Source: an uncultured Bacteroidota bacterium
GTDB taxonomy: Bacteria > Bacteroidota > Bacteroidia > Flavobacteriales > Flavobacteriaceae
Reading direction: 5' to 3'
Length of the DNA stretch: 64,000 nt
Assembly (NCBI GenBank): GCA_902635965.1
Contig: CACPQA010000006.1
Span: forward strand, 1 to 64,000
In this document: in pieces, positions 1 to 64,000 of the stretch
How the letters are laid out: the number at the start of each line of letters is the position of its first letter
How positions within the stretch are numbered: position 1 is the stretch's first letter
Notes under the pieces: generated by a model
What the model was told of the DNA's origin: nothing
Database searches by the model: none
Seen by the model: the letters and a program-made list of their open reading frames with translations, nothing else
Made by a program: the position numbers and the translations under genes

Positions 1-367
1 TATCTACAATCAATTTTGTTCTTTGAATGTTTTTCTCAATTGGATCATGTGAGGCATCGATCATTACAGACGTGTAAATTCCAGAATTAATACCATCTAT
101 GATATGGGATTCGTATCCATGATCTATATGAATCGCACAAACGTTGTTTGGGTGCAAGTTAATTGCTGATTTAATGTACCCTAGTAGCATTTTTGGAGGA
201 ACATATTCTCTGGCTGCAGGAGTTGTTTGGACAATAAATGGTGCTTGTAGTTTTTCAGCTACTTTAAACAAGGCTATGACCTGCTCAGGGTTTGAAACAT
301 TAATAGCCGGAATACAAAATTTCCCATAGGCTTTATTAAATAATATTTTAGAGGGTAAAATTTTCAA
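1..367 (-). CDS. iolJ: Class II aldolase, IolJ-like (partial, 3' end beyond window)
   Basis: This is the N-terminal part of a class II (metal-dependent) fructose/tagatose-bisphosphate-type aldolase, read on the minus strand and running off the left edge. The translation contains FCIPAINV, the metal-site region AIHIDHGYES and the family motif TSVMIDASHDPIEKNI. In inositol operons this family (IolJ) cleaves 2-deoxy-5-keto-gluconate 6-phosphate into dihydroxyacetone phosphate and malonate semialdehyde. The iolB, iolC, iolA and iolG genes just upstream support that role over glycolytic FBA. The frame opens directly after the iolG stop and no ATG is available, so a TTG at 367, six bases past that stop, is the likely start. 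The ORF track missed the gene because it is truncated. Confidence 0.8.
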   Translation of the reverse strand, partial: MKILPSKILFNKAYGKFCIPAINVSNPEQVIALFKVAEKLQAPFIVQTTPAAREYVPPKMLLGYIKSAINLHPNNVCAIHIDHGYESHIIDGINSGIYTSVMIDASHDPIEKNIQRTKLIVD

Positions 368-373
368 CTTTTT

Positions 374-1387
374 TTATGTTTTGTCAATTTCACTTAAAAG
401 AAATGGTTTGTTACTATTAAGTGATTCCTTAGCACATAGTCCTAGCATTAATGACATAAGACCATCGTAACCAGAAACTTCAGGATTCTTTTTATGTAAT
501 ATACAGTCAATAAAATGATCTATTTCTTTTTTATATGCATCCGCATATCTTTCAAGAAAAAAATGTTGAGGAAGAGGTGATGTTACACCTTTTTCACCGT
601 AAGTCATTGTGTAATTGTCAAACTTATTTTTTGATTGGACCATACCCTTTGATCCAAAAACTTCGACCCTTTGATCATATCCATAAACAGCTTTTCTACA
701 ATTATCAATTACTGCCATGCTACCATCCTCAAATGTTAAATTTATAATAGCCGTATCAATGTCTTTAGCTTTAGCAATTTCTGGATTTACTAATGCGTCT
801 CCTTTAGCATAGACTTCAATGATTTTTTTGTTAGTCAGGTAACGAATCATATCAAAATCGTGAATAGTCATATCTAAAAAAATTCCACCCGAACTTTTTA
901 TGTAATTAATTGGAGGCGGGGAGGGGTCTCTACTAGTAATTTTAATAGTATGGATATCACCAATATGACCGTTTACAATCTTTTCTTTTACAGATTGAAA
1001 TTCACTATCAAACCTCCTATTGAAACCAAGCATTAATTTAATTTTAGATTCATTTACTATTTTTAAAACCTGCTTTACTTTTTCAAGTGATAGATCCAAA
1101 GGTTTTTCACAAAAAACATCTATCCCTTTTTTTGCCGCGATTGATACGTAGTTAGCGTGTGTATCAGTAGGGGAACAAATTACAATTGCGTCAGTCTCAA
1201 CTTCGCTAGCTATATCTGTAAAATCTTTTTGATAAAATGTTAAACCTGCTTTATTGGAAAAAACTTTAGCCTCATCGGTTGGGTCACAAATACCAACAAT
1301 TTCAACTTCACCCTTTGCTTGTAAATTAGCAAGATGAATCTTTCCAATTCGACCAAGGCCAATAATAAGTATTCTTATCTTATTCAT
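374..1387 (-). CDS. iolG: Inositol 2-dehydrogenase, Gfo/Idh/MocA family
   Basis: A 337-residue NAD(P)-dependent oxidoreductase expected to oxidise myo-inositol to scyllo-inosose in the cytoplasm, the first step of inositol catabolism. The N-terminal Rossmann motif is GLGRIGKIH, the family EKP motif appears as CEKPLDLS near residue 93, and the substrate domain has the IolG-like stretch GGIFLDMTIHDFDM, with the catalytic Asp/His pair expected in DFDM and neighbouring residues. Its length is normal for IolG. It sits 6 bp after iolA and just ahead of the aldolase gene, so it is surely in the same transcript. Related family members act on other cyclitols; the iol context makes inositol or scyllo-inositol the best guess. 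Confidence 0.85.
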   Translation of the reverse strand: MNKIRILIIGLGRIGKIHLANLQAKGEVEIVGICDPTDEAKVFSNKAGLTFYQKDFTDIASEVETDAIVICSPTDTHANYVSIAAKKGIDVFCEKPLDLSLEKVKQVLKIVNESKIKLMLGFNRRFDSEFQSVKEKIVNGHIGDIHTIKITSRDPSPPPINYIKSSGGIFLDMTIHDFDMIRYLTNKKIIEVYAKGDALVNPEIAKAKDIDTAIINLTFEDGSMAVIDNCRKAVYGYDQRVEVFGSKGMVQSKNKFDNYTMTYGEKGVTSPLPQHFFLERYADAYKKEIDHFIDCILHKKNPEVSGYDGLMSLMLGLCAKESLNSNKPFLLSEIDKT

Positions 1388-1393
1388 TCCTTA

Positions 1394-2863
1394 CTAAAAC
1401 TTTCTCGACCACGTGTTTGGCCATCTTTCAATTACCACTTTAGTTTGAGTAAAAAATTCTATCGCGTGTTTTCCTTGGCCGTGAAGGTCACCAAAAAAAC
1501 TATCTTTCCAACCACTAAAAGGAAATTGTGCCATTGGAGCAGCAACTCCGATATTGACTCCTATATTTCCGGCATAGACTTTATTTCTAAATTTTCTTGC
1601 ATTAGAGCCACTTTCGGTAAAAATACATGCCATATTTCCGTAATTGCTGTTGTTTATAAAATCTATAGCATCATCAAGATTTTTCATAGATACTAAGCTC
1701 ATAACGGGGCCAAAAATCTCCGTATTAATTATTTCCTTTTTAAGGTTTACATCTTCAATTATGGTTGGATTTATGAAGTTTCCACTTTCAAAGCCCTTAA
1801 TTTTTGCATTTCTTCCATCTAAAATTGCTTTTCCACCTTCATTTATTCCAATTTGTATGAGTTCTTCGATTCTTTTTTTGCTATCACTTGTAATAACTGG
1901 GCCCATATCAATCTCATCGTTCCATCCATAACCTGTTTTTCTGGATTTTACTATATCATATAAAGAATCTTTAAGTTTTCTTTTGATATCGTCAACTGTA
2001 ATTATTACAGAAGCAGCCAAACATCTCTGTCCCGCACAACCATAAACAGAATCAGCAACTATTTTTGAAGTCATCTCAACATCACAGTCAGGCATCAATA
2101 CAACAGGGTTTTTTGCACCACCTTGGGCTTGAACTCTCTTGCCATTTTGTGTTCCTTTAGAATAAATATATTTCGCAACAGGTGTGCTGCCAACAAAACT
2201 AACAGCTTTTACCAAAGGGTGTTCAAGTAATGCATCGACGGAATGTTTTCCACCGTGAACTAAACTTACAAGCCCATCTGGTAAATCTAACTGATCAATT
2301 AATTCAAAAATTTTAATCATCGTTAAAGGAACTTTTTCTGAGGGTTTCACAACCATTGCATTACCCGTAGCAATTGCGTATGGTAGAAACCAAAATACAA
2401 TCATACTTGGAAAATTAAATGGTGTAATACAAGTAGTAACTCCAAGAGGCTGTCTTATCATCATCTCATCAATACCACTTGCTATGTCTTCTATAAAATC
2501 CCCTTGGATTAGCATTGGTGTACCACAAGCAACCTCAATATTTTCAATGGCTCTTTGCAGTTCACCATAAGATTCAGATTTGGTTTTACCACATTCATTG
2601 GTAATTGTCTCTGCAAGAATATCAAGATTGTCTTCCATTAATGACTTTAATCGGTAAAGAACTTGTACACGCTTCATAACAGGAACATCTCTCCATTCTA
2701 AATAGGCATTGTATGCACAATTAACAGCTTCGTTTACATCTTTAATATTTTTTTCTCCAAATGGAATTTCAGCTATAACTTTTTGAGTAGCAGGATTATT
2801 AGCTTTAATAGTTAGTTTTTCATAACTGTCTTTCCATTTTCCATTTATATAATTTTTTAACAT
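1394..2863 (-). CDS. iolA: Methylmalonate/malonate-semialdehyde dehydrogenase (CoA-acylating)
   Basis: A 489-residue aldehyde dehydrogenase of the MmsA/IolA type, which converts malonate semialdehyde or methylmalonate semialdehyde and CoA to acetyl-CoA or propionyl-CoA with NAD. The catalytic cysteine is in GQRCLAAS and the nucleotide-binding stretch is FVGSTPVAKYIY. The track ORF starts 34 residues earlier inside iolC; the start at MLKNYINGKW (2863) fits the family N-terminus and leaves 17 bp to the iolC stop. It is the final step of the pathway encoded by this operon. A role in valine degradation is a possible alternative, but the neighbours argue for inositol. Confidence 0.9.
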   Translation of the reverse strand: MLKNYINGKWKDSYEKLTIKANNPATQKVIAEIPFGEKNIKDVNEAVNCAYNAYLEWRDVPVMKRVQVLYRLKSLMEDNLDILAETITNECGKTKSESYGELQRAIENIEVACGTPMLIQGDFIEDIASGIDEMMIRQPLGVTTCITPFNFPSMIVFWFLPYAIATGNAMVVKPSEKVPLTMIKIFELIDQLDLPDGLVSLVHGGKHSVDALLEHPLVKAVSFVGSTPVAKYIYSKGTQNGKRVQAQGGAKNPVVLMPDCDVEMTSKIVADSVYGCAGQRCLAASVIITVDDIKRKLKDSLYDIVKSRKTGYGWNDEIDMGPVITSDSKKRIEELIQIGINEGGKAILDGRNAKIKGFESGNFINPTIIEDVNLKKEIINTEIFGPVMSLVSMKNLDDAIDFINNSNYGNMACIFTESGSNARKFRNKVYAGNIGVNIGVAAPMAQFPFSGWKDSFFGDLHGQGKHAIEFFTQTKVVIERWPNTWSRKF

Positions 2864-2880
2864 TGATTTAAAATTAAAAT

Positions 2881-3882
2881 TTATTTCTTCATAATTTTTA
2901 GGGCTTCCTCTAAAGTTGGCATAAAGTTGGCACATCCTTCTTTTGTTACAACATGGGAACCACAAGCATTTCCCATTTCAATTGATTTTTCAATACTCCA
3001 TTTTTGAATTAATCCATAGATAAATCCACTAGCAAAGGCGTCACCCGCTCCAAGAACATTAAGTATTTTTACAGGAAATCCCTTTATATCTTTTCCTTTG
3101 AAATTTTTATCAAAGTAGGATGCTCCATCCTTACCTCTTTTTACGATTAAAATACCTGTTCCCAATTTAATTAAACCTTGAATACTTTTGTTTAGATTTC
3201 CTTTTATTTCTGGGGATGATATTTGTTGATGTTTTATGGTTACTTGAGAAGAATCTTTTAACATAGATGCCAAAACCTCTTCTTCAGTACCAATGGTGAT
3301 ATCAATTTTTGAGATGATTGATCTAACTATGCGACCAAATGACCTGTAATCTTCCCACTGATCGGCTCTAAAATCCAAGTCCATAACAACACTTACTGAA
3401 TTTTTCTTAGCTATTTCTATTGCGTGTATAGTTGCACCTCTGCTTGGTTCTTTATTTAATGCTGTACCATTAACTAATAAGACTTCATGGTTAGCAATGT
3501 TTGCATTATTTACATCATCAATGTTTATCATAGTATCTGCGGCATTATCTCTATAAAATACTAAAGGAAACTTATCGGGTGGTTCAATACCCAAGAGAAC
3601 AGCACTACTTCTTGCATTTTCTTTTATGGGGATAAATTCTGTATTTACGTTTTCCTTATTTAAAAAGTTTAAAATAAATTCTCCGACTTTATCTTTTCCA
3701 ACAGCTGTTAATAAAGTAGACTTTAATCCTAACCTGGAACACCCTACAGATATGTTTAATGGGGAGCCGCCAACAAAAGCATTAAAACCTGATATTTCTT
3801 TAAATGGAACTCCAATGTCTTGTGAATACAAATCTATTGATGATCTTCCTATTGCTATCAAATCTCGTTTACTCATTTTCAC
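2881..3882 (-). CDS. iolC: 5-dehydro-2-deoxygluconokinase, PfkB family
   Basis: A 333-residue ribokinase-family sugar kinase that phosphorylates 5-dehydro-2-deoxy-D-gluconate, the substrate then cleaved by the IolJ aldolase. The N-terminus (IAIGRSSIDLYSQDIG) is characteristic of IolC, and the PfkB signature with the catalytic Asp is seen as LGAGDAFASGF near the C-terminus. The start overlaps the 3' end of iolB by 14 bp, which points to translational coupling; a second Met two codons in (MSKRD) is an equally possible start. The predicted protein is cytoplasmic, with no signal peptide. Confidence 0.9.
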   Translation of the reverse strand: MKMSKRDLIAIGRSSIDLYSQDIGVPFKEISGFNAFVGGSPLNISVGCSRLGLKSTLLTAVGKDKVGEFILNFLNKENVNTEFIPIKENARSSAVLLGIEPPDKFPLVFYRDNAADTMINIDDVNNANIANHEVLLVNGTALNKEPSRGATIHAIEIAKKNSVSVVMDLDFRADQWEDYRSFGRIVRSIISKIDITIGTEEEVLASMLKDSSQVTIKHQQISSPEIKGNLNKSIQGLIKLGTGILIVKRGKDGASYFDKNFKGKDIKGFPVKILNVLGAGDAFASGFIYGLIQKWSIEKSIEMGNACGSHVVTKEGCANFMPTLEEALKIMKK

Positions 3883-4753
3883 TATTCATTTTAGAAGTTA
3901 CAAGTGGTAATCTTTTGTCTTTATATGACCACGAATTATATATCCATTCATGGTCAGGATCTGTGGTATTTTCTAAACATTGATCACTACCTGCCAAAAA
4001 ATTAAGATAATAGCAATGGTATCCGTGTTCAGCTACAACAGGATGAAACCCTTTAGGAATCAAGACACAGTCATCGTTTTTAGGTCTTAGAATTTCATCT
4101 ATTTCTTTGTCCTTGGTATAAACCTGTTGAATTGCGTAAGCCTCGGGTTTTTGAAATTTATAAAAGTAAGTTTCTTCTTGTTTTGGCTCAATTACTTTAC
4201 CGTTTTTATCTAAAATCCTCTCATCGTGTTTGTGCGCTGGGAAAGAACTCCAGTTGCCTGAGGGAGTATATACCTCCCTAGATATTATTCTTGAACATCC
4301 AAAGCCAGGAGGAACTAGATCGTTAAACTGTCTTGTAGCATTATCACCTCCAAAAATCACAACTGGGGTTTTGTCTGGAGTGATAAATTTTGGCTCAAAA
4401 CCCTTATCTGATTTGCACCATCCATATGCAATATCTAAAATTTCAGATGTACATTTAAGTGTAAAGTTTGTTTTCCTAGGAAGATATAAAGTATGTGCTA
4501 TACCTGAAAAAACATTCTTTCGACCGTTAAGCGTCTCCCAATTACCTCTATTGCTTGTCACTTTAAAATTTCCTGAGAGCAAAACAATAACGATTTCATT
4601 TCCCATCGTTTCGAAGTCCCAAGACTGATTTAATTTCATTTTCCTTGCCTCAAATGATAAAAATTCCCAATTAGCAGAGGAAGGGTTAACACTTTGGTAA
4701 ACACCATTTTCTTGTAGATTTGGTTGTATTAATAAGTCTGATTTTCTTTTCAT
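3869..4753 (-). CDS. iolB: 5-deoxy-glucuronate isomerase
   Basis: A 294-residue IolB-family bicupin that isomerises 5-deoxy-glucuronate to 5-dehydro-2-deoxygluconate. Recognisable IolB stretches include NWSSFPAHKHDE (metal-binding histidines), EETYFYKF and the C-terminal GYHCYYLNFLAG. The gene begins 4 bp after the serine-hydrolase stop and overlaps iolC, so the whole set is one operon. The dehydratase iolE and hydrolase iolD, needed to complete the pathway, are not in the window and would be expected to the left of the truncated aldolase or elsewhere in the genome. Confidence 0.9.
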   Translation of the reverse strand: MKRKSDLLIQPNLQENGVYQSVNPSSANWEFLSFEARKMKLNQSWDFETMGNEIVIVLLSGNFKVTSNRGNWETLNGRKNVFSGIAHTLYLPRKTNFTLKCTSEILDIAYGWCKSDKGFEPKFITPDKTPVVIFGGDNATRQFNDLVPPGFGCSRIISREVYTPSGNWSSFPAHKHDERILDKNGKVIEPKQEETYFYKFQKPEAYAIQQVYTKDKEIDEILRPKNDDCVLIPKGFHPVVAEHGYHCYYLNFLAGSDQCLENTTDPDHEWIYNSWSYKDKRLPLVTSKMNSENE

Positions 4754-4757
4754 TGTA

Positions 4758-6002
4758 TTAATTTACTACTTTATATACTGCCCTTATTAAATCCTCGAGT
4801 ATTCCTTTATAGCTTTGAGATCTTGTCATAAAAATAACAAACATAGAATTTTTTGGATCAATCCAAAACTCTGTATATTGTAATCCACCCCAGCCATATA
4901 TTCCTTCGGGTGCTCCCTGATTCATTATATTAGGATCTTCAAGAACATAGACCGACAATCCCATATAATAACCCAGTAGATTTTGAAAAGATCTGTCTTC
5001 TTTTGGATAACCTTCTGAGTATTTTCTTGTCATTGTATTTATGCTTTCTGGAGATATAATTTTTTTGCCATCGTATGTACCATTATTAACAAGCATTTTA
5101 CAAAACTTCATAAAATCCGAAGTTGTTGTTAGCAAGCCCTCAGCCCCTAAATTAGTTTTATCATTTTGATTATAGGTTAGTATATTTCCTCGACTCGTAA
5201 TTCCGTCTTGTAGAAAGCCCTTAATGGATGGGGTATTTAAAAATAGCGGTTGAAAATTTATTTTATCCTCATTTGTTAAATAGAATTTTGTGCTATTCAT
5301 ATCCAAGGGGGTGAATAAATATTGATCTAAAAATTCACCGAACTGCATATTGCTTGCCACCTCAATTACTCTGCCGAGAATTGATTGATTAACGCCATAC
5401 AAGTACTTTGTTCCCGGCTCATATTGTAGCGGTTGTATTGAGATTATTTCCATTAATTCTTCTAAATTATCTGCTTTAACTGCATCTACATAAAAATTTT
5501 CAGGAGTGCAAAATCCAGATCTGTGAGACATCAAATCAATTATCTTCATTTGATTCTTGCATGGATAAATATTGTCTGAACTCAAGCAGTAATCATCTCC
5601 ATCTTCAAAATTTGCATTTTTTCGTTTTTCTATTTTCATGCAATTTAAATTTGAAAATGATGGTATATATTTAGACACAGGATCGTTAAAATCAATTAGG
5701 TTTTTTTCTTCCAAAATAAACATACCAATAGTGGTAACAACTTTGGTTGTAGACCACAATGCAAAAATGGTTTGATCGTTTATTCTTTTATCGTATTTAT
5801 TGTTTGTGTTTTCTGTGTGCCTGTAAAATAAAGAATTGTCCTTATAAATCACAATTTCGTTGCTTCCTGTTATTTCTTTATCAATTAGTTCTTTCTGAAA
5901 ACTAATTAGGGATTGTTCGTTGGATATTTTTTTTTCATTTGATACACTACAACTTGTTTTAACAAAAATTATTGCTACAATAAATATTTTTTTAATCTGC
6001 AC
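4758..6002 (-). CDS. Serine hydrolase lipoprotein, class C beta-lactamase fold
   Basis: A 414-residue secreted lipoprotein (lipobox ending VKTSC near residue 18) of the beta-lactamase/EstB esterase family. The SxxK motif is present as STTK, the YxN-like motif as YGVN, and the third motif region as YGWGG, all typical of class C-like esterases and peptidases rather than of true antibiotic beta-lactamases. The start codon is GTG. It is the first gene of the inositol operon, 4 bp ahead of iolB, so it may process an inositol-containing or esterified substrate at the cell surface; that link is inference from gene order only. Confidence 0.8.
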   Translation of the reverse strand: MQIKKIFIVAIIFVKTSCSVSNEKKISNEQSLISFQKELIDKEITGSNEIVIYKDNSLFYRHTENTNNKYDKRINDQTIFALWSTTKVVTTIGMFILEEKNLIDFNDPVSKYIPSFSNLNCMKIEKRKNANFEDGDDYCLSSDNIYPCKNQMKIIDLMSHRSGFCTPENFYVDAVKADNLEELMEIISIQPLQYEPGTKYLYGVNQSILGRVIEVASNMQFGEFLDQYLFTPLDMNSTKFYLTNEDKINFQPLFLNTPSIKGFLQDGITSRGNILTYNQNDKTNLGAEGLLTTTSDFMKFCKMLVNNGTYDGKKIISPESINTMTRKYSEGYPKEDRSFQNLLGYYMGLSVYVLEDPNIMNQGAPEGIYGWGGLQYTEFWIDPKNSMFVIFMTRSQSYKGILEDLIRAVYKVVN

Positions 6003-6020
6003 CTACAAAAAATTAATTTT

Positions 6021-6028
6021 CAAATTTA
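6021..6028 (-). promoter_or_regulatory. Candidate -7 promoter element for the inositol operon
   Basis: On the minus strand the sequence TAAATTTG matches the Bacteroidota -7 consensus TAnnTTTG, about 20 bases upstream of the GTG start of the first operon gene. A TTTG lies further upstream but at about 26 bases rather than the usual 19 to 21, so the -33 element is not convincing. Confidence 0.35.
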
Positions 6029-6073
6029 AATGAAAACAGTAACATTTGTGATTCCAAATAGAAAATTATTATA

Positions 6074-6134
6074 GACAATAAGTAATTGCAATCACTTAAA
6101 AAAAAATTCTATCATTTAAGTGACTAATATTGTC
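6074..6134. promoter_or_regulatory. Nested inverted repeats in the divergent iol/susC promoter region
   Basis: Two inverted-repeat pairs are nested around nearly the same centre: GACAATA (6074-6080) with TATTGTC (6128-6134), and CACTTAAA (6093-6100) with TTTAAGTG (6115-6122). They lie in the 290-bp gap between the divergent inositol operon and susC, a natural place for an operator shared by both. The inner pair is separated by 14 bases. The rest of the gap holds no ORF. Confidence 0.4.
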
Positions 6135-6292
6135 AACATAATTATCTAGAATAATATTGGCAACAACACCACTGGTACATAAATTAAGTAATTATATTAA
6201 ATATTTCTTATCTTTATATTTACAAATTATGTGTATGAATTACATTTATAAACAAACAAATTTCTAACTTATTGATAATCAAACTATTTGAA

Positions 6293-9200
6293 ATGAAAAA
6301 ATATCTAGATATTAAATTTACTTTGCACAAAACATTTGCTGTTATTAGCATGTTGCTTTTTTCTGCCGGTGTTTTTGCTCAGTCTATAAGTGGTAATGTC
6401 TCTAGTGAGGATGGACCACTCCCAGGTGCAACTGTTGTTGTTAAGGGAACCGAAAATGGAACAAGTACTGATTTTGACGGAAATTTTACAATTGAAGCAT
6501 CCGACGGTGATGTTTTGATAGTTTCCTTTATTGGTTTTGAAACCCAAGAAGTTGAGGTTTCTGGTGATCAAGTTGATGTTGTACTTGCTGAAGGAAATGA
6601 ACTTGATGAAGTTGTTGTAACAGGTTATGGTACAGAGCTTAGAAGAAATATAACCGGTTCAGTTGCTGTAATTGATTCTGAAGTAATTGAAAATCGTAAT
6701 TTAACAAGTGTTGGCCAAGCTCTAGCTGGTACTGCCCCTGGAGTTCAAGTTACTCAAGGTTCTGGTGAGCCTGGCAACGACAGTTTATTTATAAGTATAC
6801 GTGGTGTTGGGACATTAAATAATTCTGCTCCACTTATTATTGTTGATGGTATCGAGGGTAATCTTAACAACTTAAACCCTCAAGATATAGAATCCATATC
6901 TGTACTAAAAGATGCTGCGTCTTCTGCAATCTACGGATCAAGGGCTGCTAATGGTGTTATCGTTGTAAAAACTAAAAGAGGTGGTAAAAGTCAACCTACT
7001 AAATTTACTTATGATGCTTCGTTTGCGACAAGTAAATTATTATTTGATTTTGACCAAATTAGCTTTGACCCTCTTGAAAATGTAACTTGGAAGAATCAAG
7101 TTGATGTAGGAAATGGTGCTGCTGGTAGATGGAGCGCAGAACAAATAGCTTTTATAAATGCTAACAAAGCTAATTGGCTTGGAAGTAATGGCCAAACCCC
7201 TGTAGATATTCTTATTCAGGATGCAAGCTTACAACAACATACTTTTGCTGCTACAGGTGGTTCTGAAAAAACAAATTATAGGGTTTCTGTTGGTTTACTT
7301 GATCAAACGGGTAATGTTCAAGATGGATCTAGATTTAAAAGAGCTAACTTTAGACTTAACTTAGACTCTCAAATTAACGATAAATTATCTGTCGGTACAA
7401 CTATATCCATGGTTAGAGGAGATACCTCATCCAGAGGTGCTGTAGGATTGGTGGGACTTGAAAACCCTTTGCATACAGTCACTAGAATACATAATATCTT
7501 TAGCCCAACTAGAAACGCTGATGGAAATTTGCAAATTGCATCATCTGACCTAGTCAACTACGGTGTTGGTCCAGGTACGGGTCTTCTAGCAATTGAAACA
7601 TGGAAAGATTACAGAAACGCACAGCAAATCAATAATAATGTGCTTGCTAATGCTTATGTGGCTTTCTCTCCAATTGAGGGCTTAACAATTAAAGGAACCG
7701 CAGCTGTTAATTATAATGGTGTTAGTGTATACGATTTCCAAAAAAATCCTAAAAATTATTTTGCAGACGGTACCTTTTATAATTCCTTCCCTGCAACAGT
7801 CTCTACTAGAGAAAATGAAGAATTTTACACAGAAACTTATTTTGCAACGGTTAATTATGAAAAATCATTTGGTGATTTAAGCTTTAAAGCGCTTGCAGGT
7901 TATCAGCAAGAAGAGAATAGAGTTACAAACTTTCGAGCCTCAAGAGACGGTTATTTAAGTGAAACAGTACAAGTATTAGACTCTGGAGCGCTTACAAATC
8001 AACAAAATGCTGGTTCGGAGACTGGTTTTTCTGTACAATCTGTATTTGCAAGATTCGATTTTGCTTATCAAGATAAATTCTTACTGCAGGCTAATGTGAG
8101 GTCAGATGGTAGCTCAAGGTTTCGAAACAACAAGTGGGGTAGTTTCCCATCTTTTTCTGCTGGATGGATTTTATCAGAAGAGGACTTCATTCCCGATACT
8201 TTTGAATTCTTGAAGTTAAGAGCATCTTACGGTGAACTTGGAAATGCAAATATTGGTAATTTTGAATTTGCACAAAGATTAAGTTTATCTCAATCCTATA
8301 ACTTTAGTGATGCTAGCGGTAACGGTTTTATCGCTCCTGGAGTTGGTCAAACAACTATTGGTAATTCTAATTTAAGTTGGGAAAAAGCCAAAATAACAAA
8401 CATTGGATTTAATTCAATTTTATCTAATGGATTAGGTATTGACTTTGAATATTTTATTAGAGAAACGAATGATATATTATTTGATATACCTATTAATGTA
8501 TTAACAGGTTTTACATCCCAAACTTCCAATGCAGCGAAGATGGAGAACAAAGGTTGGGAGCTTGGCTTAAGATATAATAAGACTTTTGGTGATCTGAAGG
8601 TTCAACTAAGTGGCCAACTTTCAAAAGTTGAAAACACAGTTACAGATCTTAATCCTAAAGTTGACGGCGGAGATGTTGACAGAATCGTATATGAGACCAG
8701 AATATTAGCTGAAGGCTTTCCTTTCTTAGGTTTCTACGGACTTAAAACAGATGGTCTTATCACAGGTGCTCCTAATGCTGCTAATGCCTCACTCGGTGCT
8801 CAGGCAGGTGATTTAAATTTTGTTGATTTTGACGGAGATAATGAAATATCACTAGACGATAGGCAATTTTTAGGTAAAGATATACCTACTTATACTTATG
8901 GATTCCAGCTTGGGCTTCAGTATAAGAACTTTGATTTGGCCGCGATTTTCCAAGGTGAAGCTGATGTTCAATATTATGGTGATTTTGAGCTTTGGAATCC
9001 GGACTTTGGTGGTGTTGTTACTTGGAAAAAATGGTTTACTGAGTCTGTAACTAATAACCCAAGTGGAACTTTCCCGAGAGCAGGTACTACTACATCATCT
9101 TACAGATTTAAAAGTGATTTCTTCATGTATGATAGAGATTACTTAAGACTCAAGAACTTACAGATTGGATATAATATTCCAACTGACAGTCTTCCAATTG

Positions 9201-9394
9201 ATGGTTTAAGACTATTCTTTAACGCAACTAATTTGTTGACGTTTACGAGCATTCCCTTAGTAGATCCAGAACAAAGATCTGGCGCTGCCACGATCGCTGA
9301 TCCAAATTTACAAGGAAGTGGATGGGGTAATAGACCGAATGCAACTTATCCTAATAATAGGACTCTTTCATTCGGGTTATCCGCTAAATTTTAA
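6293..9394 (+). CDS. susC: SusC/RagA-family TonB-linked outer-membrane transporter
   Basis: A 1033-residue TonB-dependent outer-membrane barrel that imports oligosaccharides together with a SusD lid. It has a signal peptide ending FSAGVFAQ near residue 30, a carboxypeptidase-regulatory-like beta-sandwich (SGNVSSEDGPLPGATV to about residue 100), then a TonB plug starting at EVVVTGYG and the DAASSAIYGSRAANGVI plug signature. The C-terminus RTLSFGLSAKF ends in Phe, as expected for BAM-assembled barrels. The track ORF starts at a TTG; the ATG seven codons in (MKKYLDIK) gives a proper signal peptide. No ECF sigma or FecR-type interaction domain is present. Confidence 0.95.
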   Translation: MKKYLDIKFTLHKTFAVISMLLFSAGVFAQSISGNVSSEDGPLPGATVVVKGTENGTSTDFDGNFTIEASDGDVLIVSFIGFETQEVEVSGDQVDVVLAEGNELDEVVVTGYGTELRRNITGSVAVIDSEVIENRNLTSVGQALAGTAPGVQVTQGSGEPGNDSLFISIRGVGTLNNSAPLIIVDGIEGNLNNLNPQDIESISVLKDAASSAIYGSRAANGVIVVKTKRGGKSQPTKFTYDASFATSKLLFDFDQISFDPLENVTWKNQVDVGNGAAGRWSAEQIAFINANKANWLGSNGQTPVDILIQDASLQQHTFAATGGSEKTNYRVSVGLLDQTGNVQDGSRFKRANFRLNLDSQINDKLSVGTTISMVRGDTSSRGAVGLVGLENPLHTVTRIHNIFSPTRNADGNLQIASSDLVNYGVGPGTGLLAIETWKDYRNAQQINNNVLANAYVAFSPIEGLTIKGTAAVNYNGVSVYDFQKNPKNYFADGTFYNSFPATVSTRENEEFYTETYFATVNYEKSFGDLSFKALAGYQQEENRVTNFRASRDGYLSETVQVLDSGALTNQQNAGSETGFSVQSVFARFDFAYQDKFLLQANVRSDGSSRFRNNKWGSFPSFSAGWILSEEDFIPDTFEFLKLRASYGELGNANIGNFEFAQRLSLSQSYNFSDASGNGFIAPGVGQTTIGNSNLSWEKAKITNIGFNSILSNGLGIDFEYFIRETNDILFDIPINVLTGFTSQTSNAAKMENKGWELGLRYNKTFGDLKVQLSGQLSKVENTVTDLNPKVDGGDVDRIVYETRILAEGFPFLGFYGLKTDGLITGAPNAANASLGAQAGDLNFVDFDGDNEISLDDRQFLGKDIPTYTYGFQLGLQYKNFDLAAIFQGEADVQYYGDFELWNPDFGGVVTWKKWFTESVTNNPSGTFPRAGTTTSSYRFKSDFFMYDRDYLRLKNLQIGYNIPTDSLPIDGLRLFFNATNLLTFTSIPLVDPEQRSGAATIADPNLQGSGWGNRPNATYPNNRTLSFGLSAKF

Positions 9395-9425
9395 TAAACT
9401 AAATACTTTTAATAAATAAATAAAT

Positions 9426-11051
9426 ATGAGAACAAATAAAATAAATAATTTCATTTACGGGTTATTAGCAGTGTTTGCACTGACACTAACTTCGTGTGAT
9501 AAGGATTTTTTGGAAAAAACCGATCCCGGTAGTGGGAGTGTTGACGGTTTCTTTCAAGGTGAAGATGAATTTGTTTTAGGTGTCAACGGTGTTTATAATT
9601 CATTATATGCAGCGGGATACTTTACAAATTTTTGGGGAGGAAATTATTTTCATATGCATATGGAATTTGAAACTTTATCTGACAACGGTGTTGGACAAGA
9701 CTGTGGTTGGAGAGGGTATGCAAATTTTGCCTGTGGTATAATGACTCCTGCATCTGGCGGTATTACTTGGTATAAGTGGAACTATGGTTTGGGAGCAATC
9801 TCAAAGATTAATCAACTGTTATCAATAATGCCGAATGTAAACTTTTCAGCTGGTATGGCTTCAAAGTGGGAAGCTGAGTTAAAATACTTACGTGGTTTCC
9901 TTTATGCTGATATGGCTGACCTATATGGTGGTATGCCAATAATCACTGAGCCAATTGATGCATCTGAGGCTGATGCTATTACAAGATCAACCCAAGCTGA
10001 GACATATGCTCAAGCTATTTCTGATCTTGACTTTGCTATTGCAAACCTAGACACAAAACCAAACAATGGTGACTACGGTAGACCAACTAAGCAAGCTGCT
10101 CTTATGGCTAAAGGTTTAGCAGAATTAAACCAGAAGAAATTTTCTGAATCTGCTGCAACTCTAGGTCAACTAGTTGCACTTGAAGGTCCTGATGTAGGTT
10201 TAGTAGAAAATGATGTATGGGAAGGTTTAAATAGAGGAACACAAGAAACCTCTAAAGAAATCATTTGGTCCATGAAAGCTGGTCCTGGTAACGAGGGAAC
10301 AGGTGACTATATTCCTTATGGTGTTGCTGGTGACGGTGACTATAATGGATGGTCTGGAATTAAGTTTACTCAAGATGGTGTAGATGCATTCGAAATGCAT
10401 GCCACTGGTCTTCCAATTACAGATCCTAATTCTGGCTACGACGCTGATAATCCGTTAGAAGGTAGAGATCCGAGACTTAGAAAAACTTTTTACTTTGAGG
10501 GTGATGAGTATTGGGGAGGAACCATCGGTGATGTACAGTTCGGTGCTGTCTGCTGTAATGGTAATTTAAAAGCTCAATCAAGTGTTGGTATCGCTCCTGT
10601 TTTTCCAAGAAAAACTACTACTTACACTCAAGAGCAAAAGGCTCAAATGGCAACTATTGAATATGGATCGCCAATTGACTTAAATTTATTTAGATATGCA
10701 GATGCACTTTTACTTTATGCAGAAGCGCTAAATGAAGGTGGACAAACTGCTCAAGCTTTAGCTCCTCTAAATCAAGTTAGAACAAGAGCTACAATGCCTG
10801 CTATTGCTGCCGGTCTTTCGCAAGCTGAAATGAGAGATAAAATTTTACATGAAAGAAGAGTAGAACTTTATCTTGAAGGTAAAAGATATTTTGATCTTAG
10901 AAGACAAGGTATGTTAATGGAGACTATAAATAACAACCAAGGTTGGGATCTTCATGGTGGAGCAAACTATAAATCTCACTATGATTTATGGCCAATTCCA
11001 TCCGAAACTACTGATAACAATCCTAACATAGCACAAAACCCAGGATATTAA
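9426..11051 (+). CDS. susD: SusD/RagB-family nutrient-binding lipoprotein
   Basis: A 541-residue surface glycan-binding lipoprotein with lipobox LTLTSC (Cys 24). The TPR-rich SusD core is recognisable from KWEAELKYLRGFLYADM, the middle FRYADALLLYAEALNE and the C-terminal signature HERRVELYLEGKRYFDLRR. It follows susC by 31 bp and is expected to form the SusCD transport complex with it. A strong hairpin terminator lies about 50 bp past the stop, so the SusCD pair may be transcribed at a higher level than the genes after it. Confidence 0.95.
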   Translation: MRTNKINNFIYGLLAVFALTLTSCDKDFLEKTDPGSGSVDGFFQGEDEFVLGVNGVYNSLYAAGYFTNFWGGNYFHMHMEFETLSDNGVGQDCGWRGYANFACGIMTPASGGITWYKWNYGLGAISKINQLLSIMPNVNFSAGMASKWEAELKYLRGFLYADMADLYGGMPIITEPIDASEADAITRSTQAETYAQAISDLDFAIANLDTKPNNGDYGRPTKQAALMAKGLAELNQKKFSESAATLGQLVALEGPDVGLVENDVWEGLNRGTQETSKEIIWSMKAGPGNEGTGDYIPYGVAGDGDYNGWSGIKFTQDGVDAFEMHATGLPITDPNSGYDADNPLEGRDPRLRKTFYFEGDEYWGGTIGDVQFGAVCCNGNLKAQSSVGIAPVFPRKTTTYTQEQKAQMATIEYGSPIDLNLFRYADALLLYAEALNEGGQTAQALAPLNQVRTRATMPAIAAGLSQAEMRDKILHERRVELYLEGKRYFDLRRQGMLMETINNNQGWDLHGGANYKSHYDLWPIPSETTDNNPNIAQNPGY

Positions 11052-11102
11052 TCCTGATAAAATTTAGATTGTTATTTAGACAGTTTTAGTTTATTAAGTT
11101 TG

Positions 11103-11140
11103 AAAAGAGATAGAGAATTTAGGTTCTCTATCTTTTTTTT
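11103..11140 (+). terminator. Rho-independent terminator after susD
   Basis: A 9-bp perfect stem GATAGAGAA/TTCTCTATC with a 6-base loop (TTTAGG) is followed by a run of eight T. The stem can be extended by further A-T pairs using the upstream AAAAGA. It lies between susD and the first CRTAC-type gene, whose ATG begins 19 bases after the T run. Confidence 0.8.
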
Positions 11141-11158
11141 CTTTTGTTTCTACTAATT

Positions 11159-12862
11159 ATGAGGTTTTTTTATTTTATAAGTTTTTTTACTTTTTCTGTC
11201 TTACAGGCCCAAAATCAAACAAAATTTACGGATGTAACTAAAGAGGCTGGAATCGATCATATTTTTGATGTGTATCAAGGTTTATTTGGTGGTGGAGTTG
11301 CTGTTTTTGACTATAACAACGATGGCTATGAAGATTTATTCCTTACAAGCGGACAGGGTAAAGATATACTTTATAGAAATAATGGTGATGGAAAGTTTTC
11401 TGATGTAACAGAGGAGGCCGGTCTTGTACAGGACTTTTTAACTGTTACAACTGGTGTATCGACTGCAGATATAAATAAAGACGGTTTTATTGATATTTTT
11501 ATTACAACAATTGCTGCACAAAAAGAGAAATCCTCAAAGATAAAAACCCTCTCTAATAATTTACTTTACTTAAATACAGGTGAGGGTACTTTTGTTGAAA
11601 AAACCGAAGAATATGGTATAAAGGATAAAAACTTCTCCACTTCTTGTTCTTTTGGAGATATCAATGCAGATGGTTATCCTGATTTATTTGTAGCTAATTA
11701 TTTTAAGGAATTTTACTTCGAACAAGCTCTTTTTGGAACTCATAACCTTGCTATTTTAAACCATTATAGTATCAATGAAGAATATGAGCCAGGAAATGAC
11801 GAACTCTATTTAAATATGGGAGGAAAGTCTTTTAAAAATGTATCAAATTTTTTAAAATGTAATCCAGGATACGGTTTTGGGGCAGTTTTCACCGATGTAG
11901 ATAATGATAACGATTTAGATATTTATTTAGTAAACGATTTTGGAGAAAATAATGAACCCAACCAAATACTGATCAATCAATACCCTAAATTAGATTTTGA
12001 AAACAAAAGCAAGGAATTAAAACTTAATGTTGGCCTAAAATCGATGGGAGTTGGAGTGGGTGATTATAATAACGACTCATATTTAGATTATCATGTTACA
12101 AATATTTTTGCAGGTCCCTTCATGGTTAACAGAGGTAAAGACAAATCATTTGTTAATTTAGCTCCAAATATTGGCACTGGAATCAATAAAATAGAAGGCT
12201 ACAAGGATAGTAAACAAGTAATAATAGGTTGGGGAAGTCTATTTGTTGATTACGATCATGACAAAGACTTAGATTTATTTAATTCAAATGGTCCAATAAA
12301 TCCAATGACAAATAGAATACCTAATATTTTGTTTGAAAATAAAGGTCGTTTTTTTGATGTATGTAGAGACTCCGGTCTAATGGATTTTGGTATTGGTAGA
12401 GGCTCTGTTCACTTTGATTATGATAATGATGGAGATCAAGACATTTTTGTAGTAAATCAAAAACCCGTTTATGATATGACCTACAGGGGGGGGGTTGTTA
12501 AGTCAAAGCTATATAGGAATGATAATAATAACAATCTAAACTGGTTGAAGGTTAAATTAAATGGTAAAAATGCCACTACCAGAGGGCTTGGTTCAAGGGT
12601 AAAAATATTTCTAAAAGATAATTTACAAATGGTAAGGGAAGTAGATGGAGGCTCAAGCCACGCCTCTCAAAATACTAGTATAGTTCATTTTGGGCTCGGC
12701 GAAAACAGTAAAATTGACTCTATTTCTATCACCTGGCCAGGGGGAAAGACACAATCTTTAGTTGATATTTCTTCAAATCAATTGTTGGAAGTGGATGAAA
12801 TAGACGAAATAATAGACTACTCTCTTTGGGACCGCTTTTTAAGATATTTTAATATATATTAA
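11159..12862 (+). CDS. Secreted FG-GAP/VCBS repeat protein with ASPIC/UnbV domain (CRTAC-type)
   Basis: A 567-residue secreted beta-propeller protein. It has repeated calcium-binding D-x-D-x-DG motifs (FDYNNDGYEDLF, ADINKDGFIDIF, GDINADGYPDLF, FDYDNDGDQDIF) and a C-terminal ASPIC/UnbV domain (REVDGGSSHASQNTS, ITWPGGK). Such proteins are common next to SusCD pairs in marine Bacteroidota, and their molecular role is unsettled; surface glycan binding is a reasonable guess. The track start is a TTG; the ATG at MRFFYF gives the signal peptide ending VLQAQ. The next gene, a paralogue, starts on the base after its stop. A G9 tract is found at 12486-12494 inside the coding region. Confidence 0.85.
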   Translation: MRFFYFISFFTFSVLQAQNQTKFTDVTKEAGIDHIFDVYQGLFGGGVAVFDYNNDGYEDLFLTSGQGKDILYRNNGDGKFSDVTEEAGLVQDFLTVTTGVSTADINKDGFIDIFITTIAAQKEKSSKIKTLSNNLLYLNTGEGTFVEKTEEYGIKDKNFSTSCSFGDINADGYPDLFVANYFKEFYFEQALFGTHNLAILNHYSINEEYEPGNDELYLNMGGKSFKNVSNFLKCNPGYGFGAVFTDVDNDNDLDIYLVNDFGENNEPNQILINQYPKLDFENKSKELKLNVGLKSMGVGVGDYNNDSYLDYHVTNIFAGPFMVNRGKDKSFVNLAPNIGTGINKIEGYKDSKQVIIGWGSLFVDYDHDKDLDLFNSNGPINPMTNRIPNILFENKGRFFDVCRDSGLMDFGIGRGSVHFDYDNDGDQDIFVVNQKPVYDMTYRGGVVKSKLYRNDNNNNLNWLKVKLNGKNATTRGLGSRVKIFLKDNLQMVREVDGGSSHASQNTSIVHFGLGENSKIDSISITWPGGKTQSLVDISSNQLLEVDEIDEIIDYSLWDRFLRYFNIY

Positions 12863-14539
12863 ATGTTTAGATTTTACCTTTTTTCACTTTTAATTCTCAA
12901 GCATTTTACTTTCTATAGTCAAAATATTTTCACAGATATTACTGAGGAATCAGGAATTGATCACATATATAATATTTTTGAAAGTGGCGGTTTTGGAGGT
13001 GGAGTAGCAGTTTTTGATTTTGATGATGACGGATTTGAGGATTTATATTTGGCTGGTGGAAAAAAATCTGGAGTTCTATATAAAAACAACGGGGATTCGA
13101 CTTTTTCAGACGTTACGCTCAGTGCAGGACTTATAACAAATGATATTATTACTGCAGGTGCAACAACCGCTGATGTCAATAAAGATGGTCACATTGATTT
13201 ATTTGTTACAACCATAGCAGAGAAAATAAGCAACTCAAAATTTAAAAAATTAGCAAAAAACTTACTATTCTTGAACAATGGAGATGGAACTTTTAGTAAA
13301 GCAACTGAAAAGTTCAAATTAGATATAAAAAATTTTTCTACTGGAGCCACCTTTGGCGACATAAATTCTGACGGCTTTCCTGATCTATTTATTGGAAACT
13401 ACTTTAAAGATTTTGTTGGTAATCTAGGAGTTCTAAATGGATTCACGATTAGTGATGACTACAAACCCGGAAGTGATGAACTCTATTTGAATGTTGAGGG
13501 TAAATACTTTAAAAATATATCTTACCTCCTAGATGGATGTGAGCCAGGATACGGTTTTGGAGGAGTTTTTTCTGACGTAGACAATGACGGTGATTTAGAT
13601 TTGTATCTGATTAATGACTTTGGGGAACAAAAAGTTTCAAATCAGCTCTTAATAAATGAATACCCAAGATTAAAGTTTACCAATAAAAGTAAAGAAATGA
13701 ACGCTGATTCTGCAGTTCATGCTATGGGAACAGCAGTTGGAGACTACAATAATGATGGATGGATGGATTATCAAGTAACGAATATTTTTTCAGGTCCCTT
13801 ACTTGTAAATAGAGGTAATACAGAGGGTTTTCTGGATCTTTCAAACGAATTAGGTGTAGGTATAGATATAATTGCATCAAAGGCAGGGCCGTCAACAGCG
13901 GTAATCAGCTGGAGTCCCGTATTTTTAGATTATGACAATGACTTAGATCTTGATTTATTTAATTCTATAGGTGGAATAAATCCTCCAACTATGTATTTAA
14001 AAGATTTTTTGTATGAAAATATGGGAAGGGTATTTAAGGTAAATGAAAACTCTGGAATTATTGATTATGGAATAAGCAGAGGTACTGTTAAGTTTGATTT
14101 TGATAACGATGGTGATTTAGATTTGTTTGTAGTTAAACAAACACCACTTTGGAAGGATTATAACTCGACTGAGAGAGTTAAATCCAAATTATTTAGAAAT
14201 GATACAAAAAACGACAATAATTGGCTAAAAGTGAGTTTAAAGGGGAATGAGTCGACCAGTAGAGGTCTCGGAGCAAGAGTAAAGATTGTAAGTGCTGGGA
14301 ATAATCTAATGAGAGAAGTTGATGGAGGTTCGAGTCATATTTCACAAAATACTTCAATTTTACACTTTGGTCTAGGGGATTTGAATAAAATTGACTCTTT
14401 AGTCGTTACCTGGCCTGGTGGAAAAAAACAAATACTTACTGAAATTTCGATTAATGAGCATATCAATATTGATGAAATTGATACTAAAGAAGAGTCATTT
14501 ATAGATTGGATAGTTAATTTTTTTAATTTTGCATCATGA
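12863..14539 (+). CDS. Secreted FG-GAP/VCBS repeat protein with ASPIC/UnbV domain (second tandem copy)
   Basis: A 558-residue paralogue of the preceding gene with the same layout: signal peptide (ending FTFYSQ), FG-GAP repeats with DxDxDG calcium loops (FDFDDDGFEDLY, ADVNKDGHIDLF, SDVDNDGDLDLY) and a C-terminal ASPIC/UnbV domain (REVDGGSSHISQNTS). The ATG abuts the upstream stop, and its own stop overlaps the next start (ATGA), so it is co-translated with both neighbours. The stretch corresponding to the neighbour's G9 tract is unrelated here. The tandem pair may form a heteromer or bind different parts of the same ligand; that is inference. Confidence 0.85.
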   Translation: MFRFYLFSLLILKHFTFYSQNIFTDITEESGIDHIYNIFESGGFGGGVAVFDFDDDGFEDLYLAGGKKSGVLYKNNGDSTFSDVTLSAGLITNDIITAGATTADVNKDGHIDLFVTTIAEKISNSKFKKLAKNLLFLNNGDGTFSKATEKFKLDIKNFSTGATFGDINSDGFPDLFIGNYFKDFVGNLGVLNGFTISDDYKPGSDELYLNVEGKYFKNISYLLDGCEPGYGFGGVFSDVDNDGDLDLYLINDFGEQKVSNQLLINEYPRLKFTNKSKEMNADSAVHAMGTAVGDYNNDGWMDYQVTNIFSGPLLVNRGNTEGFLDLSNELGVGIDIIASKAGPSTAVISWSPVFLDYDNDLDLDLFNSIGGINPPTMYLKDFLYENMGRVFKVNENSGIIDYGISRGTVKFDFDNDGDLDLFVVKQTPLWKDYNSTERVKSKLFRNDTKNDNNWLKVSLKGNESTSRGLGARVKIVSAGNNLMREVDGGSSHISQNTSILHFGLGDLNKIDSLVVTWPGGKKQILTEISINEHINIDEIDTKEESFIDWIVNFFNFAS

Positions 14540-16176
14540 TACAATTAACAAGAATTTTTCTCTTTACCTTACTGCTACTTTCATGTTCAAAAAAAGCAAA
14601 ATATATTGACAAAGAATTATATATTAATGTGGTCCCTTTACCAAAGAAAGTTGAAGTAGTAGAATCAAATAAATACATTCTACTTCCAAAAAAAATTAAG
14701 GTTTTTATTGATTCCAATGAAAAACAAAATCTATTTGATTTAATTTCAAAAGATTTTAAAAAACTTAGTTTTTCTAATTCATTTGAACTTATTACAAATA
14801 AGAATAGATCTAATTTATCTCTAGAAATTGATAAAGAACTTGATGAGGAAGAATATGAAATTACCGTCAATAAAAAAATTGTAATCAAAGGAGGTTCATT
14901 AAGCGCCATTAAAATGGCAAGATCCACCCTTTTACAATTATCAGAAAATGATAAAGGAAGAATAACTTTACCAATTATAAACATAAAAGACAGTCCTGAT
15001 GCTAGCTACAGAGGTCTACTTATAGATTTAGCTAGAAAGTGGCACAAAGTTGAAACAATCTATAAATTAATCGACCTTGCATCTTTTTATAAATTAAATT
15101 ATTTGCAATTTCACCTTACGGATGACCAGTTGTTTACCTTTCCCTCAGAAAATTTTCCAAAACTTCAAACAAAGGATAAACACTACACTAAGAAAGAACT
15201 TTTATCATTCGTTGATTACGCTAACCAAAGAGGCATAGTGATTGTTCCTGAAATCGATGTTCCAGGCCACTCTATGCAGTTTGTAAAAAAATATCCCGAA
15301 ATTTTTTCAGTATCGGACGCAGAAAGTGGTGGTAAAGACTTGTTTGGTGGCAGAGTAGATTTTGTTAATGTTTTAAATATGGGTAAAGAAGAGGTATACA
15401 CTTCACTTGAAAAGTTATTTATTGAGGTTATGGATATTTTTCACACGTCTCCATATTTTCATCTCGGTGCTGATGAGGCAAATCTAAAACTTATTGTTGA
15501 TGACCCGGACGTAAAAAAATTCATGAAAAAAAATAATTTAGGGAATGATGTGCACGAACTTTACAGATACTTTATTGTTAGAATGAATGATTTTTTTAAA
15601 AGTAAAGGAAAGCAAATGTTTGTTTGGGAGGGGTTTTCAAGAAATGGTAAAATTGAGATTCCTAGAGATATAACTGTATTTGAGTTTGAATCATTATACA
15701 ACTTGCCCAATCATTTAGTAGAGGATGGTTATAAATTAGTTAATACATCTTGGAAGCCATTATATGTTGTTCGAAGTGGAAATCCTGATCCTAACGTCTT
15801 ACCTTTGAAATGGGGACCAGAGCGAATTTATGAATGGAATATGTGGAGATGGGAAACTTGGTACTACAAATCACCTGCATATAAAAGGCCAATTCAATTA
15901 GATAGAGATAAAAACGTAATTGGCGCTCAGATGTGTTCATGGGAGCAAACAGATGAAAGCGAGGTTCCAAGTCTCAGAAAGAGGTTGCCTTCCTTTGTCG
16001 AGAGAATTTGGAATGTTGATAAAAAAGTTGAGTTTGATGTTTTCTTTGAAAAAGTTAACAAAACAGATATTGTTTTATCTGAAATTATAAATGATAAGTC
16101 ACAGGATTCACTACTTATTGGATTTAATATAATTGGTGATGCTAAGGGTAATCCAACTAGGGAAGTTTTAGATTAG
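14536..16176 (+). CDS. GH20 beta-N-acetylhexosaminidase lipoprotein
   Basis: A 546-residue lipoprotein (LLLLSC, Cys 17) with an N-terminal GH20b-type alpha/beta domain (to about residue 150) and a GH20 TIM barrel. The catalytic Asp-Glu pair is D313-E314 in HLGADEA, and VPEIDVPGHS is another typical barrel strand. GH20 enzymes remove terminal beta-linked GlcNAc or GalNAc by substrate-assisted catalysis. It overlaps the upstream CRTAC gene by 4 bp. It is a close paralogue of the GH20 at 27810-29447, whereas the GH20 at 19862-21433 belongs to a different branch. The usual RHF after the first barrel strand reads RKWH here. Confidence 0.9.
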   Translation: MIQLTRIFLFTLLLLSCSKKAKYIDKELYINVVPLPKKVEVVESNKYILLPKKIKVFIDSNEKQNLFDLISKDFKKLSFSNSFELITNKNRSNLSLEIDKELDEEEYEITVNKKIVIKGGSLSAIKMARSTLLQLSENDKGRITLPIINIKDSPDASYRGLLIDLARKWHKVETIYKLIDLASFYKLNYLQFHLTDDQLFTFPSENFPKLQTKDKHYTKKELLSFVDYANQRGIVIVPEIDVPGHSMQFVKKYPEIFSVSDAESGGKDLFGGRVDFVNVLNMGKEEVYTSLEKLFIEVMDIFHTSPYFHLGADEANLKLIVDDPDVKKFMKKNNLGNDVHELYRYFIVRMNDFFKSKGKQMFVWEGFSRNGKIEIPRDITVFEFESLYNLPNHLVEDGYKLVNTSWKPLYVVRSGNPDPNVLPLKWGPERIYEWNMWRWETWYYKSPAYKRPIQLDRDKNVIGAQMCSWEQTDESEVPSLRKRLPSFVERIWNVDKKVEFDVFFEKVNKTDIVLSEIINDKSQDSLLIGFNIIGDAKGNPTREVLD

Positions 16177-16204
16177 TTAAATATTTTTTTTTGTAGTTTG
16201 ATTT

Positions 16205-18130
16205 ATGAAGTTGAATAAAATATATTTCTTGCATTTGGTTTTTTTGTTTTTGATTGCACAACAAAAATCCCTTTTTTCTCAAGATCATTCCATAGCTAGG
16301 ACCTGGAATGAAGTCATCTTGGAATCCATTAGAAACGATTTTGCAAGACCCACGGTACATGCTAGAAATCTTTTTCATATGTCAGCAATGATGTATGATA
16401 TATGGACGATATTTAACAAAAAATCGAAACCTTATTTTTTAAACAAAAATAACAACGGTGTTTATATACAATACGACGAGACATCCTTTGATAAGGAAAA
16501 CGAAAAAGCTCTTCATGAAGCTATCAGTTATGCTTCCTATAGATATCTTTACCATAGATATGAAGTGTCGCCTAAATTCAAAAAAACTAAAGATTTAATA
16601 GACTCTGTTTTTTGTAGTCTAGGATATGATCCAAATTTCAAATCAACTAATTATAAAGATGGTAATTCTGCTGCATTAGGTAATTATATCGCTAAACAAG
16701 TAATAGATTATGGATGGAAGGACGGTTCAAATGAGAAATATTTTTATACAAATCTGTTTTATGAACCCGTGAATCAACCTTTAATACTCAAAAATCCAGG
16801 ATCACAAGAAATTAATGACCCAAACAGATGGCAACCTCTTGCTTTTGAAAAATTCATTGACCAATCAGGAAATGAAATTCCTGGCTCTGTTCCGCCTTTT
16901 CTCGGCCCAGAATGGGGATTAACATGGCCATTTAGTTTAGATAAAAATGACTTAAAATTAATGAATAGAGATGATTTTAATTTTCCTGTTTATTATGATC
17001 CAGGTCCTCCTCCTGAATTTTTAGATTCAGATTGTAAAATAAATAGTGAGTTTTGGTGGAATCACAGTTATGTTTCAATTTGGAGTTCTCATTTAGACCC
17101 AAATGATGGTGTCTTGTGGGATATTTCGCCTGGAGGAATTGGTAATTTAGATTTTTCTAATATTAAATACAATGTAGAAAGTTTAAAAGGAATTTATAAT
17201 AGATATGATGGAGGTGATTTTTCTAGTGGCTATAAAATCAATCCAATTACAAATAAGCCCTATGAGAAACAACTTGTCCCAAGGGGAGACTATACTAGAG
17301 TTATTGCTGAATTTTGGGCAGATGGCCCAGACTCTGAAACACCCCCCGGTCATTGGTTTACAATTCTAAATTATGTCTCTGATCATAATGAATTCGATTT
17401 AAAATTTGAGGGAAAGGAAAAATTAACAAATTTAGAGTGGGATATAAAGGCCTATTTTATATTAGGAGGTGCGATGCACGATGCAGCTATAGCGGCATGG
17501 GGAATTAAAGGTTTTTACGACTATATAAGGCCTATAAGTGCAATTAGGATGATGTCTGATAATGGTCAATCATCGGATCCAAACTTAATAAATTACAGTC
17601 CTCTTGGAATTAAACTTGAAAAGGGATATGTTGAGCTTGTAGATGAAAAAGATAGATTGGCAGGAAAAAACAAAGTAAATGTTGGTAAAATTAAGGTTCG
17701 TGCATGGAAAGGACACAATTATATTTCAAATACTGAAACCGATAACGCAGGAGTGGGGTGGATACTAGCCGAAAATTGGTGGCCTTACCAAAGACCTACT
17801 TTTGTTACACCAAATTTTGCAGGATACATTTCAGGTCATTCAACCTACTCAAGGGCAGCAGCAGAGGTGCTAACTCTTCTAACAGGTAGCGAGTACTTTC
17901 CCGGAGGGATGGGAGAATATAAAGCAAAGAAGAATAAATTTTTAGTTTTTGAAGAGGGTCCAACTAGAGATATAAAAATTCAATGGGCAACTTATCGTGA
18001 TGCGAGTAATCAGTGTAGCTTGTCTAGAATCTGGGGTGGTATTCATCCACCAGTTGATGATTTGCCAGGAAGAGTAATAGGAGAAAAAATTGGTATCAAG
18101 GCATTTGATTATGGAAAATCCTTTTTTTAA
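16205..18130 (+). CDS. Vanadium-dependent haloperoxidase/PAP2-like secreted protein
   Basis: A 641-residue secreted protein (signal peptide ending QKSLFSQ). All three motifs of the vanadium-haloperoxidase/acid-phosphatase superfamily are visible: KGFYDYIRP (KxxxxxxRP), SGHSTYS with the acid/base His near residue 545, and SRIWGGIHPPVDD with the anion-liganding His near 614. The protein could be a phosphatase or a haloperoxidase; the fold does not decide this. It is the last plus-strand gene after the two CRTAC proteins and the GH20, 28 bp past the GH20 stop. The CRTAC plus haloperoxidase-like pairing recurs in Bacteroidota as I recall, which suggests a joint function. Confidence 0.8.
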   Translation: MKLNKIYFLHLVFLFLIAQQKSLFSQDHSIARTWNEVILESIRNDFARPTVHARNLFHMSAMMYDIWTIFNKKSKPYFLNKNNNGVYIQYDETSFDKENEKALHEAISYASYRYLYHRYEVSPKFKKTKDLIDSVFCSLGYDPNFKSTNYKDGNSAALGNYIAKQVIDYGWKDGSNEKYFYTNLFYEPVNQPLILKNPGSQEINDPNRWQPLAFEKFIDQSGNEIPGSVPPFLGPEWGLTWPFSLDKNDLKLMNRDDFNFPVYYDPGPPPEFLDSDCKINSEFWWNHSYVSIWSSHLDPNDGVLWDISPGGIGNLDFSNIKYNVESLKGIYNRYDGGDFSSGYKINPITNKPYEKQLVPRGDYTRVIAEFWADGPDSETPPGHWFTILNYVSDHNEFDLKFEGKEKLTNLEWDIKAYFILGGAMHDAAIAAWGIKGFYDYIRPISAIRMMSDNGQSSDPNLINYSPLGIKLEKGYVELVDEKDRLAGKNKVNVGKIKVRAWKGHNYISNTETDNAGVGWILAENWWPYQRPTFVTPNFAGYISGHSTYSRAAAEVLTLLTGSEYFPGGMGEYKAKKNKFLVFEEGPTRDIKIQWATYRDASNQCSLSRIWGGIHPPVDDLPGRVIGEKIGIKAFDYGKSFF

Positions 18131-18177
18131 AATATATTATTTTAAATTTTCATTTACAGATGTTTATGTTTATAAAG

Positions 18178-19839
18178 TTAAATAAAGACTTTAATATTTT
18201 TATTTGAATTAGTGTTGAATTTTTTTATGTCATTTACAAAAATTGTGAGCCCTTTTCCTAGTCCAAATTTGTCACCATTTTTATCCCAAACAATATCTAT
18301 TTTTTTACCTTGATAATTGATGTTTTTGACAGCGAACCATTCCCAATAATCTGGTATTAAAGGATTGATTTTTATCATCCGATTTAATTTGGGTTTGATT
18401 CCTAAGAGATCATTTAGAACTAAATCACAAAAACCTGAATGATTATAATCTTTGCCTCTTTCAACACCTCCTTTGTTTTCTGACCAGGTTCCATTTTCCC
18501 ATTCTTTTAGTCTAGTTCTGGAAATCCAGTCTCCTGTAAAGGGATTTAAATTTTCATCTATCCAATTTTGTTTCTCTCCTATTTCATTTGTTATTTTATG
18601 ACTTTCAGCATATTGTAATAAAATAGAATAATAGTCATCCTTTAAAATACTTTTATATTTAGAATAATTATTTAAATAATTCGCTAAAGCTTTTAATGTC
18701 TGAGTAGTAGCAAATGGCCAAGAAGGCCCATTCCATTGACATTCGTGCCCTCTATAACTTATTTTAAAAAAAGGATGGGAGCGTTCAGTGACAGTTAGTC
18801 CATAGGTTGCTGAAAACCCAAGCGTATCTTTTAATTTTTCCCAAGCCAAGGAATATTTAGGTTTATCATCTGGTAAATTAAAATACCAAGGGACATAACC
18901 AATTAATTCTCTAACATTTAAAGGCTTAGTACTTTCGATATAATCCTTAGGTAATACAGTAAAAAAACTTAGTTTTTCGTTCCATAAGCGACTTTGCAAT
19001 TGATTTTTGATTATAACTGCTTTTTTTTCAAATTTTTTTTCAATTTCTATTTCATTTTTTAAGTGTGCAATTTTTGAAATTGCTCTTGCATCACCATACA
19101 TATAACTGTTAATAGTTGGTCTTACTGCATCAACTGCTGATTTTTCAACTCCTCCATTTAAAATCCTTCCACTAATAGTATACTCCATTCCATCTTTTTC
19201 ATCCCATTGCCAAAAAAGTGATTTATTATTTTCCTTCCTAGTTTTTTCCCACTCATTATAATTGTTAATTAGAGGACCTAACTGACTAAATAGCAGTGAA
19301 TCATTTCTGTGAATTTTATTAAATGCAAGGGTTGCATCTGCTATCCAAAAACTATACTGCCTTACCCCATCTTCAGAATTTTTTAACCAAAAATTTATAT
19401 AATCTGAGATATATTTAGGATTTCTTAACCACCTCCCTTCATAAATATGGTGTGCGGCGGGACAATTAATTGTATTATATTTTTTCGACCAATGTACTTT
19501 TGGTAAAAATTCGGTAATTACAATACCATCGGGCGTAGATTTTATGTGTTTTCTATATGTCCACCATCTGAAGTAGTAATTTTCCTCAATTACTTTGTCT
19601 GGTATCTCAATAATTGGAATATTTTCTAATAAAAAATTATACGCGTTTTTATTATTTATATGCTGTTTGTATAATTCATTGTCATTTTTGTTGAATTTTT
19701 CTATATATTCTTTTAATAGATTTTCGTTGATGATACTATTTTTAGAAGACTGAATATTAAATTTTCTATTTGAACATGATCTTAAAAAAATCGAAAGAAT
19801 TAAAATCTTAATGGAGAGAAAAAAAGCTCTTTTATTCAT
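18178..19839 (-). CDS. MGH1-like (alpha/alpha)6-barrel glycoside hydrolase lipoprotein
   Basis: A 553-residue lipoprotein (lipobox FLRSC near residue 22) resembling the mannosylglycerate-hydrolase-like/GH63 clan of (alpha/alpha)6-barrel glycosidases. Recognisable stretches are QWDEKDGMEYTISGR, RPTINSYMYGDA, HECQWNGPSWPFATTQT and GGVERGKDYNHSGFCDLV. Inverting members of this clan act on alpha-linked sugars, so this enzyme may remove alpha-linked residues from the target glycan. It is the last gene of the minus-strand glycosidase operon, 22 bp after the GH20. I cannot assign an exact CAZy family from the sequence alone. Confidence 0.7.
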   Translation of the reverse strand: MNKRAFFLSIKILILSIFLRSCSNRKFNIQSSKNSIINENLLKEYIEKFNKNDNELYKQHINNKNAYNFLLENIPIIEIPDKVIEENYYFRWWTYRKHIKSTPDGIVITEFLPKVHWSKKYNTINCPAAHHIYEGRWLRNPKYISDYINFWLKNSEDGVRQYSFWIADATLAFNKIHRNDSLLFSQLGPLINNYNEWEKTRKENNKSLFWQWDEKDGMEYTISGRILNGGVEKSAVDAVRPTINSYMYGDARAISKIAHLKNEIEIEKKFEKKAVIIKNQLQSRLWNEKLSFFTVLPKDYIESTKPLNVRELIGYVPWYFNLPDDKPKYSLAWEKLKDTLGFSATYGLTVTERSHPFFKISYRGHECQWNGPSWPFATTQTLKALANYLNNYSKYKSILKDDYYSILLQYAESHKITNEIGEKQNWIDENLNPFTGDWISRTRLKEWENGTWSENKGGVERGKDYNHSGFCDLVLNDLLGIKPKLNRMIKINPLIPDYWEWFAVKNINYQGKKIDIVWDKNGDKFGLGKGLTIFVNDIKKFNTNSNKNIKVFI

Positions 19840-19861
19840 TTTTAGATTTTAAATTCTTCTT

Positions 19862-21433
19862 TTACCACTCAACTAATGGAGAAGGGTAGTAGTTTATTTT
19901 TCTTTCTTCCCATAAAAATCGATGACTAGCAATTCTACTTATAAAATCTTTCCATTCCCTTTTGCCTGGATTAGTCCAGCCAATTTCAGAGTATGCAGGT
20001 AATCTGGGGAAGGTAAGGTAATCTATATCCTCTGAGGTTGATATTGTTTCTGACCATAGTGGTGCTTCAATACCTATAATTTTACTTTTTGGTATTTGTG
20101 GGAATTCTTTTTCTATTTTCCAATCATAAGCAGTCTTTAAGCTAATATATCCTGGCCAGTTAAGACCTAATTTGGTTAGACTGTCGTATTTAATATCTAA
20201 ATACATTTTAGAGGCTGGAGAAATCAAAACATCACCACCTTTCTTCATACCAACACTAATATTTTTTAAGCCTTTATCTTGGTGTTTTAAATCCTCAATG
20301 TTTGTAACTACTTTGTCTTTTTGTGTTATGTTCCATAATTGTAAAACTGTATTTGGAGTTATATCAGCAACACCAATATCATCCCAGCCAATAACTTTCT
20401 TACCATATTTATTTACAATCTGAGACGTTTTTGAAATAAACTCTAGGTAGTCACTAGGTTTTGTTACATGTGATTCGTCTCCTCCAATATGAAAATATTC
20501 TCCAGGCGTAATTGCAGAAACCTCTTTTATAACGTCATCAATAAATTTAAAAGTATAGCTATTGTTACAAAGAGTGCTAAAACCAACATTAGTTCCCGTA
20601 TATGCTTTTTTTAGTTTCCCGTCACAATTAAGATTCGCATAGGATGATAAAGCTGCATTTGTATGCCCAGGGATATTGACTTCAGGAATAATGGTTATAA
20701 ATTTATTTCTAGCATATTTTACTATATCCTTGTAGTCTTTTTGTGAGTAGTATCCTCCTTTACCACCTCCAACTTGAGTTTTTCCTCCAATAAGGGTTAG
20801 TTTAGGTCTAGATTTAATCTCAATTCTCCAGCCTTGGTCATTTGTTAATCCAAGATGTAAAAAATTAATCTTATAGTCAGATACCAAATCAATAAATCTT
20901 TTCAACTGATCGACATTAAAAAAATGCCGAGAAACATCAAGCATAGTTGATCTAAATTTATATTCAGGGTAATCTAAAATCTTTCCTGTTGGAACAAAGT
21001 TTGGATGTTCTTTGTGTTTTCTAAGTTCAATTAATTGTTTAAGAGTTTGCCAAGCCCTGTAAACACCCTCATCATTACTTGATTTAATTAAAATAGATTT
21101 TCTATCTATATCTAGAAGATAGGCCTCATTGTTTTCTGATTTAAACTTTTTATCAATTTCTATAACTAAATTCCCTCTGTTAGTACTTCTTTTAATTATT
21201 TTAATATCGCTTTTTGTCAAATCTTCCCACTCCTTTTTAATAATATTAGCTATTTCCAATTCACCATTACTAGCAATTAATAAAATAGAGTTGATTTCAA
21301 GAGCGCTTTCATATGACTCAATGTTGTTGGGGTAGGGTACAAACTCTGTTTTTTCTATCGAATCAATTAATGGTGCTTTTTTGGCACATGAGACAATTAA
21401 GCAAATTAAAACTATAAGTATTCTATTTTTCAT
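19862..21433 (-). CDS. GH20 beta-N-acetylhexosaminidase lipoprotein
   Basis: A 523-residue GH20 enzyme of the classical type with lipobox LIVSC (Cys 16), an N-terminal GH20b domain, the RHF motif in LDVSRHFF, the strand PEVNIPGHTNAA and the catalytic D319-E320 pair in HIGGDESH. It hydrolyses terminal beta-N-acetylhexosamine. The track ORF begins 30 codons earlier inside the neighbouring gene; the start at MKNRILIVL (21433) places the lipoprotein signal correctly and leaves 10 bp to the GH109 stop. It belongs to a different GH20 branch from the two paralogues at 14536 and 27810. Confidence 0.92.
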   Translation of the reverse strand: MKNRILIVLICLIVSCAKKAPLIDSIEKTEFVPYPNNIESYESALEINSILLIASNGELEIANIIKKEWEDLTKSDIKIIKRSTNRGNLVIEIDKKFKSENNEAYLLDIDRKSILIKSSNDEGVYRAWQTLKQLIELRKHKEHPNFVPTGKILDYPEYKFRSTMLDVSRHFFNVDQLKRFIDLVSDYKINFLHLGLTNDQGWRIEIKSRPKLTLIGGKTQVGGGKGGYYSQKDYKDIVKYARNKFITIIPEVNIPGHTNAALSSYANLNCDGKLKKAYTGTNVGFSTLCNNSYTFKFIDDVIKEVSAITPGEYFHIGGDESHVTKPSDYLEFISKTSQIVNKYGKKVIGWDDIGVADITPNTVLQLWNITQKDKVVTNIEDLKHQDKGLKNISVGMKKGGDVLISPASKMYLDIKYDSLTKLGLNWPGYISLKTAYDWKIEKEFPQIPKSKIIGIEAPLWSETISTSEDIDYLTFPRLPAYSEIGWTNPGKREWKDFISRIASHRFLWEERKINYYPSPLVEW

Positions 21434-21443
21434 ATTTAATTTT

Positions 21444-22829
21444 TCATAAAACAATTCCAAGAGGTTCTGTTTCTTTCCATTTTCCTCTTGTAAAATCTGG
21501 AAAATTTTGAGGATTTCCTCCACTATCTATGGACTTTGCACTTAATGGTGTTACTGCACTCCAAAATGCCCCCTCGTAAACATTTTGATCAAGTGGTTCG
21601 CCCTTTTGTAAACATTCTATAACTCTGTACATCATAATACCGTCCATACCACCATGCCCACTGTCAGCAGTTTTTTTATTCAGTTTCTTGTAAAGAGGGT
21701 GGTCGTATTTTTCGTAAATCTCTGACAAATCTTTTCCCTCAATCCAAGGAAAGTAACCTATTGAATTTTGGTTTTCTTCAGAGTCAAAAAACACTCTTGT
21801 TGGAAAACCAGTAAGTGCACCCATTGTTCCCTGTATAAGATTATGTCGAGTATATGGCCTAGGACTTGTTTCGTCCCATTGAATCATGATTGTTTTTCCG
21901 TAAGTTGTTTGAATTATTGAAGTGTTTATATCACCATTTTTAAATTCCAAATTATTCCATTCATGACTTTTATCGAAATATTTTTTGGCCATTAAATACC
22001 TTCCTTTAGAAGGTGATGATAAAGAAACTATCTTATTAAAGTTGTCTTCCTTTCTAGCCAAGCTCATATATTGAGCTACCGGGCCAAGTCCATGAGTTGG
22101 GTATAAGTTTCCTATATTTTTTGAATATTGTTTTGTTCTCCAAGACCCTGTTCCAGGGTGACCATCGAAAGAAGTTTCATCCTTTTGAAACATTTGAGCT
22201 CTTAAGTCGTGAATATAAGAAGCTTCTCCGTGGATTAAATCTCCAATTAATCCTTTCCTACATATATTTAAAAACATTAACTCTTCTCTACCATAGTTTA
22301 CGTTTTCGAGCATCATGCAATGTTTACGTGTTTTCTCAGAGGCATTAATAATTCCCCAGAGGTCTTCAATTGTGTTTGCCAGCGGAACCTCTACGAAAGC
22401 ATGGGAGCCTAGCTCCATGGACTTTATAGCCATCGGAGCATGATTATCCCAATTAGTCGAAATAAAAACGACATCAGGTTTAGTTTCCTTGATCATTTCA
22501 ATCCACAAATTATCTTTTCCCCAATAACCCTTAATAGATTTTTCTGAATTTAAAGAGCTTATGGTTTCCTTAACCCGAGCTTCATATAGGTCACAGATTC
22601 CAACAATTTCAGTTCCCTTGAAGCTTTTAAAATTTCTAGCATGTGATCTTCCTCTATCTCCAACACCCACGAATGCCGCTTTTATTTCACTTATTGGATT
22701 GGCTTTAAAGCCTCCCATATATATCTGATTATTATTTTTTGTCTCGGTTTCACATGAGTTTAGAAGATGAAATCCAGTGAAGGATAGCCCTGCAATGGAA
22801 GCTTGATTGATAAATTTTCTTCGTTTCAT
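21444..22829 (-). CDS. GH109-type NAD-dependent glycosidase (alpha-N-acetylgalactosaminidase-like)
   Basis: A 461-residue Gfo/Idh/MocA-fold protein of the GH109 type, which hydrolyses alpha-N-acetylgalactosaminides by an NAD-mediated redox mechanism. The export signal is Tat-like (KRRKFINQAS) with a lipobox-like LLNSC. The GxGxxG region is AFVGVGDRGRSHARNF, and GH109-typical blocks follow: VEVPLANTIEDLW, KHCMMLENVNYGREEL, GEASYIHDLR and GHGGMDGIMMYR. It lies between the GH2 and GH20 genes on one strand, 10 bp ahead of GH20. Other GH109-fold proteins act on other alpha-glycosides, so GalNAc specificity is inference. Confidence 0.8.
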   Translation of the reverse strand: MKRRKFINQASIAGLSFTGFHLLNSCETETKNNNQIYMGGFKANPISEIKAAFVGVGDRGRSHARNFKSFKGTEIVGICDLYEARVKETISSLNSEKSIKGYWGKDNLWIEMIKETKPDVVFISTNWDNHAPMAIKSMELGSHAFVEVPLANTIEDLWGIINASEKTRKHCMMLENVNYGREELMFLNICRKGLIGDLIHGEASYIHDLRAQMFQKDETSFDGHPGTGSWRTKQYSKNIGNLYPTHGLGPVAQYMSLARKEDNFNKIVSLSSPSKGRYLMAKKYFDKSHEWNNLEFKNGDINTSIIQTTYGKTIMIQWDETSPRPYTRHNLIQGTMGALTGFPTRVFFDSEENQNSIGYFPWIEGKDLSEIYEKYDHPLYKKLNKKTADSGHGGMDGIMMYRVIECLQKGEPLDQNVYEGAFWSAVTPLSAKSIDSGGNPQNFPDFTRGKWKETEPLGIVL

Positions 22830-22852
22830 ATCTAATAAAATTAATTATAATT

Positions 22853-25657
22853 CTACTTTTTTTTAATAATTACTAATGAAGGGTCAAATGGATAACGTCC
22901 AAAATCTTTTCCGTAAATTGCCATCCCGCCTTCGCCAGTTGTTTCAAGAAAAACTTTTATGAATCCATTTTTTTTAGATTCGATTAATTCTTCCCCAGAG
23001 ACAGGAACCTTAACCAAGTATCCATATGACCCAGCCTCTTTCAGAAATGGCCTTTCCTCTTCTGGTTTTTCCCAATAATCCTTGTCTTTTATATTAGGTG
23101 AATATATTTTTTGATTGTGCCAAGATAGAATTCCTCTGTGATCAGCGGGATCATCAACTAAAACTTTTTTTAATTTTCTTTTATTGTTAATTGATATACT
23201 AATTTCGGAAGGAAACATTATTTCGTCTGTCATTGGATAAGAATTTGGATTACTGTGGGGACTAACCTTTGAACCTCTCATATAATCAATTCCTGTTTCA
23301 TCATATTCTTTTTCCTTGTCTTTGTCATAAAGCTGCTTAGATGAAGCCTCAACTATGAAATAAGATTCTTTGTTGCCATCCAAGTCTAAATTTGATGGAA
23401 TTGGTATTTTTAATTCAAAAAAACCTTTTCCGGTTCCATTTACTTTAAGTCCGTCTAGTACCTCCCATTTCCTTTTACTCCATTTAGATGATGAGTAATC
23501 CTTAACAGGTATTGATGAAACGAATGTCTTTGGTATTTTAATTTCTGATTTTACAACCAAATGGATAAAGTTTCTATGAATAATTTTTCCTTCTTTGGTT
23601 TTAAGAGTAAAATTAATTTTTGATAGTCCAGAGTATTTAGAGGTCTTTATTTCGATAGGGGAGACGAATTTATTCATCCAAGGGAAATAGTCAATCTTTA
23701 CTACTCCTTTATCAATTTCCTTCTCAATTCCCATGTAGTCTAAGTGAAGCATTTGATAATGTAAGAATAGTTCGTTACCATAATTTTTGTTGGTCATTGA
23801 AGATATATAGATTGGTATTTCTATATTTTCATTACCCTTAACAGTCCGTGTTATATCACTTCCATTAGATACATAAATAACTGAATGAAAGTCATTTAGA
23901 CTCATACCATTAAATATACTGTTTAAGCCTGTATCTTTCTCACTTCTGTCATATCTCCAGTACCCATTCCATTCATTTATGACATCATGATGTTCAGTAT
24001 ACAGCCAACCAGCGACTTCAGGAAATTTTCTAAAACTATTCATCATTCTATGGTAATCATAACTCCAATCTACATCTCCAGTGCTTCCACTGTATCCCCA
24101 AACATTACCACATTCAGAGTTTAAAAAAGGCTGACTTTCTTGTTTGAATCCATCGTAATATAAATGATTTCCACCTTTAAAGTTTTTTTTAACCTGATCT
24201 TTTAAATAGTCTTCCCAATCATATCCAGGTAAATAGGCATGCCATGAGTTTAAATCTGTTGCAGTGTGTAAGCCTTCGCAGCACAGCGAATTGTCCTCAA
24301 TCAATCTTGATTGGTCTAAACCTTTTGCCTTATAATACATAGATGTTACCCAATTATATGTCTCAGGAAGAATATTTTCATTATTATTTTCACCTTTTGT
24401 TTTTAAACCCCACTGCTCGTTGAAAATAACCCAAGAAAATATTGAGGGATGATTGTAATCTCTTTTGATCATTTCTTCTAATGTGTATTCAGACTCCTTC
24501 CTCATATATTTATCTGGTTCTCCCCATGAGTTTGGTAGATCTTCAACTACTAAAATTCCCAATTTGTCTGCCCAATATAATTTTCTTGGAACTTCTAGCT
24601 TTACATGTACTCTTATCCCGTTTAATCCAATTGATTTACTCCTGAGAATTTCTTCTTTTATAAATTTATCATTAGGGAAAGTATAATATCCATAAGGGTG
24701 ATATGACTGATCTAAAGCTAATTGAAGGTAAATTGGTTTATTATTTAAAGCAACATATGGATGTTCAGTGCCTGGTAAATTCATTGTAGAAATTTTACGC
24801 ATTCCAAAATAAGATTCTACAATGTCTTTATCAAGCTTAACTTCAACCTCATATAAATAAGGATCATCTAGGGTCCATAATCTCATTTCCGGAATACCTA
24901 CATCAAAACTCATTTTTAGCTGGCCTGCTTTGATACTTGTATTCTTTTCAATAAACCCGTTTTCAGTTTTAATTTTTATATTTAAAGACAACTCCTTAGT
25001 TGCATATTTATCGAGATAAGCCTTGATATTTACTTTCTTATTGTCAATATCAGGAGTGAAATGAACAGCATCGATAAAATTATTACCTCTGGCTTCTAAA
25101 TATATAGTTTGCCATATGCCTCTCGCGTTTCCATAACCTTGTTTTCCATATAATGCGTATCCACGTTTAAATTTTCTTGGATCTCCAGCATCATCATCTA
25201 CTCTTATAACAAGATTTTGAGTCTTTCCGTAATTCAAAAAGGGAGTCAAATCAAATGAGAAAGGGACATATCCACCTTGGTGACTACCAATGAATTGACC
25301 ATCAAGCCAAATACTTGTTTCCCAATCAGAGGCACCAACTGTTATATATGTTTTTTTTGATTTCCAATTCTCAGGTACAATTATTTTTTTTTTATACCAT
25401 CCGATGTCGGCTTCATCATTTAATTGTGAAAGTTTAGATCCCCAAGGAAAAGGAACATTAATTTGCTTATCAAATTTTGTTTTGCAGTTGAACCAGTTAT
25501 TCAAAATACCAATGTTATTTGAATCGAATTTAAATTCCCAAGCGCCATTCAAATTAATCCACTGCGGTCTTTTAAAATCAGGTCTAGGGTGTTCAGGCAA
25601 AGGGATTTGTCCTGTAACAAAACTCATTCCCAAAATTATAAGTAAAAAATATTTCAT
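22853..25657 (-). CDS. GH2 family beta-glycosidase (beta-galactosidase/glucuronidase/mannosidase type)
   Basis: A 934-residue secreted GH2 enzyme with a short signal peptide (ending FVTGQ). In order it has a sugar-binding jelly-roll domain (NLNGAWEFKFD, GASDWETSIWLDGQFIG), an immunoglobulin-like domain, a TIM barrel with acid/base E414 in FSWVIFNEQW and nucleophile E515 in FLNSECGN, then long C-terminal beta domains. GH2 covers beta-galactosidase, beta-glucuronidase and beta-mannosidase activities and the sequence alone does not decide which. It starts 3 bp before the end of the GH-A gene, in the same operon as GH109 and GH20, so it likely works on the same glycan. Confidence 0.9.
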   Translation of the reverse strand: MKYFLLIILGMSFVTGQIPLPEHPRPDFKRPQWINLNGAWEFKFDSNNIGILNNWFNCKTKFDKQINVPFPWGSKLSQLNDEADIGWYKKKIIVPENWKSKKTYITVGASDWETSIWLDGQFIGSHQGGYVPFSFDLTPFLNYGKTQNLVIRVDDDAGDPRKFKRGYALYGKQGYGNARGIWQTIYLEARGNNFIDAVHFTPDIDNKKVNIKAYLDKYATKELSLNIKIKTENGFIEKNTSIKAGQLKMSFDVGIPEMRLWTLDDPYLYEVEVKLDKDIVESYFGMRKISTMNLPGTEHPYVALNNKPIYLQLALDQSYHPYGYYTFPNDKFIKEEILRSKSIGLNGIRVHVKLEVPRKLYWADKLGILVVEDLPNSWGEPDKYMRKESEYTLEEMIKRDYNHPSIFSWVIFNEQWGLKTKGENNNENILPETYNWVTSMYYKAKGLDQSRLIEDNSLCCEGLHTATDLNSWHAYLPGYDWEDYLKDQVKKNFKGGNHLYYDGFKQESQPFLNSECGNVWGYSGSTGDVDWSYDYHRMMNSFRKFPEVAGWLYTEHHDVINEWNGYWRYDRSEKDTGLNSIFNGMSLNDFHSVIYVSNGSDITRTVKGNENIEIPIYISSMTNKNYGNELFLHYQMLHLDYMGIEKEIDKGVVKIDYFPWMNKFVSPIEIKTSKYSGLSKINFTLKTKEGKIIHRNFIHLVVKSEIKIPKTFVSSIPVKDYSSSKWSKRKWEVLDGLKVNGTGKGFFELKIPIPSNLDLDGNKESYFIVEASSKQLYDKDKEKEYDETGIDYMRGSKVSPHSNPNSYPMTDEIMFPSEISISINNKRKLKKVLVDDPADHRGILSWHNQKIYSPNIKDKDYWEKPEEERPFLKEAGSYGYLVKVPVSGEELIESKKNGFIKVFLETTGEGGMAIYGKDFGRYPFDPSLVIIKKK

Positions 25658-25660
25658 TAT

Positions 25661-26896
25661 TTAATCAGCCCCATTTACAGATTCAGTCAAATTTTTAATC
25701 AATTCAACTTCCTCGTTAGAAAATGGCTCTCCGTTTGGATAAAATATATCATGATGCCATAATTTTGGAGGTTCAGTGAAGGTTGAATCCCAACTCTTCC
25801 AAGGATAAATTGTATTTGTTTTTCCAGAAACCAATCCCCAATTAAATGCAGCTATCTTATTTTCCATAAAAATTGGTAGAATATCCTCAAAAGTACTTCC
25901 AGCACCACGAGCAATATATTCACTGCAAATAAGAGGCCTATTGTAAATTTTAAGTTCTTTGATTCTTTTTAAAACATTCTCCTTACCAGAATATTCATGA
26001 AAAGATATAATATCAGAGTTACTAATTATAAACTTATCTAAGTCAGATAAAACATTTAAGGGAGACCAATTTGTGTCCCAATTGTATATTCCCATTGTAA
26101 TTGGTTGGGAGGGATTAGATTCTCGGACCCAATTCACAGTTTTTTTTAATAAAGAAAGAGTATAGGTTTTTTTTATTGACTTTGGATCAATCTTACTTAA
26201 ATTATAAGAGGAATAATTATCATTTGTAATTTCAACTCCAATTTTCTTGTATAATTCTATAGCCCTTTCTTTTGTAATATCGTGAGATGATATACCCGTA
26301 ATCCCAGGCTCATTATAGAGATCCCAAGCTAAAACTCGTGGGTCATTAGCAAATTTATTCACAACCCCTTTAACATAAGATTCAAGTTTATAGTGACTTA
26401 ACGTATCATATAAAATTTTTGCTCCAGGAGATTGAACCCATCCTGAATTGTGAACCATTGGAATAGGCTTGGGTTGTTTTCCAAGTTTAGGTACTGGATG
26501 CCAAACGTCGTCAAAGAAAACAAACATTGTTTTGATACCATGCTTTTCTGATAGATCCAAGAATTTGTTAATTCTATTTAAAAATCCCAGTGAATCTTGT
26601 TCCCAAAGGAGGTCATGTAGATATACACGATGTGCATTCATGCCTATGCTTGCTGACAACTCCAACTCTTTATCAATCAATTCTTGATTAAATGTTTCCT
26701 CTTGCCAGAATTCAAGCTGGTTTATGGAAGAGCTTGTTATAAAGTTAGCGCCCACTAACCATGGTTGATTTTCATACCATCGATTAATTCGTTCCTTTGA
26801 CCATCTTGGATCTTTTTTTTCCATAATGGAATTGTTTTTACACCCAAGTAAGAGTAAAAACAATGACGACAAAGTTATTTTGGTAAATAGTTTCAT
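25661..26896 (-). CDS. Clan GH-A (GH5/cellulase-like) glycoside hydrolase lipoprotein
   Basis: A 411-residue lipoprotein (LLLLGC, Cys 19) with a GH-A clan TIM barrel. The acid/base glutamate is E196 in AWDLYNEPG and the nucleophile E326 in PLICSEYIARG. The opening WLVGANFITSSSINQLEFWQ matches a Bacteroidota group often annotated as xylanase or GH5-like endoglycosidase. It is the first gene of the five-gene minus-strand glycosidase operon. Activity cannot be read from the sequence; with three GH20s and a GH109 nearby, an endo- or exo-enzyme on an aminosugar glycan is plausible. Confidence 0.8.
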   Translation of the reverse strand: MKLFTKITLSSLFLLLLGCKNNSIMEKKDPRWSKERINRWYENQPWLVGANFITSSSINQLEFWQEETFNQELIDKELELSASIGMNAHRVYLHDLLWEQDSLGFLNRINKFLDLSEKHGIKTMFVFFDDVWHPVPKLGKQPKPIPMVHNSGWVQSPGAKILYDTLSHYKLESYVKGVVNKFANDPRVLAWDLYNEPGITGISSHDITKERAIELYKKIGVEITNDNYSSYNLSKIDPKSIKKTYTLSLLKKTVNWVRESNPSQPITMGIYNWDTNWSPLNVLSDLDKFIISNSDIISFHEYSGKENVLKRIKELKIYNRPLICSEYIARGAGSTFEDILPIFMENKIAAFNWGLVSGKTNTIYPWKSWDSTFTEPPKLWHHDIFYPNGEPFSNEEVELIKNLTESVNGAD

Positions 26897-27098
26897 AATA
26901 TTAGTTTTCCCACAATCTATTTAAAAACTTTGAATAATTCAATAATAAAATGGATTTATCTGAAATAATTAAATTCAGCTGAACATGATTTTTGATCTAA
27001 TATTTAATATGAAAATTTCATAACCATACTAATGAGCTAATAATCTGTTTTTTAGTTAATTAAAAATTATTATTTATATTAACGTTTTAAAAGTTATT
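26897..27098. promoter_or_regulatory. Divergent promoter region with candidate operators for the Nudix regulator
   Basis: The 202-bp gap between the GH-A gene and the divergent regulator has no ORF. It holds a perfect 10-bp palindrome TTCAGCTGAA (26974-26983), preceded by CTGAA, and a second inverted repeat ATGAAA/TTTCAT with one central base (27009-27021). Local Nudix-type regulators usually bind in such intergenic regions, so these are candidate operators, with no experimental support. Confidence 0.35.
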
Positions 27099-27809
27099 TT
27101 GGATAATTCTAGATATATAAGTAATCAGAATATTACAGTTGCTATAGATTGTGTGATTTTTGGTTTTGACTTAAAAAAATTGAACTTATTATTATTTAAA
27201 AGAAGAGTTAGTCCATTTAAAGGGTCATGGTCCCTAATTGGTGAGGTTCTTGAAAATAATATATCATTAAATCAAAGTGCTACAGATATTCTTTCCAAAC
27301 TTACAGGACTTGAAAACATTTATTTAAAACAACTTAAAACTTATGGTGCTTTGAATAGAGATCCTCAAGAAAGGGTTATTTCAATTGTTTATTTTAGCTT
27401 AATAAGAGTTGATAAACTTAGCCTCAAAATGGTTGAAAATTATGATGCTAAATGGTTTGCTTTTAATGAGTTACCTGAATTAATTTTGGATCATAGTCAG
27501 ATGGTAAAAGATTCGATTAGTGAGTTAAGAAATATTGCTAAAGACCAACCCTTAGGATTTGAATTACTTCCTAAATTATTTACCCTGCCTCAATTACAAA
27601 CTCTTTACGAGTGCATTTACAACACCAAATTTGACTCAAGAAACTTTAGAAAGAAAATCCTATCTCTTAATATCCTTGAAAAAACTAATCTAAAAGACAA
27701 GTCAACTTCTCGAAAAGGTGCCTATCTTTTTGGTTTTAAAGAAAATGTTTTGAATAATTACCAAAAAGATGAAGGAACATACAATACAAAAGATGTTTTT
27801 CAGTTTTGA
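27099..27809 (+). CDS. Nudix-derived (NrtR/AraR-like) winged-helix transcriptional regulator
   Basis: A 236-residue regulator with an N-terminal Nudix-fold domain (ITVAIDCVIFGF, about residues 10-135) and a C-terminal winged helix (FTLPQLQTLYECIYNTKFDSRNFRKK, about 165-225). In this superfamily NrtR senses ADP-ribose, and the Bacteroidota AraR branch senses a sugar. The Nudix box is degenerate: where catalytic members have REUxEE the protein reads DILSKL, so it is very likely a non-catalytic sensor. It is the only regulator in the polysaccharide locus and is divergent from the glycosidase operon, so it probably controls it. The start is TTG; no ATG fits the domain start. Confidence 0.85.
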   Translation: MDNSRYISNQNITVAIDCVIFGFDLKKLNLLLFKRRVSPFKGSWSLIGEVLENNISLNQSATDILSKLTGLENIYLKQLKTYGALNRDPQERVISIVYFSLIRVDKLSLKMVENYDAKWFAFNELPELILDHSQMVKDSISELRNIAKDQPLGFELLPKLFTLPQLQTLYECIYNTKFDSRNFRKKILSLNILEKTNLKDKSTSRKGAYLFGFKENVLNNYQKDEGTYNTKDVFQF

Positions 27810-29447
27810 TTATTCAATTTCCTTGTTAGGATCGCACCATAAACAACCATCTTTTTTAAAATTAAATCCAACTAAAATTGAATCTTGTCTACTGTCTTTA
27901 ATAATTAAAGTTAAAATTTTATCTACCCTTTCAATTGTTGATAGTGTTTCATCAAAAGACTTTTTTGGTTTGTCATTCCATACTCTTTCTGAAAACACAG
28001 GAAGTCTTTTTCTAAGTACAGGTATTTCGGCTTCTCCTGACTGTTCCCAAGAACACATTTGACCTCCGATCACTTGATTAGTTTCTTTTAATTGTATTGG
28101 ATTATACCCAGGGACACTTTTAGAAAAATGTTCCCACCTCCATTTGTTCCACTTAAATATCCTCTCAGGTGACCATACAGCTCTTTGAGCCATTTTGTTT
28201 TTAACTCCCCCATAAACTGCGTACAATGGGGTCCAGGATGCGTTTACAAGGGTATATCCATCTTCGATAAGGTTTTTTGGATGATTGTAAAGTGTTTCAA
28301 ATTCAAAAACAATTATGTCTTTTGGTATTTTGATTTTTCCTTCTTTTCTAAAACCCTCCCATACTAGCATCTGTTTATCGTATTTTTTTACAATTTCGTT
28401 GATTCTAACAATAAAATATCTATATAATTCATGAACATCATCACCTAATTTATTTTTGTTCATAAAAGATTTTACCTCTTTTACATTTTTATAAAGATCT
28501 AATTTTGCTTCATCTGCACCCATATGAATGAAAGGAGAATTGTAAAAGACTTCAGCAACCTCAGCAATAATTTGGTCAAGCGCTTTATATACTTTTTCAC
28601 TAGCAATATTTATAACATTAGACTTTTTAATTCCATTATTCACGTCAAAAATTTTTGGATATGTTTCAATAAATTGCCTAGAATGACCCGGAACATCTAT
28701 TTCAGGAACAATAGTAACTCCTCTAATTTTCGCATACTCAACTAATTCCACAAAATCTTTTTTAGTATATGGTCTATCAGGTGTTGGTAAGTTTGGAAAT
28801 GAATCAGTAGGGAAAACAAAAGCTTGATCGTCAGATAAATGAAGTTGTAGGTATTTAATTTTGTAGAAACTAGCTAAATCAATAACATTTCGTATTGATT
28901 CAATGCTGTGCCACATTCTAGCAAGATCAATCATCAAACCTCTGTATGATGAATCCGGCATATCAAAAATTTTTGATTTTGGTAAAATAATAGTTTTATT
29001 ACCCTTTAATTTAATAATTTGAAGCAGTGAGGATTTTGCCATTGAGATCGCATTATATGACCCTCCTGTAATAATTACGTTTTTGTCAATTTCAATTTTA
29101 TATTCTTCATCACGTAAGCTATTGTCAATATTAAAGCTTATATCTGAGTTCATTTTTTCTGATTTCTTGAAATTTAAATTTTGAGAGAAAATTTTTTTAA
29201 AATCGTTGGTAAATAAATCAAAAAACTTTTTGGAGTTTTGACCTTTGATAAAAACAGATATAGTATTTTTTAGTTCCAATGCGTCATTATCTCTATCCTT
29301 TATTATTTCTTTTGGAGACGGAATAATCTGTATTTCTGGGGGATATTTTGATGATTTCTGACTATCGCAACCCAGCTTCAACAAGGTCAACAACAAAAAG
29401 AATGATTTTAATGTTAAGTGGCTGTTATTTTTTTTCATTAATTTCAA
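27810..29447 (-). CDS. GH20 beta-N-acetylhexosaminidase lipoprotein (third copy)
   Basis: A 545-residue GH20 lipoprotein (LLKLGC, Cys 27) closely related over its whole length to the GH20 at 14536-16176. The catalytic pair is D312-E313 in HMGADEA; VPEIDVPGHSRQF and LARMWH are shared with the paralogue. Its stop codon directly abuts that of the convergent regulator gene (27807-27809 against 27810-27812), leaving no room for a separate terminator. It is divergent from the aldose epimerase gene. A start three codons later (MKKNNS) is also possible. Confidence 0.9.
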   Translation of the reverse strand: MKLMKKNNSHLTLKSFFLLLTLLKLGCDSQKSSKYPPEIQIIPSPKEIIKDRDNDALELKNTISVFIKGQNSKKFFDLFTNDFKKIFSQNLNFKKSEKMNSDISFNIDNSLRDEEYKIEIDKNVIITGGSYNAISMAKSSLLQIIKLKGNKTIILPKSKIFDMPDSSYRGLMIDLARMWHSIESIRNVIDLASFYKIKYLQLHLSDDQAFVFPTDSFPNLPTPDRPYTKKDFVELVEYAKIRGVTIVPEIDVPGHSRQFIETYPKIFDVNNGIKKSNVINIASEKVYKALDQIIAEVAEVFYNSPFIHMGADEAKLDLYKNVKEVKSFMNKNKLGDDVHELYRYFIVRINEIVKKYDKQMLVWEGFRKEGKIKIPKDIIVFEFETLYNHPKNLIEDGYTLVNASWTPLYAVYGGVKNKMAQRAVWSPERIFKWNKWRWEHFSKSVPGYNPIQLKETNQVIGGQMCSWEQSGEAEIPVLRKRLPVFSERVWNDKPKKSFDETLSTIERVDKILTLIIKDSRQDSILVGFNFKKDGCLWCDPNKEIE

Positions 29448-29492
29448 AATTATAAAAATTCAAAGTATTCGATTATTAAAAACTATTATATT

Positions 29493-30620
29493 ATGGGAAC
29501 AATTTTTAAGACCTCTGTAGTTTTATTGTCATTTCTATTTGTATTTTGTAACAACAAAATGAATAATTATCAAGTTTTAGATAAAACTAATTTTCAAACT
29601 TCGATAGGGGGCCAGAAAACAGATCTTTTTCTCTTAGAGAACGAAAATTTAAAGGTATTCATAACAAATTACGGTGCCAGAATTGTATCCCTAATTGTTC
29701 TAGACAGATTTGAGAAACCCTTGGACGTAGTTCTAGGTTTTAAATCTATCGATGATTATTTAAAAGCAAATGAACCTTATCATGGGGCAACCATTGGTCG
29801 TTATGCAAATAGAATTTCTAAAGGTATTTTTTCATTAGACGGTAAAAAATATAATTTGCCCATTAACAATGGTGTTAATCATCTCCACGGCGGCCCAAAT
29901 GGCTTCCATGATAAAATTTGGAGTATAGTATCATTTAACAAAGAAAAAATCATTATGAGCTTAAATTCTGAAGATGGAGAGATGGGGTATCCCGGTAATT
30001 TAGACGTGGAGTTAACATATCAAATTGTAGATAATCAACTTGAGATATATTATAAAGCAACAACTGACAAGAAAACACCAATTAATCTAACAAATCATTC
30101 CTTTTTTAATTTAGCTGGTGAGGGTAGTGGGACAATAAATAATCATATTTTAAAATTAAATTCAGATTATTTCTCCCCTGTTGATTCAAATTTAATTCCA
30201 ACGGGAGAAAAAAGGGCTGTTGATGGCTCTCCATTCGATTTTAGAAGACCTAAAGCAATTGGAACAGACATAAATTCTAGTGATGATCAAATTGTTTATG
30301 GAGGAGGATACGACCATAACTTTATTTTGAATAAACAACATCAAGATTCCCTATCTCGCGCTGCAACAGTTTTTGAGCCAAACAGAGGTGTTAAAATGGA
30401 AATTTTTACTACCGAGCCTGGAATACAATTTTATGGTGGAAACTTTATGGATGGCTCTGATATTGGAAAATATGAAAAGAGATTTTTGTATCGTGAATCA
30501 TTCGCACTTGAAACCCAACACTATCCAGATTCTCCTAACAATCAAAGTTTTCCAAATGTTTTTTTATTGCCCACTGAAATTTATAAATCTATTAGTGTTT
30601 ATAAGTTTACAGCAGATTGA
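29493..30620 (+). CDS. galM: Aldose 1-epimerase
   Basis: A 375-residue mutarotase of the GalM family that interconverts alpha and beta anomers of free aldoses. The catalytic His stretches are GVNHLHGGPNGF and NLTNHSFFNLAG, and the catalytic Glu is in ALETQHYPDSPN. The N-terminus has a signal or lipobox-like sequence (FLFVFC), so it is probably periplasmic or membrane-anchored and acts on sugars released by the glycosidases nearby. It is divergent from the third GH20 with 45 bp between, and is the last gene that fits the locus. Confidence 0.9.
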   Translation: MGTIFKTSVVLLSFLFVFCNNKMNNYQVLDKTNFQTSIGGQKTDLFLLENENLKVFITNYGARIVSLIVLDRFEKPLDVVLGFKSIDDYLKANEPYHGATIGRYANRISKGIFSLDGKKYNLPINNGVNHLHGGPNGFHDKIWSIVSFNKEKIIMSLNSEDGEMGYPGNLDVELTYQIVDNQLEIYYKATTDKKTPINLTNHSFFNLAGEGSGTINNHILKLNSDYFSPVDSNLIPTGEKRAVDGSPFDFRRPKAIGTDINSSDDQIVYGGGYDHNFILNKQHQDSLSRAATVFEPNRGVKMEIFTTEPGIQFYGGNFMDGSDIGKYEKRFLYRESFALETQHYPDSPNNQSFPNVFLLPTEIYKSISVYKFTAD

Positions 30621-30666
30621 AAATAAATAATTTCGTAATTTTAGTTATGCTTTTAACTAAATCTAA

Positions 30667-31086
30667 ATGAAGAATTTTTTTATAATTTTAATTTTTTTAA
30701 TTTGCTCTTTTTGTTATTCACAAAGGCCACTAACTGGAGAAAAAATTTTTAAGAAACAATATCCTGTTGAGCAAATAAACAAACTAACAAATGCATCACT
30801 ATTGATTTCAAATACATTAAATGAAGATATAATTCTTACATTAAGAGATGGAGGAAGGCATTACATAACACATGTATACGTGAGAGCTTTCCAAGAATTT
30901 GAAATTGAAGATCTACCTGTTGGTCATTTCGTTTATCAATATCACAATCTAAAGAGATATTATGAATCACCAGAAAGAATCCCAATAGGTTTAAATGAAC
31001 AAGGTTACATTGATTTTTTTTTCTCTGGGGGGGCAACTAAAATAATAGGATTTGAGATAACAAAAGAGGAATTTTTCAAAGAATAA
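30667..31086 (+). CDS. Secreted hypothetical protein
   Basis: A 139-residue exported protein of unknown function, with a signal peptide ending LICSFCYSQ. The mature part (LTNASLLISNTLNEDIILTL, ITHVYVRAFQEFEI) reads like a small all-beta domain, but I recognise no family. A run of seven G is present near its 3' end (codons SGGA). It follows the aldose epimerase by 46 bp on the same strand and may be cotranscribed with it. Confidence 0.6.
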   Translation: MKNFFIILIFLICSFCYSQRPLTGEKIFKKQYPVEQINKLTNASLLISNTLNEDIILTLRDGGRHYITHVYVRAFQEFEIEDLPVGHFVYQYHNLKRYYESPERIPIGLNEQGYIDFFFSGGATKIIGFEITKEEFFKE

Positions 31087-31088
31087 AA

Positions 31089-31268
31089 TTAACTTGAAGG
31101 CTCTAAGAATTTCGTGAATCTGCCATTTTTATCTCGTAACTGTTTTTTCGCCCTTAATTCTTTTGATCTTGCTTCAAGAAATTTTTTTCTAGAATAATAT
31201 TTACCATTTATAAACATTGACTTTACGCCTTCTGGGAAATGATAATTTTCTAGTTTTCTTTTAATCAT
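31089..31268 (-). CDS. Small basic protein, 59 residues
   Basis: An uninterrupted ATG frame of 59 residues below the ORF-track cutoff, with a lysine/arginine-rich sequence (ARSKELRAKKQLRDKNGRF) and no signal peptide. It lies in the gap between a convergent secreted protein and the integrase-like gene, 55 bp downstream of the latter's stop on the same strand. The basic composition suggests nucleic-acid binding, and the RDKNGRF ending resembles short phage-associated peptides, but I can name no family. Coding status rests on composition and position only. Confidence 0.4.
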   Translation of the reverse strand: MIKRKLENYHFPEGVKSMFINGKYYSRKKFLEARSKELRAKKQLRDKNGRFTKFLEPSS

Positions 31269-31323
31269 AAGATAGCTAATTTAAAAAAAAAAAATTACAT
31301 GTAATGTATTAGTAATAAAGATT

Positions 31324-32457
31324 TTAGAGATTTTGATTATAAACAATTGGTCTATTTAAATTAATCCTATTGACAAACTTTTTCGTGTAATATTCTTGTT
31401 TGTGATTTAAAATTTTTGTCAGTTCACCCAGTGAGGGGCTAGAATTTTTTGCTAATTCAGCAAATCCCTCTGATTTCAACAAATAGTTAGCAGCAAAGGT
31501 ATATTTACATGATTTAAATGTTAACTCTTTGAATATACTAGATGAATTGAGCCACTCCCTTAATTTTAAATTTGTATAATATGTTGACTTAAGTTTAAAA
31601 AAAACTTTCCCCCTTACTTTAAGTGGATTTCCAATAAAATCCATTGCCATTCTAGAAATTTTTAATTTATAGATTTCGTTATTTCTATTTAGTTTAATAA
31701 AATAATCTCCTTCAATAAGTTCAAAGTCAAGCCACTCTAATTCTTTTAAATCATTTTCTCCTAACCCTGTTAAACAACCAAATATAAATGCATTCGTAAT
31801 TGAAGGATAAATTGTTTTCGATTTAATTAAAGTATTTATTTCATAAATACTCATAAATTCTTGTAAATCAGTATAATTGCTTTTAATATTAATATTTTTA
31901 CTATAATTATCTTTTATGAGGTTTTCCAAAAAACAAACCTTTATTATATGTTTAAAATGATCGAAATATTGTTTAATAGTTGTGGTCTTTAAAATACCTC
32001 TTGGTGATAAAGGTGCCTCTAATAAATATGTTTTAAATTCATGACAAAATCTTTCATTAATATCTTTAAATACGAGTTTATCTGTTGAAAATGCAAGTAA
32101 ATGGTTAATAACTGGTTTAAAATTTACAGTTTTCGTTTTTGTTTCAGTGAAATTATAAGCCCAGGGGAAGAAAAGTTTTTCAGAATTACTTTTTGATGTC
32201 TCTATTTCTTGGTTATACAAAAAATCAATTCTACGATTAATTAAGTTTTTAGTTTTTTGATTTGCATCTTTCTCGTCTATTGATCTAGGAATTTCATTCC
32301 ATTCAAAATCCAAGTACTCAAACTTATAATTTTGTTTGTATCTCCTTACCAATACCCCTTTTTTATTTATTTTTTTTCCTATATATGAGCTTCCAAAATA
32401 ATGTTTTATGTACCATTTTTTAGCTTTTTTATGGAAATGAGCAGAAAATTTTTTCAA
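31324..32457 (-). CDS. Tyrosine-recombinase-like protein lacking catalytic residues
   Basis: A 377-residue protein with the layout of a Bacteroidota phage-type integrase: Arm-type N-terminus (to about 60), SAM-like core-binding domain (about 110-185) and a catalytic domain. The catalytic positions are substituted. TGLR reads TGLG (Gly 233), the HxxR-H box (usually like FHVARHTFA) reads FKSCKYTFA (Lys 315, Lys 318, Tyr 319), and the position of the nucleophilic Tyr, nine residues after His 352, is Phe 361. So it is probably inactive as a recombinase while still able to bind DNA. Nearby Tyr 356 and Tyr 357 could be proposed as substitutes. It points away from tRNA-Arg, whose 3' end lies 275 bp from its start. 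Confidence 0.75.
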   Translation of the reverse strand: MKKFSAHFHKKAKKWYIKHYFGSSYIGKKINKKGVLVRRYKQNYKFEYLDFEWNEIPRSIDEKDANQKTKNLINRRIDFLYNQEIETSKSNSEKLFFPWAYNFTETKTKTVNFKPVINHLLAFSTDKLVFKDINERFCHEFKTYLLEAPLSPRGILKTTTIKQYFDHFKHIIKVCFLENLIKDNYSKNINIKSNYTDLQEFMSIYEINTLIKSKTIYPSITNAFIFGCLTGLGENDLKELEWLDFELIEGDYFIKLNRNNEIYKLKISRMAMDFIGNPLKVRGKVFFKLKSTYYTNLKLREWLNSSSIFKELTFKSCKYTFAANYLLKSEGFAELAKNSSPSLGELTKILNHKQEYYTKKFVNRINLNRPIVYNQNL

Positions 32458-32464
32458 TTTTTTT

Positions 32465-32490
32465 TTGTTGTAAAAATTAATTTACAACAA
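32465..32490. promoter_or_regulatory. Inverted repeat and candidate promoter just upstream of the integrase-like gene
   Basis: Perfect 10-bp arms TTGTTGTAAA and TTTACAACAA flank a 6-base AATTAA spacer, 8 bp upstream of the start codon. On the minus strand the right arm runs into TATATTTG (32488-32495), a match to the Bacteroidota -7 element, so the repeat would lie at the very start of the transcript. The same TTTACAACAAATATAA stretch recurs upstream of the M48 peptidase gene (from 40829). Confidence 0.4.
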
Positions 32491-32649
32491 ATATAAGATA
32501 ATTAATTATTAGTTTATTCAATAATAACATTATACATATATTAAAATAAATATTTATTAATAATATTAAAATAAAATTTATTTTTGATTAAATTAATAAA
32601 AATCTTCATTTTATTTCTTTTGGCACAGGTTTTGATCTATTTGAAAATG

Positions 32650-32724
32650 AAGTGGGAAACTAAATTCTCTTTTGTACATATTTACACTTTAATTTTTTCA
32701 TGTTTTGGTTATTGTTTCCCACTT
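32650..32724. repeat. 11-bp inverted repeat flanking the tRNA-Arg 3' side
   Basis: AAGTGGGAAAC (32650-32660) and its exact reverse complement GTTTCCCACTT (32714-32724) are separated by 53 bases; the right arm ends 7 bases from the tRNA 3' end. It could form the stem of a tRNA transcript terminator or be a pair of protein-binding sites linked to the integrase. The long spacer makes a simple terminator less likely. Confidence 0.45.
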
Positions 32725-32731
32725 TTTTTTG

Positions 32732-32803
32732 TAGCTCTGACAGGAATCGAACCTGTATCTAAAGTTTAGGAAACTTTTGTTCTATCCGTTGAACTACAGA
32801 GCT
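32732..32803 (-). tRNA. tRNA-Arg (anticodon CCT)
   Basis: A 72-nt tRNA on the minus strand. The acceptor stem is AGCTCTG/CAGAGCT with discriminator A, the D stem GTTC/GAAC, the anticodon stem AAAGT/ACTTT with loop TTCCTAA (anticodon CCT, reading AGG), and the T arm ACAGG-TTCGATT-CCTGT. CCA is not encoded. It is the only RNA gene I found in the window. The short ORF of the track at 32584-32769 ends inside it and is spurious. tRNA-Arg 3' ends are common integration sites, which matters given the integrase-like gene on its 3' side. Confidence 0.95.
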
Positions 32804-32866
32804 TGATTTTGATAAATTTATTAAATACTTTATATATTTATTTTTAAAAATTACTATTTTTCTTTT

Positions 32867-33586
32867 ATGAGAAAATGCTTTACAAGTTTGTCTTTGCTAT
32901 TTTTTATTAATATAGCTTTTACTCAGACATCATTTAATTATGGTCCAACGAACTTCGACGTAGTTAAAAGAATTAATGTTGGTGATCAAAACCAATCTAA
33001 TGTCTTTAGAGCATCAAACTTGACATCTCTAGATGGTATTTTAGGTTCTCCATACAGAAACGAATCATTCGAACCCGGAATAATTTACAGAAATAATGAT
33101 TCTGTTAAAACATATCTAAGATATAATGGTTTAAATGATGAGATTGAGATATCATTATCAAAAGATGCTTATTCTTCAACAAATGCAGTCAAGAAATCTG
33201 AATTTATATCTTGTAAAATCATTAATGACTTTTTTGTTTACAAGCAGTATATTGATGAAAACAAATTCAAAAGTAAAGGCTACTTGATAAAAGTTTATGG
33301 TGGTGAAAAATATAATTTATACGTTAGAGATAAAAAAGTTTTCAAAGAAGGAGAAAAAGCTAAAAACTCTTTAGAACATGATAGACCACCAAAATTTACA
33401 GATAAACGTACCTTTTTTATCCAATACATACCTGATTTGCCAAGAGAGGTTAAACTTAAATACAAGAAAATTTCAAAGTTAATAGCAAAAGAAGATCAAA
33501 CTAAATTATCCAAAATAAAGAACAGTCATAGAAAAATAAACTCTTTAGATAAACTGATTTCTTTAATTTCAAACATAGACAAATAG
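32867..33586 (+). CDS. Secreted hypothetical protein
   Basis: A 239-residue exported protein with a signal peptide ending NIAFTQ and no family I recognise. The mature part has a beta-rich first half (GYLIKVYGGEKYNLYV) and a lysine-rich helical C-terminus (KYKKISKLIAKEDQTKLSKIK). It ends 8 bp before the GroES-like gene on the same strand, so the two are likely cotranscribed. The layout recalls periplasmic proteins that are induced with an envelope response, but nothing specific can be said. Confidence 0.65.
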   Translation: MRKCFTSLSLLFFINIAFTQTSFNYGPTNFDVVKRINVGDQNQSNVFRASNLTSLDGILGSPYRNESFEPGIIYRNNDSVKTYLRYNGLNDEIEISLSKDAYSSTNAVKKSEFISCKIINDFFVYKQYIDENKFKSKGYLIKVYGGEKYNLYVRDKKVFKEGEKAKNSLEHDRPPKFTDKRTFFIQYIPDLPREVKLKYKKISKLIAKEDQTKLSKIKNSHRKINSLDKLISLISNIDK

Positions 33587-33594
33587 TTCCTTGC

Positions 33595-33963
33595 ATGATA
33601 AAAAAAAATAATTCATTAGACAAAATAAATGTTATTGGTGACAGGGTTCTTGTAAAACCTAGGAAAGAATCAGAAAAAACCGATAGTGGACTTTATCTTC
33701 CTCCTGGTGTAAGAGAAAAAGAGAAAGTACAGTATGGATACATTGTAAAATCTGGACCTGGATATCCAATTCCTGTTGCTGTAGAAAACGATCAACCCTG
33801 GAAATCAGATGATGAAAAAATTAAATATGTTCCTTTGCAGGTAAAACAGGGGGATTTGGCAGTTTTTCTACAGGGTGGAGCCTATGAAGTTATCTATCAA
33901 GGGGAAAAATATTTTATAGTTCCCCAATCATCAATTTTGATGATAGAAAGAGAAGAATTTTGA
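33595..33963 (+). CDS. GroES-like co-chaperonin protein
   Basis: A 122-residue protein with the GroES/Cpn10 beta-barrel pattern: GDRVLVKPRKESEKTDSGLYLPPGV, the mobile-loop region, then DLAVFLQGGAYEVIYQGEKYFIVPQSSIL at the C-terminus. It is longer than canonical GroES (about 95 residues) because of an insertion around GYPIPVAVENDQPWKSDDEK. No groEL is adjacent. A stand-alone second GroES-like protein is common in Flavobacteriia; its GroEL partner, if any, is not known from this window. Confidence 0.8.
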   Translation: MIKKNNSLDKINVIGDRVLVKPRKESEKTDSGLYLPPGVREKEKVQYGYIVKSGPGYPIPVAVENDQPWKSDDEKIKYVPLQVKQGDLAVFLQGGAYEVIYQGEKYFIVPQSSILMIEREEF

Positions 33964-34006
33964 ATTTAAAAAACTCATTTTAGTATATACTTTTAAAGAC
34001 ATTTCC

Positions 34007-34014
34007 TAATTTTG
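34007..34014 (+). promoter_or_regulatory. Candidate -7 promoter element of the nadA-nadC operon
   Basis: TAATTTTG matches TAnnTTTG exactly and lies 30 bases upstream of the nadA ATG. A partial -33 like TTTTAG is found about 24 bases further upstream. The weak -33 keeps this tentative. Confidence 0.45.
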
Positions 34015-34043
34015 TAAAATAAAACAACCATTAATTTTTATTA

Positions 34044-35012
34044 ATGAAACATATTTTAAAATCCGAAGATATTTCCGCTAATACAAAGCATTTTGATGTA
34101 ATTAAAAAAATCAAACAAATTAAAAAAGAGAAAAATGCATCGTTATTAGTCCATTATTATCAAGACTCCTCTATTCAGGAGATAGCAGATTATCTTGGAG
34201 ACAGTCTTTATCTAGCTAAAATTGCAAAAAACTTAGATTCAGATATAATAGTTCTTTCTGGTGTGCACTTTATGGCCGAAACCGTGAAAATAATCAATCC
34301 AGAAAAAAAAATTCTTTTACCTGATCTTAAAGCAGGCTGTTCTCTTGCAGATTCTTGTCCGCCTGACCTTTTTAAAGAATTTATTAAAAAATATCCTGAA
34401 GCTGTCATCGTTTCTTACATCAATTGTTCCGCGGAAATTAAAGCAATGAGTGATATTATTTGCACATCAAGTAATGCAAAAGCAGTAATTGATAGCATAC
34501 CTAAGGATAAACAAATTATATTTGCTCCAGATAGAAATTTAGGTAATTATTTGATTAAAGAAACAGAGAGAAATATGATCCTTTGGGATGGAAGTTGCGT
34601 TGTTCATGAGGCATTTTCATTTGATAAAGTTTTAGATTTATTTAAAAAGTATCCAAAAGCTAAATTCATTGCACATCCAGAAAGTAAGTCCCTAATTTTA
34701 GATGTTGCAAATTATGTAGGCAGTACTTCGAAACTGCTCGAATATGTTCAAAAAAGTCCAAATAAGGAGTTTATAGTTGCAACAGAAGCTGGAATTCTTC
34801 ATGAAATGAATAAGCGCTGTCCGGACAAGCTTTTTATCCCAGCCCCTGTAGAGGACAACTCATGCGCTTGTAGTGAATGTTCGTTTATGAAACTAAATAC
34901 CTTGGAAAAACTTTATTTATGTTTAAAATATGAGAAACCTGAGATTACTCTAACTAAGGAGATAATTACAAAAGCTAAGGTACCATTACTAAAAATGCTT
35001 TCAATTAGCTAA
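34044..35012 (+). CDS. nadA: Quinolinate synthase A
   Basis: A 322-residue NadA that condenses iminoaspartate with dihydroxyacetone phosphate to quinolinate, in de novo NAD synthesis. Expected features are present: LVHYYQDSSIQEIAD, DLKAGCSLADSCPP (first cluster Cys), YINCSAEIKA (second) and the C-terminal CACSECSFMKLNT (third). Together these would ligate the [4Fe-4S] cluster that dehydrates the intermediate. The length is normal. nadC follows by 6 bp; nadB, the aspartate oxidase, is not in the window. Confidence 0.95.
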   Translation: MKHILKSEDISANTKHFDVIKKIKQIKKEKNASLLVHYYQDSSIQEIADYLGDSLYLAKIAKNLDSDIIVLSGVHFMAETVKIINPEKKILLPDLKAGCSLADSCPPDLFKEFIKKYPEAVIVSYINCSAEIKAMSDIICTSSNAKAVIDSIPKDKQIIFAPDRNLGNYLIKETERNMILWDGSCVVHEAFSFDKVLDLFKKYPKAKFIAHPESKSLILDVANYVGSTSKLLEYVQKSPNKEFIVATEAGILHEMNKRCPDKLFIPAPVEDNSCACSECSFMKLNTLEKLYLCLKYEKPEITLTKEIITKAKVPLLKMLSIS

Positions 35013-35018
35013 CTAGTA

Positions 35019-35906
35019 TTGCATAAATTATTTAAATTGAAAACAAACAATCAATTTGAATCGAAATATTCAAGAGAAATCCATTCCTTTTTGGAAAATG
35101 CTTTATATGAGGATTTTGGCGCTGAGGACCACACAAGTAAATCGTACTTTAATAATAAATCCCACAATTCTTTTAAGCTAATAACCAAGTCAAATTGTAT
35201 TATTTCTGGAATCAGACTTTCAGAAATTTTGATAAGTAAATTCAGGTCCAATTTATATATTAAGAATTTTTATCAAGATGGGGATCATGTTAAAAAAGGT
35301 AAAACAATTATGGAGATAAGAGGTCCTTCCTATGCAATTCTTTCAATTGAAAGATTAATGTTAAATATAATGCAAAGAATGAGTGGTATATCTACTCTCA
35401 CTTCAAACTTATCAAAATTAATTTCCCATACAAAATGTAAAATATTAGACACTAGAAAGACAACACCTGGTTTTAGATATCCAGAGAAATGGGCTGTTTT
35501 GATAGGTGGTGGTCTTAATCATAGAATGGGTCTTTTTGATGCAATTTTGATTAAGGACAATCATATTGATTCTTCTGAAACAATTGAAAAGGCAATACTT
35601 AGTGTTAAAGCCTATATAAAAAAAAACAATTTTAAAATTCCTGTATATATTGAAGTTAGGAACAAGGAGGAACTTAACGAAGCATTAAAACATACTTGGA
35701 TTGACAGAATTATTCTTGACAATATGAGCATCCATGATACTAGGGAATCTGTATTATATGCAAATGGAAGTTTTTTGATTGAATCAAGTGGTAATATAAC
35801 AAAAAAAAACATTAAAGATTATGCTGAAACAGGAGTGGATTTCGTTTCCATGGGGTCAATAACGTACTCAGCATCAATTATAGATATGAGTTTAGTTAAG
35901 ATCTAG
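35019..35906 (+). CDS. nadC: Nicotinate-nucleotide pyrophosphorylase (quinolinate phosphoribosyltransferase)
   Basis: A 295-residue NadC that converts quinolinate and PRPP to nicotinate mononucleotide. Typical motifs are ILDTRKTTPGFRYPEKWAV, GGGLNHRMGLFDAILIKDNH and the C-terminal DFVSMGSITYSA. The start is TTG at 35019, 6 bp after nadA; no ATG lies in a suitable position. Coupled with nadA it completes two of the three de novo NAD steps. The family is highly conserved, so the assignment is firm. Confidence 0.93.
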   Translation: MHKLFKLKTNNQFESKYSREIHSFLENALYEDFGAEDHTSKSYFNNKSHNSFKLITKSNCIISGIRLSEILISKFRSNLYIKNFYQDGDHVKKGKTIMEIRGPSYAILSIERLMLNIMQRMSGISTLTSNLSKLISHTKCKILDTRKTTPGFRYPEKWAVLIGGGLNHRMGLFDAILIKDNHIDSSETIEKAILSVKAYIKKNNFKIPVYIEVRNKEELNEALKHTWIDRIILDNMSIHDTRESVLYANGSFLIESSGNITKKNIKDYAETGVDFVSMGSITYSASIIDMSLVKI

Positions 35907-36004
35907 CAGAATTTTTAATATGAAACAAAAGTTTATTAGAAAATAAACAATCTTCTCACATTGTAGATGCTATAATCAATAAGCTCAAAAGATTATAAGT
36001 TATT

Positions 36005-36937
36005 TTATCTTACAATGTAAGGCTTATCAAATTCTTGTCTATCAGACCAATTACTTTTACCTCTAAAAACTTGAAATGAAATTGAAAATCTGTGATTATT
36101 ATCGTACTTACTAATTCCAATTGTATTAGATATATCCATTCCATAGGAGATTTTTAAATTTCCTGGAAGGTAGATTCCTATTTCTCCCCCCGTAAGGTAT
36201 TGAGGCTGATAATGCAATGAAAGTGATATATAATTCTTGAAAATTACTTTTGTACTAAAAATGTATGAAATAGGAATTCCTTCAATAATTTGTGCTAAAA
36301 ATTGGTTTTTAAATAAAAAACTGTCTAGATAAAAATTATACCCGAAAGTGGAGAAGTATTGGTTTGTATTTTTGAATAATAATTCATCTGATTCAGTTGA
36401 AATTTTGTTTTTAATAATGTTTGGTGACGAAATTCCAAGAAACCAATTGTTTCCGTGTGTATAAAAACCAACTCCAATTATTGGGATTACTTTAGATATA
36501 TTTTCATTGAAAATAAATTCTGACCGGTCTAGGATATTTAAACTTTGATAGTCGGTTGAGAATGAATTAATTCCGGCTTTTAAACCCAATGAAAAATATA
36601 TATCTTGGCTAGATTCAAAATCTAGTGAAATGTTTACATCTGTATTTAAACTTTTCAAAGCACCGAAAGTATCATTAAACACTGTTATCCCAGCTGCTAT
36701 GTTCCTATTATCGAAATTATTTTGGAAGTCAACCATTTGTGTAGAAGGTGAATTCTCAAATTCTGTCCATTGAGAAGTATAATAGCCTTTTAAAAATAGG
36801 CCTTCCGTAACACCAACATATGCAGGATTGTACGATGTAGGATTATTATAATAATCTGTTAACTTTAAATTAGACTGAGCTTTTACTATAAAAGATGAAA
36901 CTATAATAAAAATTAAAAAGAAACCTAAAATTCTCAA
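36005..36937 (-). CDS. PorP/SprF-family type IX secretion membrane protein
   Basis: A 310-residue outer-membrane protein with signal peptide (ending FIVKAQ) and the PorP/SprF start YYNNPTSYNPAYVG, followed by beta-barrel strands ending SFQVFRGKSNW. SprF-type proteins help secrete or anchor particular T9SS cargo carrying a type B C-terminal domain. The cargo is very probably the LRR protein directly upstream, whose gene ends 1 bp before this start on the same strand, the usual cargo-plus-PorP arrangement. Confidence 0.9.
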   Translation of the reverse strand: MRILGFFLIFIIVSSFIVKAQSNLKLTDYYNNPTSYNPAYVGVTEGLFLKGYYTSQWTEFENSPSTQMVDFQNNFDNRNIAAGITVFNDTFGALKSLNTDVNISLDFESSQDIYFSLGLKAGINSFSTDYQSLNILDRSEFIFNENISKVIPIIGVGFYTHGNNWFLGISSPNIIKNKISTESDELLFKNTNQYFSTFGYNFYLDSFLFKNQFLAQIIEGIPISYIFSTKVIFKNYISLSLHYQPQYLTGGEIGIYLPGNLKISYGMDISNTIGISKYDNNHRFSISFQVFRGKSNWSDRQEFDKPYIVR

Positions 36938-36938
36938 A

Positions 36939-38948
36939 CTAATTATTAATTAAAGTTAAAACACCCTTTTTAACAATAGTTTCTTGTAATGATGGATCCA
37001 AATAAGAAAAAACATAAAAATAAGAACCAGAAGGAAGTGTATTGTTACTATTATTGATATTTGATTTTCCGTAGAAGAGCTTATCATCAATACCATAACC
37101 ATTCTCTTCGTAAACAATAATGCCATTTCTATCAAATATTTTCAATGAATTATTGGAATATTTGTCTGCATTTTTTATGAAGAAGAAGTCATTCTTATCA
37201 TTTCCATTGGGCGAAATTGCATTATAAATTTCTACTTGATAAGATATAAGATTTTTGTTGCTACAATCAATAGAATATCTTGTAAAGGTGTCTTTTTCCC
37301 ATCCCTTAGGTATATTATTTATTTGAGTTTTACTGACATCAATACATTCTAAACTTAAATTTTGAATACTATTTAAACTTTCTAGCTGAATATTATTAGA
37401 AACATTTAAAGCTGCTAGTTGATTGTTAGATATATCTAAAAAATTTAAAAATTTATGGTTCGTTAACTCGATATTTTCAACCCGATTGTTGCTTAAATTA
37501 AGGTTTGTAAGATTTAAACTTGAAATATCTATTGACTCAAAATTATTGTTTGAAATATCAATATTTTTTAATCTTGAATTATATGATAATTCTATTTCAG
37601 ATAATAAATTGTCATTTAAGTTTAGTTTTTCAAGAAGTTTATTTTCTGATATGTCAATTTCTTCAATTAAGTTTCTTGAAAAATTAGCTTCTCTGAGATT
37701 AGTGTTTTTGAATAGATCAATTGATTTAATTCGATTGTTTTCAAAATTCAAATTATTAAGAGATACAAAATCTTCTATACCAGTAGTTTCTATTATACCT
37801 CTGCCATTTAAATCAATAATTGTAATTGAAGATATGTTATTTGTTAAGACATAGTCGTCCATTGTGTCATCATATCCCATTTCAATGAGTGACTCCTCAA
37901 AATTGTCATCAGGAATATATGTTCTATCTAATATATCACATGATAATGCATATGTTGTATTTGCATCCTTATACCAAAGTGCGAAGGTAATATCTAATTG
38001 TCCTTGATTAACTTTAACACACTCTAAGTCTGGGTTTGAAGTTAAATCAAACTCAACTAGTCCAAAATTTTTTGAAACGTCAATTGCGGGAGCTAGCCCC
38101 GTATTAGAAATGTCTAACGTGGTTAAATCTAGATTATTTGTAACATCTAAATCATCTAATCTGTTATTGGATATTCTAAGTGAATTCAAATTAATATTTA
38201 GATAAACATTTATTTTTGATAATTTATTAAAGTTTAAATTTAGAATTTCCAATACTCTATTCTTTGAAATATCAATAGAGCTAATATTGTTAAATGATAG
38301 AGATAATCTTTTAAGGTTTATATTTTTTTTAACGTCGATTTCTGATATTTCATTTCTGTCCAATCTTAGATTTGAAAGTTTAAGATTATTTGTAACATCA
38401 ATTTTTGTTAATGAATTATTAATTAAAGTTAGATATCCTAATCCAATGTTATTTGAAACATCGATCTCGTTTAAATTGTTCTCATCTACTTGCAATGTTG
38501 ATAGCTCAACGTTTTTACTTACGTCCAATTCAGTTAAATAATTGTTATCAATTTTCAAGGACTCAAGTTCAATATTTTTAGTCAAATCGATAGATTTAAA
38601 TTGATTTCCTGACAGGTTCACATTTCTTAAAACTTTATTTTTGGATAAATCAACAAAAGATAAGTTATTACCACTTAAATCTAAATTTAAAAGATCTCTA
38701 AATCCCTCAATACCTGTTAAATCACTTATATTTTTACTGATCAATCCTAGACCGCCTACTTCATTTATGTTGCTTGTTAAAACGTAATCATCTAAAATAT
38801 CATCAAATCCTAAATCAATTATAGCTTGTTCAAAGTTATCGTCTGGGATAAATGTTCTATCTTGAATAACAGAAGCTTCGTTGAAGCTTACTAATCCTCT
38901 GTAAAAAGTTAAAATTAAAATTAATAAAGTATAAATAATTTGTAATTT
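36939..38948 (-). CDS. Leucine-rich-repeat T9SS cargo with gliding-motility C-terminal domain (start unresolved)
   Basis: A surface protein of up to 669 residues. The open frame runs from 38948 to 36939 and includes a signal-like N-terminus (LQIIYTLLILILTF), two copies of a module beginning RTFIPDDNFEQAI and RTYIPDDNFEESLIE, and about 20-residue LRR units of the type SKNxxLxxLxxxxNxLxxID. The C-terminus (ISPNGNDKNDFFFI, LKIFDRNGIIVYEENGYG) is a type B T9SS sorting domain. The track begins at an internal TTG (38744), which cuts the first module in half. No ATG, GTG or TTG lies in the upstream frame, which opens after a TAA; an ATT start near 38939, or a mutation, is possible. Confidence 0.8.
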   Translation of the reverse strand, partial: KLQIIYTLLILILTFYRGLVSFNEASVIQDRTFIPDDNFEQAIIDLGFDDILDDYVLTSNINEVGGLGLISKNISDLTGIEGFRDLLNLDLSGNNLSFVDLSKNKVLRNVNLSGNQFKSIDLTKNIELESLKIDNNYLTELDVSKNVELSTLQVDENNLNEIDVSNNIGLGYLTLINNSLTKIDVTNNLKLSNLRLDRNEISEIDVKKNINLKRLSLSFNNISSIDISKNRVLEILNLNFNKLSKINVYLNINLNSLRISNNRLDDLDVTNNLDLTTLDISNTGLAPAIDVSKNFGLVEFDLTSNPDLECVKVNQGQLDITFALWYKDANTTYALSCDILDRTYIPDDNFEESLIEMGYDDTMDDYVLTNNISSITIIDLNGRGIIETTGIEDFVSLNNLNFENNRIKSIDLFKNTNLREANFSRNLIEEIDISENKLLEKLNLNDNLLSEIELSYNSRLKNIDISNNNFESIDISSLNLTNLNLSNNRVENIELTNHKFLNFLDISNNQLAALNVSNNIQLESLNSIQNLSLECIDVSKTQINNIPKGWEKDTFTRYSIDCSNKNLISYQVEIYNAISPNGNDKNDFFFIKNADKYSNNSLKIFDRNGIIVYEENGYGIDDKLFYGKSNINNSNNTLPSGSYFYVFSYLDPSLQETIVKKGVLTLINN

Positions 38949-38998
38949 TTAAAAAACCGAAGATAATGAAACCATCTAAAGGTTTTACTTTAATTAAT

Positions 38999-39006
38999 TA
39001 TCTTTG
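38999..39006 (+). promoter_or_regulatory. Candidate -7 element upstream of a 30-residue membrane peptide
   Basis: TATCTTTG is a perfect TAnnTTTG match on the plus strand, 38 bases ahead of the ATG of the short ORF at 39045. No clear -33 TTTG precedes it at the right distance. Confidence 0.35.
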
Positions 39007-39044
39007 TATATAACCGCTTAAATATTTCTTATATTTAATCAATT

Positions 39045-39137
39045 ATGAAAAAAATTTTTAACCCCACTTTTCTCTTTGTCCTTTCTTTTTACATATTTAT
39101 GCTAATATGTTACCTTTTAAGACCATCTAATTGGTAA
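39045..39137 (+). CDS. Putative 30-residue membrane peptide
   Basis: A short ATG frame of 30 residues with one hydrophobic segment (FLFVLSFYIFMLICYLL) after MKKIFNPT and a short polar end RPSNW. It lies in the 190-bp gap between the LRR protein and a rhodanese-like lipoprotein and has a plausible promoter element upstream. Its size makes chance possible, so coding is only suggested; it converges with the rhodanese gene. Confidence 0.3.
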   Translation: MKKIFNPTFLFVLSFYIFMLICYLLRPSNW

Positions 39138-39139
39138 AA

Positions 39140-39571
39140 TCATTCCGTTTGATATCCCATATCAATCCAATCTGCCTTAATATTATTCTTTATGTTTAAT
39201 AATTTATGATTTTTAAAGCCAAGTTTGTTCATTAATGAAAATGCTGGCCTAATATTTGGACAATCTTTAAATGGACAACACCCGCAGTAGAGAACTATTT
39301 TATCATCTTTTTTGAAGCCAGAAACCAAAGATTTTAATTTTTCTATATTTTCTTTATACCTGCATTCCCCAATTCCAATTGAATTTTTTATCACGATTCC
39401 TGGCCCGATACTTATAATTTTTGGAATTTCCTTTCCATTCTCAATTTTATAGGAAAGTAATTTAGGTTCTAATAATTGTGATATACCCCAGGGCTCAAGA
39501 GTTTTATTATTCTGATTTTGATTGCAGGACACTATAATTAACAATAAAATAAGGAAATAAATTTTTTTCAT
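39140..39571 (-). CDS. Rhodanese-like lipoprotein
   Basis: A 143-residue lipoprotein (LLIIVSC, Cys 16) with a rhodanese-like domain whose catalytic-loop region reads VLYCGCCPFKDCPN. The usual single catalytic Cys loop (C-x-x-G-x-R) is replaced by a cysteine-rich loop, a form I associate with Bacteroidota secreted rhodaneses. A role in sulfur or thiol handling outside the cytoplasm is plausible. It ends the minus-strand transcript that starts at the M48 peptidase, 4 bp after its stop. Confidence 0.75.
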   Translation of the reverse strand: MKKIYFLILLLIIVSCNQNQNNKTLEPWGISQLLEPKLLSYKIENGKEIPKIISIGPGIVIKNSIGIGECRYKENIEKLKSLVSGFKKDDKIVLYCGCCPFKDCPNIRPAFSLMNKLGFKNHKLLNIKNNIKADWIDMGYQTE

Positions 39572-39575
39572 GTTT

Positions 39576-40808
39576 TTAGTTGTTTAGTGCGTTTAGTCTT
39601 TCTAATAGTGGCGGGTGTGAATAATGAATAAATGCATAAAATGGATGAGGATGAAGATTTGAAAGGTTATTAGCAGAAAGCTTCTTTAATGCTAGTGAAA
39701 GTTGTTTTCCATCATAAGTGTCTTTAGCGAATTTATCTGCTTCATATTCATTTTTTCTGCTAAAAATATTCATCATTACGCCAGTTATTAGCCCTATTGG
39801 ACTGTAGAGAAGGGAGAATCCAATTAATCCAAGGTGAAAAGTGGATATTTTACCTCCAAGCGCAAATGATATTTCTGCTTCATTCAAACATAATTGAAAA
39901 AGAAAACACATTAATCCAATTTGTATTATTGATAATAAAAGGCCCTTAAAAACGTGGTTTTTTTTGTAATGTCCAACCTCGTGAGCTAATACAGCTAATA
40001 GTTCCTCATCTGTATGATTTTCAATTAACGTATCATACAATGCAATTGTTTTTTTTGGACCTAAACCAGAAAAAAATGCATTTGCCTTGGTAGACCTCTT
40101 AGATCCATCAATAATAAATATATTTTTTAGTGAATAACCTATCATTTTTGAATATTCGTTTATTTTTCTTCTAAGCTCACCATCACCAAGTGGTTCTAAT
40201 TTGTTGAAAATTGGAACAATTAATGTTGCGTAAAAGGTATTTGTAAAAATTAAAAATATAGATAGACCCAGCCACAAATAAATCCAAAAATTTTGTTCAA
40301 AAATTATATAAAATTGAATCGCGAAGAAAAGTAAAATCCCTCCAATTAGAGCAGAAAGCAACAAGGATTTTATTTGATCAACTAAAAAAAGCCTTTTTGT
40401 TGTCTTATTAAAACCAAATTTTTCTTCAACCACAAATGTGGAATAAAATTTAATTGGTAGACTAATTACGTAATTAAGTAAATAAAAAATAGAAAAAAAT
40501 AATACAGATTGTACGAATATTGATTCTGTAATTTTTGCAATGCTGTCACTAACAGTTCCATATATTCCCGAAATAATTAAAGCTAATGTTAATAAAAATG
40601 AAATGGTAGATGATAAAAACGAAATTTTCCCTGTTTCTAATTTATAATCTCTAGATTTCTGATATTTTTCTTTTGGATAAAACTTTTTTAATTCTTCTGG
40701 AACATGATTTTTCCAATTTTTATCATTAATATATTCTAAAATTGATGAGAAAATAAAATTAAAAGCAACTAAAATTAAGATAATGATAAACCAAATATTA
40801 CTAGACAT
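39576..40808 (-). CDS. M48 family metallopeptidase (Ste24-like)
   Basis: A 410-residue integral-membrane zinc protease of the Ste24/CAAX-protease type. The zinc motif HEVGH is at residues 276-280 and the third ligand lies in NEYEAD. Several transmembrane helices surround the site, as in Ste24. In bacteria these enzymes take part in membrane-protein quality control. A -7-like TATATTTG lies about 30 bp upstream on the minus strand. The rhodanese lipoprotein follows it directly. The divergent gene is TspO. Confidence 0.9.
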   Translation of the reverse strand: MSSNIWFIIILILVAFNFIFSSILEYINDKNWKNHVPEELKKFYPKEKYQKSRDYKLETGKISFLSSTISFLLTLALIISGIYGTVSDSIAKITESIFVQSVLFFSIFYLLNYVISLPIKFYSTFVVEEKFGFNKTTKRLFLVDQIKSLLLSALIGGILLFFAIQFYIIFEQNFWIYLWLGLSIFLIFTNTFYATLIVPIFNKLEPLGDGELRRKINEYSKMIGYSLKNIFIIDGSKRSTKANAFFSGLGPKKTIALYDTLIENHTDEELLAVLAHEVGHYKKNHVFKGLLLSIIQIGLMCFLFQLCLNEAEISFALGGKISTFHLGLIGFSLLYSPIGLITGVMMNIFSRKNEYEADKFAKDTYDGKQLSLALKKLSANNLSNLHPHPFYAFIHYSHPPLLERLNALNN

Positions 40809-40883
40809 AATTTGAAATATGATTTAAATTTACAACAAATATAAATTTTTGTTATCAACATAATTGATCTGCAAATATATATA

Positions 40884-41360
40884 ATGAATATTCGTTTATT
40901 TTTTAGTTGCCTTTTTGGAGTATTAGTCTCTAATACGGTTGGGTACGTATCAAGTTTTGCAACCAGATCCTCAGTAAATACTTGGTATAAATATTTAAAT
41001 AAGCCAGTTTTTAATCCCCCTGATTGGATTTTTATGCCAGTTTGGATCATTCTTTACTTTCTTATGGGAATAGCCTTTGGTATTTTCTTCTCGTATGCTT
41101 TAAAAAAAAACACACAAAGTTTAGGAACAATTGCCTTTTTTCTACAGCTTTTTTTTAATGGCATTTGGTCCTTTGCTTTTTTTGGATTAAAAAACATATT
41201 TCTTGGATTAGTTACGATATTGATTTTATTAGCTTCTATTATTTTTTGTATTGGTGAGTTTAAAAAAGTAAATATATTTTCTTCTTATTTAATGTTTCCT
41301 TACTTTTTATGGGTATGCTTTGCTTCAATTTTGAATATATCAATATTCATAATGAATTAA
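40884..41360 (+). CDS. tspO: TspO/MBR family membrane protein
   Basis: A 158-residue five-helix membrane protein. Recognisable TspO motifs are WYKYLNKPVFNPPDWIFMPVWIILY and NGIWSFAFFGLKN. TspO proteins bind porphyrins and related tetrapyrroles and are linked to stress responses; some marine bacteria link them to light. It is divergent from the M48 peptidase with 75 bp between. Its stop is 5 bp from the convergent DUF5916 stop. Confidence 0.9.
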   Translation: MNIRLFFSCLFGVLVSNTVGYVSSFATRSSVNTWYKYLNKPVFNPPDWIFMPVWIILYFLMGIAFGIFFSYALKKNTQSLGTIAFFLQLFFNGIWSFAFFGLKNIFLGLVTILILLASIIFCIGEFKKVNIFSSYLMFPYFLWVCFASILNISIFIMN

Positions 41361-41365
41361 GAAAA

Positions 41366-43555
41366 TTATAAGTCTAGCCAATAGGTGAGTTTAAAAGAGA
41401 TGGATCTTAAACTTGGAATTAGAGAATCCTCGTATAGATAGTTGTCATTAAAAACAATATAGAGATCTGAAAGTGGTGCAAATCTCCATTGAAGCCTTGA
41501 GTTAATTCCAAAATTTTTTGAAACATTTGAATACTGAAGATAATTCATCCAAAAAAGACTTTTATTGAATGTTAAATTGAATTTTGAAGTAGCCAGTATC
41601 AGTCTCCCATTCCCGTAAAATTCAGGAAGGGAAATTTTGTTAATTGAAAGGTTAAAACTTGATTGGAATACTGGTTCAAACCTGTAACTAAATTGAGTTC
41701 TGAGAGACATTTTTTTACCATTATAAAAATCACCGTTATTAAATTCGAATCTATAATTTAATTTTTTTCTCTGATCATTTTTGTATCCAAATTCAAGATA
41801 AGAATAGTAATAACTTGAATTCGCAGGTAAGGGATTTATGGAAAAGGATCTTAATGGATTGAAACTATCCTCTAGATGAGTGTAGTCTTTTCTTAAACTA
41901 ATATCGATACCCGCCATAGAATTAAAATCAAATTGTAACTCTAGTCGGTAATTTCTATCCGTAATCAGTGATTTGTTTTCAGGTTTATCTATATATGCTA
42001 AGCTGGAGATGACATTTATAGAACGAATTTTTTTATTTTTAACCCAGAATCTTCTCTCATACCTAAAATAATTTTTAAATATCCCTTTCCTTCTAATAAA
42101 ACCAAGATCAGACACAAATCCTTCGCCTAATCTTATTACTTTGGAGTAAATTGAATTGTTTCTCGTATTGTAGCTTAAAGAAAATCCAGTTGAAAAAGGA
42201 TTGGTTTCATTTAACGTGCTAAATGAGTTATGATAGTAAAATTTTCCGTCCCAAACACCATCCTTTGAAAGTAAATTGTAATCAACACCAATAACCCTAT
42301 TATAATCTAATTCATTTTTAGCTGTATTTTGACGATTAATAAATAGTAAACTTAGGTTTGATCTGCTAAATAATTTTTGTTGCAATGCAATTACTGAATT
42401 TGTATTCGCCTTTATATTATTTTTGGGGTCTTCATTTGTATACATATTTAAAACTCCAAGTCTTGTATTCTTTGATATTTTTCCGCTAAGTCTTAACCCA
42501 GCGCTTATTTTGTTTTCAATTGTGTTTCCATTTTCGTCTCTAGCTACACCAATTCTTCTTGAAAAAAAAGTTCTCGAGTCTCTGCTATCACCAAAGCTTG
42601 AAAATAAATCTCCATTTTGAATAAAAAATTGTCTTTTTTCTGGGAGATTAATTTCAAATCGAGTTATATTAACAATTTGGTCATCTACCTCAACTTGAGA
42701 AAAATCTGGATTGAACGTCAAATCTAGATTCATACCATTTCCAATGGTGACTTTCGCATCACCACCAAAAGAAATATTATTATAATTTATATTTGAATTG
42801 AAATCATTTGTATGAATACCACTTGTGTAAGGAATTACTGTTATTTGTGTTTTGGATTTTCCTAGAGGAACATCAAAAATAAGATTTCCAAAAAATGCTA
42901 AATCTAAAGCATTTTGATTTATTGGGACTTTATTCCACAAAGAAAATTCACCTGTAGATATATCTGCTCTAAAAACTTGAAATCTCCAATCTTTGGAACC
43001 ATCAGGAAATTTTAAAGATTTTAATGGAATTTTAAATTCACATTGGTAAAAACCATCACCGATGTAGGTCTCTACTTCCCATTTGGTGTCCCAAGTCATA
43101 TCTACATCATCTCCTCCCTCTGAAATTAGAGCATCTTTTTTTAATCCAACTGGATTGGACTCAAAGAAAAAAGCATTAGTTCCATCCTTGTAAGTATCAA
43201 ATAAAAGAATTACAGCGTCATTTCCTTGAACTGAACTGTCTCTTTCTAGTGATGGAATGCCGTACTTGTTAGAGCTATTAAATGACCTAATAAAAGCGTA
43301 TATGTAATCATCGTTGTGAACAACTTTCACTTCTGTTTTTTGGGAAGCTAATGTGTCGGCGGGAGAATTTTGCCAAAATTCTTTGCCCACTAAGTTTTTA
43401 TCCCAAAACTCCTCATCGTCTTTTCCATCTAATTCAATTGATTGGTCTGTATAAGTACTATATAAAGTTTTAAATTCTTGAGCATTTATGACTGTATTCA
43501 ATAAAAATTGAGACACAAAAAAATAAAAGTTAAAAGAAATATTTTTTAAGATCAT
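41366..43555 (-). CDS. DUF5916 outer-membrane protein with CBM9-like N-terminal domain
   Basis: A 729-residue exported protein. After the signal peptide (ending NTVINAQ) comes a carbohydrate-binding-9-like beta-sandwich (IELDGKDDEEFWDKN, AFIRSFNSSNKYG, VGLKKDALIS), then a long region typical of DUF5916 (NLDLTFNPDFSQVEVDDQIVN, LPEKRQFFIQNG) that looks like a beta-barrel and ends with LTYWLDL. The track start is a GTG; the ATG two codons in is preferred. The function of this Bacteroidota family is not known; a surface barrel with a sugar-binding plug domain is possible. It follows the DoxX gene in the same direction. Confidence 0.85.
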   Translation of the reverse strand: MILKNISFNFYFFVSQFLLNTVINAQEFKTLYSTYTDQSIELDGKDDEEFWDKNLVGKEFWQNSPADTLASQKTEVKVVHNDDYIYAFIRSFNSSNKYGIPSLERDSSVQGNDAVILLFDTYKDGTNAFFFESNPVGLKKDALISEGGDDVDMTWDTKWEVETYIGDGFYQCEFKIPLKSLKFPDGSKDWRFQVFRADISTGEFSLWNKVPINQNALDLAFFGNLIFDVPLGKSKTQITVIPYTSGIHTNDFNSNINYNNISFGGDAKVTIGNGMNLDLTFNPDFSQVEVDDQIVNITRFEINLPEKRQFFIQNGDLFSSFGDSRDSRTFFSRRIGVARDENGNTIENKISAGLRLSGKISKNTRLGVLNMYTNEDPKNNIKANTNSVIALQQKLFSRSNLSLLFINRQNTAKNELDYNRVIGVDYNLLSKDGVWDGKFYYHNSFSTLNETNPFSTGFSLSYNTRNNSIYSKVIRLGEGFVSDLGFIRRKGIFKNYFRYERRFWVKNKKIRSINVISSLAYIDKPENKSLITDRNYRLELQFDFNSMAGIDISLRKDYTHLEDSFNPLRSFSINPLPANSSYYYSYLEFGYKNDQRKKLNYRFEFNNGDFYNGKKMSLRTQFSYRFEPVFQSSFNLSINKISLPEFYGNGRLILATSKFNLTFNKSLFWMNYLQYSNVSKNFGINSRLQWRFAPLSDLYIVFNDNYLYEDSLIPSLRSISFKLTYWLDL

Positions 43556-43573
43556 TGACACCTAAATAATTAT

Positions 43574-44026
43574 TTAAAGCGCGAGCGAAAAAAAATACAA
43601 AATAGTTGGAATGAATATAAAAGAGCAAAAAATATCAAAAAATTTAGTTGAATTTTCCTCTGCATGCCAAAACGCAATAATCATCAATGGTAATTGAAAT
43701 GGTAGTCTAATTAAAGCATCGTTTTGAGTTATAGAGAGAGCATTTTGAGCCACTTCTGACAGATAAAGATGGACATTAGCAGGGAACACAAAAACCAAAA
43801 GATAAATTAACCCTATTCCAGCAAATTTTCTTGTTTTCTTAAATAGCAATAAAAATCCAAATAATATTTCAAAAAATCCAGATAAATAAATAAAAAACTG
43901 ATGAAAAGGGATGTAGGGTGGCATAATCGAGACAAAAAAATTTACATCTGTAAAATGCTTTATTCCGATAACTAGGTAAAATAAGGAAAATGTATATATA
44001 GTTACACTTTTAAAATACCCTACCAT
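43574..44026 (-). CDS. DoxX-like family membrane protein
   Basis: A 150-residue protein with four predicted transmembrane helices and DoxX-type stretches (GIKHFTDVNFFVSIMPPYIPFH, LSGFFEILFGFLLLFKK, FPANVHLYLS). DoxX-like proteins are small quinone-associated or redox membrane proteins of uncertain role. It starts 19 bp ahead of the DUF5916 gene on the same strand, and the NTF2-like lipoprotein gene lies 51 bp upstream. Confidence 0.8.
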   Translation of the reverse strand: MVGYFKSVTIYTFSLFYLVIGIKHFTDVNFFVSIMPPYIPFHQFFIYLSGFFEILFGFLLLFKKTRKFAGIGLIYLLVFVFPANVHLYLSEVAQNALSITQNDALIRLPFQLPLMIIAFWHAEENSTKFFDIFCSFIFIPTILYFFSLAL

Positions 44027-44077
44027 TAATTTAGATTAAAAATCCCTCCTAATTTGCGTTAGAAGGGAAGTCGAGAT

Positions 44078-44593
44078 TTATTTTTCACTACTAGCCATAG
44101 CCGCATTCATAACACCTGAAGCATCGAAAAAGTCTCCAATTTCATGAATTTGACCCGCGCTATTGAAGTTAAAATAGTGGTATGCTCTTACTTTTATAGT
44201 TTCACCGTTTGCCATGCTTTTAGCTGACCATGTGCCATAAGTACGCACACTTCCGTCTTTAACTCCCAATGAGTCTGCACCTGGTAACCAAACTCTTGCA
44301 TCATAGGTAATGTCATCAAAGTTATCCATCCAAGCTTTGTTTCCAGATATGAATCCGTCATATTTAACTGGTTCAGATCCATAAAAAGGTGGATAGTGGG
44401 TTACACCTGGGCATATAAGTGGTTTTTGGGCTTCTGTATCTTCTGTTTTAAATAATTCAAAAAACTTCTTTGCTGTGGCTAAATTTTTAGCATAAAGGTC
44501 ATCGCTTTTATTTTCTGCTTTTTGGTTATTAACCTCACAAGAAAAAGTAACTAATACAACAAAAAAACTAAGGACAAAGTATTTCAGATTCAT
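44078..44593 (-). CDS. NTF2/SnoaL-like lipoprotein
   Basis: A 171-residue lipoprotein (lipobox LVTFSC, Cys 19) with a SnoaL/NTF2-like alpha+beta cone (FFELFKTEDTEAQKPLICPG, GNKAWMDNFDDITYDARVW, YHYFNFNSAGQIHEIGDFFD). This fold hosts small-molecule binding or isomerase activity; no catalytic residues can be assigned. It is one of several NTF2-like secreted proteins in the right half of this window. Confidence 0.75.
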   Translation of the reverse strand: MNLKYFVLSFFVVLVTFSCEVNNQKAENKSDDLYAKNLATAKKFFELFKTEDTEAQKPLICPGVTHYPPFYGSEPVKYDGFISGNKAWMDNFDDITYDARVWLPGADSLGVKDGSVRTYGTWSAKSMANGETIKVRAYHYFNFNSAGQIHEIGDFFDASGVMNAAMASSEK

Positions 44594-44640
44594 AATTTCA
44601 ATTTTTATATTATAAAATTAATAAAATATAATTTCACTAT

Positions 44641-45009
44641 TTAAACCTTGAATGAATTTATTATAAAAATTATCCAACCAATAATTAATATTAAACCACC
44701 AATTGGGGTTATAGGTCCAAGAAATGAAAAATTAATTTTTGTCATAGATTGTGTAGAAAGAAGAAAAATACTAAATGAAAAAAGAACTATACCAAGGGAA
44801 AAAATAAGTAGCAAATTATTTTTACTTTGAATATTTGAATTTGATATAATTATCAATGCAAGACCATGATACATCATGTACTTTACACCAGTCTCGAATG
44901 ATTTTAGCGATTCTTGGTTTAACAAATCTTTAAGTTTATGAGCTGCAATTGCCCCTAAGATGACAGAAAGTAAAGCAAAAAATCCACCAAAAACTTTTAG
45001 TTTATCCAT
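44641..45009 (-). CDS. DUF423 family small membrane protein
   Basis: A 122-residue protein with four hydrophobic segments. The family signature is clear: GAIAAHKLKDLL, FETGVKYMMYHGLALI and the C-terminal GPITPIGGLILIIGWI. DUF423 (YgdD-type) proteins are conserved in many bacteria with no settled role. It starts on the base before the stop of the DUF6607 gene and is therefore coupled with it. Confidence 0.9.
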   Translation of the reverse strand: MDKLKVFGGFFALLSVILGAIAAHKLKDLLNQESLKSFETGVKYMMYHGLALIIISNSNIQSKNNLLLIFSLGIVLFSFSIFLLSTQSMTKINFSFLGPITPIGGLILIIGWIIFIINSFKV

Positions 45010-45912
45010 TTAATCAACGAATTTATCAATTAAGTTTCTAATTTCTTCTTTTGTTTCATAATCATCAACAAACAAGTACATATACAGTGGTTTTTGTTCA
45101 TATAATTGAGAAACCTTAAGGTTTTCTTTTTTATTATATATATCGTTCCATACATCTTTTACAATTGTCCAATTTTTATAATTTTCCTTCCACCATTCTA
45201 ATGCGTATTTACATCTCTCGTCCTCTACTTTTTTGTATGTGTTGTATCCTTTTTCTTTTGCAATAGTTGTATTAATATTTTTTTTTCTGATAATTTTAGA
45301 ATTATCCTGTATGTGGGCCCAACCATAATCCATGATTTCGACTCTATTTCCCCTAATAGTCAGATTATAGTCGTTTCGAATGTCTCGCTCTCTTCTAGGA
45401 AGTGGGGCAGGAGTAGTACTTTCCCAATAGCTTTTACCATCAACATGAACCCAGGTACCTGAACCTTGATATCTTGGCCCATCGTCAACTTGAAATACTT
45501 TTTGAGACCATTGACCTTTAACCTGGTCTTTCGACTTATTTACGAATTTCCATACGTTATTGGAATCATATAGAAAAAAATCTTGATTTTGATATGACCA
45601 GTCTTGTCTCCAGTGCTTGATAATGTAAGGTTCACCGTAGTCTCCGATTTGAAGTATATGTTGGATGGAAATATCATTTTTGTTGTCTTCAATTAAATGC
45701 GCTAACTCTAAAGCATACATGGTCTTTGGTGGAGAGCTTATATAAGTAGAGTCTTCTGTATATACAAAGGTTTCAGCAAATTCGAATTTTACTTCATAAC
45801 ATCCGCACATTGATTTGATTGACTCTTTGTCAAGATTCTTTTTGGATTGTGGGTGAAGTACAATACTGTTAAATGCAAGTAATAGAAATAGAAATAGTAT
45901 GGTGTTTTTCAT
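45010..45912 (-). CDS. DUF6607 family secreted protein
   Basis: A 300-residue exported protein. The signal peptide ends near IVLHPQ. It has the DUF6607 pattern: MCGCYEVKFEFAETF, IIKHWRQDWSYQ, GQWSQKVFQVDDGPRYQG, ESTTPAPLPRRE and IMDYGWAHIQDNSK. The function is unknown; the cyclic-nucleotide or heme-related roles sometimes suggested for relatives are not visible from the sequence. A minus-strand TACTTTTG at 45947-45954 fits a -7 element about 35 bp upstream of the start. Confidence 0.8.
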   Translation of the reverse strand: MKNTILFLFLLLAFNSIVLHPQSKKNLDKESIKSMCGCYEVKFEFAETFVYTEDSTYISSPPKTMYALELAHLIEDNKNDISIQHILQIGDYGEPYIIKHWRQDWSYQNQDFFLYDSNNVWKFVNKSKDQVKGQWSQKVFQVDDGPRYQGSGTWVHVDGKSYWESTTPAPLPRRERDIRNDYNLTIRGNRVEIMDYGWAHIQDNSKIIRKKNINTTIAKEKGYNTYKKVEDERCKYALEWWKENYKNWTIVKDVWNDIYNKKENLKVSQLYEQKPLYMYLFVDDYETKEEIRNLIDKFVD

Positions 45913-45958
45913 GATAAAAAAAATTATAATTGGTCAAAATTTAGCACAAAAGTAAGTC

Positions 45959-46450
45959 TTATTTGCAATTTTTAAAAAACTCATCATAAGAAATAAAAAA
46001 ATCAGAATTACAATCTTTTGGATCTGATATAAACTCTTCGATATCAATTAGATAATCTTCAATGTAAAATTTATAATCCGCCAGATTTTCTTTAAGATAA
46101 TTAAGTTCCTTTTTTCTTTTTAAATTCTCGCTTTTTAAAACAGTTGATGATTCCATTACATATTGAGCAAATGTAGTCTCGTATTTTTTTCTGGCTCTAT
46201 TTAACTCAATTCTTGCCATTTTATTTACAATATCATTGTATTGTTTTATTGTGGTTTCATTCTGATTTTTTTGTATATATCTTAAAAAATCACTAAAATT
46301 TATAGTTTTTCCATTGATTACTGCACTTTCGTTTTTATCTGAAATTAAATAAGATCCTAGGTTATAACCAAGTTCGTCAACTACTCTGATGGAATAATTT
46401 TGAAAAAAAATCAGAATTAAGAATTTTAGGGACAGAGGGAATTTATACAT
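45959..46450 (-). CDS. Hypothetical protein with coiled-coil
   Basis: A 163-residue protein with a short hydrophobic N-terminus (SLKFLILIFF) and a long charged helical middle (NKMARIELNRARKKYETTFAQ, ENLKRKKELNYLKENLADY) that suggests a coiled coil. No family is recognised. The ATG directly follows the stop of the upstream lipoprotein gene, so the two are coupled and likely function together. Confidence 0.6.
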   Translation of the reverse strand: MYKFPLSLKFLILIFFQNYSIRVVDELGYNLGSYLISDKNESAVINGKTINFSDFLRYIQKNQNETTIKQYNDIVNKMARIELNRARKKYETTFAQYVMESSTVLKSENLKRKKELNYLKENLADYKFYIEDYLIDIEEFISDPKDCNSDFFISYDEFFKNCK

Positions 46451-47056
46451 TTATTTAGTACTGTCATTAAATATAGTACAACTGTAGTCAAGAAAATCTC
46501 TTATGGTAAAATCTTTAGATTTAGTGTAATTAAGATGCTTCTCATAATAAGGTTCGTCCTTCAAATAAGCTAATTCATCATATTTTAAGTTGTCGCCATT
46601 TATGCTTATTGTTATATTTGCAGAATTTGGTAGTGCTCTGCCAAAGGGATTTTCACCACTATGCGCAGATGACTGATCTTCATCTGGGTGGGGATTATAA
46701 CTTATATTGAGAATCAAAGTGTCTGAAGAAGGAGAAGTAAATTCAACAACTTCAACGAAACCTGTTGGATCCCTATAATTTTCATCGTCCTCATAAGTTG
46801 TAGAACCTTCTTTATGCATAAAATAAAAAATCTCGCAAAAGGGCGAAGTATTGAAGTTTTCAATCGCACCCCAAAAAAATTTACCACTCTTAAAACGGAT
46901 TATTCTTCTGATATTTGGACCAAAAATACTTTCTTTTTCTTCATCTAAAACCCATAGTGTATCTTCATATAAATCAAAAAATGAGTTTTCTTTGTCAGAT
47001 TTTTGACAGGAAAAAGAAAGTAAAATCAAAATGCAGCTAATTATAATTCTTTTCAT
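46451..47056 (-). CDS. Lipoprotein of unknown function
   Basis: A 201-residue lipoprotein (LLSFSC, Cys about 17). The mature part reads as a lipocalin-like or hydrolase-inhibitor-like beta domain (DTLWVLDEEKESIFGPNIRRIIRFKSGKFFWGA, ITISINGDNLKYDELAYL), but I cannot assign a family. The track start is five codons upstream; the ATG at MKRIII fits the lipoprotein signal. It is the first gene of a two-gene unit with the coiled-coil protein and is preceded by a 320-bp gap. Confidence 0.65.
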   Translation of the reverse strand: MKRIIISCILILLSFSCQKSDKENSFFDLYEDTLWVLDEEKESIFGPNIRRIIRFKSGKFFWGAIENFNTSPFCEIFYFMHKEGSTTYEDDENYRDPTGFVEVVEFTSPSSDTLILNISYNPHPDEDQSSAHSGENPFGRALPNSANITISINGDNLKYDELAYLKDEPYYEKHLNYTKSKDFTIRDFLDYSCTIFNDSTK

Positions 47057-47175
47057 ACTGCAAAAAAACAAAATCTAAAAGAAAGTTTCAGTATCAATCA
47101 ATAAGAAAAAACTATTTAATTAGTGGTATTTATGCATTTAAAAAATTAAATTTGTACCAAAATTGAATTAAGCCC

Positions 47176-47286
47176 TTGAAAACAATAAAAGCTAGAAGTA
47201 AATTACGTTTTATAGCTCACAATCCAACTGGAGAGTTAATAAAGTATTTTTTCATTTTCATGAAAAAATTTAAAAGAAAGAAATAA
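47176..47286 (+). CDS. Putative 36-residue basic peptide
   Basis: In the 320-bp gap between two minus-strand genes a plus-strand frame of 36 residues starts at TTG (KTIKARSKLRFIAHNPTGEL) and ends KKFKRKK. It is highly basic with a short hydrophobic stretch (YFFIFM). The non-ATG start and small size make this a weak call; the rest of the gap shows no other feature. Confidence 0.25.
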   Translation: MKTIKARSKLRFIAHNPTGELIKYFFIFMKKFKRKK

Positions 47287-47378
47287 TTTGAATCTGAAAT
47301 AGATTGTAATTATTTTTGGATGCAATACTTTTTTTTAATTTTTTTTCTTTGAAATTCATTATCTGCTATATTAATATT

Positions 47379-47933
47379 TTAAAGAGTAGTAACCTCAAAT
47401 AATTTCCATTTAGTATTAACCTTTTTATAATAAAAAAGCCCTCTACCAAAAAATATTTTTTTGTACTTAGAATTATATCGGCTGTAATGAACGTCTAAAA
47501 TAACAAAATCATCATTGAGTTTTATGAAATTATATTTGTTTAAAATAGAATATTTGTAGTCTTCTTGAATTTTCTCCTCTCTAAGCGTTTTATATCTACT
47601 TACTAGCTGATCTTTATTTTTTATTGTTACCGGTTCTTCAAGATTGTTAAAAACAACTGGATATGAAAAGTAGTTTGATAATATGTCGTAATCTTTATAT
47701 TCAAATGCTTTATTGTATTTAATCCATAGGTTGACAATTGTACTTTCTACTTGACTTTTCTTATTTCCCAAAAGAGATCTTATTCCTACCCCAAATGGAG
47801 TTTGATCGGCCATATTACCAAGAATATTTGGAATCTTTTTCAGCAATATTTTTTCAATATCGCTTTCTTGTTGTGAATAAGATATAAAATGTATTAAAAA
47901 AATTAAACAAATTTTTTTTTTTATGAAATTCAA
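47379..47933 (-). CDS. NTF2-like secreted protein
   Basis: A 184-residue exported protein (signal peptide ending FISYSQ) with an NTF2-like second half: VNLWIKYNKAFEYKDYDILSNYFSYPVVFNN, then FVILDVHYSRYNSKYKKIFFGRGLFYYKK. Such domains are often enzymes or ligand binders but catalytic residues are not obvious. It follows another NTF2-like lipoprotein gene with a 1-bp gap on the same strand, so the two are coupled. Confidence 0.65.
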   Translation of the reverse strand: MNFIKKKICLIFLIHFISYSQQESDIEKILLKKIPNILGNMADQTPFGVGIRSLLGNKKSQVESTIVNLWIKYNKAFEYKDYDILSNYFSYPVVFNNLEEPVTIKNKDQLVSRYKTLREEKIQEDYKYSILNKYNFIKLNDDFVILDVHYSRYNSKYKKIFFGRGLFYYKKVNTKWKLFEVTTL

Positions 47934-47934
47934 A

Positions 47935-48441
47935 TTATTGATTTTTTTCTTGATATAGATTTACCTCATAAAATATTCCTGTTGGGTCAACATAACAAAT
48001 AGTACTTGCAATTTTGTTATTTTTCCATTCCCATCTACAGTGGCAGGGGTAACTATAACTTCTTCCTGAAAGCTTTGAATTAGCTGACCAAATAAAATCA
48101 TGATAAGTTACAACTTTTCCGTTATTGAAATAAGAAGTATATATATCTCTATTATTGTGTTTTATGTCTGTAAATAATACAGAGTGAAAATTATAGCCAT
48201 CAATAATCCCATCTACATTATATTCTAAATTATTAAAATAATGTTTTCCGTCAGGATCGAAGTAATCTTTTGCTATTCCAAAATTACCTTTTAGGTACGA
48301 GTCGGCAAGTTTTTCAATTATCAGTGACTTTTCATCTCCTTCATTAATTAATCCACTAAGTGGTGATTTGTCTTTTATTAAAGTATCTTGACAGGATATG
48401 ATTATAAGAGACAGAAAAAAAAATAATCCTAGTTTTTTCAT
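47935..48441 (-). CDS. NTF2/SnoaL-like lipoprotein
   Basis: A 168-residue lipoprotein (LIIISC, Cys 17) with an NTF2-like body (ADSYLKGNFGIAKDYFDPDGKHYFNN, FHSVLFTDIKHNN, VVTYHDFIWSANSKLSG). It is the first gene of a pair with the next NTF2-like protein. Two tandem NTF2-like genes suggest a heterodimer, as NTF2 folds usually pair; that is inference. Confidence 0.65.
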   Translation of the reverse strand: MKKLGLFFFLSLIIISCQDTLIKDKSPLSGLINEGDEKSLIIEKLADSYLKGNFGIAKDYFDPDGKHYFNNLEYNVDGIIDGYNFHSVLFTDIKHNNRDIYTSYFNNGKVVTYHDFIWSANSKLSGRSYSYPCHCRWEWKNNKIASTICYVDPTGIFYEVNLYQEKNQ

Positions 48442-48565
48442 TTTTAAATTTTAAGTCTAATATAAAATTTTAATCAATGCTTTATAATATTATCTTATAG
48501 ATAATTCGAATATACATATATAAAATATCAATTTTTAAACTAAATTATGTCGAAATTTACTCTAT

Positions 48566-48916
48566 ATGATTAAGTTTTTACTATTTTTTTTAGTTTTTAA
48601 CTTTACTTATTCACAGGAATGGTTAATTGTGAGTATTATCAACCAGAATAGTAAGGGTATTAAGTATGAAGTTGACAATGGGGAAAAAATTTCAAAAAAA
48701 ACCACCAAAAATCCTTCACTAGTAAATTTAATAGATGTTTTTAAACAAAAGGGTTATAGTCTGAATAACGTAACTCAAATAAATCAAATTGACTTAAATG
48801 GAGTTTTTCCTCTATTTAATAATAATGCTAATTTTAATTTTCAAACTACAAACCTTAACTTGAATAACAATTTAAGAACCAATTTGTGGTTTAGAAAAGA
48901 ATTTAAAGAAGAATAA
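48566..48916 (+). CDS. Secreted hypothetical protein
   Basis: A 116-residue exported protein (signal peptide ending FNFTYSQ) with no family I recognise. The body is polar and asparagine-rich (NNNANFNFQTTNLNLNNNLRTN), so it may be a low-complexity surface or periplasmic protein. It ends 2 bp before the 54-residue membrane protein on the same strand. Confidence 0.55.
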   Translation: MIKFLLFFLVFNFTYSQEWLIVSIINQNSKGIKYEVDNGEKISKKTTKNPSLVNLIDVFKQKGYSLNNVTQINQIDLNGVFPLFNNNANFNFQTTNLNLNNNLRTNLWFRKEFKEE

Positions 48917-48918
48917 TT

Positions 48919-49083
48919 ATGAGAAAAAGGGATATTACAATACTAATTTCAGCCTTCTTGAGTTTTTTGTTGTCAGTTTACCTTTGGTTTTCTGGAGAAA
49001 AAGAAATGGGACAATATGTTTCTATTTGGGTTCCAACAATCTTGATATATGGTATTTTTTTTAATACACTTCCAAAAAAATGA
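48919..49083 (+). CDS. Two-helix microprotein, 54 residues (paralogue of the one at 50431)
   Basis: Below the ORF-track cutoff. Two hydrophobic helices (ILISAFLSFLLSVYLWFSG and YVSIWVPTILIYGIFF) flank a short charged loop. A 53-residue paralogue lies at 50431-50592 on the opposite strand, with shared SAFLSFLLSxYLWFSG and WVPxIL motifs, which is good evidence that both are real. Its TGA overlaps the next ATG (ATGA), so it is coupled to a 67-residue membrane protein. It has no known function. Confidence 0.7.
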   Translation: MRKRDITILISAFLSFLLSVYLWFSGEKEMGQYVSIWVPTILIYGIFFNTLPKK

Positions 49084-49283
49084 CAGATATACAGTTATTT
49101 ATTGCAGGTTGTATTTTATTCTCGCCAGTTTTAATCGTTCTCTATAGCTCTTTCCAAGAGCTAATAGGAGAACACAGCAATAAGAGCATAAACAAACCAG
49201 TTTATAAATATTTGTCTCAAATTGGTTTTTCTATCCTAGTAATTTCTGTTTGCTTCCTTATGGGGATAGTAATTTTTTTTTAA
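49080..49283 (+). CDS. Small two-helix membrane protein
   Basis: A 67-residue protein with two transmembrane segments (IQLFIAGCILFSPVLIVLY and IGFSILVISVCFLMGIVIFF) and a charged middle (EHSNKSINKPVYKY). The ATG overlaps the stop of the 54-residue microprotein, so it is translationally coupled with it. No family is recognised. With the preceding gene it forms a two-gene microprotein unit. Confidence 0.6.
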   Translation: MTDIQLFIAGCILFSPVLIVLYSSFQELIGEHSNKSINKPVYKYLSQIGFSILVISVCFLMGIVIFF

Positions 49284-49310
49284 AAATTATATTTAGTTTT
49301 ATTTTAATTT

Positions 49311-49745
49311 ATGTCACACGAAATTGATAAATATATTTTTTTTCATAGTAAATATGGGGGAACAGGTAAAAAATTCAAATTCAAGTTCATTGAATATAAA
49401 AAATATAATTTGAAGTTGGAGGGAACATTTTCTAAAGATATGACGAATCCTGGTCCGGAAGGTTTTGTGCAAGGAGGTCAAATAACCTCTATGTTAGACG
49501 ATGTTACTAGTATTTTGTTAATTTTTGAATCTAAAGGCGAGATATATCCATCCTCAACTAATCTTCACACTATTTTTCATCGTCCATTATGTATTGGAAA
49601 CTATCTTTGTGAAGCAACTTTAATCAATAGAGGAAAAAATTTAGCCACTATTCGAGGTGAAATTTACAACCAAAATGGCAAAATAGCTGCTACTTTGATT
49701 CACAATGCCTTTTTGATTTCAACTAAATTGAAATTAAATGGTTGA
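49311..49745 (+). CDS. PaaI-family hotdog thioesterase
   Basis: A 144-residue hotdog-fold acyl-CoA thioesterase of the PaaI type. Key stretches are EGFVQGGQITSMLDDVTSIL (hotdog helix with the catalytic Asp/Gly region), SSTNLHTIFHRPL and NRGKNLATIRGEIYNQNGKIAAT. The substrate is unknown. Its TGA overlaps the start of the SRPBCC gene (TTGA). Confidence 0.8.
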   Translation: MSHEIDKYIFFHSKYGGTGKKFKFKFIEYKKYNLKLEGTFSKDMTNPGPEGFVQGGQITSMLDDVTSILLIFESKGEIYPSSTNLHTIFHRPLCIGNYLCEATLINRGKNLATIRGEIYNQNGKIAATLIHNAFLISTKLKLNG

Positions 49746-50239
49746 CTACTGTGTATAATGTTTCTTATAGAATTAGTTTAAAAAGTCCAAGTAAAGATAT
49801 TTGGAAGGCAATTTCTTCTCATGGAAATTTAAATTTTTTTCATCCTTTTTGTCGAACGAATAAAGTTATTGAAGGGGATAAGGGTTCAATTAAAAAAGAT
49901 ATTTTGATTTATATAAATGGTGTCGTTTTTGAAAGAGAATTTTACCACTGGGATGAAATGAACGGTTATGAACTTATGATTGGGAAAAAAAATGGTAAAA
50001 AGTCAAAAGTTGTGTGGAAAATATCTAAAACTAAAAATTATACCACTTTAACAATTAATGTATTCCCTTATAAAACTGATAAGATAAATTCATTATTATA
50101 TCCTTTTGTCTTCTATTTCTACATCAAACCCAAGTTAAAAAGCTATTTGAAAAGTGTTTTAAAGGGATTAAAGTTTTATTTGAAAAATAATCAAAAAGTA
50201 GTGAAGAATCAGTTTGGTAAGCATAGTTGGTTTTCTTAA
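49742..50239 (+). CDS. SRPBCC-family (START-like) protein
   Basis: A 165-residue helix-grip protein of the SRPBCC superfamily (polyketide cyclase/START-like). Supporting stretches are SLKSPSKDIWKAISSHGNLNFFHPF at the N-terminus, VVFEREFYHWDEMNGYEL and the C-terminal helix KLKSYLKSVLKGLKFYL, all typical of lipid or polyaromatic binding. The start at TTG (49742) overlaps the thioesterase stop; a GTG three codons later is also possible. Coupling to a thioesterase suggests a joint role in acyl or lipid handling. Confidence 0.65.
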   Translation: MTTVYNVSYRISLKSPSKDIWKAISSHGNLNFFHPFCRTNKVIEGDKGSIKKDILIYINGVVFEREFYHWDEMNGYELMIGKKNGKKSKVVWKISKTKNYTTLTINVFPYKTDKINSLLYPFVFYFYIKPKLKSYLKSVLKGLKFYLKNNQKVVKNQFGKHSWFS

Positions 50240-50242
50240 TAC

Positions 50243-50431
50243 TTAAATTGCTCTGTTTTTCGGTTTTTTGTCAGGAATTCTTCCATAATTACCTCCACCA
50301 TCGTAATCTGTTATATCAGTTTCTATCTTATCAATATTAACCTCATTTTTTTCTTCATTACTGTAAAAAATGCCAACAATAAATAGAAGACCAACAAATA
50401 CACCGAATCCGAAAATTAGTATAATACTCAT
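50243..50431 (-). CDS. Small single-helix membrane protein
   Basis: A 62-residue protein with one N-terminal transmembrane helix (IILIFGFGVFVGLLFIVGIFY) and an acidic-then-basic soluble tail (NEEKNEVNIDKIETDITDYDG, KKPKNRAI). The ATG overlaps the stop of the 53-residue microprotein upstream (TAATG), so the two are translationally coupled. No family is recognised. Confidence 0.55.
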   Translation of the reverse strand: MSIILIFGFGVFVGLLFIVGIFYSNEEKNEVNIDKIETDITDYDGGGNYGRIPDKKPKNRAI

Positions 50432-50592
50432 TATTTATTGTTTTGCTTTATGTATGCTCCCGCAGCCAAAATAGATGGGACCCAAAGGCCGACATATAGG
50501 CCTTCGTCTTGCTGACCGCTAAACCACAAGTAGATTGAAAGTAAAAAACTCAAAAACGCAGACGTTAGAATAAAATAATCAGATCTTTTCAT
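50431..50592 (-). CDS. Two-helix microprotein, 53 residues (paralogue of the one at 48919)
   Basis: Below the ORF-track cutoff. The translation (ILTSAFLSFLLSIYLWFSG, then YVGLWVPSILAAGAY) is clearly homologous to the 54-residue protein at 48919-49083: the first helix differs at one position in the core SAFLSFLLSxYLWFSG, and both share WVPxIL in the second. Its stop overlaps the start of a 62-residue membrane protein, repeating the small-gene-pair arrangement of the other copy. It has no known function. Confidence 0.7.
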   Translation of the reverse strand: MKRSDYFILTSAFLSFLLSIYLWFSGQQDEGLYVGLWVPSILAAGAYIKQNNK

Positions 50593-50633
50593 CTTTTTTT
50601 ATCAAATCTAAACATAATAATTAATCAGTGATT

Positions 50634-51413
50634 TTAATTTTTTAAAAATTTAAGCGAAGTGGAATTAAATTTTTCAGGATTTTCAATGTTTACAACATGA
50701 CCACAATTTTTAAAAATTTTTAAGATAGCATTTGGCTGAGTTTTAACGATTTTTTTTATTGAGGACAAAAACATGTAATCTTTATTACCCATAATATATA
50801 GTGTCGGTATATCTGTTTTAATATTTTTGAAAAATCTTAAGAGTGGTAGTACTTTAGGGGTGAGTTTGAACCATCTTTCAACCTCTTTTTGATTCATCCT
50901 TTTAGCTTCTTTTATAAAAAGCTTCCTCGACTCGCTATCAGTTTTTGATGGCATTACAATGAACGCGTAGAGCTTATAAAGCCACATATATGGAACTATG
51001 GATTTGGTTGCATAAGCAAAATACATCATTAATCTTGACATAAAATTAAGTTCTAAAGTAGCTCCTCCTAATACCATTTTTAAAATCCGATTTGGTTCTT
51101 TTAATACCAATTGGTTTATAATTACTGTTCCAAGTGAAATTCCAACAAAATGTGATTTTTTAATGTTTAAATTATCTAGTACCTCTAAAACATCATTTAA
51201 AATTGATTCAAACGAAATTTTATTATTAGAATTTTGAGATGTATTTGAGCTTGAATACCCATGTCCACTCAAGTCAACAAGTAATAAGTTAAATGCCTTT
51301 ACAAAATATGGAATTTGCTTTTTCCAAATAGCACTACTTCCACCTGCGCCATGAACAAATGTAACCCATTGTCTATTAGAGTTATTATTAGAAAATTTTT
51401 TATAGTGAATCAT
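50634..51413 (-). CDS. Alpha/beta hydrolase
   Basis: A 259-residue alpha/beta-hydrolase with HGAGGSSAIW (oxyanion region), LVDLSGHGYSS, the nucleophile elbow GISLGT (catalytic Ser) and a C-terminal NCGHVVNIE (catalytic His). The catalytic acid is likely in NKDYMFLSS. The family includes esterases, lipases and dehalogenases; the substrate is not readable. No signal peptide is seen, so it is cytoplasmic. The gene stands alone, with 41 bp to the small membrane unit downstream. Confidence 0.8.
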   Translation of the reverse strand: MIHYKKFSNNNSNRQWVTFVHGAGGSSAIWKKQIPYFVKAFNLLLVDLSGHGYSSSNTSQNSNNKISFESILNDVLEVLDNLNIKKSHFVGISLGTVIINQLVLKEPNRILKMVLGGATLELNFMSRLMMYFAYATKSIVPYMWLYKLYAFIVMPSKTDSESRKLFIKEAKRMNQKEVERWFKLTPKVLPLLRFFKNIKTDIPTLYIMGNKDYMFLSSIKKIVKTQPNAILKIFKNCGHVVNIENPEKFNSTSLKFLKN

Positions 51414-51532
51414 TCAATCAAAATGTTGAGTAAATATATGTTATACAATATTTAAATTAAAATTCGGTTAAAATAATTTACGTATGTAAAGTCAATGAAA
51501 ATTAAGTTGATTTTAAAATCGATGATCTAGAA

Positions 51533-52276
51533 TCATGATGCGTAAGTTCTATAAGAAGGTTGAAGAGGGGATATAACTTCAAAAATTCTTGATTTTCTTT
51601 TGCATTTAATTTCAAAACTATCTGTTTCGGAAATAGTTAGAAATGTTCCTTTCAAATTTTTTTTTCTTTCAAGTTCAATTTCACCATCCAAAACAAAGAT
51701 AGAATGAACTTTTTCCTTTGAAGTACCAACAAAAAGAGACCCTTTTTCAAGTTCATGTATGTTGATACTCACCCCTTCTGTTTCCATCCGCATGGGTGAC
51801 TCATCATCTTTGATAATTGTAGTTGATGAGGTTTTGTTTTCCTTTACTTTAAACTGAGAAAAATTATAATCATCGTACGAAGCATTTTTTTTTAATGAAT
51901 TTTTTAAATTAGGGTCAAACCAAATTTGAAAAATTGCAGAATTTTTTTCAAGTTCTTCAGCATGTGAAATTCCGTTTCCTGCACGAATAATTTGGACATC
52001 TCCTTTGGATAATGGAATCCATTTATTCTGTTTCGTGTCAAAATGATTTATTCTTCCACGTAAAACAAAACTACAAATTTCAAATCCCTGGTGCGGATGC
52101 AAAGCAATTGTACTTTTTTTATCAGTTGTCCATGCGTGAGCCCAATAAAAGAGGTTTGAATATGGCTTTAGTTTTCCTCCATCTTGGGGAAAACCAATTG
52201 GCTTGTTTTCAAGAATTTCACCACCATTGAAATTCCCTTTTGCTTGTTCTGATTTTTTATAAACTTTTAATTTCAC
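51533..52276 (-). CDS. Pirin family protein
   Basis: A 247-residue bicupin of the pirin family. Metal-ligand stretches are IALHPHQGFEICSFVLRGRI and NGISHAEEL, as in quercetinase-type bacterial pirins. Pirins are iron-binding proteins with dioxygenase or regulatory roles. It stands alone between an alpha/beta hydrolase and a CPXCG protein. Confidence 0.88.
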   Translation of the reverse strand: MKLKVYKKSEQAKGNFNGGEILENKPIGFPQDGGKLKPYSNLFYWAHAWTTDKKSTIALHPHQGFEICSFVLRGRINHFDTKQNKWIPLSKGDVQIIRAGNGISHAEELEKNSAIFQIWFDPNLKNSLKKNASYDDYNFSQFKVKENKTSSTTIIKDDESPMRMETEGVSINIHELEKGSLFVGTSKEKVHSIFVLDGEIELERKKNLKGTFLTISETDSFEIKCKRKSRIFEVISPLQPSYRTYAS

Positions 52277-52368
52277 ATATCAATAATAGTTTAATGAAAT
52301 GATTTATAATTAAAACCTTAAATGTTATTTCCTTTAAAATAATAGTTTTTACTAATATTATAAAAATT

Positions 52369-52557
52369 ATGATTGAACATTTTTTTCAGTGCCCTTATTG
52401 TTGGCAACAAATTTCTATGTTAATTGAGCCATCTAGTGAAAGCACCTCCTATATCGAAGATTGTGAAATTTGTTGTAGACCGATAAACATCGAATATATT
52501 TTTTCAAACTCGGTGCTTTTAAATTTTAATGCATATTCAACTGATGAAAATTTCTAA
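52369..52557 (+). CDS. CPXCG-motif cysteine-rich protein
   Basis: A 62-residue protein with two CxxC-type knuckles (FQCPYCWQQ and DCEICCRPINIEY), which probably bind zinc. The family, annotated CPXCG-motif containing, is widespread in bacteria with no settled function. Confidence 0.85.
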   Translation: MIEHFFQCPYCWQQISMLIEPSSESTSYIEDCEICCRPINIEYIFSNSVLLNFNAYSTDENF

Positions 52558-52608
52558 TATTGATGTTTTTTTTTATTTTAGATGTTTATATTAAATGAAG
52601 TTTGATTT

Positions 52609-52920
52609 ATGTTAGGTCTGCACGATATACAATATCTATATGAATTTCTTTTTTGGGTTTTTATTTACCTTTCATTGCGTTTAGTATGGCATTTACCTAA
52701 GGTTCGTCTTGCATATGGAATAGCAGTAGCTGTATTTAATTTTGCAGCAATAGTAATGTATACTATCTCCTCCTTGTCAGGACAAATGGGTGCACTAGAC
52801 GCATTTGCATTTGCTTTCCTTCACTCAATGGTGTCAGTTGTGATGTTAACTTTAATTCATCAGGAAAACAAAATAGATAAAGAAAAAAGAAATCTAAATG
52901 ATGAAAAAGCGTTAAAATAA
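52609..52920 (+). CDS. Small membrane protein of unknown function
   Basis: A 103-residue protein with three hydrophobic helices (FLFWVFIYLSLRLVWHL, AYGIAVAVFNFAAIVMYTISS, DAFAFAFLHSMVSVVMLTLI) and a charged C-terminal tail. No family is recognised. A hairpin terminator follows its stop. Confidence 0.6.
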   Translation: MLGLHDIQYLYEFLFWVFIYLSLRLVWHLPKVRLAYGIAVAVFNFAAIVMYTISSLSGQMGALDAFAFAFLHSMVSVVMLTLIHQENKIDKEKRNLNDEKALK

Positions 52921-52926
52921 AAAAAA

Positions 52927-52945
52927 GCTCCTCGAAGGAGCTTTT
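52927..52945. terminator. Bidirectional rho-independent terminator
   Basis: The stem GCTCCT/AGGAGC with a three-base loop (CGA) is flanked by an A run on the left and a T run on the right, so it can terminate both the membrane-protein gene from the left and the convergent 52950-53681 gene from the right. Confidence 0.8.
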
Positions 52946-52949
52946 AAAA

Positions 52950-53681
52950 TTATCTTTCTGCGGCAACCAGGGTTAAAATATGAGTATTATATATAGTCCG
53001 CAAGTTTTCATATTGCTTTAAAGTTGTCATCTGAGTCTTAGAAAGTTTATTTGTAGTCATTCTAGCCTCCATAATTTCATCCATAGAATTATAAAAGTCA
53101 AAAGTTAAATATTGCGCATTGTGTGATGACCCAAATCGATTTAAAATTTTTCCAAATCCCCAAGCAGCTCTTCCGTTTTGTTTGTAACTTTTTCCTGCTT
53201 CTTTTTCCATTTCCTCATATTCATAATTATTTAAAAAATCAACATTCATATAATTTATGACTAAATTTTTTGGTGGCATGTCTCCTGCTTTAATTCCGTA
53301 AGAGGCCTTAACTCCCAAGATTAAACTACCCTCTTTTACAACTCTATTTTGGTAGCCCTTACGATGCGTTTTTATTTCGTGATCACTCAAAATAGATGAG
53401 TTTTGAGTGTCCGGATTTGCATTTGGATTGTTAAAATGTACATACAAAAAAGTTGTTGTGGGTTCTCCATAACTGTTATTTGAGATTCTCCACATATCCC
53501 ATCCAAGTTTATTTCCTTTATCAATTTGTTCCTTATGTAATTTGGCATGAACGTTTTTTTCTGCCTCTATGTGTTCTCTTACGTCAGAATTTTTTACGGT
53601 CACGTAATGCATATAAGCAGTTTGTGAATAAGTGTAATTTAAAATTGCACTTAAAATAAAAATGTATAATGTTTTTTTCAT
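52950..53681 (-). CDS. Secreted hypothetical protein
   Basis: A 243-residue exported protein (signal peptide ending LNYTYSQ) with no family I recognise. The order of elements (AYMHYVTVKNSDVREHIEAEK, WDMWRISNNSYG, TTFLYVHFNN, then a second half with LVINYMNVDF and AQYLTFDFYN) suggests two dimeric ferredoxin-like (antibiotic-monooxygenase-type) repeats. A 133-residue secreted protein at 60668-61069 has a similar arrangement of one repeat. Confidence 0.6.
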   Translation of the reverse strand: MKKTLYIFILSAILNYTYSQTAYMHYVTVKNSDVREHIEAEKNVHAKLHKEQIDKGNKLGWDMWRISNNSYGEPTTTFLYVHFNNPNANPDTQNSSILSDHEIKTHRKGYQNRVVKEGSLILGVKASYGIKAGDMPPKNLVINYMNVDFLNNYEYEEMEKEAGKSYKQNGRAAWGFGKILNRFGSSHNAQYLTFDFYNSMDEIMEARMTTNKLSKTQMTTLKQYENLRTIYNTHILTLVAAER

Positions 53682-53722
53682 TTTGAATTAATTTATGATT
53701 AAAAAATAAAAGTAGGAACTTA

Positions 53723-53768
53723 AATTTTAAATTTAAAATTATAAATATTGAATTTTAAATTTAAAATC
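53723..53768. repeat. Tandem AT palindromes across the stop codon of the reductase gene
   Basis: AATTTTAAATTTAAAATT (53723-53740) is a perfect 18-bp palindrome, and a near-identical copy (AATTTTAAATTTAAAATC, 53751-53768) lies 28 bases away inside the last codons of the neighbouring gene. Together they span its TAA. They could act as a weak terminator or be a tandem duplication. Confidence 0.5.
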
Positions 53769-54965
53769 TGCATTTTTTTCAAGACGATTTAATAATGCAG
53801 CACCTAAACCTGTAGATGGTGTCAATACTCCATTTTGATTCGGTAATTTATCTAGGGCTAAACAAATGGAACTTTCAGCCAGCATTTTAGATGTTGATCC
53901 GTATCCTGGACATCCAACACCATAAACTGATACTATTGATTTTAAATTATTGTCAAAAACATAAAATTTAAATTTAAAAAACCCACTTTTTATGCTTTCC
54001 CCAGTTGGACCCTGACCAGGTTTTGGTAGGACCAACTTGAGCAATGAATTTATTGTTGAATTTTTAATTTTACTAATTAAATAAATTGGAATGAGTTTCA
54101 AGTATCCTAAAAATTTGCTAAAAATACTTCTGCCCAACAATAAAGCCTCATTATAAATAAAAATTCTACCGTATTTGAAGTCCATTAAATAGTTACTTCG
54201 TCTAACAATACGAGTATTTATGGTAGCCATTACAAATGGACTAATCCATTTTTTGGATGTCCTGTCGAAAACAATTTTATTCAAATCTTTCTCCTCAGGT
54301 TCAAATGAAACTTTATCTGGGACTAGACCGTAAGGGTTTTTAAGTATTTTTCTAATGCTATTGTTTTTTCTTGACTGTTCTAAAATGTTTAGAAAACTAT
54401 ATATTGTTCCTCCACTAACTCCTCCTTTCATAGAAATTACTCGCATACAGATTTTGCTCGCATATTTTCCTGTACTTTCCTTCATCTTGTTTTGCGCGTA
54501 GAATACACCCAGGTCAGAGGGTATAGAGTCAAATCCGCAGGAATGTACAATTTTAACTTTATTTCTTATTGCCTTTGCATGAAATTTATCAATAATTTCT
54601 CTTATCCATTGCGTTTCACCAGTTATGTCACAGTAATTTGTTTTGCTCTCTATGCATGCGTCAACCAATAAAGTTCCGTATTTAGCGTAAGGTCCAACTG
54701 TTGAACAAATAGTTCTAGTCGTTTTAGTCATTTCTAAAAGGCTACTTTTGTCATTGCTGTCAGCAATTAAATATGGGATGTTTTTCAAATTAAGTGAGGA
54801 AATTAATGTTTTGATTTTTAATTCATTTCTACCACCTAAAGCCCATTTCAAATTGGTTTTTTTATAGTTTTTTAATATATACTCACAAACTAATTTTCCC
54901 GTGTAACCTGTTGATCCCCATATTATTAGGTCAAATTTTTTACTTTTTTGAGTGCGATCACTCAT
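53739..54965 (-). CDS. Saccharopine-dehydrogenase-like oxidoreductase (trans-acting enoyl reductase type)
   Basis: A 408-residue NAD(P)-binding protein with an N-terminal Rossmann fold (LIIWGSTGYTGKLVCEYIL, TVGPYAKYGTLLVDAC, YCDITGE, HSCGFDSIPSDLG) typical of the saccharopine dehydrogenase-like/trans-acting enoyl reductase group. Such proteins act in lipid or secondary metabolism; the substrate here is not known. The last helix carries a short C-terminal hydrophobic stretch. Its ATG overlaps the stop of a putative 39-residue membrane peptide. Confidence 0.8.
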   Translation of the reverse strand: MSDRTQKSKKFDLIIWGSTGYTGKLVCEYILKNYKKTNLKWALGGRNELKIKTLISSLNLKNIPYLIADSNDKSSLLEMTKTTRTICSTVGPYAKYGTLLVDACIESKTNYCDITGETQWIREIIDKFHAKAIRNKVKIVHSCGFDSIPSDLGVFYAQNKMKESTGKYASKICMRVISMKGGVSGGTIYSFLNILEQSRKNNSIRKILKNPYGLVPDKVSFEPEEKDLNKIVFDRTSKKWISPFVMATINTRIVRRSNYLMDFKYGRIFIYNEALLLGRSIFSKFLGYLKLIPIYLISKIKNSTINSLLKLVLPKPGQGPTGESIKSGFFKFKFYVFDNNLKSIVSVYGVGCPGYGSTSKMLAESSICLALDKLPNQNGVLTPSTGLGAALLNRLEKNADFKFKIQYL

Positions 54966-55081
54966 TTGTTATAAATTAAATTTCTAATCATAAATAAAAA
55001 TTCAGTTGCTATTTGAAGAATTAACAATAAACCCAGAAATACAATAATAATCGAAATTAAAATAATAAGCTTCCTTGACAA
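54962..55081 (-). CDS. Putative 39-residue membrane peptide
   Basis: A frame of 39 residues starting at TTG (SRKLIILISIIIVFLGLLLIL) with one strong transmembrane helix and a short polar end. It fits exactly between the capA stop (4 bp away) and the reductase start, which its TGA overlaps, as expected for a coupled operon gene. The non-ATG start and small size limit confidence. Confidence 0.35.
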   Translation of the reverse strand: MSRKLIILISIIIVFLGLLLILQIATEFLFMIRNLIYNK

Positions 55082-55084
55082 ATA

Positions 55085-56449
55085 TCAATTTTTGACATTA
55101 ATAATTCCTATTCCATCCTTAAATACAATTTTGGTCCCAAATGGTTTTGAACGTTCAATTAAATCGTTAATTATTTTTCTACTTAATGTTTTATTTGCAA
55201 ACATGGGTCTTCCTCTCACTGTTCTCTTTGCTCTGAATCCAAGACTTATTGGGTATAGTTCTATTTTAATCAAACTGTCTTTATTCCATTTAGGCACAGC
55301 CACGACAGATTCCCAAATTTCTCTCTCAGTTGGAAAACCTCTAGTGTCATTTGCGTATCTTTTTGAGTTCCAATCGTTAATCTGGGCTTCATTACCTAAG
55401 TTATATCTTGCATAATTTTCCTCTGGCACCCTTAAAAGAGTTTCATTTTGAAACATGAAATTTGCTAGACTATAAAAAATAGGTTTGCCTTTGTAAATTT
55501 CGATACCTCTTAACACATGGGGTCCATGACCAACTACCACATCTGCTCCAGCATCGATCATTTTTCTTGAAAACTCAACCAAAAATTTTGCTGGGATTGA
55601 TTTTTTTTGATCTGATTCGTGTGCATGAATTGACACAATTGTGTAATCTGCCATATGAATACTGCTTCCAACAACTCTTTCAATTTCTTTTAAATCTTTT
55701 TGATTTGTTTTGGTCATTATTTCATTATTATCTCCAACTCTATAATTTCTTCCAGAAAAGGTAATTTCGCTTAAAGAATTTTTATCTTTTTGATTGAATT
55801 TGTTAGGTTCCAATTCTTCTTTCAATTTTTTTATATTGTCAAAATGTTCTTTAGTAACTATAAATTCTGTTTTAAATCTCAAAGGACTAAGTCCCGGTCT
55901 AGAATTAGTATCTCCCCTTGATGTCCCTGCCCTTGAGTGGTCAGGAAATGTTGATGCGCAGGATATTAATGCAACTCTTCCCTTAGAAGTTTCAATAAAT
56001 TTTGCTTCTCTTGCTTCTTCAAGACTTTCTCCAGCACCTGCATTTACAAGCCCATAATCATTTAAATATTTTAAAGTTAATCTCATACCTTCTGTCCCGT
56101 AATCACCGGTATGGTTATTTGCTGTTGAAACGATATCAAATCCTGCCCATATAAGTTCCTTTGCTAAAGACGGCTCAGCTCTCATGTAAGTGCCTCCACT
56201 TTTATGCATTGGATAGGGCTCGTAATCATGTAAAAGCATTTCAAAATTCGTAAATCCAACATCTGCAGATCTAATTAATTTGATCATTTCCAAAAAGGGA
56301 GGTTCATTGTAAACGCTTAATTTTCTTGTAATAATTGCATCGCCTGTTAGGGCCATAGAGAATATTTGATCATTGACTTGGGCATTTAATTTATAAATTG
56401 AACTAAAGCTTAACAAAAAGGTAAAAAAGAATAACATAAAATTTTTCAT
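55085..56449 (-). CDS. CapA-family (PgsA) metallophosphatase-like protein
   Basis: A 454-residue exported CapA-family protein with a calcineurin-like metallophosphoesterase fold (signal peptide ending LNAQ; motifs GDAIITRK, FTNFEMLLHD, STANNHTGDYG, VSIHAHESDQ, VVGHGPHVLRGIEIY, YSLANFMF). CapA/PgsA proteins help build or degrade poly-gamma-glutamate capsules, but many relatives act on other envelope substrates. It opens an operon with a small membrane peptide and the reductase. It is divergent from cutC. Confidence 0.8.
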   Translation of the reverse strand: MKNFMLFFFTFLLSFSSIYKLNAQVNDQIFSMALTGDAIITRKLSVYNEPPFLEMIKLIRSADVGFTNFEMLLHDYEPYPMHKSGGTYMRAEPSLAKELIWAGFDIVSTANNHTGDYGTEGMRLTLKYLNDYGLVNAGAGESLEEAREAKFIETSKGRVALISCASTFPDHSRAGTSRGDTNSRPGLSPLRFKTEFIVTKEHFDNIKKLKEELEPNKFNQKDKNSLSEITFSGRNYRVGDNNEIMTKTNQKDLKEIERVVGSSIHMADYTIVSIHAHESDQKKSIPAKFLVEFSRKMIDAGADVVVGHGPHVLRGIEIYKGKPIFYSLANFMFQNETLLRVPEENYARYNLGNEAQINDWNSKRYANDTRGFPTEREIWESVVAVPKWNKDSLIKIELYPISLGFRAKRTVRGRPMFANKTLSRKIINDLIERSKPFGTKIVFKDGIGIINVKN

Positions 56450-56487
56450 GATTTGAAAATATTATATTCATTAAATTTATTAAAAGG

Positions 56488-57207
56488 ATGATTAAAATAG
56501 AAATTTGTTGCACATCAATTGATTCAGCTTTAGTGGCTGAAAAGTATGGGGCCAATAGAATAGAACTTTGCTCTGAAATATTTTTGGGAGGTATTACTCC
56601 ATCAATTGGCTTGATTGAATCTTGTGTGGAGGAGCTTAGGATTCCAATTAGAGTACTTTTAAGACCAAGGGGAGGTGATTTTAATTATAATGATAACGAA
56701 GTCAAAGTATTAATCAATGATGCAATTAGATTGAAAGACATGGGGATAAATGGGATTGTCATTGGACTTGTTGACGAAAAAGGTGCAATTCCACTTAATA
56801 AATTGGAAAAAATCTTAAATAAAGTTGATGGGAAAATGAATTTGACCTTTCACAAAGCGTTTGATTACCTTAAGAAACCAATCCATGATATTAAGACTTT
56901 AATTGATTTTGGCTTTGATAACATTTTGACTTCTGGAGGGGAAAAAACAGCCGAAGAGGGTTTAAATTTTATGAACAAACTTAGAAATGAAGCAAACGGA
57001 AATTTAGTGATTATGCCTGGTGGTGGAATTAATTCAGAAAACTTTAGACATTTTATCAATCATAATTACGAATGGGTTCACCTCTCTGCTAAGAAAAAGG
57101 ATACGTTAAAACATAAAAAAATTTGTGAAATTGAATTTATGGATCAACCTGTTTATTCAATCAATGCAGATATCCTTCAAAAAATTAAAAATCTGAATAA
57201 TATTTAA
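56488..57207 (+). CDS. cutC: CutC family copper homeostasis protein
   Basis: A 239-residue TIM-barrel protein of the CutC family: KIEICCTSIDSALVAEKYGANRIELCS, LRPRGGDFNYND, LTFHKAFDY, ILTSGGEKTAEEG and MPGGGINSENF. It is linked to copper handling by tradition, though the biochemical role is uncertain. Length and motifs are normal. An AAAGG precedes the ATG by 4 bases, one of the few Shine-Dalgarno-like sites here. Confidence 0.9.
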   Translation: MIKIEICCTSIDSALVAEKYGANRIELCSEIFLGGITPSIGLIESCVEELRIPIRVLLRPRGGDFNYNDNEVKVLINDAIRLKDMGINGIVIGLVDEKGAIPLNKLEKILNKVDGKMNLTFHKAFDYLKKPIHDIKTLIDFGFDNILTSGGEKTAEEGLNFMNKLRNEANGNLVIMPGGGINSENFRHFINHNYEWVHLSAKKKDTLKHKKICEIEFMDQPVYSINADILQKIKNLNNI

Positions 57208-57290
57208 CTTCCCGAAAAAATGTATTTAATATAACAACTGTTAGTTCAGCTCAAAGCAGAAAAAAAGAAAAGTTGCAATTGATATTATAA

Positions 57291-57510
57291 TTAACCTTTA
57301 ATTGAAATTTTCAACTTAACAATTATTAACAATAGTCCCAGTGAGATTAAAATTAAACCAATGATAAAAAAATTATGATGAAATCATATGAATTCACTTG
57401 TGTAATTCAACGAAATTACTGGAAAAGAAGCAAAATTTATAAATAAAAATATAAAATAAACTTCCCAATTTGTTTGAGTAAAATAAGTCTTATTTGATAT
57501 TTTTTAAAGA
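57291..57510 (-). pseudogene. Possible broken small membrane protein gene
   Basis: On the minus strand a frame reads KTYFTQTNWEVYFIFLFINF, reaches a TGA at 57384-57386, and continues in the same frame with NFFIIGLILISLGLLLIIVK to a TAA. The two parts look like one two-helix membrane protein of about 65 residues broken by a nonsense codon; no ATG is visible upstream. It lies in the 610-bp gap between cutC and the next plus-strand gene. Low confidence. Confidence 0.25.
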
Positions 57511-57584
57511 TATAAATAGTTAATTTAAACCCCTCGATTACTGTTTACTAAAATAAAATTTAGCTTTTTGCTTCACCGAAGGGT

Positions 57585-57710
57585 TTATTTACCCCTACCA
57601 GTTTTTCTAACCGCAAATGCTTTTCTTTTGGAATTATTTGAAATGTTTTTTTTAATTTCTTTCTTCGAATTACTTTTTACCTTACTATTACCAAAAAATT
57701 TGCTTGTCAT
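57585..57710 (-). CDS. Small basic protein, 41 residues
   Basis: An ATG frame of 41 residues, rich in Lys, Ser and Asn (KVKSNSKKEIKKNISNNSKR), ending FAVRKTGRGK. The very basic composition and the GRGK tail suggest a nucleic-acid or ribosome-associated protein. It fills the second half of the 610-bp gap after cutC. I recall similar short basic flavobacterial ORFs but cannot name a family. Confidence 0.5.
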   Translation of the reverse strand: MTSKFFGNSKVKSNSKKEIKKNISNNSKRKAFAVRKTGRGK

Positions 57711-57818
57711 TATTTAATAATTTTATTTGATAATACAATTTAAAATTTTTTGAAATAATACCTTCAAAAAACATTAACATATTTTGTAACTTTATAAGAG
57801 GTGGATGTTTTTTAAAAA

Positions 57819-58253
57819 ATGAAAAATATTTATTTAATAATATTAAGTTTTATTTGCTTTTACTCCCATTCTCAATATGAAGTATCAGAAGGAGAGCAAA
57901 GATGGCAAGTGATTGGTTCAAAAGAAGACGGAACCGTTTTCCTCAAATTGCAAGGAAGTAATTTATATAAATTTACGTTTAAAAATTACCATTATTCTAA
58001 CAATAAAATAATTCAAAGTATTTATTTTAATTCAACCAACACAGATATTACGAATCTAAACAATTTTTTATTGAATTCTTTTGATTTAACTGAATCTGTG
58101 AGTACTTCTTTAAAAATTGACAAATACGAATTTCAAGTTTCAAAAAGTGATGATTATTTAAAGGTTAATATTATTTCAAACGAATCAAAAGAATCTATTG
58201 GCTGGATGCCTTTTACCAAGAAAGATATAAATAATTTATTTGGTAAATATTAA
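57819..58253 (+). CDS. Secreted hypothetical protein
   Basis: A 144-residue exported protein (signal peptide ending CFYSHSQ), with a beta-rich body (SNLYKFTFKNYHYSNNKIIQSIYF) and no family I recognise. The next gene, a small membrane protein, begins one base after its stop. Confidence 0.55.
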   Translation: MKNIYLIILSFICFYSHSQYEVSEGEQRWQVIGSKEDGTVFLKLQGSNLYKFTFKNYHYSNNKIIQSIYFNSTNTDITNLNNFLLNSFDLTESVSTSLKIDKYEFQVSKSDDYLKVNIISNESKESIGWMPFTKKDINNLFGKY

Positions 58254-58254
58254 A

Positions 58255-58476
58255 ATGTTTGAATCATATTTTTTATCAATAATTATTTCATCAATTGTTA
58301 CTTATTTAGTGTGGATCAGATCAAAAAAGTGGCTTAGAAAAAAAATCAAATCTCAAATTTACTCTGATAGTGATAAGAAAATTTATTGGGTATTTTTCTT
58401 TTTAACCTTGTTTGCCCACTTTGCCCTTTTAATTTCTATCATTTTTTTCATTGATTTAATCAATTTTGTTTTTTAA
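58255..58476 (+). CDS. Small two-helix membrane protein
   Basis: A 73-residue protein with two hydrophobic helices (FLSIIISSIVTYLVW and YWVFFFLTLFAHFALLISIIFFIDLI) and a basic loop (RSKKWLRKKIKSQ). The ORF-track start at TTG (58240) overlaps the preceding gene; the ATG at 58255, one base past that gene's stop, is preferred. No family is recognised. Confidence 0.55.
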   Translation: MFESYFLSIIISSIVTYLVWIRSKKWLRKKIKSQIYSDSDKKIYWVFFFLTLFAHFALLISIIFFIDLINFVF

Positions 58477-58547
58477 GTAAACAAATCCTTTTTTGAGAGT
58501 AATTTATAATTTTATAAATTTAATAATTATCTATAAATCAATTTATT

Positions 58548-59075
58548 ATGAAAAAAACAATTTATTTATTTTTATTATCATTTGTAATTCTTTATTGTGA
58601 AAGTCCATCAAATAATGAGGTTACAAATAAGGATAAAATATTTGGTAAATGGTTAAGAAAAGGTTACGCGTGGACCGGAAACGGATTTATTGCAGGTGAC
58701 AAAAAAGATTCTGACATAGTAAAAAAATTCATGGATGCATATGAAAATATGGATCCAAATCTTATGGTTGAAATGACAGCTGATACTGTTAAGTTTCATC
58801 CAGCTGATATCGGAGGTACTTTTGATGTTGACATGACCAATACAAAATTTATTGTTGAACGACAATTAGGTTGGGATTCAATATCCAGAAATTATGCTTA
58901 CATAATGCCTTTGAAAATCGAAAATTCAAAAGATAGAGTTGTAACTACTGTTTTTTCTGAGATAAGATATAAAAAAGATGGATCTACAGATTCTAATAAT
59001 TTTTATGAAAGAATTTATTTAAACGAAAATGATAAGGTGACAAGAGTGGTACAATTTAGTAGACCAACTAATTAA
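58548..59075 (+). CDS. NTF2-like lipoprotein
   Basis: A 175-residue lipoprotein (lipobox VILYC near residue 17) with an NTF2-like pattern (VKKFMDAYENMDPNLMVEMTADTVKFHPADIGG, VVTTVFSEIRYKKDGSTDSNNFYERIYLN). It resembles in layout the other NTF2-like lipoproteins in this window. No catalytic residues can be named. Confidence 0.65.
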   Translation: MKKTIYLFLLSFVILYCESPSNNEVTNKDKIFGKWLRKGYAWTGNGFIAGDKKDSDIVKKFMDAYENMDPNLMVEMTADTVKFHPADIGGTFDVDMTNTKFIVERQLGWDSISRNYAYIMPLKIENSKDRVVTTVFSEIRYKKDGSTDSNNFYERIYLNENDKVTRVVQFSRPTN

Positions 59076-59157
59076 TATTATTTTAATGTATTAGTTTTCA
59101 TAAACCTTTCGTTGTAGTATTGTGAAATAAAAGTTACTATATTGTAAAAAAACAAAT

Positions 59158-59577
59158 ATGAAAAGAAGAATAAACGCTATTTGGAAAGGTGACGGATCAG
59201 ATGGAATCGGATTTTTAAACGTACAGAGTGGAGCATTTAAGGACATGCCCTATAGTTTTAAAACAAGATTTGAAAATGATAATGGTACGCTTGGAACGAA
59301 TCCTGAAGAGCTTATAGCATCAGCTCTAGCGGGATGCTTTAATATGAAACTAAGTTTCGATTTGAATGAAGCTAATTTTAATCCTGAAAATTTAAATACT
59401 GATGCAATATTATCTTTTGAAGATGGAAAAATTTTATCAATTGAATTAAAGTTAAAAGGAAAAGTTCCAAATATATCGGAGGATAAATTTTATGAACTTG
59501 CAAATAATGCTAAAGATAATTGTCCAATTTCAGGAGTTTTAAACTGTGATATTTCACTTAACATCACTTTATTATAA
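59158..59577 (+). CDS. osmC: OsmC family peroxiredoxin-like protein
   Basis: A 139-residue OsmC/Ohr-fold protein with NPEELIASALAGCFNMKLSF (first active-site Cys) and NCPISGVLN (second Cys), the paired cysteines that reduce organic hydroperoxides. The arrangement fits OsmC proper. It is cytoplasmic with no signal peptide. Confidence 0.9.
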   Translation: MKRRINAIWKGDGSDGIGFLNVQSGAFKDMPYSFKTRFENDNGTLGTNPEELIASALAGCFNMKLSFDLNEANFNPENLNTDAILSFEDGKILSIELKLKGKVPNISEDKFYELANNAKDNCPISGVLNCDISLNITLL

Positions 59578-59585
59578 AAGAAAGA

Positions 59586-59717
59586 TTAAATTAAATATTC
59601 ATAAACAATAATCGTTATGATAACCCCCTTAACATAAGATATCCATGCTATTTGGTATGTATTTAAGCCAAATTTTTTCATGATATTATCAAGTTGTCTT
59701 TTATGCCATTTGATCAT
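59586..59717 (-). CDS. Small membrane protein, 43 residues
   Basis: An ATG frame of 43 residues (MIKWHKRQLDNIMKKFGLNTY) with an amphipathic basic first half and a hydrophobic second half (VIITIIVYEYLI). The order, basic helix then one membrane segment, resembles short conserved flavobacterial membrane proteins. It lies in the 245-bp gap after osmC, convergent with it. Confidence 0.5.
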   Translation of the reverse strand: MIKWHKRQLDNIMKKFGLNTYQIAWISYVKGVIITIIVYEYLI

Positions 59718-59822
59718 GATTAATAATTATAAATTAAATTTAAAAAATATCACTTACATAATTGTCATTTTAATTATCTATAGTTCAAGATTAATTATTT
59801 AATTATTGATAATATACCATGA

Positions 59823-60200
59823 CTATTTGTAGATGTTTTTCAACTCAAACTGACCAAAATACATATCACCAATTAACTCTACGACCTTTATTGTTAAATC
59901 ATTTGGGTTCATATTATCTGGAAGATCAAAAATAGTTCCGTCGTATGAGATTAACTGATTTTTGGGTTGATTTAGTTGAATAGATGTATATAGCTTTTGT
60001 CTTAAAATTTGCTCTAAAGTGTATCTAGAGTCCAAAAAAATGACTTTAAATGAATCTATTTTTTCTATAGAAGTTCTAAGAATTCTACTTTTATATTTAA
60101 GTTTAAGTTCGTTTCTTTTCATCCCCTCAAAAAAATCCTGACAAAATAATAAGTTTGAAAAAAACAAGAAGAATAAATGTGTAAAAAGAAATTTTCTCAT
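59823..60200 (-). CDS. Secreted hypothetical protein
   Basis: A 125-residue exported protein (signal peptide ending NLLFCQ), with the body KVIFLDSRYTLEQILRQKLYTSIQLNQ and VVELIGDMYFGQFEL. No family is recognised. It is the second gene of a short minus-strand set, 47 bp after the 75-residue gene. Confidence 0.55.
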   Translation of the reverse strand: MRKFLFTHLFFLFFSNLLFCQDFFEGMKRNELKLKYKSRILRTSIEKIDSFKVIFLDSRYTLEQILRQKLYTSIQLNQPKNQLISYDGTIFDLPDNMNPNDLTIKVVELIGDMYFGQFELKNIYK

Positions 60201-60247
60201 TATTTAGTAAGATATATACTTTATTTATTCAAAAACTCACCCAATAA

Positions 60248-60475
60248 TCACAAAGTCTTGTTGACAAAATCAGTACCCTCATTTAGAGCATCTTTGATAA
60301 CTTCTTTATAAACTTTAATCCATTCATTAGAAGCAAAGTCCTTACTCAATTCATTGTAGTCTTTCATAGAGTTTTCTATGGATTCATACTCTTGATTAAT
60401 ATGCTTATTTATTAGTTCAATAAGGTCCTTTATAAAATCTTGTTTCCTCGAATTGTAATATTCTTTTGTACTCAT
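60248..60475 (-). CDS. Hypothetical protein, 75 residues
   Basis: A 75-residue all-helical, strongly charged soluble protein (DFIKDLIELINKHINQEYESIENSM) with no signal peptide and no family I recognise. It lies in a run of small minus-strand genes between osmC and menG. Confidence 0.5.
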   Translation of the reverse strand: MSTKEYYNSRKQDFIKDLIELINKHINQEYESIENSMKDYNELSKDFASNEWIKVYKEVIKDALNEGTDFVNKTL

Positions 60476-60539
60476 AAAATAAAATAATTTTAGTCAGTAA
60501 AAAAACTTAAATATGATTCTGGTATAACACTTAAATTAC

Positions 60540-60641
60540 TCATTTATTAATGTTTTTTTGGTATTGAATATAAATAAAGCAGATTAAGCATATAATTGTA
60601 CAAATTATTATTACCGAATTATACCAGGCTATTTTTTTCAT
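60540..60641 (-). CDS. Putative 33-residue membrane peptide
   Basis: A short ATG frame of 33 residues (MKKIAWYNSV) with one hydrophobic helix (IIICTIICLICFIYI). It lies in the 190-bp gap between two small secreted-protein genes on the same strand. It resembles other short hydrophobic frames in this window, but its size keeps this tentative. Confidence 0.3.
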   Translation of the reverse strand: MKKIAWYNSVIIICTIICLICFIYIQYQKNINK

Positions 60642-60667
60642 TTTGAAAATTTAATTTAATTAAGAAT

Positions 60668-61069
60668 TTAATTATAAACTCTAAATACTTTTCTATAAAT
60701 ATGGGTTTTATTATCAAATGTCCACACCTTTTTTCCTATATCAGAATCCCACATTTTATCCCACAGGCTTTTATATTCGTCACTTACATTATGAGTCATT
60801 TCGTAGTGTTTGTCGCTGGTGTAAGAACTAATTTGAAAATATCTCAGAGTTGTGTTTTTATTATTATCTTTTATTTTATAAATTTTGTAAAAATCTTTTC
60901 CGTATCCAGCATTTTCTAAAACTCTATTAACGTCGGAATTGAATTTTAGAAAGTCAGATTCTAAATTTTCAGGTACATCAAAAAAGTGAACACTCAACCT
61001 TTCTTGGTTTTGAGCAAATAATATAATTGTACATAAAAGAAATGATATAGAAGTAATTATTTTTTTCAT
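60668..61069 (-). CDS. Secreted hypothetical protein
   Basis: A 133-residue exported protein (signal peptide ending TIILFAQ). The body (ERLSVHFFDVPENLESDFLKF, TLRYFQISSYTS, SLWDKMWDSDIGKKVW) reads like a single dimeric ferredoxin-like domain, similar in order to the larger protein at 52950-53681. No family can be named. Confidence 0.55.
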   Translation of the reverse strand: MKKIITSISFLLCTIILFAQNQERLSVHFFDVPENLESDFLKFNSDVNRVLENAGYGKDFYKIYKIKDNNKNTTLRYFQISSYTSDKHYEMTHNVSDEYKSLWDKMWDSDIGKKVWTFDNKTHIYRKVFRVYN

Positions 61070-61159
61070 TATGAATTGATTTTGTGATTATCATAACAAT
61101 ATATAAAAAAACCGATTAAATTAAATTTTCAATAAACTTCAACTGTATTCTTTAATTAT

Positions 61160-61858
61160 TCATTTTTTTGCAACATATATAGATAAAGTGCCAAATAATT
61201 TTTCTCGAATCTCAAAATCATAAAAGCCTACATTTGATAATATTTTTAAAAAATTTCTTCCTGATGGAAACACTTTTGATGAAATTTGCAAATAAAAATA
61301 AGCACCTGGTTTTTTTGAAAACAGTAAACCCATTAGTGGGATAAATAAAGTAGAAAAAATATAGTAAAGAAATCTAATGATTATATTTTCAGGTTTAGAG
61401 GTTTCGTAAATTATTAGGATTCCAGAATTTTTTAAAACTCTGTAGGCTTCGTTAAGACTCCTCTCTAAGTATTCAAAATTCCTAACTCCAAAACAAATAG
61501 TAATTACATCAAAGTAATTACAATTATATTTTAGTCTTTCAGCGTTTCCTATATCTAGGTTTATTTGTTTATATAAGTTTTTACTTTTTACTTTTTTTCT
61601 GCCTTCTGAAATCATTTTTTCAGAAATATCTACTCCAGTAATTTCACAGTCATATATTTCAGACAATATGATTGGGATGTCTGCTGTTCCGGTAGCTATG
61701 TCCAATACTTTACTTGGATTTTTTTCTTTAACTAACTTTGCAATCTCTTTTTTATTTTTAAAATCTGTTCCAAAGGTCAAAATTCTGTTTAAAAAATCAT
61801 ATTCTTTAGAAATAGAGTCAAATATTTGTTTGATTTTTTCTGTCCTTAATTTATACAT
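61160..61858 (-). CDS. menG: Demethylmenaquinone methyltransferase
   Basis: A UbiE/MenG-type SAM-dependent methyltransferase that completes menaquinone, the Bacteroidota respiratory quinone. The start used gives 232 residues (MYKLRTEKIKQIFDSISKEYDFLNR); the track adds five residues from a TTG at 61873. SAM motif I is VLDIATGTADIPI, and later motifs are ITGVDISEKMI, VITICFGVRNFE and GILIIYETSKPE. The C-terminus carries the usual FPSGRNFLKILSNVGF. Confidence 0.92.
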   Translation of the reverse strand: MYKLRTEKIKQIFDSISKEYDFLNRILTFGTDFKNKKEIAKLVKEKNPSKVLDIATGTADIPIILSEIYDCEITGVDISEKMISEGRKKVKSKNLYKQINLDIGNAERLKYNCNYFDVITICFGVRNFEYLERSLNEAYRVLKNSGILIIYETSKPENIIIRFLYYIFSTLFIPLMGLLFSKKPGAYFYLQISSKVFPSGRNFLKILSNVGFYDFEIREKLFGTLSIYVAKK

Positions 61859-61898
61859 CCTATTTTGACTCAAAAATACTATTAAGGAGAATATACGT

Positions 61899-62408
61899 TT
61901 ATTGGGGTAATGTTGAAGGATTAAAGTAGTATGTTTCTGAAGTCATTTTGTTGTTGCTGTTAAAAAAATGGCCTATCATCAAATGTACAGGGGCCACTTT
62001 ATCAGAAGTTTTATTTTTCCAAGTAAATTGCCACCAAGATATAACTAAATCCTCTGCTTCTTTGTAATCCAAATGGTCTGGGTAACCAAGCTCTTTAATA
62101 CTTATTATTTTGTGAGTATTAAATATTTTACTCATATTCTCCATCTCTTTGTCTAAGTTCATTTTTTTTCCCAAAGGGTTTTTCACATCCATATTGTTTA
62201 GGGCATCCCTAAAGAAGAGGTTATCCACAGAGACCTTTTCATATGCTTTCTTGATTTTTTTTATATTATTAGTAGAGTAGGTATTCATAAGATTCCGTAC
62301 TATTTCAACATAAGGACCATTTTTAAATATAGTACCGTTAGACTCCTTGTCTTGAGAGAAAGAATTGAGGGAAATCAAAAAGCATAGGATTAAGTAAGTG
62401 TTTTTCAT
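61899..62408 (-). CDS. NTF2/SnoaL-like secreted protein
   Basis: A 169-residue exported protein (signal peptide ending SLNSFSQ) with an NTF2/SnoaL-like body (EIVRNLMNTYSTNNIKKIKKAYEK, EAEDLVISWWQFTWKNK, VHLMIGHFFNSNNKMTSETYYF). It is the fifth such protein seen in this window. The gene begins just downstream of a sequence block shared with two other genes to the right. Confidence 0.7.
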   Translation of the reverse strand: MKNTYLILCFLISLNSFSQDKESNGTIFKNGPYVEIVRNLMNTYSTNNIKKIKKAYEKVSVDNLFFRDALNNMDVKNPLGKKMNLDKEMENMSKIFNTHKIISIKELGYPDHLDYKEAEDLVISWWQFTWKNKTSDKVAPVHLMIGHFFNSNNKMTSETYYFNPSTLPQ

Positions 62409-62489
62409 TTTATTTGGTTTATGTTTATTTACCTAATATAAAAAATATCTGACACTTGAGTTTTAATTTTAAATGAACTAATTATTAGT

Positions 62490-62936
62490 TTAGTCCTCTA
62501 TTAAAACTCCTTCAGCTATTGCAGTAGTTACAACTTTAATTTTATTTATTTTATTTATTTCGTCATAGGATTTTCCAGCGTCATGTGCATAATGCTTTTG
62601 TTCTGCGACACTCAATGTATCAAAAAATAAATTTCCTCTGATTGTTGCTTTTTTACCCTTAATACCCTTTGTAGGAACAAAAAAAGAATAATCTTTAAAC
62701 TTTACAAAAATATTTTTATCATTGGCTTCAATTTCCATCCAACAGCCTTTCATTGGACAAGATGATTTAATAATTCCTGATATTTGAACAGATTCATATT
62801 TATCACTTTCTGACTCAATTGTTTTCATGTCAAAATTGGTTTCCTCAATATTAAAAACATTTCCATAAAATTCACTTTGTGAGTATACGAAACTTACGAA
62901 TAAAAAAAACACCAAGTTTAAGAAGAACTTTTTCAC
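62490..62936 (-). CDS. DUF4920 secreted protein
   Basis: A 148-residue exported protein (signal peptide ending SFVYSQ) of the DUF4920 type, an OB-like fold with a conserved metal or thiol loop KSSCPMKGCWMEIEAND, then IFVKFKDYSFFVPTKGIKGKKATIRG. The two Cys and Met in this loop suggest copper or heme-related metal handling, but no role is established. The gene has a repeated sequence block upstream. Confidence 0.85.
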   Translation of the reverse strand: MKKFFLNLVFFLFVSFVYSQSEFYGNVFNIEETNFDMKTIESESDKYESVQISGIIKSSCPMKGCWMEIEANDKNIFVKFKDYSFFVPTKGIKGKKATIRGNLFFDTLSVAEQKHYAHDAGKSYDEINKINKIKVVTTAIAEGVLIED

Positions 62937-62954
62937 TCCACTATTTATTTGCGC

Positions 62955-62981
62955 GAATATAAAAAATATCAGTCACTTGGA
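62955..62981 (-). promoter_or_regulatory. Upstream block shared with two other small secreted-protein genes
   Basis: On the minus strand CCAAGTGACTGATATTTTTTATATTC lies about 20 bp upstream of the DUF4920 start. Near-identical blocks occur upstream of the NTF2-like gene (CAAGTGTCAGATATTTTTTATATT, 62439-62463) and the SHOCT-like gene (CAAGTGACAGATATTTTTTTATATT, about 63615-63640). The shared position ahead of three starts suggests a common promoter or operator. Confidence 0.45.
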
Positions 62982-63006
62982 TAATATATCCTAAGAGTAT
63001 TTTAAT

Positions 63007-63054
63007 TATCTGTTGCTTAGAGAATATCTTCTCTGTATAATGGGGGTTTGTTTA
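63007..63054. repeat. Direct repeat copy B (about 48 bp)
   Basis: The stretch TATCTGTTGCTTAGAGAATATC, continuing TTCTCTGTATAATGGGGGTTTG, matches copy A at 63626-63672 in order and near-identity. It includes the inverted repeat AGAGAA-TATC-TTCTCT. Copy B lies in the 200-bp gap between the DUF4920 and SHOCT-like genes, which otherwise holds no ORF. Confidence 0.5.
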
Positions 63055-63136
63055 GATTAGAGTAGTTGGTTTTGTCATAGTTTTTAATTAAATCCTACTG
63101 TAAACTCATTCAATTAATAGAATCTTAACGATAGTC

Positions 63137-63592
63137 TCAACTCAATAATATTTTTTTTAAACACTCAGATTTGTCATCAAACTCCTTTTTAGTAATTAAA
63201 CCCAGATCCATTAACTCTTTCAGTTTTAATAATTTTGTTTTTGCGTCTTTTTTTGAAACAAAATCGGAACCGTCACGATTTTTTAATTTAAAAAAAATAG
63301 TTACAGTAGGAATAACTCCATAATCATCATCTCTATTTGTTTCAATTCTAACAACTTCATATAACAATTTACTTTTTGAAGTCAAAAAAATAATTTCTTT
63401 TATTGCCTCGTTTTCTAGTGCATTGGAACTTTTGAACGCACCTTTTTTTGAAATAGACCAATTATTTTCTCCCAACTCTTTAAGTCCTAAACTAGAACCA
63501 GAATCATAAAATGAATTATTTGCAGTACAATCATTTTTTTGAGCATTTAAAGTTGAAATAGACATAAATATTAGTATAATTAGTTTTTTCAT
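63137..63592 (-). CDS. Secreted protein with C-terminal SHOCT-like domain
   Basis: A 151-residue exported protein (signal peptide ending STLNAQ) with a body of unknown fold (SISKKGAFKSSNALENEAIKEIIFLTS) and a C-terminal SHOCT-like helix pair (LKLKELMDLGLITKKEFDDKSECLKKIL), which is often oligomerising. The function is unknown. It has a sequence block upstream shared with the two genes to its left. Confidence 0.65.
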   Translation of the reverse strand: MKKLIILIFMSISTLNAQKNDCTANNSFYDSGSSLGLKELGENNWSISKKGAFKSSNALENEAIKEIIFLTSKSKLLYEVVRIETNRDDDYGVIPTVTIFFKLKNRDGSDFVSKKDAKTKLLKLKELMDLGLITKKEFDDKSECLKKILLS

Positions 63593-63625
63593 TTATTAAA
63601 TTTTATCAAATTAAATATAAAAAAA

Positions 63626-63672
63626 TATCTGTCACTTGGAGAATATCTTCTCTGTTGAATGTGGGTTGTTTT
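63626..63672. repeat. Direct repeat copy A (about 47 bp)
   Basis: Copy A reads TATCTGTCACTTGGAGAATATC then TTCTCTGTTGAATGTGGGTTG. It is the partner of copy B at 63007-63054 and lies directly upstream of the SHOCT-like gene start on the minus strand, next to the shared AT-rich block. Confidence 0.5.
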
Positions 63673-63694
63673 TAAGGTAACTAAACTTATTCAT

Positions 63695-64000
63695 TCATCT
63701 TACCGCATATTTTAGAATTTTTTTCAAAGAAATATATTCTAAGGTCTTTTCGTGTGTTGATTCCAAAATCAATTTAGGAGCTTTTCCAGCTTTTTCAGCC
63801 TCAATCCATCTTTTAACGCAAAGGCACCATTTATCACCTTCTTTTAAACCAGTGAACTGATAAAAAGAAACTGGAGTAATCAAATCATTTCCTTTTGATG
63901 CTGAAAACTCTAAAAATTCATTGTTCATTATTGCACAAACTGTGTGTGAACCTGTGTCATTAAAATTAGTTCTACATAAACCATCTCTAAAATACCCTGT
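63695..64000 (-). CDS. DUF2237 family protein (partial, 5' end beyond window)
   Basis: The C-terminal 101 residues of a DUF2237 protein. The ORF track lists only an internal 77-residue frame from MNNEFLEF, but the frame continues to the right edge through YFRDGLC and GSHTVCAIM, which are conserved in the family. The family's GDKWCLCVKRWIEA and ESTHEKTLEYISL blocks follow. The function is unknown; it is a small, widely conserved cytoplasmic protein. Confidence 0.9.
   Translation of the reverse strand, partial: TGYFRDGLCRTNFNDTGSHTVCAIMNNEFLEFSASKGNDLITPVSFYQFTGLKEGDKWCLCVKRWIEAEKAGKAPKLILESTHEKTLEYISLKKILKYAVR

Follow-up and report, generated by a model that had tools for sequence, protein, structure and literature searches.

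Few proteins of mobile elements are as common as the tyrosine integrases. The gene that follows tRNA-Arg(CCT) in the 64-kb stretch of Flavobacteriaceae DNA analysed here (the window) has the layout of such an integrase, and it raises the question why a full-length reading frame has been kept when most of the residues for strand exchange are gone. We refer to its product as the dead integrase. The features of the locus are:

31092 to 31268, minus strand: conserved 59-aa ORF downstream of the dead integrase, on the same strand
31324 to 32457, minus strand: integrase-fold ORF of 377 aa with a TTG start shared by five species; arm-binding domain at about residues 3-57, core-binding domain at about 95-190, catalytic-fold domain at about 200-369
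32464 to 32491, minus strand: 28-bp palindrome TTTGTTGTAAA-N6-TTTACAACAAA (11+6+11 bp), candidate operator or arm site
32488 to 32495, minus strand: promoter-like box TATATTTG, which fits TAnnTTTG
32621 to 32635, plus strand: sigma54-type -24/-12 motif TGGCACAGGTTTTGA, facing the hairpin element
32650 to 32730, plus strand: conserved noncoding hairpin element of 81 nt, candidate small RNA
32731 to 32803, minus strand: intact tRNA-Arg(CCT), presumed ancestral integration target

The 377-aa protein is a three-domain, arm-binding tyrosine recombinase fold of the Bacteroidota type. Pfam identified the integrase SAM-like core-binding domain PF13102 (E = 1.8e-12), PHROGs returned a weak integrase match (1.3e-3) and NCBIfam none; the catalytic domain was missed by Pfam and NCBIfam because its sequence is too changed. 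An AlphaFold2 model calculated from five close sequences only reached a pLDDT of 47, and a model based on the alignment with 38 relatives from viral contigs was used instead (pLDDT 86). Note that its pTM of 0.55 is only moderate, which counts against the explanation that we favor below. The strand-rich arm-binding domain is well predicted in this model, and a Foldseek search against the PDB retrieved XerA, XerH on difH, full-length lambda Int on DNA and Tn1549 Int, with whole-chain TM-scores of only 0.3-0.5, as expected for multi-domain proteins that differ in domain arrangement. As evidenced by PF13102, the full-length alignment, AlphaFold2 and Foldseek, the arm-binding, core-binding and catalytic-fold domains follow each other in order, so that the three-part layout proposed in an earlier note on this DNA is borne out. 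Domain order, predicted fold and an identity of 20-28% link the protein to those Bacteroidota arm-binding tyrosine recombinases that possess a Phage_int_SAM_5 domain and are related to the IntCTnDOT group, compared to which it carries an 11-residue insertion between boxes II and III.

The catalytic columns were read from an alignment of the protein, its four orthologues and the 38 viral-contig relatives. In all 38 relatives they hold R, K, H, R, (H), H and Y, whereas all five orthologues show G/S, R, K, K, (Y), H and F. ArgI has thus become G/S, HisII and ArgII have each become K, the following His is a Y and the Tyr an F. This alignment confirms the changes from TGLR to TGLG, from HxxR-H to K-SCKY and from Tyr to Phe that had been read from the single sequence. 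The earlier list was incomplete, as the beta-hairpin Lys present in 38/38 relatives is replaced by R258 in 5/5 orthologues, and the statement that all catalytic residues are replaced went too far: the box III His (H352) is kept. It is the sole catalytic residue retained, and nothing else remains in any orthologue of the R-K-H-R-H set and Tyr nucleophile of a functional tyrosine recombinase. The loss of ArgI alone is unremarkable, because CTnDOT-type integrases lack this residue, with another arginine substituting for it (PMC8138268). As judged from the aligned columns, however, the joint loss of ArgII, HisII, the hairpin Lys and the Tyr nucleophile is incompatible with known recombinase chemistry. 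Three of the replacements are basic (R258, K315 and K318) and would fit phosphate contacts that are retained without cleavage. One might still look for a recombinase that is active through other residues, for instance through Tyr356, which lies four residues past the retained box III His and is invariant in the five orthologues. We consider this highly improbable, since ArgI, ArgII, HisII and the hairpin Lys are all replaced and Y356 is off the nucleophile position of the 38 relatives.

The earlier note took the gene to be a domesticated integrase, and in related genomes the same protein is indeed found beside tRNA-Arg(CCT). Orthologues at 68-71% identity, all of full length, are present in four congeners (G001, G004, G005 and G006), and the tRNA adjoins the dead integrase in these as in the window species. 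In the window the start codon lies 273 bp from the tRNA 3' end, with both genes on the minus strand. One flank comprises galM, a 139-aa protein and the 59-aa ORF in all five species, and the other a 239-aa protein, a GroES-like protein and nadA wherever the contig extends far enough. In the other two congeners, whose genomes are 65-67% complete, the entire tRNA region is missing. Outside the genus, no orthologue was detected among the 301 family and 398 order genomes sampled. Note that the locus is represented by five genomes only, with MAGs or uncultured-cell assemblies among them, which also counts against our favored explanation. One of the congeners encodes a second integrase (L027, G001:C42) that is apparently of the active type (TGVA, HIGRH, Y) and is not orthologous to the dead one.

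Maximum likelihood estimates of dN/dS for the dead integrase were 0.09-0.13 in unsaturated pairs, indicating strong purifying selection, while dS was saturated in all pairs involving the window species. An omega of 1 was rejected for every integrase pair; for G006-G001, dS was 0.43 and omega 0.11, with an LR of 83.8. Invariant positions among the five orthologues make up 69% of the arm-binding domain and 93% of the altered box II segment. In a tree of 63 sequences, integrases of other Flavobacteriales lie around a single clade (100/100) formed by the five dead integrases, whose stem measures 3.84 changes per column as compared to 0.03-0.29 for the tips. The exact sister group is unsure because this stem is so long. 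As read from the tree, a long stem with short tips is the signature of one burst of change, followed by constraint. A decaying relic of a lost element, caught before stop codons had built up, would be an integrase on its own, with neither an element nor another att copy to be found in 64 kb, as is the case here, and the gene does evolve faster than most of its neighbors; but five full-length orthologues, an omega of about 0.1 and invariant replacement residues make such a relic extremely improbable. With conserved synteny in five species, an omega of 0.09-0.13 and monophyly at 100/100, domestication of the dead integrase is well supported. The earlier claim to this effect is upheld, and the two objections that it had anticipated, an active site intact after all or a neutrally decaying relic, both fail in view of the orthologues by the same tRNA, the purifying selection and the single origin.

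What remains of the element is the integrase and the DNA between integrase and tRNA. With up to 3 mismatches allowed, the 21 bases of the tRNA 3' end were found only at the tRNA itself in the window, so that, other than in an integrated mobile element, the tRNA 3' end is not repeated around cargo genes within 64 kb. Viral contigs scanned with the five orthologues as queries yielded no relative, nor did they contain an exact match to the palindrome or to the core of the hairpin RNA, and the parent element was consequently not identified. The surroundings of tRNA-Arg(CCT) in other genera have no neighbors in common with this locus, so that the empty site is unreadable. On the far side of the integrase, the 59-aa ORF (31092-31268) is unannotated and has no Pfam match, and with an omega of about 0.01-0.02 it is under very strong constraint. 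Distant homologues occur within the family in two further genera (G010 and G026), both without an orthologue of the dead integrase, and the ORF is therefore probably a host gene that marks the far edge of the element. Next to it lies the 139-aa protein (30667-31086, plus strand), with a signal-peptide-like start and no Pfam match; it is nearly genus-restricted among the relatives searched and has a paralogue (G000:C6:68568-68975).

In an alignment of the tRNA-to-start intervals of the five species, the end of the palindrome and the TTG codon are separated by 6 bp in the window and by 6-9 bp in the other species, with conserved arms (a single mismatch in one species) and a variable spacer. Pattern scans allowing up to 3 mismatches gave a single match per genome in all five, and every one of these matches lies at the dead integrase. 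In all five species the TTTG of TATATTTG forms the first four bases of the palindrome. TAnnTTTG is the consensus of the -7 promoter box in Flavobacterium and Flavobacteriaceae (PMC9723704), and part of the conservation of the left arm may thus reflect promoter function.

Operator-like repeats before the start codon are also found in the Bacteroidota arm-binding recombinases. TTTGTTG and CAACAAA occur together in 22 of 37 distinct 120-bp regions upstream of working relatives, as compared to an average of 0.00 in shuffled sequences and 0/1475 background windows, and TTTGTTG forms direct repeats 11 bp apart upstream of these relatives. In two Flavobacteriaceae relatives, GGTGTAAA/TTTACACC palindromes take the equivalent place. 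Such arrays in working relatives provide a testable hypothesis for an arm site or operator; in L097-L131 and L147, TTTGTTG repeats with an inverted CAACAAA stand directly before the start, possibly as a family-wide site of this kind. Relatives whose integrase closely trails another ORF are devoid of the palindrome, and as these include the nearest working ones in the tree (L006-type), simple inheritance of the palindrome is weakened.

A precedent for this arrangement is IntS of KplE1. In IntS and other tRNA-associated integrases the promoter overlaps attL and negative autoregulation occurs via integrase sites, and autoregulation was predicted for 61.5% of the tRNA-integrase pairs analyzed (PMC2951348). 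The locus studied here has the same order of tRNA and then integrase on one strand and a palindrome over the TAnnTTTG box, although as an integrase site the palindrome is a candidate only. IntS is an active prophage recombinase (PMC2951348), whereas the dead integrase has neither the chemistry nor a prophage. From the arrays of the working relatives and the IntS-type autoregulation (PMC2951348), self-repression is probably the ancestral property that has survived.

The reading that is probably correct is a domesticated, DNA-binding former integrase that represses its own gene. It is based on what is established, namely the loss of the residues, the conservation of the protein at full length, the purifying selection, the fixed position and single origin of the gene, and the uniqueness of the palindrome. 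In this scenario the ancestor of a marine Flavobacteriaceae genus would have acquired an element at the 3' end of its tRNA-Arg(CCT), and all of that element except the integrase gene and the regulatory DNA on the attL side would have been lost. Strand-exchange chemistry would have disappeared in a single burst, and the protein would then have been retained as a sequence-specific DNA binder. Its conserved arm-binding domain is proposed to bind both TTTACAACAAA half-sites in the palindrome lying across the integrase promoter; there the bound protein would repress its own gene and may also shape the adjoining intergenic region. Binding of the protein to the palindrome, repression by this binding and a benefit to the host are what we infer. 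The regulatory role suggested in the earlier note accordingly finds indirect support in two features, the overlap of palindrome and promoter and the comparable arrays that precede the genes of working relatives. If the reading is true, self-repression of an integrase can outlive recombination, and a mobile element need not be present wherever an integrase adjoins a tRNA.

The retained arm-binding and core-binding domains, the basic residues at active-site positions and the missing nucleophile would also suit a protein that sits on att or arm sites at tRNA-Arg(CCT) and prevents the recombination of incoming elements that use this tRNA, or poisons it as an inactive subunit, and wherever the locus is present the protein does still adjoin the tRNA that is its likely target. 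We regard such a guarding function as rather unlikely, since the palindrome is found only at the protein's own promoter, the 21 bases of the tRNA 3' end occur once in the window, and in the few other genera inspected no integrase relative lies beside tRNA-Arg(CCT).

Few matches on dead or domesticated tyrosine recombinases were retrieved from the literature, and the DNA-binding cases found were TnsF and ALOG. TnsF, the target selector of Tn6022-like Tn7 transposons, has an inactivated tyrosine-recombinase domain that is kept for DNA recognition (PMC10293859). It carries zinc fingers, is transposon-borne and targets comM (PMC10293859), whereas the dead integrase stands alone on the chromosome and has an arm-binding domain. 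In the ALOG plant regulators a tyrosine-recombinase DNA-binding domain has been turned into a predicted regulator (PMC3537659). The dead integrase differs from both in being a solo, chromosomal, full-length integrase, and from the Bacteroidota arm-binding recombinases in its five catalytic replacements in every orthologue, the lack of an element and its vertical inheritance.

The intergenic region holds a second conserved feature, the hairpin element, with a per-column identity of about 96% across the five species, much higher than that of the intergenic DNA around it. It consists of a terminal stem of 11-13 bp, a 50-nt loop and a T8 tail, and its end abuts the 3' end of the tRNA, which is encoded on the other strand. 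In the stem 95% of cells are paired, with one compensatory change; this does not suffice as proof of an RNA. The element folds better than shuffled sequences (z about -3). The possibility of an intrinsic terminator on the tRNA strand was discarded, as the T run is on the other strand only, and a standard terminator scan finds nothing here because of the 50-nt loop, which would be unusual for a terminator. Rfam reported only the tRNA over the region and no family for the element, and in 400 family genomes a covariance model of the hairpin gave matches in this genus only. The 60 bp before the hairpin contain the conserved blocks TGGCA and TTTG(C). TGGCAY-N5-TTGC, at -27 to -29 from the stem, is present in four of the five species, with TTGA in the window, and GG-N10-GC is at the right distance in the same proportion (4/5), with a GA variant in the window. 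RpoN and sigma54 enhancer-binding proteins are encoded in all 7 congeners. The element is probably an undescribed small RNA and, with its conserved hairpin and -24/-12 motif, a candidate sigma54 small RNA of uncultured marine Flavobacteria, but it could instead be protein-binding DNA.

The hairpin element and the dead integrase are linked by their common intergenic region and genus. This raises the question whether the protein mainly controls the RNA, in that, bound to the palindrome about 170 bp upstream of the RNA start, it would aid or block looping by an enhancer-binding protein. Palindrome and RNA element are both found only in the genus, at this locus, the -24/-12 motif is conserved, and RpoN and its activators are present. 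The connection is one of linkage alone, however, with a distance that is compatible but not specific and a -12 box in the window that reads GA rather than GC, and we hold this explanation to be doubtful. It is likewise a tentative thought, with the odds against it, that the tRNA-Arg(CCT) locus is a single chromosomal regulatory unit made up of dead integrase and sigma54-dependent small RNA, with the palindrome-bound protein controlling both the RNA and its own gene.

Elsewhere in the window, positions 6272-29447 encode a SusC/SusD pair and several glycoside hydrolases (GH20, GH2), and this region looks like a polysaccharide utilization locus for amino-sugar glycans.
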